Shown in pieces: positions 1 through 32,257 of a stretch of DNA of 32,257 nt. The notes below the pieces were generated by a model. The model was not told the origin of the DNA and made no database searches. It worked only from the letters and a program-made list of their open reading frames with translations. This stretch comes from Planctomycetes bacterium HGW-Planctomycetes-1 (lineage in GTDB: Bacteria; Planctomycetota; Phycisphaerae; Sedimentisphaerales; UBA12454): positions 1-32,257 of the forward strand of contig PGYD01000011.1 in the NCBI GenBank assembly GCA_002839495.1, in the 5' to 3' direction. The position numbers were made by a program, and so were the translations under genes. Positions within the stretch are counted from its first letter, which is position 1. Every line of letters starts with the position of its first letter.

Positions 1-663
1 GACGGGATGAAATCCTTGTCGTTCATCAGGGCGAAATATAAAGACCTTGATGTCATTATCGCATCGACCGGATATACCGGCGCAAAAGTCAGCTTCGAGA
101 TTTTTGTTGAGCCGTCAAAGGCGGGGCAGCTTTGGGATTTAATTCTCGAAAAAGGAAAAAGTCTCGGCATCGTTCCCTGCGGTCTTGGTTCGAGGGACAG
201 CTTGCGAATCGAAGCGGGACTGCCTTTGTATGGGCACGAACTTGCGGGAGATTTTAATGTTTCGCCTTTCCAGGCGGGCTACGGCTGGGCGGTAAAACTG
301 CAGAAAGAAAAATTTATCGGCAAAGATGCGATTGCGAAAAAAGCAGAATTCGATACGGAAGTTGCCAGACTGAAATTCGACGGCGGCAAAGGCGTAAGGC
401 CCATCAGGCAATTGGACGGGATATTGAACAGCGACGGGATTTGCATCGGACAGGTTTTGAGCTGTGCAGGGGCGGGCGATAAACAAATCGCACTTGCCCT
501 GATTAAAAAAGAATATAATATCGTTGGCAAAGAGGTCGGGGTTTATTACCTTGCCAGAAACGCAGGGCATATTCAGCAGGGAAGAAAAGAAAAAATAACA
601 CTCGGCGACAAATTAACAGCCGATATTAAAGGACAGGCAGTCGAAAGATTCGAAAAATTTTAG
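1..663 (+). CDS. gcvT: Aminomethyltransferase (glycine cleavage T protein), 5'-truncated
   Basis: This is the C-terminal part of the T protein, which takes the aminomethyl group from lipoylated GcvH and makes ammonia and 5,10-methylene-tetrahydrofolate. The reading frame is open from base 1 with no convincing start, so the gene begins upstream; about 220 codons are present of a usual 360-370. The segments ASTGYTGAKVSFEIF and CGLGSRDSLRIEAGLPLYG match the folate-binding core of GcvT, and the later part matches the C-terminal barrel domain. It is followed 13 bases later by gcvH and then by both halves of the P protein, so the order is gcvT-gcvH-gcvPA-gcvPB in one operon. The lpd-encoded L protein is not in view. 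Assignment is secure. Confidence 0.95.
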   Translation, partial: DGMKSLSFIRAKYKDLDVIIASTGYTGAKVSFEIFVEPSKAGQLWDLILEKGKSLGIVPCGLGSRDSLRIEAGLPLYGHELAGDFNVSPFQAGYGWAVKLQKEKFIGKDAIAKKAEFDTEVARLKFDGGKGVRPIRQLDGILNSDGICIGQVLSCAGAGDKQIALALIKKEYNIVGKEVGVYYLARNAGHIQQGRKEKITLGDKLTADIKGQAVERFEKF

Positions 664-676
664 AATGGAGTCGAGT

Positions 677-1054
677 ATGGTACCGGAAAATTTACTTTAT
701 ACGAAAGACCACGAATGGGCGGATATTAAAGGCGATACAGCAACGGTCGGCATAGCCGATTATGCTCAGCAGTCGCTTGGCGAGATTACGTTTGTCGAAC
801 TGCCGGCTGCGGGCAAACAATTAAATGTGCACGATGTCGCGGCGGCGGTGGAAAGCTCCAAGGCTGCGAGCGATATTTACAGTCCGCTTGCCGGGCAGGT
901 TGCGGAAGTTAATGACGAACTTTCGGCAAAGCCTGAACTTGTCAACGAGGACTGCTATAAGACGGGCTGGATTTTCAAACTGAAAGTTTCGGCACCGGAC
1001 ACGAAACATCTTATGAACGCAGAGCAGTACGAAGAATATCTTAAAACAATTTAG
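677..1054 (+). CDS. gcvH: Glycine cleavage system H protein
   Basis: GcvH is the lipoyl carrier that shuttles the aminomethyl intermediate between the P, T and L proteins. The lipoylation site lies in the segment VESSKAASDIYSP; the lysine is residue 62 when counted from the start used here. The ORF could begin at an ATG at 665, but GGAG at 667-670 stands six bases before the ATG at 677, which favours 677 (125 residues, a normal H-protein length). The N-terminal YTKDHEW motif is typical of the family. The gene lies between gcvT and gcvPA with spacers of about 12 bases, consistent with one transcript. Confidence 0.95.
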   Translation: MVPENLLYTKDHEWADIKGDTATVGIADYAQQSLGEITFVELPAAGKQLNVHDVAAAVESSKAASDIYSPLAGQVAEVNDELSAKPELVNEDCYKTGWIFKLKVSAPDTKHLMNAEQYEEYLKTI

Positions 1055-1066
1055 CCTGAGATTAAA

Positions 1067-2398
1067 ATGCCTTTTATAGCAAACACGCCAGCCCAGCAGA
1101 AACAGATGCTTAAGGAAATCGGTCTTTCGGCAGAGGGGCTGTTCGCCGATATTCCGAAAGAATTTCTGAAAAATGATTTTAATCTGCCTGCGGGAATGAG
1201 CGAATTCGAGGTTCGCAATCGTCTGGCATCGCTGGCGGGCAAAAATTATATCGACTTAACCTGTTTCCTCGGCGGCGGATTTTACGACCATTTCATACCG
1301 GCGGCGGTTTACGCGATTGTAAGCAGAAGCGAATTTTATACCGCTTATACGCCTTATCAGCCGGAAATTTCGCAGGGTACTTTGCAGGCGATTTTCGAAT
1401 ATCAGTCTCTTGTTTGCAGGCTCACCGAAATGGAGGCGGCAAACGCATCGCTATACGACGGCGGGACGGCTTTGTACGAGGCGATGATGATGGCGCTGCG
1501 GGTTACAGGCAGAAATAAAATCCTTATCGACGACAGCGTTAATCCGATTTACCGCGTAATGCTCCAATCTTATACGAAAAATCTAAGTATCGAGCTTGAA
1601 CAGACAAAAAACCAAGAAGGTCTTATTAATAGAAAACAGCTTTTAAACAAACTCGATGATAATACGGCGGCGGTGATTTTGCAGAATCCGAATTTCTTCG
1701 GGTGCGTTGACGATTTTACGGATATTGCCGAGGCCGCCCATAAAAAAGGTGCACTCTTAATTATTTCCTGTTATCCGATTTCGCTGGGGATTTTAAAAAC
1801 GCCCGGCGCGATGGGAGCCGATATCGTTGTCGGCGAAGGGCAGAGCCTCGGACTGCCGATGAATTTCGGAGGGCCATATCTGGGATTTATGGCGACGAAA
1901 AAAGATTATGTGCGGAAAATGCCCGGCCGAATTGTCGGCAGAACAAAAGACAATCAGGGCAGATGCGGTTTTGTCCTAACTCTGCAGGCGCGCGAACAGC
2001 ACATTCGGCGCGATAAAGCGACATCGAATATCTGTTCCAACGAAGCGCTCTGTGCGCTGACGGCTCTTGTATATATGTCGCTGCTCGGTAAAGAGGGTTT
2101 GAAAGAAACGGCTCAGTTGTGCGCCGACAAGGCGAGCTACGCCTGGCAGAAATTAACTTCGATTAAAGGCGTAAAGCCTCGTTTCGGGGCGAAGTGGTTT
2201 TACAACGAATTTGTTATTGATTTGCCGACCAACGCCGCCGAGACGGCAGGCAAACTGATTGAAAAAGGTTTCGCGGCAGGCTTTCCGCTGAGCAGATATT
2301 ACGAAGGAATGGAAAATTCGCTGCTTATCGCCGTTACAGAAAAACGAACCAAACAGCAAATCGGTATGCTGGCTGAATCACTGGAAGCCGTGCTATGA
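1067..2398 (+). CDS. gcvPA: Glycine dehydrogenase (decarboxylating) subunit 1
   Basis: This is the N-terminal half of the split P protein, the PLP enzyme that decarboxylates glycine and loads the aminomethyl group onto GcvH. At 443 residues it has the normal length for GcvPA. Family segments include LGGGFYDHFIPAAV near residue 67, GLPMNFGGPYLGFMA and GRTKDNQGRCGFVLTLQ. The PLP-binding lysine is on the partner subunit. The ATG at 1067 has only a weak ribosome-binding site (GAGAT), which would fit translational coupling to gcvH 12 bases upstream. A 61-base gap holding a repeat-like sequence separates it from gcvPB. Confidence 0.95.
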   Translation: MPFIANTPAQQKQMLKEIGLSAEGLFADIPKEFLKNDFNLPAGMSEFEVRNRLASLAGKNYIDLTCFLGGGFYDHFIPAAVYAIVSRSEFYTAYTPYQPEISQGTLQAIFEYQSLVCRLTEMEAANASLYDGGTALYEAMMMALRVTGRNKILIDDSVNPIYRVMLQSYTKNLSIELEQTKNQEGLINRKQLLNKLDDNTAAVILQNPNFFGCVDDFTDIAEAAHKKGALLIISCYPISLGILKTPGAMGADIVVGEGQSLGLPMNFGGPYLGFMATKKDYVRKMPGRIVGRTKDNQGRCGFVLTLQAREQHIRRDKATSNICSNEALCALTALVYMSLLGKEGLKETAQLCADKASYAWQKLTSIKGVKPRFGAKWFYNEFVIDLPTNAAETAGKLIEKGFAAGFPLSRYYEGMENSLLIAVTEKRTKQQIGMLAESLEAVL

Positions 2399-2401
2399 AA
2401 A

Positions 2402-2440
2402 TTGTCATTCTGAACGAAGCGCAGCGCAGTGAAGAATCTC
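2402..2440. repeat. Repeat-like spacer between gcvPA and gcvPB
   Basis: The 61-base gap between the two P-protein genes begins with GTCATTCTGAACGAAGCG followed by CAGCGCAGTGAAGAATCTC. From memory, closely similar intergenic sequences recur in many unrelated environmental bacterial genomes; I could not search for copies. It starts four bases after the gcvPA stop and ends just before the gcvPB ribosome-binding site (AAGAAGGT), so it sits inside the operon without disturbing translation signals. No second copy was seen in this window. Confidence 0.4.
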
Positions 2441-2459
2441 GTTTGAAAGAAGGTGCGGG

Positions 2460-3905
2460 ATGAAACTGATATTTGATAAAAGTGTGCAGGGACGCAAAGG
2501 TGTAATGCCGCCGATGAGCGATGTGCCGACTACAATTCATATAAAGAAAGAATTTTTGAGAAATTCAGACGCGGCCTTGCCTGAATTGAGCGAGCTCGAC
2601 GTTGTCAGACATTTTACGGAACTGTCGCGGCGGAATTTCGGAGTCGATACGAATTTCTATCCGCTCGGCTCGTGCACGATGAAATATAACCCCAAAGTCG
2701 CTGAGAGAATCGCCTCTTATCCGGGCTTTGCTCATCTTCATCCTCTTATGCCGCAGTTGAGAATAGGCGGGTTATTGACGCAGGGTGCGCTGGAAGTTTT
2801 ATACGATATGGATAAATTCCTTTGCGAAATAACGGCGATGGCGGGCTTTACGATGCAGCCGATGGCGGGTGCGCACGGGGAACTGACAGGCATTATGATT
2901 ATGGCCGCCTATCATCGCGACAAAGGCAATAAAAAAACTACGATTCTAATTCCCGACAGCGCACACGGCACAAATCCGGCAAGCGCAGCAATCGCAGGAT
3001 ATAAAGTCGTCTGTGTGCCGTCCGATAAGGACGGTATGATGGATGTTCAGGAATTGAAAAAATTGGTCAATTCCGAAACGGCGGGTCTGATGCTGACTTG
3101 TCCGAATACGCTCGGCATTTTTGAAAAGAATATCAAACAAATCTGCGAAATTATTCATTCCGTTGACGGCCTTTGCTATTATGACGGCGCCAATCTCAAC
3201 GCGATTGTCGGCAAGGCGAGGCCGGGCGATTTCGGATTCGATATCGTACATCTGAATCTGCATAAAACATTCGCTACGCCTCACGGCGGGGGCGGGCCGG
3301 GGGCTGGGCCGGTCGGAGTTGTCGAAAAACTGCTCGACTTTCTGCCCGTCTCGCTCGTCGTTAAAAGAGACGACGGGACTTTCGCGCTTGAATACGACAA
3401 ACCAAAATCCATCGGATACATCGCACCGTTTTACGGCAATTTTGCGATAATCCTGCGGGCTTATGTCTATATCCTTCTGCTCGGAAAAGACGGCTTAAAA
3501 CGCGTCGCCGAAAACGCGGTTTTGAACGCAAATTACATAAAGGAAAAACTCAAGGCTTATTACGATTTGCCATACGGCCAAGTATGCAAACACGAATGCG
3601 TCTTCAGCGCATCGAAACAAATCGAAAACGGCATTCACGCAATCGACATAGCAAAGGGATTAATCGACAGAGGATTCCATCCGCCGACCGTGTATTTCCC
3701 GACGATTGTAAAAGAATCGATAATGATTGAACCGACCGAGACCGAAAGCAAAGAAACGCTCGATGCGTTTATCGAGACGATGATTGAACTTGCGAAAATC
3801 GCAGAGGACAAACCGGAAAAACTCAAGGCCGCCCCGATTACCACACCCGTCGGCAGACTGGACGAGACAGCAGCTGCTAAAAACGTCGATATAGCGGAAC
3901 TGTAG
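2460..3905 (+). CDS. gcvPB: Glycine dehydrogenase (decarboxylating) subunit 2
   Basis: This is the C-terminal, PLP-binding half of the split P protein. The segment NLHKTFATPHGGGGPGAG holds the PLP lysine at residue 269 with its glycine-rich loop. FYPLGSCTMKYNPK and MAGFTMQPMAGAHGELTG are further family hallmarks. The length of 481 residues is normal for GcvPB. AAGAAGGT precedes the ATG by about six bases. It pairs with gcvPA to make the heterotetrameric P protein and is the last gene of the operon. No clear terminator follows. The C-terminal 30 or so residues are lysine- and alanine-rich and probably not catalytic. Confidence 0.96.
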   Translation: MKLIFDKSVQGRKGVMPPMSDVPTTIHIKKEFLRNSDAALPELSELDVVRHFTELSRRNFGVDTNFYPLGSCTMKYNPKVAERIASYPGFAHLHPLMPQLRIGGLLTQGALEVLYDMDKFLCEITAMAGFTMQPMAGAHGELTGIMIMAAYHRDKGNKKTTILIPDSAHGTNPASAAIAGYKVVCVPSDKDGMMDVQELKKLVNSETAGLMLTCPNTLGIFEKNIKQICEIIHSVDGLCYYDGANLNAIVGKARPGDFGFDIVHLNLHKTFATPHGGGGPGAGPVGVVEKLLDFLPVSLVVKRDDGTFALEYDKPKSIGYIAPFYGNFAIILRAYVYILLLGKDGLKRVAENAVLNANYIKEKLKAYYDLPYGQVCKHECVFSASKQIENGIHAIDIAKGLIDRGFHPPTVYFPTIVKESIMIEPTETESKETLDAFIETMIELAKIAEDKPEKLKAAPITTPVGRLDETAAAKNVDIAEL

Positions 3906-4138
3906 GAAAAGAATACAGAAACCTGGATTCAGAATAAAAATCCGAAGCACTAAATTCGAAATAACTTAAACGTCGAATAATGAACCGCCCCGCCATTCCG
4001 CGTGAGGTGGATAAAAAGGGGGTGAATTTCACATCCAGTGGGGTAAGCATTTCTCGTGTTGAAATTCCATTAACATTCGAACAAATAATCTGGTAAAATA
4101 CTTTTATTATGTGTATATCTGCAAATGGAAATTAGACG
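3906..4138. other. Spacer with degenerate repeat-like text
   Basis: No gene is supported here. The first part (about 3920-3975) alternates short runs such as AATCCGAAGCAC and AATTCGAAAT, like decayed copies of a simple interspersed unit. From 3985 to 4065 there is a G-rich stretch including the near-palindrome GTGAATTTCAC (4023-4033) and a related TTGAAATTCC at 4059-4068. I could not identify this stretch; it may be mobile-element debris. The last 70 bases hold the promoter for the next gene. Confidence 0.4.
4070..4099 (+). promoter_or_regulatory. Sigma-70-type promoter of the UvrC-like gene
   Basis: TTAACA (4070-4075) and TAAAAT (4094-4099) are separated by 18 bases, and TGG directly precedes the -10, giving an extended -10. 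The predicted start is about 30 bases before the ATG at 4139. Assigned from consensus only. Confidence 0.5.
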
Positions 4139-5248
4139 ATGAGTAATTTGCTGCAAGAGATATTTGAGAATTGTGTTTTGCCAGACAACGATTTTCAAAA
4201 TCTGCCGAGTACGGCAGGTTTTGTTCTTTTCGCAGACAGCCAAAACAAACCCATAACACTTCTAACAACAGCTAATATCAAAAGGACGGCAAAGACCAAA
4301 CTCGCTGAGAAAATAGAGGTCGGCAAAAGAGCGGACCTGAAAAGCATTACGGCAAAGATTTATTACTCCCCCTGCCGGTGCAAATTCCGGCTGGCGATAA
4401 AATACTACGACGCCATCAGGAAAATATTCGGAGAAAATTATAAAGAGCATATAAAACTGGTTCTGCCGTGGTTTATCAAAATAGATTTGGGCGAGAAAAT
4501 TCCGTCTTTTTCAATTACCAAAAAACTAACGCTTAAAATAGGAGAAGAAATCATCGGGCCTTTCGTTTCTCAAAGAGCGGCGACAGCCTTTCTAAAAACG
4601 CTCGAAGATGCCTTCAGGCTTTGCAAGAGGAACGATATTGTAAATAATCCCGCTCTGGCGCAAAGCTGTCCGTACCTGCAGATGGACGCCTGCGCGGGAG
4701 TCTGCGGCGATAAAATCGACACAGCAGATTACAAAAGTTTATTAAGAGAGGCTTTCGAGGCGGGCTGCAAGCCGAGGGAGGCAATAGAAAAATTTCAAAC
4801 CCAAATGCAAACGGCATCTAAAGAACTGGATTTTGAAAAGGCGGCCCAATTAAAGAAAAAAATAGAAAAACTCTCCGCTTTGAAAAAACAGAGTTATCGA
4901 TGGACAGAGGATTTGAAAAAATTAAAAATCGTTCATATAGATAAATCCGTAAAGGTCAGGCCGGAAGGGACTAAAAAGAAGGTGCAGTTGTATGCGGTTT
5001 TTGTAATCGATTTTTTCAATATAAATGACCTCGGCGATTTTGCGATGGATGAGCCTGATTTAATTTACGAGGCTATCAATAAAAATCTCGGCACTTCCCC
5101 GCAAAATGTTTCCGATGAAATGATTGAGCGATTTTCGCTCGTGTCGTATTTTCTCTATCGCAGCAAGCCGACGGGGTTGTGGATAAATGCAAGTGAAGGG
5201 TTCGATAAACACAACCTTTTGGAACCCCTTGATAAATCAAGGGGCTAA
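4139..5248 (+). CDS. UvrC-like protein with degenerate GIY-YIG region and UVR motif, no C-terminal nuclease
   Basis: The protein (369 residues) resembles the first two thirds of UvrC, the incision subunit of nucleotide excision repair. Near residues 25-55, STAGFVLFADSQNKPITLL stands where UvrC has GVY...YVGK, but the tyrosines, glycine and lysine expected of a GIY-YIG nuclease are missing. The middle part (about 175-200) reads SCPYLQMDACAGVCG, matching the cysteine region of UvrC. Residues 222-250 (KELDFEKAAQLKKKIEKL) form a UVR motif, the UvrB-contacting helical hairpin. The RNase-H-like nuclease and HhH domains of UvrC are absent. It is probably not a nuclease; a binding or regulatory partner in repair is possible but unproven. 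The ORF ends inside a 20-base palindrome. It has its own promoter. Confidence 0.75.
   Translation: MSNLLQEIFENCVLPDNDFQNLPSTAGFVLFADSQNKPITLLTTANIKRTAKTKLAEKIEVGKRADLKSITAKIYYSPCRCKFRLAIKYYDAIRKIFGENYKEHIKLVLPWFIKIDLGEKIPSFSITKKLTLKIGEEIIGPFVSQRAATAFLKTLEDAFRLCKRNDIVNNPALAQSCPYLQMDACAGVCGDKIDTADYKSLLREAFEAGCKPREAIEKFQTQMQTASKELDFEKAAQLKKKIEKLSALKKQSYRWTEDLKKLKIVHIDKSVKVRPEGTKKKVQLYAVFVIDFFNINDLGDFAMDEPDLIYEAINKNLGTSPQNVSDEMIERFSLVSYFLYRSKPTGLWINASEGFDKHNLLEPLDKSRG
5225..5244. repeat. 20-base palindrome over the stop region of the UvrC-like ORF
   Basis: CCCCTTGAT-AA-ATCAAGGGG is a perfect 9-bp inverted repeat with a 2-base centre. It encodes the final residues EPLDKSRG and ends two bases before the stop codon. 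No T-run follows, so it is not a standard terminator. It may limit read-through or mRNA decay, or be a small palindromic insertion. Confidence 0.6.
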
Positions 5249-5259
5249 ATACTATAATC

Positions 5260-5287
5260 TTGACTGAATGGCAGGTTTGATTATAAT
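5260..5287 (+). promoter_or_regulatory. Sigma-70-type promoter of glnS
   Basis: TTGACT (5260-5265) and TATAAT (5282-5287) are 16 bases apart, close to consensus. The predicted start is about 32 bases upstream of the glnS ATG, so glnS appears to be transcribed independently of the preceding gene. Confidence 0.7.
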
Positions 5288-5326
5288 GTTTGGCTGATTG
5301 TAAGACATTAAAGAATAAAGGTTTAT

Positions 5327-7015
5327 ATGGCTTTGGAAAATAAAGGACAGCAGAAACTTGATTTTGTGCGGCAGATTGTCGCTGACGACTGCAAGAGCGG
5401 CAAATGGGACGGCAGGGTTGTAACGAGATTTCCGCCCGAGCCGAACGGCTATCTGCATATCGGACACGCGAAGAGTATCTGTCTTAATTTCGGAATAGCG
5501 GCTGAGTTCGGCGGGAAATGCCATCTGCGGTTCGACGATACCAATCCGGAAAAGGAAGAGCAGGAATACGTCGATTCGATTATCGAAGATGTAAAATGGC
5601 TCGGCTGGGACTGGAGCGAGAATCTGTTCTTCGGGTCGGATTATTTTCAGCAGATGTACGATTGGGCGGTCGAGCTGGTGAAAAAAGGCAAGGCTTATGT
5701 CTGCGACCTGACGGCTGAGCAAACCAGAGAATACCGTGGCGGAGTAGAGGGAGGCAAAGACAGTCCATACCGCAACCGCAGCGTTGAGGAAAATCTCGAT
5801 CTGCTTGAGAGGATGCGAAAGGGAGAATTTCCGGACGGGACAAAAACGCTTCGCGCAAAAATCGATATGGCTCATCCAAACTTTAATTTGCGCGACCCTC
5901 TGATGTACCGGATTGTTCACGCATCGCATCACCGCACGGGCGACAAATGGTGCATTTATCCGATGTACGACTGGGCACACGGGTTGGAAGACTCAATTGA
6001 AAAGATTACACATTCAATATGCACGCTCGAATTTGAAAATCACCGGCCTTTGTACGACTGGTTTCTTAATGAGCTTGGGATTTATCATCCGCAGCAGATT
6101 GAATTCGCACGGTTAAATCTTACATATACGGTTATGAGCAAGCGAAAGCTGCTCAAGCTCGTGCAGGACAAATTGGTTGCCGGCTGGGACGACCCGCGGA
6201 TGCCGACGATTTGCGGAATGAGACGGCGGGGATATTCGCCGCAGGCAATAAGAAATTTCTGTACGAAAATCAGCGTAAATAAATTCAACAGTACAATCGA
6301 TTTCGCCCTGCTGGAGCATTGTCTTCGCGAAGATTTGAATAAAACTTCGCCTCGCGTAATGGCGGTGCTTAATCCGCTGAAAGTTGTGATTGAAAATTAT
6401 CCCGAAGGAAAGGTCGAAACTCTCGATGCGATAAATAATCCGGAAGATGCGGCGGCAGGGACAAGACAGGTTCCGTTCTCGAGAGAAATTTATATCGAGC
6501 GGGACGATTTTATGGAGGATGCTCCGAAAAAATTCTTCCGGCTTGCTCCCGGCAGAGAAGTTCGGCTGCGGTACGCGTATTTTATTACCTGCACAAATGT
6601 AATAAAGGATTCGGCTGGAAATATTACAGAGCTGCGATGTACTTACGACCCTGCGACGCGGGGCGGAGATTCGCCGGACGGCAGAAAGGTCAAATCAACA
6701 CTTCACTGGATTTGTGCCAAAAACGCAATTGACGCAGAGGCGAGACTTTACGAACATCTATTTACAAAGGAAAATCCGGACGATGTCGAGGAAGGAAAAG
6801 ATTTTACGGCATATCTTAATCCGAATTCACTAACGAAACTGACGGGGTGCAAGGTCGAGCCTTATCTGAAAGACGCAAAGGCTTTAAGTCGCTGGCAGTT
6901 CGAGAGGTTAGGCTATTTCTGCGTCGATACGGACAGCAAATCCGATAAGTTGATTTTCAACCGCACGGCAACGCTCCGCGATGAGTGGGCGAAAATAAAG
7001 GGTAGCGGAAAATAG
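5327..7015 (+). CDS. glnS: Glutaminyl-tRNA synthetase
   Basis: A class I aminoacyl-tRNA synthetase that charges tRNA-Gln with glutamine. [17 protein letters not shown] carries the HIGH signature at residues 44-47, and VMSKRKL near residue 269 is the KMSKS-type loop. [16 protein letters not shown] is a GlnRS family segment. WGD-like and [15 protein letters not shown] segments and the C-terminal anticodon-binding barrels are present. The length of 562 residues is typical of bacterial GlnRS. Having GlnRS suggests direct charging of Gln-tRNA, though amidotransferase genes elsewhere cannot be excluded. It has its own promoter and a terminator at 7303-7327. Confidence 0.97.
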
Positions 7016-7302
7016 TTACAAGCCACAGAGCGGCTGTGTTTAATTTCAAGGATTTTTTAGAATTATTTCTTCCGTCCATAACGTCTGATTCCTTATCATC
7101 GTATTTAGGAGTCCGTGGCGGATAATAAAGGAAATCAGGGCGGATATTGATATTGAATTTGTCAGATTATCGCCGATTATGTTAGATTGGGTTGGCCCTG
7201 ATTATATAACGCGTGATGAACTTGACCTAAGGGGGTACGATGTACCCTGTTTCCCCTAATCGTTGAATTTGCAGAAATAGCGGGGTTATTATAAGACTTT
7301 GG
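7016..7302. other. Convergent spacer between glnS and ymdB
   Basis: No ORF is supported over this stretch. AGCCACAGAG at 7021-7030 is identical to the outer ten bases of the inverted repeat at 24537 and may be a remnant of the same family; it also forms a small hairpin with CTGTG at 7034-7038. A perfect hairpin GGGTAC-GAT-GTACCC lies at 7233-7247. The rest is unremarkable AT-rich sequence. Confidence 0.5.
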
Positions 7303-7327
7303 GCATAAAGCGGTTATGCTCTTTTTT
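7303..7327 (+). terminator. Terminator downstream of glnS
   Basis: GCATAA-AGCGG-TTATGC (7303-7319) is followed by TCTTTTTT. The stem is short and AT-rich but the T-run is good. It lies just before the stop codon of the convergent ymdB gene. Confidence 0.55.
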
Positions 7328-8179
7328 CTATTCGAAATCGCTGTTGTAATCCGGCTTGCCGTCATCGCTGTCATATCCGGTTGAATCGGAATCCTGGTCT
7401 TTAACTTCGAGCCGGCTGATATTGTCGGCCTTTTTTGTATTGCTGTCAATCGACACCACGATGCCGTTGAGTCTTAAATCCTCGGTTGCGATTTCAAATG
7501 GGCAGGGCATTCGTGTTCTGAAATTTTTAATGACGGATTCGATTCTTCTGCCGAGCACCGAATGATGGGCGCCGGTCATTCCGATATCCGTTATGTACGC
7601 TGTGCCTTTCGGCAGGATTTTTTCATCGGCTGTAACAACGTGCGTATGCGTTCCGAATACACAGCTTACTCTGCCGTCGAGGTAATAACCCATCGAGACT
7701 TTTTCACTCGTCGCCTCAGCGTGCATCTCGACGATGACAACATCTGCCTGCTGCGTTAATTTCGGCAGGATTGCGTCGATGCAGTCGTAAGGATTGTCGG
7801 CAGGCTTCATAAATATTCTGCCGATAAGCGGCACAACGGCCACAACCGGCCCTTTGGCGGTTTTGTATAACGCGAAATCTTTGCCGGCGGCGTGGGCTGA
7901 AAGGTTTGCCGGCCTCGCTATATTATCATTGTTCTCCAGTACGGTGATTATATCTTTCTTTTTGAATACGTGGTCGCCCAGCGTAATAAGATGAACGCCG
8001 TATTTCAGGAGTTTGTCGTAAATCTGATATGTAAGGCCCGAACCGCCCGCGGAGTTTTCCGCATTGGCGATAACGCAGTCTATATCGTGCTGCTTTACGA
8101 TTGCAGCAAGATTATTAGCCACGATTTTTTTGCCGGGCCTTCCGACAATATCACCGATACAAAGAATATTCAGCTTCAT
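7328..8179 (-). CDS. ymdB: YmdB-like metallophosphoesterase (TIGR00282 family)
   Basis: The protein has the metallophosphoesterase core: ILCIGDIVGRPG at the N-terminus, NAENSAGGSGLT near residue 40, GDHVFKK, and GTHTHVVTADE holding metal-ligand histidines. In Bacillus subtilis YmdB is a phosphodiesterase active on 2',3'-cAMP and affects biofilm genes; its role here is inferred only from the family. It follows rny by four bases on the same strand, the same pairing as in many bacteria. The family is usually near 260-265 residues; this one has 283, with an added acidic tail (about 262-283) rich in Asp and Ser such as DSDSTGYDSDDGKPDY. Confidence 0.9.
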   Translation of the reverse strand: MKLNILCIGDIVGRPGKKIVANNLAAIVKQHDIDCVIANAENSAGGSGLTYQIYDKLLKYGVHLITLGDHVFKKKDIITVLENNDNIARPANLSAHAAGKDFALYKTAKGPVVAVVPLIGRIFMKPADNPYDCIDAILPKLTQQADVVIVEMHAEATSEKVSMGYYLDGRVSCVFGTHTHVVTADEKILPKGTAYITDIGMTGAHHSVLGRRIESVIKNFRTRMPCPFEIATEDLRLNGIVVSIDSNTKKADNISRLEVKDQDSDSTGYDSDDGKPDYNSDFE

Positions 8180-8183
8180 TTTT

Positions 8184-9764
8184 TTACCTTGCGTATTCGA
8201 TACAACGGACTTCGCGCAGCAGAGTAACCTTTATTTCGCCCGGATAGGTAAGCTCATCTTCGATTTTCTTGGCGATATCACGAGCCATTTTTGTGGCGCT
8301 GTTGTCATCGATGTTCTGTGCGTTGACAATTACGCGTATTTCCCTGCCGGCCTGTATTGCGTAGCAGTTTTCGACGCCGGTAAACTGATTTGCGATTTCT
8401 TCGAGTTTTTCAAGTCTCTTGATGTATCTTTCGAGCGTTTCTCGTCTGGCTCCCGGCCTCGATGCGCTGATGGCGTCGGCGGCGGCAACCAGCGGCGTGT
8501 AAGGATTGTCCGCAGGGATGTCGCCGTGATGAGCCGCGACGGCATTGAGTATTATCGACGATTCGTTGAATCTTTTCAGATAATTGGCGCCGATTTCAGG
8601 ATGTCCGCCTTCTATTTCGTGGTCCATCGCTTTGCCTATATCGTGCAGGAATCCCGCTCTTCTTGCGATTGCCCCGTCAAGTCCGAGTTCGTCGGCCATT
8701 ACCTGTGCGAGAAATGCCACTTCGACGCTGTGCCGCAGGACGTTCTGTCCGTAGCTTGTTCTATAGTTCAGCGTTCCTATTTCCATAAGGATTTTGTTAT
8801 TAAGGCCGCGTACGTCCACTTCGACGGACGCTTCTTTGCCGACCTGCATAACTTTCTGTATGACGTCTTTTTTGGTCTGCGCTACAAGCTCTTCGATTCT
8901 GGTCGGATGTATCCTGCCGTCCTGTATGAGTTTTTCCATCGATTGTCTGGCGACTTCCCTTCTTATCGGATTGAAGCCGCTGATGACGATAACGCCCGGC
9001 GTGTCATCGACGATTACATCGACGCCGGTCGCCTTTTCGAACGAGCGGATATTTCTGCCTTCTCTTCCGATGATTCTGCCTTTCATATCGTCGCTCGGAA
9101 TATCGATGGTCGAGACCGTAACCTCGCAGGTCTGGTCGGCGGCGTATCGCTGAATTGCCGAGCTTATAATTTCCCTGCTTTTTTCCTCGGCAGCTTCGTT
9201 CATCTCTTCCATTTTCCGCTGAATTATGGAGTTCATTTCGTGTTCGCATTCGTCTTCGAGTTTTTTCAGCAGCATTTGTTTCGCCTCTTCGGCGCTCATA
9301 GCGGAGATTTTCAAAAGCTGGTTTTTCTGCTGAGCGATGATGTTGCCGATTTCCTTTTCCCGCTCGTCGAGCTGCTGGGTACGGTTTTTAACGTTGTTTT
9401 CCGACTGCTGCAGAGCCTTTTCCCGCTGGGCGAGCAGTTCGTTCTGCCTGTCGATGGCGTCTTCGTGCTTGGCAAATCGTTTTTCAGCCTCGCGAAGTTC
9501 CGCCTTTGCCTGGTTGATTTCAGCGGCAACTTCTTCTTTTTTCCTTAAGGCTTCCGCGGTCGCTTCGAGACGGGAGGTCTTGATAATGTTTTCAGCCTCT
9601 TTTTTCGCGTTTTCGATTTGGCTCTGAAGACTTTGTTTCAGATTATTTATTTTTATTACGGAAATGATTTTACTGATAATAATCGCCAGTACCGCTCCGG
9701 CTATTACCGAAGCTATAGCGATTATCGCAGTGATGCCGATTCCCGCCTGGGCTAACGTAAACAT
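8184..9764 (-). CDS. rny: Ribonuclease Y
   Basis: RNase Y is a membrane-tethered endoribonuclease that starts mRNA decay. In order, the 526 residues show an N-terminal membrane helix (about 8-32), a long Glu/Lys/Ala-rich coiled coil (about 40-190), a KH domain with [15 protein letters not shown], and an HD domain with the catalytic pair in [13 protein letters not shown]. The conserved C-terminal ITLLRE-like block ([14 protein letters not shown]) ends the protein. Length and domain order are normal. It is transcribed with ymdB. A long region of predicted RNA structure lies upstream (9900-10173). Confidence 0.97.
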
Positions 9765-9899
9765 TTTTTGTGCCTTTCACGTAAAATATTGTTTACAGTT
9801 TGTTAGCGGGTAACAGAGGCATAACAGTACGCTGCTGCAAAAGAGATGATGAGAACAGAAATCCTTTTCTTAGTCTTTAGACAAGTTGACAGACCTCAG

Positions 9900-10173
9900 C
9901 TAAAAGGTTTTATAAGAACCTTTCTTTTGCGGTCTTTTTTTACCGTAACGGTCCTCAAAACAGTAACCATACTTTTAGAACAACTCGTTTTTTTAAGAAT
10001 TTCTTTTCTCTTTATTCACCGCCTGTCCGCTGATTACGACTTGAGAAGAACTCTATCGCCGTATTCTGCGGCACTACGGTGCTTTTGTAACATTTACTGC
10101 TTAACGCCGGACATTTATTCGTCCGACTGCATCGTTATCCGCCGCAAACTACACAGTTTGCAATACTTCTAAC
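9900..10173 (-). ncRNA. Candidate structured RNA or long leader upstream of rny
   Basis: Starting at a good promoter (10208-10180), the minus-strand transcript would fold into a series of hairpins: GCAAACT/AGTTTGC (10144-10161), a 7-bp stem at 10106-10127, CCGTA/TACGG (10059-10079), the palindrome at 9942-9952 and AAAGGTT/AACCTTT (9903-9923). The 10106-10127 stem contains a G-U pair that exists only in the minus-strand RNA, which favours that strand. No long ORF occupies it convincingly. 6S RNA is found upstream of rny in some bacteria, but I do not see its long closing helix, so no family is assigned. It could equally be the rny 5' leader. Confidence 0.4.
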
Positions 10174-10179
10174 AACTAT

Positions 10180-10208
10180 ATCATACTTACTTCCGGACTG
10201 CTAATCAA
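10180..10208 (-). promoter_or_regulatory. Sigma-70-type promoter facing rny
   Basis: On the minus strand TTGATT (10208-10203) and TATGAT (10185-10180) are 17 bases apart. The predicted start near 10173 gives about 410 bases of untranslated RNA before rny. Confidence 0.55.
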
Positions 10209-10304
10209 GCCTAATTATCCCAAATAGAATATGCCTGTTTTCTTTAAAGTCTTTATTTATAAGTTGTTATAGAAATATTTTTTTAATTTTACCGCCCCAA
10301 AATA

Positions 10305-10341
10305 AAAATCCCGCACTTAAGAGTCCTAAATGCGGGATTTT
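10305..10341 (-). terminator. Strong terminator, best read on the minus strand
   Basis: An 11-bp stem AAAATCCCGCA/TGCGGGATTTT with a 15-base loop is followed on the minus strand by TTTTTATTTT. It lies just downstream of the formylglycine-enzyme remnant and is probably that lost gene's terminator. It can also act on the plus strand. Confidence 0.75.
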
Positions 10342-10368
10342 GTTATCGTTTGGGCTTATAGCCCGTTT

Positions 10369-10506
10369 TTATTCGATTTCGAGCACGGCACGAAAGCCTA
10401 TAATCGGCTGATTGGCCTTTGGCGAGCGGTTATTCCTGTCGGCTGAACGGCATTTGTATGCCTTTTCGTTCCAGGCTCCGCCTCTCATTACGCGGTTCTT
10501 GCCTTG
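10369..10506 (-). pseudogene. C-terminal remnant of a formylglycine-generating-enzyme (SUMF1-like) gene
   Basis: Reading the minus strand gives a 45-residue open stretch ending in a stop at 10369. It contains GKNRVMRGGAWNEKAYKCR followed by SADRNNRSPKANQPIIGFR and AVLEIE. RVxRGGxW ... R.. NR..P ... IGFR is the C-terminal signature of the FGE-sulfatase (SUMF1) domain. An in-frame TAG at 10509-10507 stands just upstream and no matching N-terminal part was found, so only the tail survives. The rex control region directly abuts it. The family is abundant in Planctomycetota, so a degraded paralogue is plausible. Confidence 0.75.
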
Positions 10507-10558
10507 CTAAAGCCGCTGCCCAAGATTTTTCCCGAAAATCTAAACAAACTCCGCTTTT

Positions 10559-10574
10559 TGTGAATAAAATCACA
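10559..10574. promoter_or_regulatory. Candidate Rex or CRP/FNR-type operator upstream of rex
   Basis: TGTGA-ATAAAA-TCACA is a perfect 5-bp inverted repeat with a 6-base spacer, flanked by T-runs. It ends nine bases before the -35 of the rex promoter. Rex operators are often of the type TTGTGAA...TTCACAA, and Rex commonly controls its own gene. The pattern TGTGA-N6-TCACA is also the CRP consensus, so the binding protein is uncertain. Confidence 0.5.
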
Positions 10575-10583
10575 TTTTTTAGC

Positions 10584-10612
10584 TTGACGATTACGATAAT
10601 TTTCAATATCAT
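10584..10612 (+). promoter_or_regulatory. Sigma-70-type promoter of rex
   Basis: TTGACG (10584-10589) and TATCAT (10607-10612) with exactly 17 bases between them. The predicted start near 10619 leaves a leader of about 65 bases. Confidence 0.7.
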
Positions 10613-10684
10613 TATGTTTTCCGATGTATAAATAGTGTTTTTTAGTGCAAAAAGTGGATTTTTGTTGTTGAAAGGGTGGTAGGA

Positions 10685-11314
10685 ATGCCTAATAGGACGC
10701 GGATATTGAGGTTATCTCGGTACAAGAATGCGGTTTTGAGGCTGAAATCGCTGAATTTCGTGAAAGTTTTCTCGGACAATCTTGCTGATGCTACTGGTGT
10801 TACGGCTTCTCAGGTTCGCAAGGATTTTTCGATTTTTGGTATCTCCGGCAACCGCCGCGGCGGCTATCAGGTTGACGAATTGTTAACCCAGTTGAATAAA
10901 GTACTTGGCAAAGACCGGCTGCAGAAATTTATCATTGTCGGCGTGGGGAATATGGGCAGGGCGCTGATAAATTATCCCGGCTTCATCAAAAGCGAAATCA
11001 AAATTGTTGCCGGCTTCGATATTGACCCTGCAAAATACAATAGAAAGGCCGATGCTCCGATTTTTCCGATGGATGAATTGGCGGGCTTTGTCAAAACAAA
11101 CGAAATTGAACTGGGAATTATCACTGTGCCGGACTTCGCGGCTCAGGAAGCATTCGAAAAACTGATACACGCCGGCATAAAAGGCGTACTGAACTTCGCA
11201 CCGATAAGATTAAGAAGCGATAATACCAACGTCATTGTGCATAATCTCAACCTCGAGACGGAAATCGAAAATCTGATTTATTTCGTAAATACAAAAACCA
11301 TCCCGACAGAATAA
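10685..11314 (+). CDS. rex: Redox-sensing transcriptional repressor Rex
   Basis: Rex senses the NADH/NAD+ ratio and represses fermentation and respiratory genes when NADH is low. The N-terminal winged helix includes VTASQVRKDFSIFG (about residues 35-50), the classic Rex recognition-helix region. A Rossmann fold follows with IIVGVGNMGRALINYPGF, and the C-terminal swapped helix includes LNLETEIENLIYF. A GTG at 10676 in the same frame is an alternative start; the ATG at 10685 is preferred because the G-rich AAGGGTGG lies at normal distance. The length of 209 residues is typical. Its own promoter and a candidate operator lie upstream. Confidence 0.95.
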   Translation: MPNRTRILRLSRYKNAVLRLKSLNFVKVFSDNLADATGVTASQVRKDFSIFGISGNRRGGYQVDELLTQLNKVLGKDRLQKFIIVGVGNMGRALINYPGFIKSEIKIVAGFDIDPAKYNRKADAPIFPMDELAGFVKTNEIELGIITVPDFAAQEAFEKLIHAGIKGVLNFAPIRLRSDNTNVIVHNLNLETEIENLIYFVNTKTIPTE

Positions 11315-11392
11315 ATAGTCTTAAGTCAAAAGGCATAAGTCATAAGTTGCAGAAGATACCTTCGACAGATAAGACAATCTCCCGAAGGGCTT

Positions 11393-11515
11393 ATTCGCCG
11401 AAGGCGAATTCAAACTTGTAAGCCTTTGGCTTATCCCTTTGGGGCTAATAAATTTTCGCCAAGCGAAAATTTATAGAGCAATCGAGAATCAAAATTTGAG
11501 GAAATTCTCGATTGC
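11393..11515. repeat. Cluster of four perfect stem-loops downstream of rex
   Basis: The 310-base gap (11315-11624) holds no supported gene. In it lie ATTCGCC-GAA-GGCGAAT (11393-11409), TAAGCC-TTT-GGCTTA (11419-11433), a 12-bp stem with CAA loop (11448-11474) and a 12-bp stem GCAATCGAGAAT with a 14-base loop (11478-11515). Smaller ones (CCC-GAA-GGG, CCC-TTT-GGG) are interspersed. None is followed by a proper T-run. The rest of the gap is AT-rich with no recognisable signal. Confidence 0.7.
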
Positions 11516-11624
11516 GGTCTAATCTCGATTATCAATTTTCAAAAATAGCATTTTTATTCGAAAATCAAGATTTGAAAACGATAGTCTCCTGCTCTGCTGC
11601 TTGCCTGTTCTTTCCGATTTTATT

Positions 11625-12011
11625 TTAATTTAAACACATAGTTAAAATAACACTAATACAAGCTATTGTTGCCGCTGCTGCTGCAAAAAGACAAGACCAC
11701 TTTGCAAAAATGCAAGCGTTGTACATCATTTTCGTTTGCAAGGCATTATGGATGTTATTTATTAGTTCCCCAATTTTACCCTCTAAATCAATTGAGGCCG
11801 AGAGAGACGGTCCATAGGTTCTTTCAATAGACAGTATACTAGCATTCGATAAGGGGGCAGAGACCTCTGTAGCCAAAGTCTGAACCCTCTGATACAACTT
11901 CTTTAAATCAGGATGTTTTTTGCCGGAGTCTCCAATCATTCTCAATTCACTTAAAGATTTTGAACACTCGGTCAATTCTTGGTTATATTTTTCGATTTCT
12001 TTATTCGTCAT
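11625..12011 (-). CDS. Hypothetical protein with C-terminal membrane helix
   Basis: I do not recognise this 128-residue protein. The first 95 residues are hydrophilic and helical-looking, with Lys/Glu/Leu patterns that suggest a coiled coil. Residues about 103-127 (CLFAAAAATIACISVILTM) form one hydrophobic helix, so it is probably anchored at its C-terminus. AGGACTGGTGA precedes the ATG at a normal distance. It is divergent from a second small membrane protein starting at 12175. Composition is more AT-rich than the neighbouring housekeeping genes. No function is proposed. Confidence 0.6.
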   Translation of the reverse strand: MTNKEIEKYNQELTECSKSLSELRMIGDSGKKHPDLKKLYQRVQTLATEVSAPLSNASILSIERTYGPSLSASIDLEGKIGELINNIHNALQTKMMYNACIFAKWSCLFAAAAATIACISVILTMCLN

Positions 12012-12174
12012 TTTTCACCAGTCCTTTTCGAGGCTGTTCCGACAGAACTTAGCTTTTACGCTATTTTACCATGCAAACCCGTATATTGAAAAACGGTTTT
12101 TTCTTGATTATTTCATAGAAAGCGATAATATTTTACTAAAACAATTTTGGGGTTTATTTTGTAAAGGGAAACGC

Positions 12175-12339
12175 ATGAATGAAAAGCAACTTACAACTTA
12201 CATCAAGGAAGCTCTTCGTGACAATGGTAAACAAATGCTCTGCGATATTATCAAATGGACAATAATTATTATTATCGCCGCCATTGTGTTTTTAATAGTA
12301 CATAAAATCATTAACACTAAACCTCCGGGATTCTTTTGA
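12175..12339 (+). CDS. Small single-pass membrane protein
   Basis: A 54-residue ORF starting MNEKQLTTYIKEALRDN, with a membrane helix at about 27-46 (WTIIIIIAAIVFLIV) and a short C-terminal tail. AAAGGG stands about six bases before the ATG at 12175. The frame stays open further upstream to 11920, but that part overlaps the divergent gene and has no start signal, so the short form is chosen. Function unknown; the helix plus charged N-terminus would fit a small regulatory or toxin-like peptide, but nothing shows this directly. Confidence 0.5.
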   Translation: MNEKQLTTYIKEALRDNGKQMLCDIIKWTIIIIIAAIVFLIVHKIINTKPPGFF

Positions 12340-12384
12340 CCTATGAATGACAATTTACTGTCATAATCCTAACCGTTTTTTTCC

Positions 12385-12412
12385 TTGCTTTTCAGCGGAA
12401 AAGATGTATAGT
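12385..12412 (+). promoter_or_regulatory. Sigma-70-type promoter of the 12448 gene
   Basis: TTGCTT (12385-12390) and TATAGT (12407-12412), 16 bases apart, about 35 bases before the start codon. Confidence 0.5.
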
Positions 12413-12447
12413 TAAGTGTTGTTTAATCTATTTTACAGGAGATTGAT

Positions 12448-12966
12448 ATGAAAAAACTACTGTGGGTGTTGTTTCCTGTTCTTTGTTTGCCATTTCTTTG
12501 TGATGTTGCACTTGGCTCAAAAACCAAAGACTTTTACGTGCTTGGAATAACCGAAATAGGCGATGTTGTCATAGATGCGGGCGATAATATCACAAAGCCT
12601 AAGAAAAGGTTTGATATTTTCAAAGCCGGAGAAATAGCAATCCCCATAGCCAGAATTATGATTACTCAAACAGCCCCGAATTACAGTATAGGGACTATCA
12701 TAAGCAGAGTGGATGGAAGCAAGCCTAAAATAAGCGATATTTCCAAAGGTATGCTTTGCCGTGAAACTACAAAAGCAACACTTAAAGCCGAAAAGAAAAT
12801 TTATAAAAATCAGAAAAAGGCCCTCAAAAGACAATATAAATTGACAAAAATAAAAGCGAAAAGTGCAACTTATGAAGCACTCGATAAAATCGTTCAGGAT
12901 ACTAACAGCATTGATATAATTAATACCTCTGTAACACACCAGACGATAGACAAAAAAGGTAATTGA
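12448..12966 (+). CDS. Hypothetical secreted protein
   Basis: The 172-residue protein starts with a signal peptide: MKKLLWVLFPVLCLPFLCDV, then ALGSK, with likely cleavage after ALG or close by. A cysteine at residue 13 does not sit in a convincing lipobox. The mature part has an early beta-rich section (about 28-90) and a very basic middle (about 110-142, rich in Lys, such as KAEKKIYKNQKKALKRQYKL). I do not recognise the family. AGGAGATTGAT before the ATG is a strong ribosome-binding site, and it has its own promoter and a terminator. Confidence 0.65.
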   Translation: MKKLLWVLFPVLCLPFLCDVALGSKTKDFYVLGITEIGDVVIDAGDNITKPKKRFDIFKAGEIAIPIARIMITQTAPNYSIGTIISRVDGSKPKISDISKGMLCRETTKATLKAEKKIYKNQKKALKRQYKLTKIKAKSATYEALDKIVQDTNSIDIINTSVTHQTIDKKGN

Positions 12967-13003
12967 ATCGTTGCCTATATTAGGCGGCGATATTGAGAAA
13001 AAT

Positions 13004-13035
13004 AAAGCAGGCGTCTTTCAGGGACGCCTGCTTTT
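13004..13035. terminator. Bidirectional terminator
   Basis: A 12-bp stem AAAGCAGGCGTC/GACGCCTGCTTT with a 7-base loop, T-rich on both exits. It lies between the convergent 12448 gene and the HD-GYP gene and probably serves both. Confidence 0.85.
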
Positions 13036-13066
13036 AGTGTTTTTAGGCAATTATTATTGTTTGAAT

Positions 13067-14254
13067 TTACACAGGAGCAGCAACAGCGTTTTCGGCTTCT
13101 ATAAGGCCCTGAACCTTCAAAAAGTCGTCATACCGAGCCAGAAACGCATCGACAATTACAGGGTCGAAGTGCTTGCCGCTTTCTTCCCTTATCATAATTT
13201 TCGCTATTTCAGGACGGAACGCCGCTTTATAAACTCTTGCGCTTGTCAGAGCGTCGTAAACATCGGCAAGAGCGACTATGCGGGCGACGAGCGGAATTTC
13301 CTGTCTCTTTAAGCCGTCCGGATAGCCGGTGCCGTCAAATTTCTCGTGATGATAACGGGCAATATCAGCGGCCATTTGCAGAAAACCCGCACCAACGGCC
13401 CTTTTTATTGTTCCGCCGAGAGCTTCCGCTCCTATGATGGAATGATGCTTCATTATCTCGAATTCCTCGTTTGTCAAAGCGCCGGGTTTGAGCAGGATGC
13501 TGTCCGGTATTCCGATTTTTCCGATATCGTGCAGCGGGCTTGAACGGTACAAATCGTCGATGAATACCTTATCGATAAATTCTGCATAAGGACTATTTTT
13601 GCTTAGTTCCTCAGCGAGTATATGGCTATAACTTCGTATTCTTTCGAGATGTTCGCCGGTTTCAGGGTCTCTCGATTCGGCCAGCGACGCGAGAACGAAA
13701 ACGGCAGTGTCGCGGGTCTCGGCGATTTGAGCGGTTCTTTCCTGTACGAGACTGTCGAGATTGTTAAGCAGTTCCCATTTTTCCGTCAGTGAACAGGCCA
13801 TCTGCCGGACTTCGACGTGGTCGAAAGGCTTTTTGAGGATGAGAAGTTTTTCTGTCTCGCCGAGCCTGTTAATAATTTCGTGCCAGGAATAATCCGAATA
13901 AGCGGTGCAGATGACGACCTGAAGCTGAGGCTGGACCTTCCAGAGCCTTTCGATGGTTTCAACGCCGTTCCAGCCCGATTCCAATCTCATATCGACAAAG
14001 GCGACCGCATAAGGTTTTCCCTGCCGGTTGGCTTCGATAAGTTTTTCAAGGCCTTCGTGGCCGCTAAGAGCGCAATCGACTTCGAATATAACGCCGACGT
14101 CCTCGATATCCTGACCAAAGACAGCGGCCCTTGCGCGGTCAAGCGAATCGTTCTTCGGTGCGTTTGCGAGAATCTGCCTGAAGTCATCGTGTATTGACGG
14201 ATTATCGTCGATAACAAGAATTCTTCTGTTTTTTGTCTTACTTGCGGTGTTCAT
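13067..14254 (-). CDS. Response regulator with HD-GYP domain
   Basis: Residues 10-150 form a receiver domain: acidic pair D16/D17, phosphorylation site D88 in AVAFVDMRL, and the conserved lysine in ILKKPFD. Residues about 180-375 are an HD-GYP domain with H242-D243 in LHDIGKIGIPD and the signature HHEKFDGTGYPDGL (302-315), all key residues intact. HD-GYP proteins degrade cyclic di-GMP, so this is likely a phosphodiesterase controlled by phosphorylation. Its start overlaps the end of the upstream kinase gene by 17 bases, which suggests the kinase phosphorylates it. The receiver has an insert of about 25 residues (30-55) before beta-2. Confidence 0.92.
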   Translation of the reverse strand: MNTASKTKNRRILVIDDNPSIHDDFRQILANAPKNDSLDRARAAVFGQDIEDVGVIFEVDCALSGHEGLEKLIEANRQGKPYAVAFVDMRLESGWNGVETIERLWKVQPQLQVVICTAYSDYSWHEIINRLGETEKLLILKKPFDHVEVRQMACSLTEKWELLNNLDSLVQERTAQIAETRDTAVFVLASLAESRDPETGEHLERIRSYSHILAEELSKNSPYAEFIDKVFIDDLYRSSPLHDIGKIGIPDSILLKPGALTNEEFEIMKHHSIIGAEALGGTIKRAVGAGFLQMAADIARYHHEKFDGTGYPDGLKRQEIPLVARIVALADVYDALTSARVYKAAFRPEIAKIMIREESGKHFDPVIVDAFLARYDDFLKVQGLIEAENAVAAPV

Positions 14255-15548
14255 TTTTTACCTCTATTTTTTTAAGTGGAAGTTCAAGAATAAACGCAGC
14301 GCCCTGATTTTCACCCCGGCTTTGCGCCAATATTGCACCTTTCATATCTCTTGCCGCCAGCAGGCAGCCGTGCAGTCCGAATCCGTGTCCGGAAGATTTT
14401 GTCGTAAAACCGGTATCGAAAATCCTGTTTAAGTCCTCCGGCTTTATGCCGATGCCGTTGTCGGACACTTCTATTCGCGCTTTATTATTGTGTTTTGTAA
14501 CGCGGATTTTAAGCTGTTTCGGCTTGTTCGTACTTTGTGCAAGGGCGTGTTCTGCGTTGTCGATAAAATTCACGAGTATTTGAAGCGTGCGGTGTTTGTC
14601 GATGAAGATATTTCCGAAATCTTCGTATTCGCGTATGACCTCGATATTATTTCGCTGCAGTCCTATAGAGTTCATTTGAAGCGCGTTTTCGATAAGTTCC
14701 GGCAGCGATGTGCATTCCTGCTGCTGTTCGGCGCCGGCGTAAAACTGCTGCATACGGATAACGTTCTTGATGTGGCCAACGTGTCTTATGAGCGAGCTTA
14801 GGTTTTCGATAATTTCATTTTTCTGCTGCTCAAGATGGCTGCTTACTTCGCAAATATATGTCGGGATATATTTGCCCTGAGGGTCGTTTGTAAGAAACTC
14901 GGCGAGGTTATCGCTATGATTTTTAATGATGTCGGCAAGTTTTTGCAGATACGTTATTTCGGATTTAGCGAGCTTCTCACTGATTAGAGTCGCCGATACG
15001 TTTACGCTGTTGAGCGAATTACCGACGTTGTGCAGCACATTTGCGGCGACTTCCGCCATACCTGCGCTGCGGGCCGCTTCCATCAGTTTTTTATAGGTAA
15101 GTTCGAGCTGAATATTTACCTTTTCGAGATTGGCCTGCGCCTCCTCGGCCTTTTGGCGGGCGATTCGCATTTCGTTTTCATAGTTGATAATCCTTACGCC
15201 GACGGACATTTTGCTGCGAAGCACATCTTTGTCGAAAGGTTTGCTGATAAAATCGTCCGCCCCTGTCTCGAGAGCGGTAACGATATCCTGAGATTCAGTT
15301 TTTGATGTCAGAAAAATTATGTAAATATATTTTTTATCATAAAGAGGGCGGATTTTTTTGCAAAGCTCAAGCCCATCCATTCCGGGCATTACCCAGTCGA
15401 TAAGGGCAATCTCCGGCTGTTGAGCCTTGATTAGCTCCAGGGCTTTCGAGCCGTTCTCTGCGGCGAGGACCTGATATCCCCAGTTTTGCAGGTGTTTTTG
15501 CAGTATCATCCTTGATGCAGCGTCGTCTTCCGCTATCAATACCTTCAT
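14238..15548 (-). CDS. Receiver-domain sensor histidine kinase
   Basis: The N-terminus (1-120) is a receiver domain with D51 in ALIDWVMPGMDGLE and K103 in ISKPFD. A coiled coil follows (about 122-160), then a dimerisation segment with the likely phosphorylated H173 in NVLHNVGNSLNSV. The C-terminal ATPase domain has an N-box (NFIDNAEHAL), a G1 box (VSDNGIGI) and the GHGFGLHG box. No membrane segment or sensor domain is present, so input must come through its own receiver, as in a phosphorelay. It overlaps the HD-GYP gene by 17 bases. The signal is not visible from the sequence. Confidence 0.92.
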   Translation of the reverse strand: MKVLIAEDDAASRMILQKHLQNWGYQVLAAENGSKALELIKAQQPEIALIDWVMPGMDGLELCKKIRPLYDKKYIYIIFLTSKTESQDIVTALETGADDFISKPFDKDVLRSKMSVGVRIINYENEMRIARQKAEEAQANLEKVNIQLELTYKKLMEAARSAGMAEVAANVLHNVGNSLNSVNVSATLISEKLAKSEITYLQKLADIIKNHSDNLAEFLTNDPQGKYIPTYICEVSSHLEQQKNEIIENLSSLIRHVGHIKNVIRMQQFYAGAEQQQECTSLPELIENALQMNSIGLQRNNIEVIREYEDFGNIFIDKHRTLQILVNFIDNAEHALAQSTNKPKQLKIRVTKHNNKARIEVSDNGIGIKPEDLNRIFDTGFTTKSSGHGFGLHGCLLAARDMKGAILAQSRGENQGAAFILELPLKKIEVKNEHRK

Positions 15549-15848
15549 TTATTGCCTTTAAACTTAAGTTTTGAGCCTATAAGGGCTTTGGTGTTTTAAT
15601 CGGCAAAGTTAATGCGGGACTTTTTGACGTTTTTTGGGGCGTGTCATAAGGCAAAATGCCTTTTTTAGATGAAATAATGCGATTTTATCGGGATAAGGCC
15701 GACAGAGCCGTTTCAAGAGGCACTTTTAGTTTAAAATCGGCGGTGAGAATTTTTGCAGAGAAGCGTTTTTGAGCCTTTAAATTCAAGATTTTACGCGAAA
15801 AGTCCGAAAATATAGTTAGTTTACGGCTTTTTTGTGGAAAGAATCTCT
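15549..15848. other. Divergent spacer with a terminator-like hairpin
   Basis: No gene is supported. AAGGCA-AAA-TGCCTT followed by TTTT (15648-15666) is terminator-like on the plus strand, although no plus-strand gene ends nearby; it may shield the downstream gene or be an attenuator. The rest is AT-rich and presumably holds the promoters of the two divergent genes, of which TATAGT at about 15812 is the only suggestive -10. Confidence 0.4.
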
Positions 15849-16712
15849 ATGTCTGCAAGCGGTGAAAAAAGTTCATTTGTCGGCCCGGTTTTCAGCAGGA
15901 AGAAATCACTTTTGTCGATGCAGCAATATGCGACCAGTCAGGGTGTATCGACCGGCGTTGTGCAGGAATGCGCAAAACTGGGTGTTGTACAGGTCAGAAA
16001 GCACAAAGACAAAACGTATATAGTCGATTTGCCGCTCGATATTTACAAGGGGATAAGCCAGCAGGACGAACAGAAACCCGAACCGCTCGACACCGCCGCG
16101 CAGGCCGAGAGGATTTCTAAGTTGATGAGCAAAATCCTTCAGCCGCCGAAGCATTCGCAGCCTTTGTCTCCTGAGCCGCCGATTACGATACCGGATTTGC
16201 ATCTCTTTGCGCAGGAGGAAAATCAGGCCGATTCCGAAAGTGCCGACAGTATGGAGCCCCGGCTTGGCGGATTCAGGATATCGCTGGCGAGAAAAATTAT
16301 AGATGCAATCAAAATCGTATCTGTCTGGAGGATTGTTTCCGTAGTTGCAACTGTTGCGCTGTTTGTAAGTATCGGCGCCTACCAAATGGTTAGCATAGAC
16401 AGAAATCTTCAGAAACAGAAACTCCAGCAGGCGTATTCGAATATTCAGAAACTTATGGAAGAATATGACAATACCCGACAGAGAGCCAGATTATATGAAC
16501 TCGATATGATGAGCTGGCAGTCGGAAGCGCAAAGGAATCAAAAAACTCTTGCCAATTTGCAAATAGAGCTTCAGCAGACAAGGGAAAAACTTTTCCAGGC
16601 CAGAAGAGACCTTGTGGATACACAGCAGTATAACGCCGAGACTTTAAGAATGCTTAACGAGCAGATAAACGAAATCACCGGCAGGATTCAGCAGAACAAA
16701 ACCGGCAGATAA
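15849..16712 (+). CDS. Membrane protein with N-terminal helix-turn-helix-like region and C-terminal coiled coil
   Basis: I do not recognise this 287-residue protein. Counting from the ATG at 15849, residues 20-65 (LSMQQYATSQGVSTGVVQE, then a basic wing-like strand) look like a MerR/excisionase-type winged helix. A Pro-rich linker (95-140) leads to one membrane helix at about 156-181. The remainder (185-280) is a long Gln/Arg/Leu coiled coil. GTGGAAAG at 15834-15841 serves as ribosome-binding site for this ATG; a GTG at 15834 is the alternative start. The topology suggests a cytoplasmic DNA- or ligand-binding head linked to an external coiled coil. Role unknown. Confidence 0.65.
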   Translation: MSASGEKSSFVGPVFSRKKSLLSMQQYATSQGVSTGVVQECAKLGVVQVRKHKDKTYIVDLPLDIYKGISQQDEQKPEPLDTAAQAERISKLMSKILQPPKHSQPLSPEPPITIPDLHLFAQEENQADSESADSMEPRLGGFRISLARKIIDAIKIVSVWRIVSVVATVALFVSIGAYQMVSIDRNLQKQKLQQAYSNIQKLMEEYDNTRQRARLYELDMMSWQSEAQRNQKTLANLQIELQQTREKLFQARRDLVDTQQYNAETLRMLNEQINEITGRIQQNKTGR

Positions 16713-16793
16713 TCACCGCTGCGGTTCAAATCTTTTACTTGCCTTAAGAGGATACTCCGGCTATATTAATCTTTTCTGTTTTTCGGAGATGAT

Positions 16794-17759
16794 ATGCCTC
16801 ATATTTTTATAGACCAGATTCAAGCCGGCTCGACGATTAACGATGTTTATATGATAAGCCAGCCGATTTTGCGAAGCACTACGCGTGGGGATTTATATAT
16901 CGCTATGTTCGTAAGCGACAAAAGCGGCAGGGTTAACGGCAGAATCTGGCAGGCGACCGAACAGCTTTACAATTCGCTGCCGAAAGAAGGATTTGCCCAT
17001 ATAAGGGGCAGAAGCGAAGTATTTCAAAGCGCACTGCAAATTGTTGCCGACCATATAACGGTTGTGCCTGCCGAGAAAGTGGATATTGACGATTATCTGC
17101 CGAGAACCGAAAAAGATATCCCGCAAATGTTCGAGAAAATAAAAAGAATAGTTTCCGCGATAAAAAATCCCTTTTTAAAGGCTCTTGTAAATGAGTTTCT
17201 TTCGGATAAGGAGCTTATGAAGAATTTCTGCAAGGCGCCCGCGGCAACCGCGCATCATCACAGTTATATCGGAGGCTTGCTTGAACATACGAACAATATG
17301 CTGAACACGGCAAAGGCGGTTATGCCGTTTTATCCCCAGCTTCAGAGCGACCTTGTACTGGCGGGGATTTTTCTGCACGATATGGGCAAGACCGAGGAGC
17401 TTTCCTATCAGATGGCCTTCGGCTATACCGATTCGGGGCAATTACTCGGCCATATAGTTCAGACCGTTATAATGGTTAATAACAAAGCAAAGGCTATCGA
17501 AAAAGCCGGTCAGGAAGTGGACAAGGAAATACTTGAAAACCTTGAGCATATAATTCTTTCTCATCACGGCCAGTATGAATTCGGTTCGCCGAAGCTGCCG
17601 ATGACGGCCGAGGCGTTTTTGATAAGCTTTCTGGACAATATAGATGCTAAAATAAATCAGGTAACCGATAAAATTGACAGTGAGCCCGGCGAATCGAACT
17701 GGACGGGCTTTGTAAAGGCTCTCGAATCGAAACTTTACAGGAAAAAACTTGTCGATTAG
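16794..17759 (+). CDS. yhaM: YhaM-type 3'-5' exoribonuclease (OB fold + HD domain)
   Basis: Residues 12-95 form an OB-fold nucleic-acid-binding domain, and residues 150-290 an HD hydrolase domain with HHHSYIGGLLEHT (153-166) and H195-D196 in IFLHDMGKTEELSY. This order and the 321-residue length match the YhaM family, 3'-5' exoribonucleases described in Firmicutes that trim single-stranded RNA. GGAG stands five bases before the ATG at 16794. It is the third RNA-turnover gene in this window after rny and ymdB but is not linked to them in one operon. Confidence 0.88.
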   Translation: MPHIFIDQIQAGSTINDVYMISQPILRSTTRGDLYIAMFVSDKSGRVNGRIWQATEQLYNSLPKEGFAHIRGRSEVFQSALQIVADHITVVPAEKVDIDDYLPRTEKDIPQMFEKIKRIVSAIKNPFLKALVNEFLSDKELMKNFCKAPAATAHHHSYIGGLLEHTNNMLNTAKAVMPFYPQLQSDLVLAGIFLHDMGKTEELSYQMAFGYTDSGQLLGHIVQTVIMVNNKAKAIEKAGQEVDKEILENLEHIILSHHGQYEFGSPKLPMTAEAFLISFLDNIDAKINQVTDKIDSEPGESNWTGFVKALESKLYRKKLVD

Positions 17760-17770
17760 CGCATAAAAAA

Positions 17771-17970
17771 TGTCGGGCCGGCCCCCTGGGCGACCCGACC
17801 CTACAGAGACGCAATGTTATTTTCCGTTTCACAGGTTCCCGCCCAGCCTGTAAACGGGTTGATTCGAGAAACAAATTTTCTCGACTCGGCGACTGATTTC
17901 AGTTATAATATCGGGACAAGACAGACAAAATCTGTAAGACAATCGGCTAAAGTGCCAACTGTATGGCACT
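17771..17970. repeat. Spacer with four stem-loops between yhaM and the glycine-repeat gene
   Basis: A GC-rich hairpin-forming block (17772-17799, arms GTCGGG and CCCGAC) is followed by an 11-bp stem with one bulged C (17824-17857), TCGAGAAA/TTTCTCGA (17864-17884) and AGTGCCA/TGGCACT (17951-17970). The first block is far richer in GC than its surroundings and looks like an interspersed repeat. None has a T-run typical of terminators. Confidence 0.6.
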
Positions 17971-18005
17971 GCTGATAAAAAAACAGCTAATTCGGGACAG
18001 CGATT

Positions 18006-18506
18006 ATGGGTAATTTATTAAATCAAGAGCCTGATTATGTTTTGTCGCAGAATAAATTGGGGGTAACCCGCAGGTATCTCTACGAAAGCGGGATGCTTTT
18101 TCGGGAGTTCACAAGTCACTGGAAAATAGGCGTTCTTCCTCTGGTTCATATCACAAGCGGGATAGATCCGAAAACGGGTCAAAGGGTCTGGGCCAAAGGT
18201 TTCATCGCTATCGGCAGAAAAGCGGTAGGGTTTATCGCTGTCGGCCAGCTTGCCGTCGGGCTGCTTGCTATAGGTCAAATGGCGATAGGGCTCGTTCTGG
18301 CTCTCGGGCAATTAAGCGTTGCCGGATTATTTGCTGTCGGTCAAATGGCGGCGGGAATAGTCGCTATCGGGCAGTTTTCAGCGGGCTTTTATTCGCTCGG
18401 CCAGTTCGCGACAGGTAGGTTTGTCTTCAGCGTCAAAACACGGGACTACGAAGCCGTAACCTTTTTCAAGTCGCTTTTTAAATGGTTCACAACACTGTTT
18501 AGATAA
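18006..18506 (+). CDS. Protein with 14 tandem glycine-centred pentapeptide repeats
   Basis: The 166-residue protein has a short N-terminal domain (1-65), a repeat block at 66-139 and a basic C-terminal tail. In the repeat block glycines fall at 70, 75, 80, 85, 90, 95, 101, 107, 112, 117, 122, 127, 132 and 137, nearly every five residues, in units like AVGQL and AIGLV. Every second unit has Gln after the Gly (81, 91, 102, 113, 123, 133), giving a ten-residue superperiod. The pattern suggests a regular solenoid or glycine-packed membrane helices; it differs from the classic A(D/N)LXX pentapeptide repeat. The start codon has only a weak ribosome-binding site. I cannot assign a function. Confidence 0.7.
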   Translation: MGNLLNQEPDYVLSQNKLGVTRRYLYESGMLFREFTSHWKIGVLPLVHITSGIDPKTGQRVWAKGFIAIGRKAVGFIAVGQLAVGLLAIGQMAIGLVLALGQLSVAGLFAVGQMAAGIVAIGQFSAGFYSLGQFATGRFVFSVKTRDYEAVTFFKSLFKWFTTLFR

Positions 18507-19778
18507 TCAAACGCTCTGGCGTTCGATTTTGGCTCCGGCTGCGTTGAGTTTTTCCTCTATTTTTTCGTAACCTCTGTCGATGTGGTAAACGCGATTGACA
18601 ATTGTTTCGCCGTGCGCCGCAAGCGCGGCCACGACAAGAGCGGCCGAGGCTCGCAAATCTGACGCCATTACCGGAGCGGCAATAAGTTTTTCAACGCCGC
18701 TGACTATTACGTGCGGACCTTCTTTGCGGAGGTCCGCGGCCATTCTGCTTAATTCGGCGACGTGCATAAATCTGTCCGGAAATATTTTTTCCGTTATAAC
18801 GCTTTTTCCCTTAGCCAAACATAAACAGGCCATAAACTGCGCCTGTAAATCCGTTGGAAAACCGGGATATGGCAGCGTCGTAATGTCGGTTGCCCCGATA
18901 TGGCCGTTCGATGAGACTTCGCAGCCGTCGGCGTTTTCTTCGACGGCGACGTTCATACTTCTTAGTTTATCGACAACGGCCATCAGGTGTTCGAGCCGGC
19001 AGTTTTTCAGTTTCAGTTTGCCTTTTGTTATTACCGCCGCGGCCAGAAAAGTACCCGCTTCAATTCTGTCGGGAATTACGGTATGCTCAACCGGGTTTAA
19101 TTCTTTAACGCCGTGGATTGTCAATTGCGGCGAGCCGATACCGCTGATTTTCGCACCCATTTTGACTAGGCAGTTCGCAAGGTCGGTTATTTCCGGCTCG
19201 CAGGCGGCGTATTCGATAACGGTTTTGCCTTTTGCGAGCACCGCTGCGCAAAGTACATTTGCGGTCGCCAGTACGCTCGAGCCGAATGCGCCGCCGAGGA
19301 ATATATTTGCTCCTTTAAGTCCGCCGTTTACAGCGGCGACGATATAGCCGTTTTTGAGTTCGATTTTAGCGCCCAACTCCTGCAGACCGCGAAGGTGAAT
19401 ATCGACGGGCCTGTATCCGATTGCGCAGCCGCCGGGCATCGAAACCTCAGCCTTGCCGCAGCGAGCCAGCAGCGGGCCGAGTATGCAGACGCCCGCTCTC
19501 ATTTTGCGGACGATTTCATAATCGCCGAAAGGTTTGTCGATTGTTGTCGAGTCTATAACAATTTTTCCGCCGACAGTCTCTGTTTTGCAGCCGAGAGATT
19601 CGACCAATCGGCACATCACTTCTATATCGCTGAGGTTCGGCACGCCTTTAAGGGTGGTTTTGCCGGGAGCAAGAATTGCCGAAGCCATTATCGGCAGGGC
19701 GGCGTTTTTCGAACCGCTGACGGTTATATCGCCTTGGAGCCTGACAGGGCCGGTAATCTTAAATATATCGAGAGCCAT
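18507..19778 (-). CDS. murA: UDP-N-acetylglucosamine 1-carboxyvinyltransferase
   Basis: MurA transfers enolpyruvate from PEP to UDP-GlcNAc, the first committed step of peptidoglycan synthesis. The N-terminus has ITVSGSKNAALPIMAS with the substrate-binding Lys-Asn pair, and MPGGCAIGYRPVDIH carries the catalytic cysteine on its loop. RMRAG-like KMRAGVCILGPL and PDRIEAGTFLAA are also present. The cysteine means fosfomycin sensitivity is expected from the family. The ORF is open to 19832, but AAGGG seven bases before the ATG at 19778 and family alignment favour that start (423 residues). It is divergent from the CPBP protease gene. Confidence 0.96.
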   Translation of the reverse strand: MALDIFKITGPVRLQGDITVSGSKNAALPIMASAILAPGKTTLKGVPNLSDIEVMCRLVESLGCKTETVGGKIVIDSTTIDKPFGDYEIVRKMRAGVCILGPLLARCGKAEVSMPGGCAIGYRPVDIHLRGLQELGAKIELKNGYIVAAVNGGLKGANIFLGGAFGSSVLATANVLCAAVLAKGKTVIEYAACEPEITDLANCLVKMGAKISGIGSPQLTIHGVKELNPVEHTVIPDRIEAGTFLAAAVITKGKLKLKNCRLEHLMAVVDKLRSMNVAVEENADGCEVSSNGHIGATDITTLPYPGFPTDLQAQFMACLCLAKGKSVITEKIFPDRFMHVAELSRMAADLRKEGPHVIVSGVEKLIAAPVMASDLRASAALVVAALAAHGETIVNRVYHIDRGYEKIEEKLNAAGAKIERQSV

Positions 19779-19845
19779 ATTAAACCCTTGAAAAGAAAGG
19801 AATAATCTAATACAAAAAGGCGGTTTATGCAAGAGTAAGGCTTTT

Positions 19846-20658
19846 ATGACAGGTTATTATATTTTTATATTGGCTATGTCGCTGGCGGGCGTTGCCTTGC
19901 TTACCGCCTGGCTCATAAAGACCGAATGGGGGACAAAAGCGCTGCTCGGAGCCGAATACAGACGCAATGCTATGCCGGATTATCTGCCTTTTCTGGTCAT
20001 TTTCGGCTGGCTGATACTAGCGGCGGTCTCATCGAATCTTCTCGAAAAACTTGCGTCGGATTACGCCGGCTGGCAGCAGAAATTTATTACTTATACCGGT
20101 TTTATCACGATAGAAATTATCGTAATAATACTGATTCTTAAACTGGCGAAGCGGTATTTTGAGGAGGGCTTAAAAGGGTTCGGTTTTCGGGCCAAAGGTA
20201 TTTTTTCCGATATCATAAAGGCGGCGGCGATATTTATCGTTGCCTGGCCGCTGGTACTTGTTTTGCTTTACGCCGTTCTGTATATCGGGAAAATGATTGC
20301 CGGACCGGAATTTCAGATTGAGCGAAATGAGGGGCTGGCAGTTATCCTCGAGAACGACCAATTAAGTTTGAGAATACTGATGATTTTCTTTGCGGTAATA
20401 CTTACGCCGATTTTTGAGGAGCTTGTTTTCAGAGGGCTTTTGCAAAGTTATCTGCGGAATCTTAATTACGGGCCGTGGCAGAGTATCTTTATCGCCTCGG
20501 TTATGTTTGCGGTGCTTCATCCGTGGATGCACTTGCCCGCATTGCTGGTTTTATCCGTTGCGATGGGTTATGCGTATGAAAAAAGCGGGTCGCTGCTGCG
20601 GCCGATTTTCGTTCATTTACTATTTAACGGCCTGACAATCGCGTTTGCCCTTATTTAA
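19846..20658 (+). CDS. CPBP-family intramembrane metalloprotease (CAAX protease-like)
   Basis: The 270-residue protein has several hydrophobic helices (about 4-24, 47-66, 84-104, 126-150, 178-200, 210-260). The family motifs are all present: EExxxR as EELVFR starting at residue 191, FxxxH as FAVLH, and HxxxN as HLLFN near 255. These coordinate zinc in the membrane. Family members process prenylated or peptide substrates, and some confer bacteriocin self-immunity; the substrate here is unknown. TAAGG stands six bases before the ATG. Its end overlaps the 3' end of the convergent dapB gene by eight bases. Confidence 0.88.
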   Translation: MTGYYIFILAMSLAGVALLTAWLIKTEWGTKALLGAEYRRNAMPDYLPFLVIFGWLILAAVSSNLLEKLASDYAGWQQKFITYTGFITIEIIVIILILKLAKRYFEEGLKGFGFRAKGIFSDIIKAAAIFIVAWPLVLVLLYAVLYIGKMIAGPEFQIERNEGLAVILENDQLSLRILMIFFAVILTPIFEELVFRGLLQSYLRNLNYGPWQSIFIASVMFAVLHPWMHLPALLVLSVAMGYAYEKSGSLLRPIFVHLLFNGLTIAFALI

Positions 20659-21430
20659 GGCCGAGCACATCGGCCATCGAGTATCTGCCCGCGTTTTTGC
20701 CTACGAGCCACGAAGCGGCCCTTATTGCGCCGACCGCGAACGTATCTCTGCTATGGGCGCTGTGCGAAACGGTTACAGTCTCGCCTAACGTGCCGAACAT
20801 AACTGAATGTTCGCCGACCGTATCGCCGAGCCGAATCGCCTGTATGCCGATAGTGCCTTTTTTGCGAAGGGCCTCTTTTCCTTTCCTGCCGATGTCGAGA
20901 CAATCGGGAAATTTCTTATTCGTCGCCGCAGCGATTTTTTCAGCAAGCGTCATTGCGGAGCCGCTGGGCGAATCTTTTTTGAAGCGGTGGTGAGCCTCGA
21001 CAATTTCGATATCGTATTCATCGCCGAGTTTGCCTGCTACCTGTCCGACAAGCTCGAAAAGCAGGTTCATCCCGACGCTCATATTCGTCGCCTGAATTAC
21101 GGGTATTTTTTTCGCCGCCTCATCGACTTTTTTGAGCTGCTCAGCCGATAAACCGGTCGTTCCCAAAACCAGCGAACAGTTTTGTTCTAAACAGTAATTG
21201 AGCGTATTATCAAAAGCGGCAGGGAGCGAAAAATCTATCACAACATTGGCGTCAGACGGGAATTCAGAACTGATTTTTATCCCAATATGCTCTAAATCCT
21301 TACCGATTTGAGGACAAGATTTATCTTCAATTAGTCCGATTATATCGAATTTTTTGGATTCGACGGCCAAAACGGAGATTCTCCGTCCCATTCTGCCGGC
21401 GGCACCGACTATTATTAATTTCGGCCTCAT
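20651..21430 (-). CDS. dapB: 4-hydroxy-tetrahydrodipicolinate reductase
   Basis: DapB reduces the dipicolinate intermediate in lysine and diaminopimelate synthesis, supplying cell-wall DAP. The nucleotide-binding motif is IIVGAAGRMGRR at the N-terminus; LGTTGLS and EAHHRFKKDSPSGSAMTLAEK hold the catalytic His and substrate-binding residues. The frame is open to 21910, but that part overlaps rpmE; the ATG at 21430 has AGGAAAGGA before it and gives 259 residues, normal for DapB. A near-consensus promoter lies upstream at 21486-21458. Confidence 0.95.
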   Translation of the reverse strand: MRPKLIIVGAAGRMGRRISVLAVESKKFDIIGLIEDKSCPQIGKDLEHIGIKISSEFPSDANVVIDFSLPAAFDNTLNYCLEQNCSLVLGTTGLSAEQLKKVDEAAKKIPVIQATNMSVGMNLLFELVGQVAGKLGDEYDIEIVEAHHRFKKDSPSGSAMTLAEKIAAATNKKFPDCLDIGRKGKEALRKKGTIGIQAIRLGDTVGEHSVMFGTLGETVTVSHSAHSRDTFAVGAIRAASWLVGKNAGRYSMADVLGLK

Positions 21431-21457
21431 TTTTCGTCCTTTCCTGTAGTCGGCATA

Positions 21458-21486
21458 AGTATAGAAAGGGGAAAGGGTTTTGACAA
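21458..21486 (-). promoter_or_regulatory. Sigma-70-type promoter of dapB
   Basis: On the minus strand TTGTCA (21486-21481) and TATACT (21463-21458) are exactly 17 bases apart, about 30 bases before the dapB start. Confidence 0.7.
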
Positions 21487-21508
21487 GCCTTATTTGATGT
21501 AATATCTC

Positions 21509-21536
21509 TTGCATTGTTCGACAAAGCCGATATAAT
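21509..21536 (+). promoter_or_regulatory. Possible promoter for rpmE
   Basis: A perfect TATAAT (21531-21536) with a weak TTGCAT (21509-21514) 16 bases upstream. It would leave an rpmE leader of about 150 bases, which could allow leader-based control, but no known structure is visible in it. Confidence 0.45.
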
Positions 21537-21694
21537 ACTGTGCTTTGCCCGCCTTCGCACAAAGGGATAGACGCTGACGGGAAAATGCAGTAAAAGCAAT
21601 AATTCAGAGTGTTTGACAAATAGAAATGTTGCTTCGGCGGGTTTCGCAAAAGAATAATTGAGATTGATGCTTCAGATTTTAAAGGTGAAAAGAA

Positions 21695-21946
21695 ATGAAA
21701 AAGGACATACATCCGAAATATCAGGTCGTAAAGGTTAAATGCGGCTGCGGCAACACGTTTGAAACCCGCAGTACCGCCAAGGAAATCCACGCTGAAATAT
21801 GCTCGCAGTGCCATCCGTTCTACACCGGCAAGCAGAAATTCGTCGATACGGCCGGCAGAATCGAACGCTTCCAGAAAAAATACGGAAGTAGCTATATGGA
21901 CAAGGCGCAAAAGGACGACAAAGCACCGAAGAACAAGGAAAAGTAG
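21695..21946 (+). CDS. rpmE: 50S ribosomal protein L31
   Basis: The protein starts [20 protein letters not shown], as L31 proteins do. The zinc-ribbon cysteines are in VKCGCGNTF and [10 protein letters not shown], so this is the zinc-containing form. It has 83 residues, with a lysine-rich tail (70-83) a little longer than usual. AAAGGTGA is a good ribosome-binding site. prfA follows, separated by a stable hairpin with a T-run, so expression of the two is probably partly uncoupled. Confidence 0.96.
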
Positions 21947-21964
21947 CTTATTTTTGTTGACAAC

Positions 21965-22017
21965 TTACGCTGTTGGACTTAATCAAACAGATTATGCACC
22001 GGCAGCGTAATTTTTTT
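21965..22017 (+). terminator. Terminator or attenuator between rpmE and prfA
   Basis: TTACGCTGTTGG (21965-21976) pairs with CCGGCAGCGTAA (21999-22010) over 12 bp including two G-U pairs, with an inner AATC/GATT stem, and is followed by seven T. TTGACA at 21957-21962 overlaps its start and could belong to a prfA promoter, but no good -10 follows. Confidence 0.75.
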
Positions 22018-22037
22018 GTACTTTTTGAGCAGGGGTT

Positions 22038-23126
22038 ATGAGCGATACAAATACAACGGTTATAGAGAAGCTTGATGAGCTTGACGGCCGATACGCCGAG
22101 CTTGAAAAACAGCTTTGCGACCCCGCTGTAAATATGGATTCGACGAAGGTAATCGCAATCTCCAAAGAGCAGGGCAAGCTCAAATCAGTTGTAACAAAAT
22201 ATCGCGAATACAAAAAACTGGTCGATGAAATCGCCCAGTCGCAGACGATTTTAAACGATGCATCGGCAGATGAGGAATTCAAGCAGCTTGCCGCTGAAGA
22301 ACTAAAAATGCTGGGCGAAAAGAAACAAACGCTTTTTGAGCAAATCAAAGAATCTCTTGTTATGTCTGACGATGCGGCGGTCGGTTCGGTTATAGTGGAA
22401 ATTAGGGCCGGAACCGGCGGCGATGAAGCGGCCCTGTTCGCCCGCGATTTATATAATATGTACACTCGCTACGCTGAAAAACAGAGATGGAAAGTCGAAC
22501 TGCTCGATTTCAGCACGAACGAGCTTGGCGGTTTCCGCGAAGTTATATTCAATGTAAAAGGCTCCGGCGTGTGGGCGCATATGGGTTATGAAGGCGGCGG
22601 GCATCGCGTTCAGCGCGTGCCGGAAACCGAAACGCAGGGCAGGGTGCATACTTCCGCAGTTACTGTTGCCGTTCTGCCTGAGCCGGAGGAAGTGGATATC
22701 TATATTAACCCGGCCGATGTATCTGAATTTGTCAGCAGGGCAGGCGGACCCGGCGGCCAGAGCGTCAACAAACTTAACAGTGCCGTCAAGCTCGAACATA
22801 AGCCGACCGGCATAACGGTAAATATGCGTGAAGATAAGAGCCAGCACAAAAACAGGGCAAAGGCGTGGCGGCTTCTGCGGAGCAGGGTTTACGAACATTA
22901 TCAGAGTATTGAAAATGCTAAACGCGACAAAACGCGAAAGACGATGATAGGTTCCGGCGACCGTTCCGAAAAAATCAGGACATATAATTACCCGCAGAAC
23001 CGCGTTACCGACCACAGGATTAATCTTTCGCTTTACAATCTCGACAAGATTATGGACGGCGATATAGAAGACCTTGTCGCGGGGCTGGTTGAATACGATA
23101 AAAAACTTCGGCTTGAAAGTCTGTAA
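22038..23126 (+). CDS. prfA: Peptide chain release factor 1
   Basis: RF1 reads UAA and UAG and triggers peptide release. The catalytic loop is RAGGPGGQSVNKLNSAV with the GGQ glutamine, and the stop-codon-reading tripeptide is PET in HRVQRVPETETQGRVHTS, the RF1 (PxT) type and not the RF2 SPF type. The N-terminal coiled-coil domain is present and the length of 362 residues is normal. The stop codon overlaps the pabB ATG (taATG), so the two are translationally coupled. prmC, which often follows prfA, is not here. Confidence 0.96.
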   Translation: MSDTNTTVIEKLDELDGRYAELEKQLCDPAVNMDSTKVIAISKEQGKLKSVVTKYREYKKLVDEIAQSQTILNDASADEEFKQLAAEELKMLGEKKQTLFEQIKESLVMSDDAAVGSVIVEIRAGTGGDEAALFARDLYNMYTRYAEKQRWKVELLDFSTNELGGFREVIFNVKGSGVWAHMGYEGGGHRVQRVPETETQGRVHTSAVTVAVLPEPEEVDIYINPADVSEFVSRAGGPGGQSVNKLNSAVKLEHKPTGITVNMREDKSQHKNRAKAWRLLRSRVYEHYQSIENAKRDKTRKTMIGSGDRSEKIRTYNYPQNRVTDHRINLSLYNLDKIMDGDIEDLVAGLVEYDKKLRLESL

Positions 23127-24529
23127 TGGCGGTTTTTACTGCTGAACCTGTCTGTACGAAAAAATGCCGGTTCACTTCCAAAAAAATATCGGCAAAAGTC
23201 GAATTGCAGAAACTTGTCCGCTATTTCGCCTCTCTTGATAACCCTGCAATCCTCGGCGGAGCGGAATTTAATTCAGAAAGAAACAGATACAGCTATTTTG
23301 CCGCTGAGCCTTTGGAGATTTTCGAGTTTTTCAGCGACGAAAAAGAACCATTCGAGAAATTAAGGACTGTTTTAAGCAAATACCGTCTTGAGGACGGCAT
23401 CGACAGCGTTTTTACAGGCGGATGGCTCGGTTTTTTCAGCTATGACCTCAACAGATTCATTGAAAATATACCTGCCGCCAACGACGATATAAACTTGCCT
23501 TTAATCCGGCTCTGTTTTTATGACAAAGTGATTTGTTTCGACCATTTGGAAAATTGTTTCCATCTTTTCGCGGTAGAATTCTCCGATGACGATGATGGGA
23601 AAACAACTCAGCTTGAAGATATTTTGAATAAAGCGGCAAATATCGAAGATGAACAGATTTTTAAGCCCTGCGATAGTTTCGATATCAGAGAATTTCGCTC
23701 TAATATAACAAAAGACTATTATCTTGACGCGATTGCAAAGACTAAAAAGCATATTTACGACGGTGATGTTTATCAGATAAATTTCTCCCAGCGATTCAGT
23801 GCCGATTTTTATGCAGAGCCTTATAAACTTTTCCTGTGGCAGAATAAATTCAATCCCAGTCCGTATTCGGCTTTTATAGATGCGGGCGATTATCAAATCG
23901 TAAGCGCATCGCCGGAATTATTTATAAATATAAACAACGGCACAATCACGACCTGCCCGATTAAGGGCACAAGACCCAGAACAGGCGAAAAAACTGTCGA
24001 TGAAAAAAATTACGCCGAGCTTGTCGATAATGAAAAGGAAAAAGCCGAGCTTGATATGATAATCGACCTTGAGCGGAACGATTTGGGCAGGATTTGCCGG
24101 CCAGGCTCAATTAAAGTTATCAAAAGACGCGATATAGAGGCTTTTTCAACGGTTTTTCACGCCGTTGCGACGATACAGGGACAGCTTAAAGAGGAAATGG
24201 ATTTTGCAGATATTTTGAAAGCTATTTTTCCCGGCGGCTCGATTAGCGGCGCTCCGAAAATCAGCGCGATGAAGATAATAAACGCCCTTGAGCCGATGGC
24301 AAGGGGCCTTTATACAGGCTGTATAGGCTGGCTCGATTTAAAAGGCAATGCGTGCTTGAATATCGCCATAAGAACAATTATCATAAAGGACGGTGTCGCT
24401 TTCGCTCAGACCGGCGGCGGAATAGTTGCGGACTCAAATGCCGAAAGCGAATGGAACGAAACGCTTATTAAGGCAAAAGCTTTACTGGCAGGAATAAAAG
24501 CGGTCAATAAGCCGCAGAGAAAGGATTAA
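23126..24529 (+). CDS. pabB: Aminodeoxychorismate synthase component I
   Basis: PabB turns chorismate into 4-amino-4-deoxychorismate using ammonia from PabA, on the way to p-aminobenzoate and folate. The chorismate-binding domain spans about 195-460 with TCPIKGTRPRTGEK (the lysine that marks PabB-type enzymes), DLERNDLGRICRPGS and FPGGSISGAPK. Anthranilate synthase TrpE is the alternative, but the PIKGT motif and the pabC-like gene downstream favour PabB. The length of 467 residues is normal. It overlaps prfA by one base. The unknown ORF in inverted repeats separates it from pabC. Confidence 0.88.
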   Translation: MAVFTAEPVCTKKCRFTSKKISAKVELQKLVRYFASLDNPAILGGAEFNSERNRYSYFAAEPLEIFEFFSDEKEPFEKLRTVLSKYRLEDGIDSVFTGGWLGFFSYDLNRFIENIPAANDDINLPLIRLCFYDKVICFDHLENCFHLFAVEFSDDDDGKTTQLEDILNKAANIEDEQIFKPCDSFDIREFRSNITKDYYLDAIAKTKKHIYDGDVYQINFSQRFSADFYAEPYKLFLWQNKFNPSPYSAFIDAGDYQIVSASPELFININNGTITTCPIKGTRPRTGEKTVDEKNYAELVDNEKEKAELDMIIDLERNDLGRICRPGSIKVIKRRDIEAFSTVFHAVATIQGQLKEEMDFADILKAIFPGGSISGAPKISAMKIINALEPMARGLYTGCIGWLDLKGNACLNIAIRTIIIKDGVAFAQTGGGIVADSNAESEWNETLIKAKALLAGIKAVNKPQRKD

Positions 24530-24536
24530 TTTTTTT

Positions 24537-24567
24537 AGCCACAGAGAACACAGAGGTCACAGAGAAA
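24537..24567 (+). repeat. Left inverted repeat of the CACAGAG element
   Basis: The 31 bases begin AGCCACAGAG and contain two further CACAGAG units. They match the reverse complement of 25050-25080 at 28 of 31 positions. The repeat starts eight bases after the pabB stop codon and ends four bases before the enclosed ORF. Confidence 0.9.
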
Positions 24568-24571
24568 AAAT

Positions 24572-25048
24572 ATGAAACAATGTATCGATATAACAGAGTT
24601 TGTGAAAAATAATCCTCGAAATGGCGATATTATATCATTTAAAATTAGCCCAATTAGGGAATCGGGATATAGCTTTTGCTGTTGTTCAAATTGTTTGCGG
24701 GAATTTTGGATGTCTGTAAATAAAAAGATTTCTCCGCAAGGGCCAATCGAACATGAAGGTTCAGCCATAATAAATTTTCAGAATGAAAAAATAATATTAG
24801 AGCAGCATGAAAGCGGTCCGGAATTAATTGCTTTTTTAATTTCTTTAAGTGCAAATTTTGTGCATGATTTTGCTAAATGGTTATTCTTAAATTCGGTTAG
24901 TGCTTTTCAGAAGAAAGGAGCAACAAAAATAAAACTTACAAGGAAAATAATAACTACGAAAAGAAAAACGGTTGATGAGTCTACTTTAGAAGTAGATGTT
25001 AAAAATATAACTGGAGTAGATAAAGTTATATCTGATTTTTTAAAATAA
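24572..25048 (+). CDS. Hypothetical protein inside an inverted-repeat cassette
   Basis: The 158-residue protein is unknown to me. It has a cysteine cluster FCCCSNCLREFW (C36, C37, C38, C41) that could bind metal, a hydrophobic segment around 80-115 (ELIAFLISLSANFVHDF), and a basic section at about 117-135. The ORF is markedly AT-rich compared with pabB and pabC. It fills the space between two 31-base inverted repeats: the start is four bases after one and the stop one base before the other. It has no clear ribosome-binding site apart from GAG inside the repeat. The arrangement suggests a compact mobile or cargo unit inserted in the pab operon in the direction of transcription. Confidence 0.6.
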   Translation: MKQCIDITEFVKNNPRNGDIISFKISPIRESGYSFCCCSNCLREFWMSVNKKISPQGPIEHEGSAIINFQNEKIILEQHESGPELIAFLISLSANFVHDFAKWLFLNSVSAFQKKGATKIKLTRKIITTKRKTVDESTLEVDVKNITGVDKVISDFLK

Positions 25049-25049
25049 G

Positions 25050-25080
25050 TTTCTCTGTGTCCTCTGTGAGCTCTGTGGCT
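25050..25080 (-). repeat. Right inverted repeat of the CACAGAG element
   Basis: Reverse complement of the left repeat with three mismatches. A further short CTCTGTGGC copy follows at 25095-25103 just before pabC, which may provide part of its translation start region. I saw no clear target-site duplication. Confidence 0.9.
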
Positions 25081-25109
25081 ATAATAAGAAAAAACTCTGT
25101 GGCGGAAAT

Positions 25110-26000
25110 ATGAATAAAGTTTTTTTGAATAACGAAATAATAGAAAGCTCTGCGGCTTCGATAAGCGGCGCTGACGGCGGGTTTTTGTATGGAGCAGGAC
25201 TGTTCGAGACTATGCGGGCATCGAATGGAGTGGTTTTTGCTCTCGACGGCCATCTCGATAGGCTTTTTACGAGTGCAGAAAAACTAAAAATCAATCTGCG
25301 AGGCGACCCGCCCAAGGGCGAGGTCTCGCCTGCGGCGGATAAAGAATTTATCGCTGATGCGATTTACCAGACATTAAACGCCAATGAGTTCAAAGAAGCA
25401 CGAATCCGTCTTACCGCTACAAGCGGGGTGGTAAATACTGAGCAGCCTGAGCCGACGCTGCTTGTTACCGCTGTAAATTTCGAGCCTTATCCGAAGGAAT
25501 ATTACGATAAGGGAATTACGGTTGTATTAAACTCTTACAGGCAGAATCCCGCCGATGTTTTGGCGGGCCATAAGACGACAAGCTATTTTTCGAGAATATA
25601 CGCTCTGGCCGTCGCTCATCAAAAACTTGCGGCTGAAGCCCTGTGGTTCACAATCGACGGCAGACTTGCCGAAGGATGTATAAGCAATGTATTTATTGTA
25701 AAAAATTCAGTCCTTTACACGCCTTCGCTCAAAGCCGGTATACTGCCGGGGATTGCCAGAAAGACGGTTTTAGAAATTGCCGGCAAAAATTCGATAAAAG
25801 CAGAAGAAAAAGAGCTTACTATTGACGACCTGCTCGGCGCTGATGAAGTTTTTATTACGAATGTTATTATGCAGGTAATGCCGGTGATAAAAATCGAAGC
25901 GCACGATATCAAAGATGCCAAACCGGGACAGATTACGAAAAAAATAGCCGCTCTTTATACAGAGCATTTCAACAAAGAGGTGCAAAATGTTAAGAGTTAA
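25110..26000 (+). CDS. pabC: Class IV aminotransferase, probably 4-amino-4-deoxychorismate lyase
   Basis: The fold is that of PLP-dependent class IV enzymes: GGFLYGAGLFETMRA at the start, the likely PLP lysine in AGHKTTSYFSR near residue 152, GRLAEGCISNVFIV and a C-terminal ITNVIMQVMPV. Linkage to pabB suggests the lyase that releases p-aminobenzoate and pyruvate, although branched-chain or D-amino-acid aminotransferases share the fold. The length of 296 residues is slightly longer than usual. Codons 66-77 (DPPKGEVSPAAD) are encoded by a 32-bp palindromic element and probably form an extra surface loop. The gene overlaps the next one by 14 bases. Confidence 0.82.
   Translation: MNKVFLNNEIIESSAASISGADGGFLYGAGLFETMRASNGVVFALDGHLDRLFTSAEKLKINLRGDPPKGEVSPAADKEFIADAIYQTLNANEFKEARIRLTATSGVVNTEQPEPTLLVTAVNFEPYPKEYYDKGITVVLNSYRQNPADVLAGHKTTSYFSRIYALAVAHQKLAAEALWFTIDGRLAEGCISNVFIVKNSVLYTPSLKAGILPGIARKTVLEIAGKNSIKAEEKELTIDDLLGADEVFITNVIMQVMPVIKIEAHDIKDAKPGQITKKIAALYTEHFNKEVQNVKS
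25307..25338 (+). repeat. Palindromic element, copy 1 (in pabC)
   Basis: 32 bases: CCCGCCCAA, GG, GCGAGGTCTCGCC, TGC, GGCGG. Inner GGCGA/TCGCC and outer CCGCC/GGCGG arms pair. It is read as DPPKGEVSPAAD. Confidence 0.9.
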
Positions 26001-27123
26001 GGATTGCATAGACAAAATCGAGAAGATTGCTCCGCCGAAACTTGCGCAAGGCTGGGACAATACCGGTTTGCTTGTTGGCGACAGTGATGCAGTGGTTAAA
26101 AAAACCCTGCTGACGATTGATATAACAAAAGACGTTGTAAAAGAGGCGAAACGTACCGGCTGTAATTTTATTATAAGTTATCATCCGGTTATCTGGGACG
26201 GCTTGAAGGCTATTGCCAAAGATTCGATTGTTTATGAGCTTGTAAAAAGCGGAATTAGCGTTTATTCGATACATACGGCTCTTGACGCGGTCGTCGGCGG
26301 GGTAAATGACGGCCTTGCCGAGATTGTCGGAATAAAAAATCCTAAGCCTGTCGGCGATTTTGTCCAAAGCGGGCCCGCCCAAAAGCGAGGTCTCGCCGAA
26401 GGCGGACAAAATAATTATAAACTTATTGTTTTCGTTCCTGTCGAATCGCTGCAGGAAGTTGCCGACGCTGTTTTCAAGGCCGGTGCCGGCTGGCTCGGAA
26501 ATTACAGCCATTGCAGTTTCAGCTCGGCAGGTCTTGGAACGTTTTTCCCGCTCGAAGGGGCAAAGCCTGCAATCGGGAAAAAGGGAGAATTTGAAAATGT
26601 TGAAGAAATTAAGTTTGAATCTATTGTGCCCTCTGAAAAAATAGCAGATGTCGTAAAGGCTATGAAAGCCGCCCATCCTTACGAGATGCCTGCCTTTGAC
26701 GTGATTAAATTATATGATATTGAGGACAAAATCGGTCTTGGCAGAATCGGGCTTCTCAAAAAGCCGATGCAGTTGAGCGCAATTCTCAAGAAAATCAAGG
26801 CTGCCACCGGCGCCAAGGCGGCTGGAATAGTCGGACCTAAAAAACGGCTCGTTAAAAAGGCCGCTGTTTGCGCAGGCTCGTGCGGAAAGCTGATAATGAA
26901 CGTTATTGCTGAAAAATGCAACCTGTATTTAACGGGCGAAATAAAGCATCATCAGGCTATCGCAGCGCAGGAAGCAGGGGTTACGGTCGTTTGCCTAAGC
27001 CATACTGTTTCGGAAAGATTTATCCTTAAAAAAGTTGCAAAAGAGCTACAAAAAAGCCTAAAAGATGTTAAAATCCTCGTCAGCAAAAAAGACAAGGACC
27101 CCTTTGAATGGAACAGGATATGA
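25987..27123 (+). CDS. Nif3-like dinuclear metal-centre protein with inserted PII-like domain
   Basis: Family members (YbgI, YqfO, Nif3) form hexamers with a two-metal site; some are annotated as GTP cyclohydrolase I type 2 homologues, and the function is debated. Metal-site segments are ISYHPVIWDG and SIHTALDAVVGGVNDG in the N-terminal half and GEIKHHQAIAAQEAG plus CLSHTVSER in the C-terminal half. The insert at about 145-250 (KLIVFVPVESLQEVADAVF) is the PII-like domain found in the long form, and 378 residues fits that form. Residues 130-140 (GPAQKRGLAEGG) come from the palindromic element and lie in the linker before the insert domain. It overlaps pabC by 14 bases and scpB by 16. Confidence 0.92.
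   Translation: MLRVKDCIDKIEKIAPPKLAQGWDNTGLLVGDSDAVVKKTLLTIDITKDVVKEAKRTGCNFIISYHPVIWDGLKAIAKDSIVYELVKSGISVYSIHTALDAVVGGVNDGLAEIVGIKNPKPVGDFVQSGPAQKRGLAEGGQNNYKLIVFVPVESLQEVADAVFKAGAGWLGNYSHCSFSSAGLGTFFPLEGAKPAIGKKGEFENVEEIKFESIVPSEKIADVVKAMKAAHPYEMPAFDVIKLYDIEDKIGLGRIGLLKKPMQLSAILKKIKAATGAKAAGIVGPKKRLVKKAAVCAGSCGKLIMNVIAEKCNLYLTGEIKHHQAIAAQEAGVTVVCLSHTVSERFILKKVAKELQKSLKDVKILVSKKDKDPFEWNRI
26374..26405 (+). repeat. Palindromic element, copy 2 (in the Nif3-family gene)
   Basis: As copy 1 but with AA in place of GG and GAA as the variable triplet. Flanking ATTTTGTCC (26357-26365) and GGACAAAAT (26404-26412) add a 9-bp perfect outer stem at this site only. It is read as GPAQKRGLAEGG. Confidence 0.9.
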
Positions 27124-27758
27124 CGGAAGAAACGGAATTGACAGATGTTTCGCAGGAAGGTTTAGCCGATGCCGGTACGGCGTCGAGTATTTCCTCGCAG
27201 GAGATAACCACCGAATCGGTAATTGAAGCGATACTCTTTGCTTCTGATGAGCCGCTCTCGGCTGACAGGCTCGTCAATATCGCCGAGTTTAACCCCGCCC
27301 AAGGGCGAGGTCTCGCCAGCGGCGGAGGCAGCGTGAAACAGGTTAAAAAATGTATTGAAACGCTTAACGAACAGTATGCCCAAAGCGGCAGGGCGTTCAG
27401 AATCGAGGAAATCGCGGGCGGTTTTCAGATGATGACGCTGCCTGAATATAATAACTGGCTCAAGAATCTGCTCCGCCAGCGTGAGGATAGTAAGCTTAGC
27501 CCGGCTGCGCTCGAGACTCTTGCCATTATCGCATATAAGCAGCCGATTATAAGGGCCGATGTGGAGGCGATTCGCGGCGTTGCCTGCGGCGAGATGCTCC
27601 GCTCTCTTATGTATAAAGGTCTGGTAAAAATTGTCGGCAAGGCCGAGGTCCTCGGCAGACCGCTGCTTTACGGCACAACCAAAAAATTCCTCGAAGTCTT
27701 CGGATTAAAGGACTTAAAAGACCTTCCAAAGGCAGAAGAACTCAAGCAGCCCGACTAG
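27108..27758 (+). CDS. scpB: Segregation and condensation protein B
   Basis: ScpB works with ScpA and SMC in chromosome condensation and partition. The tandem winged-helix domains begin at ESVIEAILFASDEPLSADRL (about 37-56), and the second includes LSPAALETLAIIAYKQPI, the most conserved ScpB block, and RADVEAIRGV. The length of 216 residues is normal. An ATG at 27120 is an alternative start. Residues 63-74 (PAQGRGLASGGG) are encoded by the palindromic element and fall in a loop of the first winged helix. scpA is not in this window; the gene overlaps its upstream neighbour by 16 bases. Confidence 0.95.
   Translation: MEQDMTEETELTDVSQEGLADAGTASSISSQEITTESVIEAILFASDEPLSADRLVNIAEFNPAQGRGLASGGGSVKQVKKCIETLNEQYAQSGRAFRIEEIAGGFQMMTLPEYNNWLKNLLRQREDSKLSPAALETLAIIAYKQPIIRADVEAIRGVACGEMLRSLMYKGLVKIVGKAEVLGRPLLYGTTKKFLEVFGLKDLKDLPKAEELKQPD
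27294..27325 (+). repeat. Palindromic element, copy 3 (in scpB)
   Basis: Identical to copy 1 except for the variable triplet AGC. It is read in the same frame as copy 2 (PAQGRGLASGG) and in a different frame from copy 1. Confidence 0.9.
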
Positions 27759-27803
27759 TAATAGTTCGATTTTTATTAGCCGATTCATCTGTGAAATCTT
27801 TGC

Positions 27804-27832
27804 TGGACTTTCGCGCATGATTTTGATATAAT
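27804..27832 (+). promoter_or_regulatory. Sigma-70-type promoter of ssrA
   Basis: TGGACT (27804-27809) and TATAAT (27827-27832), 17 bases apart. The predicted start near 27840 gives a precursor leader of about 45 bases that would be trimmed to the mature 5' end. Confidence 0.6.
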
Positions 27833-27884
27833 AATTATTGTATATAGAGGTATAAAAGCTCTTTTTGGTTTTGTTTATCCTTTC

Positions 27885-28236
27885 GGGGGCGAAAGGCTTC
27901 GACCGGACGGGTAGATAAGTAAACTGCATATCCAGGATGTCGGTTGGCCTGGCTAATCATCCGGCACAAATTTAATTGGCAACTACCAATTAAGAATGGC
28001 TGCCTAATTTAGGCGGTCCGTCCTGCGGAATCGCTCCCGCCGGTTTCGCAAGGGCGCCAAAATGCGGGACAGCTCTGCAAGGCGGTTCGTCCGAGCAGAG
28101 TTAAAAAACTACGAACTGGCCGAGACGTAAGCCTGTTATTCGGCGGACGGCTCGGCGAGAACCAAACGAATAACTAAATATGTAGAAGTTTACTTTGAAA
28201 CGTTTCGGGACGCGGGTTCGAATCCCGCCGCCTCCA
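27885..28236 (+). ncRNA. ssrA: Transfer-messenger RNA (tmRNA)
   Basis: tmRNA rescues stalled ribosomes and tags their products for degradation. The 5' end GGGGGCGAAAGGCTTCGACC pairs with the 3' end CGCCTCC as a 7-bp acceptor stem (one G-U), and GCGGG-TTCGAAT-CCCGC (28212-28228) is the T-arm. The discriminator is A28236; CCA is not encoded. The likely tag is at 27978-28007, reading GNYQLRMAA and then TAA, and the stop codon lies in the loop of a GCCT/AGGC stem as expected. Where the resume codon begins is inferred from the frame and the Ala-Ala end. The length of 352 bases is normal for a one-piece tmRNA. Confidence 0.95.
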
Positions 28237-28495
28237 ATTTTCGCTCGGAGAATGTTGACGGCAGATGATAAGAAAAAACCGTAAAATAACCGGGACTGAC
28301 AGAACGAATCCTTGACTGCAAAATCAAAAAATACAGTATTTACCCCAAGGTACTTTCATAGTTAAATATACAATTTTGTAGATTGGCATATAAAAATATA
28401 CAATATTGTAGACAACTCAAAAACCTTTATTTTAATAGATTTCTTATCTGCGTTATGATAAGAGACTTATGTATTCTTTCGTATAAAATAAAATA
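28237..28495. other. AT-rich regulatory spacer upstream of the type III glutamine synthetase gene
   Basis: No gene is supported here. The stretch holds the two palindromes at 28369-28410 and a half-like ATACAGTATTTAC at 28331-28343. No terminator with a T-run follows tmRNA clearly; transcription may end in the A/T-rich sequence. Confidence 0.5.
28369..28410. promoter_or_regulatory. Twin palindromic sites, candidate enhancer for the sigma-54 promoter
   Basis: TACAATTTTGTA (28369-28380) and TACAATATTGTA (28399-28410) have centres 30 bases apart, about three helical turns. Their surroundings agree too: AAATATACAAT, T or A, TTGTAGA. They lie about 147 and 117 bases before the predicted sigma-54 start, the usual distance for activator sites. 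They do not match the enterobacterial NtrC consensus. Confidence 0.65.
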
Positions 28496-28511
28496 TGGCA
28501 CATTAATTGCA
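28496..28511 (+). promoter_or_regulatory. Sigma-54 promoter of the type III glutamine synthetase gene
   Basis: TGGCAC-ATTAA-TTGCA matches the sigma-54 consensus, with GG (28497-28498) and GC (28509-28510) exactly ten bases apart. The predicted start is near 28522, about 42 bases before the ATG. No good sigma-70 promoter is seen for this gene. Confidence 0.85.
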
Positions 28512-28563
28512 TATATAGAATCAGACAGATAAGCGGCCATTATAAAAAAACAGGAGTATAAAA

Positions 28564-30672
28564 ATGAGTGAAAATTTCGAATCTGTAGCGGCGATATTCG
28601 GCAAAAACGTTTTCAACGATGTGGTGATGAGAGAACGTCTGCCGAAGAACGTTTATAAAGAATTCAAAAAGACAATAAGCGAAGGCAGATTTCTCGATGT
28701 CGCACTGGCCGATACTGTCGCCAACGCGATGAAAGACTGGGCGATTGAAAAAGGCGCGACGCATTTTTGTCACTGGTTCCAGCCGATGACCGGGCTGACG
28801 GCTGAAAAACATGATTCGTTTATCTCGCCGACTGCGGAAGGCACAACCATTATGGAATTCAGCGGCAAAGAACTTACGCAAGGCGAACCAGACGCTTCGA
28901 GCTTTCCATCCGGCGGACTTAGGGCGACCTTCGAGGCAAGGGGCTATACCGCGTGGGACTGCACAAGCCCGGCATTTATCAAGGAAACCGGGAGAAATAT
29001 TACTCTTTATATACCCTGTGCTTTCTGTTCGTATAACGCCGAGGCACTCGATAAGAAAACACCCCTGCTGCGGTCTATGGACGCATTGAACAAACAAGCA
29101 ACGAGAGTGCTTCGGACGCTGGGGAACAATACATCGCAAAGCGTCGGAGCTACACTCGGGCCGGAACAAGAGTATTTCCTGATAGATAAAAGGTTTTTCG
29201 AGAAAAGGCTCGACCTTATGCTGACGGGACGGACGCTATTCGGAGCGGCAACGCCCCGCGGACAAGAAATGAGCGACCATTATTTCGGCGCGCTGCACGA
29301 AAGAGTCGCATCGTTTATGCATGATGTCAATGTCGAACTGTGGAAGCTGGGCGTATCAGCCAAGACACAACATAACGAAGTGGCGCCGGCCCAATACGAA
29401 CTGGCTCCGGTATTCAGCACGGTAAACGTGGCGACGGACCATAATCAACTTGTAATGGAGACGCTGCAAAAAGTCGCATTAAGAAATAACCTTGTATGCC
29501 TGCTGTATGAAAAACCGTTCAGCGGAGTTAACGGCTCAGGCAAACACAATAACTGGAGTATGGTAACCGACGACGGGATTAATCTGCTCGAACCGGGCAG
29601 TACGCCTCATGATAATATGGTGTTCCTTGTGATGCTATGCGCGGTACTCCGTGCAGTCGATAAATACTCAAAACTGCTGCGTGCAAGCGTGGCTACCGCC
29701 GGCAACGACCATCGTCTCGGCGCACACGAAGCGCCGCCGGCAATCGTGTCGGTATTTCTTGGCAACCAATTAACAGATATAATAGAACAATTAGGCGAAG
29801 GCGGAGCAAAAGAATCGAAAGCCAACGGACATCTGAAGCTGGGCGTTTCGGTACTGCCGCCGCTGCCCAAAGACTGCACCGACCGGAACAGAACCTCGCC
29901 TTTCGCGTTTACGGGCAATAAATTCGAGTTTCGTATGGTCGGCTCGGCACAATCGACTTCAGGGCCTATGTTCGTATTAAATACTATTGTGGCGGATGTG
30001 CTGGGCGAAATCGCCGAAGAACTGGAGAAAAGTACCAATGTAAAAACAGCGGCTCAAAAAATTCTGGCGAAAATCTCCAAAGAACACCGCAGAGTCATTT
30101 TCAACGGTGATAATTACACCGAAGAATGGGCCAAAGAAGCAGTGAAAAGAGGGCTGCTGAACATTAAATCGACCGTAGAATCGCTAAAAACGATTATGGA
30201 CGAAGAAAACGTTAAACTTTTCGTAAACCATAATGTGCTGAGCAAGGCGGAACTGAAAGCCAGAACGGAAATTCTGCTGGATTCCTACAGTATGAGCATA
30301 AATATCGAGGCAAGAACGGCATTGAATATCGCTCAAAGACAAATTTTGCCGGCAGCAATAGAATATTCCGGCAAAGTGGCTAAAACTATCGAAAGTATCA
30401 GCAACGCGGGAACCGACCCGAGCGCTCAAAAGAAATCGCTCGTCAGAACCTGCGAACTGATAAGCGAACTGCAAAACAGTATCGACGAACTGAAAAAAGC
30501 CGCAACGGTGGCAAGCGGTATTGACAATACGGTTAAAAGAGCGGAAAATTTCAGAGATTATGTCATTGGCGCGATGAAAGAGGTCAGGAAGGCTGTCGAT
30601 GGACTGGAAATGACCGTCGATGCGAAGATGTGGCCGCTGCCTACTTATGCGGAGATGCTGTTCATAAAATAA
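28564..30672 (+). CDS. glnN: Glutamine synthetase, type III
   Basis: GSIII condenses glutamate and ammonia into glutamine with ATP. The 702-residue length and the segments [39 protein letters not shown] and [18 protein letters not shown] are diagnostic of GSIII, which is much larger than type I GS. AGGAG stands before the ATG with TATAAAA between. The last 200 residues are helical and Lys/Ala-rich, as in other GSIII. Control by a sigma-54 promoter with candidate enhancer sites fits a nitrogen-limitation response. A transposase remnant starts right after its stop codon. Confidence 0.97.
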
Positions 30673-30682
30673 GAAACAGTAA

Positions 30683-30898
30683 TTTCGCAAATGGCCTAAA
30701 AGCAAATATCGCCGACAAATGAAAACACAATTTGACAAAGAGCTTTACAATCAACGCTGGCAGATTGAAAGTGCTTTTCCCTGTAATAAACGTTTATTAG
30801 GTTCAGCCTTACGAAGCAGAACCGAGCAGTCACGCGAACGTGAGTGTTTTTTAAGAATGCTAACGCACGACCTGATGATTCTCAGGCGTGCCGCTTAA
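30683..30898 (+). pseudogene. C-terminal fragment of a DDE transposase (IS4/IS5-like)
   Basis: Reading from 30683 gives about 71 residues: PKSKYRRQMKTQFDKELYNQ, then RWQIESAFPCNKRLLGSAL and [20 protein letters not shown] before a TAA at 30896. YNQRWQIE(S/T)xFs...K is the C-terminal motif of IS4/IS5-type DDE transposases, holding the last catalytic Glu. A stop codon (30680-30682) is directly upstream and no N-terminal part exists, so the fragment is dead. Inverted repeats of the original IS were not found. Confidence 0.8.
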
Positions 30899-30921
30899 GG
30901 TTTTCAACAGAGCATTATTCT

Positions 30922-31701
30922 ATGAAAAAAAATAACGCCTTTACCCTTGTCGAACTTCTTGTCGTCATATCCATACTGGCGATATTAATCGCTGTACTTT
31001 TGCCTGCATTATCCGGCGCCCGGCAGTCGGCGCACCGAATAGTCTGTCTTAATAATCTAAAACAACTCGGCCTTGCGACCGGAGCTTATGTGCAAAGCTA
31101 TAAGTATTATCCCGTCTGCGTCCCCCCTATACCGGAAAAATGGTCTGATTTTATGGCTGATAAGGATATCGCAAAAGGTAAAATGCTCGGCGTGCCGGTA
31201 TCGCTCTGGCCGTTTCATAAAGATGAAAACATATATAAATGTATGCCCCTTGCAAGTCTCGGCTGCGATATAAGCTATTGTTATAACAGCCAAGCGGGCA
31301 GAAAACTTACCCAAAGCCAGACTGCTTTTGCTTACGCCGGCCCTTTAGACATCCGGCCGCCAACGCCCGAGGAAGAACAGAAAACCGATATCCGTCTCTT
31401 GAAGCCGGAAAACGTGAAACAGCCTGCGATATTTGCCCTGCTTTACGACCAGCCGATAGTACCCGTAAATACCGCCGACTATCCGCCTTACAAAGACATC
31501 GACCCCAATGATTATGTCAGCGACAATAATAACAATGACCCCAACGAAAAATATGGGAATTTATGGCGTTATGTATGGCAGGATGAAAGTTTAGAGGCTT
31601 TTGGGCCGCATAACAACGGCCATAACATCCTGTTTGGCGACGGACACGTCAAATGGCATAAAGAATGGTCCGACTCGCAAATTAGCAGAAAGCCGAATTG
31701 A
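30922..31701 (+). CDS. Prepilin-like protein with C-terminal H-X9-DG motif
   Basis: The N-terminus [20 protein letters not shown] is a type IV prepilin/pseudopilin signal followed by its hydrophobic helix; the residue before the Phe is Ala where Gly is most common. The C-terminus [16 protein letters not shown] fits the H-X9-DG motif exactly, the mark of a large PVC-group family (DUF1559 or related). The protein has 259 residues. The frame is open to 30844 but the earlier part overlaps the transposase fragment, so the ATG at 30922 is used; its ribosome-binding site is weak. These proteins are thought to be exported by type II-like machinery; their role is not established. Confidence 0.88.
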
Positions 31702-32060
31702 ACCTGCCAGCCTGGCACTCCTGCCCGCTGTTTTTGCCAAAATTGGCAGTGTAAAACAACTTTTAAAAGAGTGGTTTCGCATTTCTTTATATTGCATAAG
31801 TCTTTATTCGTAAAAGTGTTATAGCAAATATAAACTTTTAGTATCATTAGAGGCGGAAAACTGGTACTTTTTTTGCATATAAAATAGGATAATTACGGAT
31901 TATCCCGCACCTATTTGTATCGTGCGAACACAAGAGAAAATTTGTGGCCTATCGCACATTGCTAAGTAACTTGACTTTAGGAAAAACACAGTACAAATAG
32001 ATGCGGGACAAGGATAGTATTTCTATATTTTGACTTTTATGTAGAAGGAGTGCACGGATT
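31702..32060. other. Spacer upstream of groEL with nested inverted repeats
   Basis: No gene is supported. TGCCAA-AA-TTGGCA lies near 31735-31748. A larger structure spans 31887-32008: GGATAAT/ATTATCC (31887-31905), a 17-base inverted repeat with one mismatch (31903-31919 and 31992-32008), and inside it GTGCGA/TCGCAC plus CACAA/TTGTG (31922-31957). No CIRCE element (the HrcA operator) was found. TTGACT at 31971-31976 could be a -35, with only a poor -10 downstream. Confidence 0.55.
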
Positions 32061-32257
32061 ATGGCAGCAAAAAATTTAGCGTTTAACTCTGATGCAAGAG
32101 CGTCCCTGCTTACAGGCGTTGAGAAACTGGCCCGCGCGGTCAGGTCAACTCTGGGGCCTCGGGGCAGGAATGCCATCATCGACAAAGGCTGGGGCAGCCC
32201 GACAGTTACAAAGGACGGCGTAACAGTCGCCGAGGAAATTGACCTGGTTGATAAGGC
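32061..32257 (+). CDS. groEL: Chaperonin GroEL, 3'-truncated by the window end
   Basis: The first 65 codons read [20 protein letters not shown], then [20 protein letters not shown] and [15 protein letters not shown], the conserved N-terminal equatorial domain with the ATP-binding GPRGRN and KDGVT segments. AAGGAG lies ten bases before the ATG. groES does not precede it, so this copy is either a stand-alone groEL paralogue or part of a rearranged operon; multiple groEL copies are common in Planctomycetota. The gene runs past the end of the window. Confidence 0.95.

Follow-up and report, generated by a model that had tools for sequence, protein, structure and literature searches.

Three neighbouring genes of Planctomycetes bacterium HGW-Planctomycetes-1 carry the same short palindrome in frame, which raises the question of what this repeat is and how it came to lie within coding sequence. 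The window, i.e., the whole stretch of DNA analyzed here, comprises 32,257 nucleotides (assembly GCA_002839495.1, contig PGYD01000011.1, positions 1-32,257, forward strand) of a genome of 1.83 Mb in 167 contigs. To judge from the sequence, the repeat looks like a very small mobile DNA that is tolerated by working proteins.

A 33-bp unit in three neighbouring genes

The unit is 33 bp or 11 codons long and has the form CCCGCC-nnnn-GGCGAGGTCTCGCC-nnn-GGCGGA. The exact pattern matched three times in the window (Table 1), where none was expected (100 shuffles). An earlier note on this DNA had described three 32-bp copies; all of them are found where it placed them, but the unit is 33 bp long, because alignments with empty sites put the final A inside the insert. 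What the note called two variable bases and a free triplet are indeed variable, but the former are half of a four-base loop and the latter is a second loop. Its translations, PPKGEVSPAAD in pabC and PAQ(K/G)RGLA(E/S)GG in the Nif3-family gene and scpB, were reproduced, and neither the pattern search nor a covariance model revealed a fourth copy in the window, as it had claimed. The name pabC is that of the note; the Pfam family is Aminotran_4.

Table 1. Features of the window (positions count from its first nucleotide).
Feature	Position	Strand	Remarks
Inverted repeat, 38 nt	24530-25087		87% complementary; brackets the 158-aa ORF
ORF, 158 aa	24572-25048		no Pfam match
Host gene pabC (Aminotran_4)	25110-26000	+	Pfam E 1.7e-55
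33-bp element in pabC	25307-25339	+	frame F2, read PPKGEVSPAAD
Host gene Nif3/DUF34	25987-27123	+	Pfam E 1.6e-70
33-bp element in Nif3-family gene	26374-26406	+	frame F0
Host gene scpB (SMC_ScpB)	27108-27758	+	Pfam E 9.7e-55
33-bp element in scpB	27294-27326	+	frame F0
tmRNA gene	27885-28239		

If the copies of this genome were evenly scattered, the chance of finding three of 20 within 2 kb would be about 0.004. No other trio among the 560 of the same genome has left loops as alike as these (CAAG, CAAA, CAAG), and loops are in general slightly more alike within genomes than between them (87 of 2000 permutations were as low). Two other features border the three genes: just upstream of pabC, the inverted repeat with its enclosed ORF looks like an inserted cassette, and just downstream of scpB lies a tmRNA gene.

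Copies and their hosts in this and other genomes

The genome-wide search proposed in the earlier note did return further in-frame copies in unrelated genes. With model R1, at least 20 distinct places were found at E values up to 0.08, a lower bound, as scoring covered 150 of the 1205 first-look candidates. Of the 20 copies, 17 fall within long open frames that Pfam supports. Besides Aminotran_4 (pabC), Nif3, and ScpB, the hosts are DsbD-like, Lnt, an ABC ATPase, a KBL-like aminotransferase, a PAS protein, RtcB, a deoxyhypusine synthase-like protein, DNA_pol3_delta2, FtsK, a frame with HNH, AP2, and ABC matches, AlaS, a TPR protein, GATase_5 (PurQ-like), and LptD. At the three remaining places (two tandem copies on contig C55 and one on C97), no supported gene was found. 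Here and below, gene names follow from Pfam hits; KBL, ThiL, LysS, RluD, AddA, and PurQ are names that we take to apply, Pfam giving the superfamily only. AlaS has a single strong match in this genome, in a frame that is open for 956 codons. Seven of the coding copies lie on the coding strand and ten on the opposite one; therefore, insertion is not sense-only.

At E values not above 0.01, the element occurs in at least 15 of the 161 genomes of the order (this one included), which belong to two families and reach up to 18 matches per genome; owing to stricter filters, these order-wide counts are lower bounds. An exact scan of a genome collection gave 26 stretches, 25 of which are titled Phycisphaerae, Phycisphaerales, Sedimentisphaerales, or planctomycete, and one Omnitrophica; viral contigs gave none. 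The copy in the Omnitrophica WOR_2 contig (L194, 6665-6700) lies beside a frame that is presumably metK-like and reflects either transfer or mis-binning. In genome G077, two copies with starts 77 nt apart share one frame with UvrD_C and PDDEXK_1 matches (C45:62457-62569, L096), and a repeat-like stretch also lies between them. In open-licence papers, we found no description of such repeats in Phycisphaerae or Sedimentisphaerales.

In total, 77 places were collected. One (G065, C307) was dropped, and 12 of other length or register or from a tandem duplicate as well as three identical ones were left out to give an alignment of 61 rows. The flank analysis used 69 copies (8 of 77 left out), and the target analysis 65 (12 left out, including one orthologous site and three longer or composite inserts).

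Filled and empty sites

Orthologues from related genomes were aligned to the window genes. For pabC, the alignment has a gap of 33 nt in 12 of 13 relatives. The thirteenth, G006 of the same genus (L123), carries at the identical position a different palindrome of 30 nt or 10 codons (CCTGCC...GGCAGG), indicating that the pabC site was hit twice. A search of 40 genomes gave an exact match to this palindrome at a single place; five further matches with one or two mismatches look like chance and were rejected. The nif3 gene lacks the element in all 12 aligned relatives (a 33-nt gap in ten, 30 nt in two), and scpB lacks it in all 13 (33 nt in nine, 36 or 39 nt in four).

We then removed the exact 33-mer and aligned the joined flanks to each relative, counting a site as gapless when no gap fell within 15 bases on either side. 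Gapless relatives were 10 of 13 for pabC, 8 of 12 for nif3, and 8 of 13 for scpB. For the 14 coding copies of this genome outside the window, empty sites were sought with one chimeric query; ten of them show 33 nt (KBL and RtcB partly as split gaps), the PurQ-like gene shows 33 nt plus an unaligned stretch, and the TPR protein gave no clear insert length. Longer inserts were found in AlaS (48 nt, L054), LptD (about 60 nt, L058), and, outside this genome, a PfkB-like gene (45 nt, L108), and these look like merged hairpin units. Outside this genome, empty sites were sought for 19 of 57 collected copies. Whole alignments gave seven clean single 33-nt gaps (ThiL, a TsaD-domain protein, ScpA, ADP-ribosylglycohydrolase, and PlsY in G077; LysS in G003; an SDR protein in G034), three cases with split or other gaps nearby but 33 nt in sum (MurD, RluD, and MlaE in G009), one insert of 45 nt (PfkB), and eight unresolved cases.

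In the flank-only test, 15 of 17 coding copies of this genome (the exceptions being AlaS and LptD) and 13 of 19 from other genomes were gapless in at least one relative, 28 of 36 in total; the other eight were not resolved as 33-nt insertions. Counting only single 33-nt gaps in whole alignments gave 13 of 17, 7 of 19, and 20 of 36, respectively. Some pairs share little identity (0.56 over 120 bases at the lowest), so that we regard 20 of 36 as the secure lower limit. As far as sequence comparison goes, these alignments show that related genomes either have or lack the element as a whole 33-bp unit, without target-site duplication. The clean 11-residue insertion relative to homologues bears out the earlier suggestion of a protein-coding palindromic mobile element.

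Insertion target

The sites follow a preference that is not strict: CNNR^Y precedes and follows the junction in 24 of 65 copies, against 3.8 expected. Taken singly, C stands at -4 in 36 of these copies, a purine at -1 in 54, and a pyrimidine at +1 in 55. The model used for collecting spans two bases to the left and one to the right of the unit and so biases the target mildly; the empty sites agree, however, with C in 14, a purine in 16, a pyrimidine in 15, and all three in 10 of 19 (one relative each). Fourteen copies lie in no frame of 140 aa; of these, only 3 have C at -4, and all 14 have the pyrimidine at +1.

Target-site duplication was rejected, as flank repeats of one, three, and four bases are near chance and empty sites gain 33 nt only; repeats of two bases number 10 against 4.5 expected (shuffle maximum 12). 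The flanks are not palindromic, and no pairing rule between loops and target was found (the lowest of 44 tests gave 0.009). The 5' flank often resembles the 3' end of the element, CGGA being the commonest 4-mer (7 of 69 copies). Several empty targets (TAAC^G, CATC^A, CAAA^T) are unlike the element.

Reading frames and tolerance by the host proteins

The fixed letters are free of stops in all six frames, and owing to this and the length of 11 codons, the host gene stays open. In this genome, the 17 coding copies use three frames, namely F2 (PPxGEVSPxAD) in 4, F0 (PAxxRGLAxGG) in 3, and R0 (SAxGETSPxGG) in 10. The probability that three of six frames hold 17 of 17 copies by chance is about 1.5e-4, with 20 choices taken into account. 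In the FtsK copy, the loops are swapped, and the core reads RRDLA. The 13 outside copies with gapless empty sites use the same three frames in nine cases, F1 in two (SDR and a glycosyltransferase, G034), and R2 in two (PlsY in G077, a CoA enzyme activase in G079). Arg-rich frames are found in 4 of these 13, which counts against frame selection. Frame choice is a tendency and not a rule. The repeat being read in several frames, we agree with the earlier note that DNA identity is conserved and not a protein motif.

The note had also expected all sites to fall in loops or linkers. This may hold for ScpB, whose weak model places the insert between two helices as a coil of low confidence, but hardly for AlaS, where it splits a conserved segment, WSFGD-YFK, that also occurs in a cytoplasmic alanyl-tRNA synthetase with a solved structure (5knn). 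In RtcB, the insert coincides with an alignment gap to solved homologues. The structure predictions are weak (mean pLDDT 56.6 for ScpB from 24 sequences and 54.5 for AlaS from 12), and that of AlaS gives no information on the insert.

Two possible folds of the strand

Across 51 canonical copies, loop positions are close to random (1.67-1.85 bits), and all other positions stay at or below 0.58 bits, although the parsing pattern by itself favours conservation of the stems. Inner and outer arms nested in one palindrome had been proposed for this sequence. Energy supports this, the nested fold being the lower one for the common form, and so does pairing, with 96.2% of cells paired against 88.8% for two tandem mini-hairpins. 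The latter value is lowered by pair 2-15, which is not formed in 55 of 61 copies; without pairs 1-16 and 2-15, only 14 of 549 cells fail. Covariation, on the other hand, favours the double hairpin. Among the 61 distinct copies, its 11 pairs contain 13 cells with two-sided changes, where shuffles give 2.2 (none of 500 reached 13), whereas the nested fold, on which the collecting model was built, contains 5 against 2.2 (19 of 500 as high). By two other measures, namely how many pairs changed on both sides (4) and how many pair types occur, the nested fold nevertheless lies above every shuffle. Given 13 against 5 two-sided changes, we rejected the nested palindrome as the sole structure; both folds may be in use.

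How the element may spread

We consider it probable (about 0.72) that the element is a non-autonomous mobile palindromic repeat whose folded strand is transposed by an enzyme acting in trans. One strand would switch between two mini-hairpins (CGCC-nnnn-GGCG and CGCC-nnn-GGCG) and a single long nested hairpin, and the enzyme would recognize the stems, cut, and rejoin. Selection would then purge most insertions in Arg-rich frames and at intolerant sites, and local hopping would explain why three neighbours in one gene cluster have near-identical left loops. Several of the results above tell against this explanation: the lower energy and the higher pairing of the nested fold, the scarcity of C at -4 in copies that lie in no frame of 140 aa, the Arg-rich frames outside this genome, the eight of 36 copies not resolved as 33-nt insertions, and the lack of a pairing rule between loops and target.

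HUH/Y1 transposases act on hairpin substrates, recognize a short target 5' of the insertion, and generate no duplication. In view of these habits, a single-strand transposase of this kind (IS200/IS605- or RAYT-like) is our tentative candidate, a guess from anatomy and not from linkage. Genomic distribution lends no support to a Y1 transposase as an obvious partner, as it does not track the element. Y1_Tnp occurs in 138 of 159 genomes of the order; it is absent from G003 (97% complete) and G065 (89% complete), each with two element matches, and G077, with 18 matches, has one weak Y1_Tnp match. Five loci around the Y1 matches of this genome (about 3.2 kb) contain no element. Neither the distribution across the order nor these loci revealed an enzyme for the element. 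It is possible, though doubtful, that a site-preferring system of planctomycetes with an enzyme of its own moves differing hairpin units (33 and 30 nt) to the same targets, a length divisible by three and frames free of fixed stops being an adaptation to essential genes.

Other explanations share some of this evidence. Recombination or template switching between pre-existing short GC-rich palindromes would need no dedicated enzyme and could account for the CGGA-like 5' flanks and for the longer inserts (48, 45, and about 60 nt) that resemble merged hairpins. It is nonetheless unlikely, since several empty targets do not resemble the element and the same precise unit was seen in 28 of 36 copies. 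Spread through RNA, either by reverse splicing of element RNA into mRNA or by reverse transcription and recombination into the genome, has been suggested for yeast GC clusters, and PMC4478555 discusses RNA-mediated spread of GC42. The hairpin structure and the common orientation in three neighbouring genes would suit it, but the strand split of the coding copies makes it rather improbable.

The strong conservation of the stems might also reflect a protein motif or a regulatory site under selection that does not move; however, with differing frames, both strands, unrelated proteins, and close orthologues that lack the element, this is very hard to maintain. An assembly or binning artefact is the least credible explanation: the named records with the element are metagenome bins, but the same element and the same empty-site behaviour recur in independent projects and in two families. 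Assembly error, which the earlier note had named as a possible refutation, is likewise contradicted by contigs from several independent projects that carry the element. We therefore retain transposition of a folded strand in trans as the preferred reading.

Comparison with known systems

An in-frame palindrome in unrelated genes, absent from homologues, is what defines a protein-coding palindromic element in the general sense, and this describes the repeat. It differs from the named families. Its ends are CCCGCC and GGCGGA, no GTAG consensus emerges from the 12 bases that flank it, the five Y1 loci of this genome contain no adjacent copies as would a RAYT gene of GTAG REPs, and the consensus shows neither the CGTC end nor the 8-9 bp stem with a 4-5 base loop of CGTC REPs. 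The gapless junctions (28 of 36) do not show the target-site duplication of DDE-type MITEs. To our knowledge, the small dispersed repeats of cyanobacteria resemble the element in being very short and mobile with no known enzyme.

Rickettsia palindromic elements (RPEs) are described in PMC10969869 and PMC3767692 as dispersed palindromes that are tolerated in frame in unrelated genes, which is the likeness to our element. By the same descriptions, they are set apart by a length of 100-150 bp (PMC3767692) against 33 bp here; moreover, all rickettsial orthologues are reported to share the insertion locus of RPE-4, RPE-6, and RPE-7 (PMC10969869/PMC3767692), whereas here congeners are empty. According to PMC3733652, GTAG and CGTC REPs are 20-40 bp palindromes, some of which lie within ORFs, among them those of tRNA synthetases and repair genes, and CGTC REPs (8-9 bp stem, 4-5 base loop) have no known transposase, as is the case here. 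Most REPs, according to this source, lie between genes and are single stems tagged at one end by GTAG or CGTC; in contrast, our element has neither tag but two variable loops, and 17 of 20 copies in this genome are genic. Yeast mitochondrial GC clusters such as GC42 (PMC4478555) are short GC-rich hairpins with variable loops, conserved stems, and merged composites, and thus share the loop/stem contrast and the merged units. They are organellar, mostly intergenic, and use an AG target, whereas the element is bacterial, often coding, and prefers CNNR^Y.

Coding palindromes as such are already known from RPEs and intragenic REPs; what we rate as new is the combination of two variable loops, an 11-codon unit, a target preference, and resolved empty sites. 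Such palindromes have been known since Rickettsia; in the present case, relatives with filled and with empty sites can be compared nucleotide by nucleotide, and the genes concerned include alaS, scpB, rtcB, and ftsK. This makes it testable what moves such tiny repeats and at what rate proteins gain ready-made linkers from selfish DNA.
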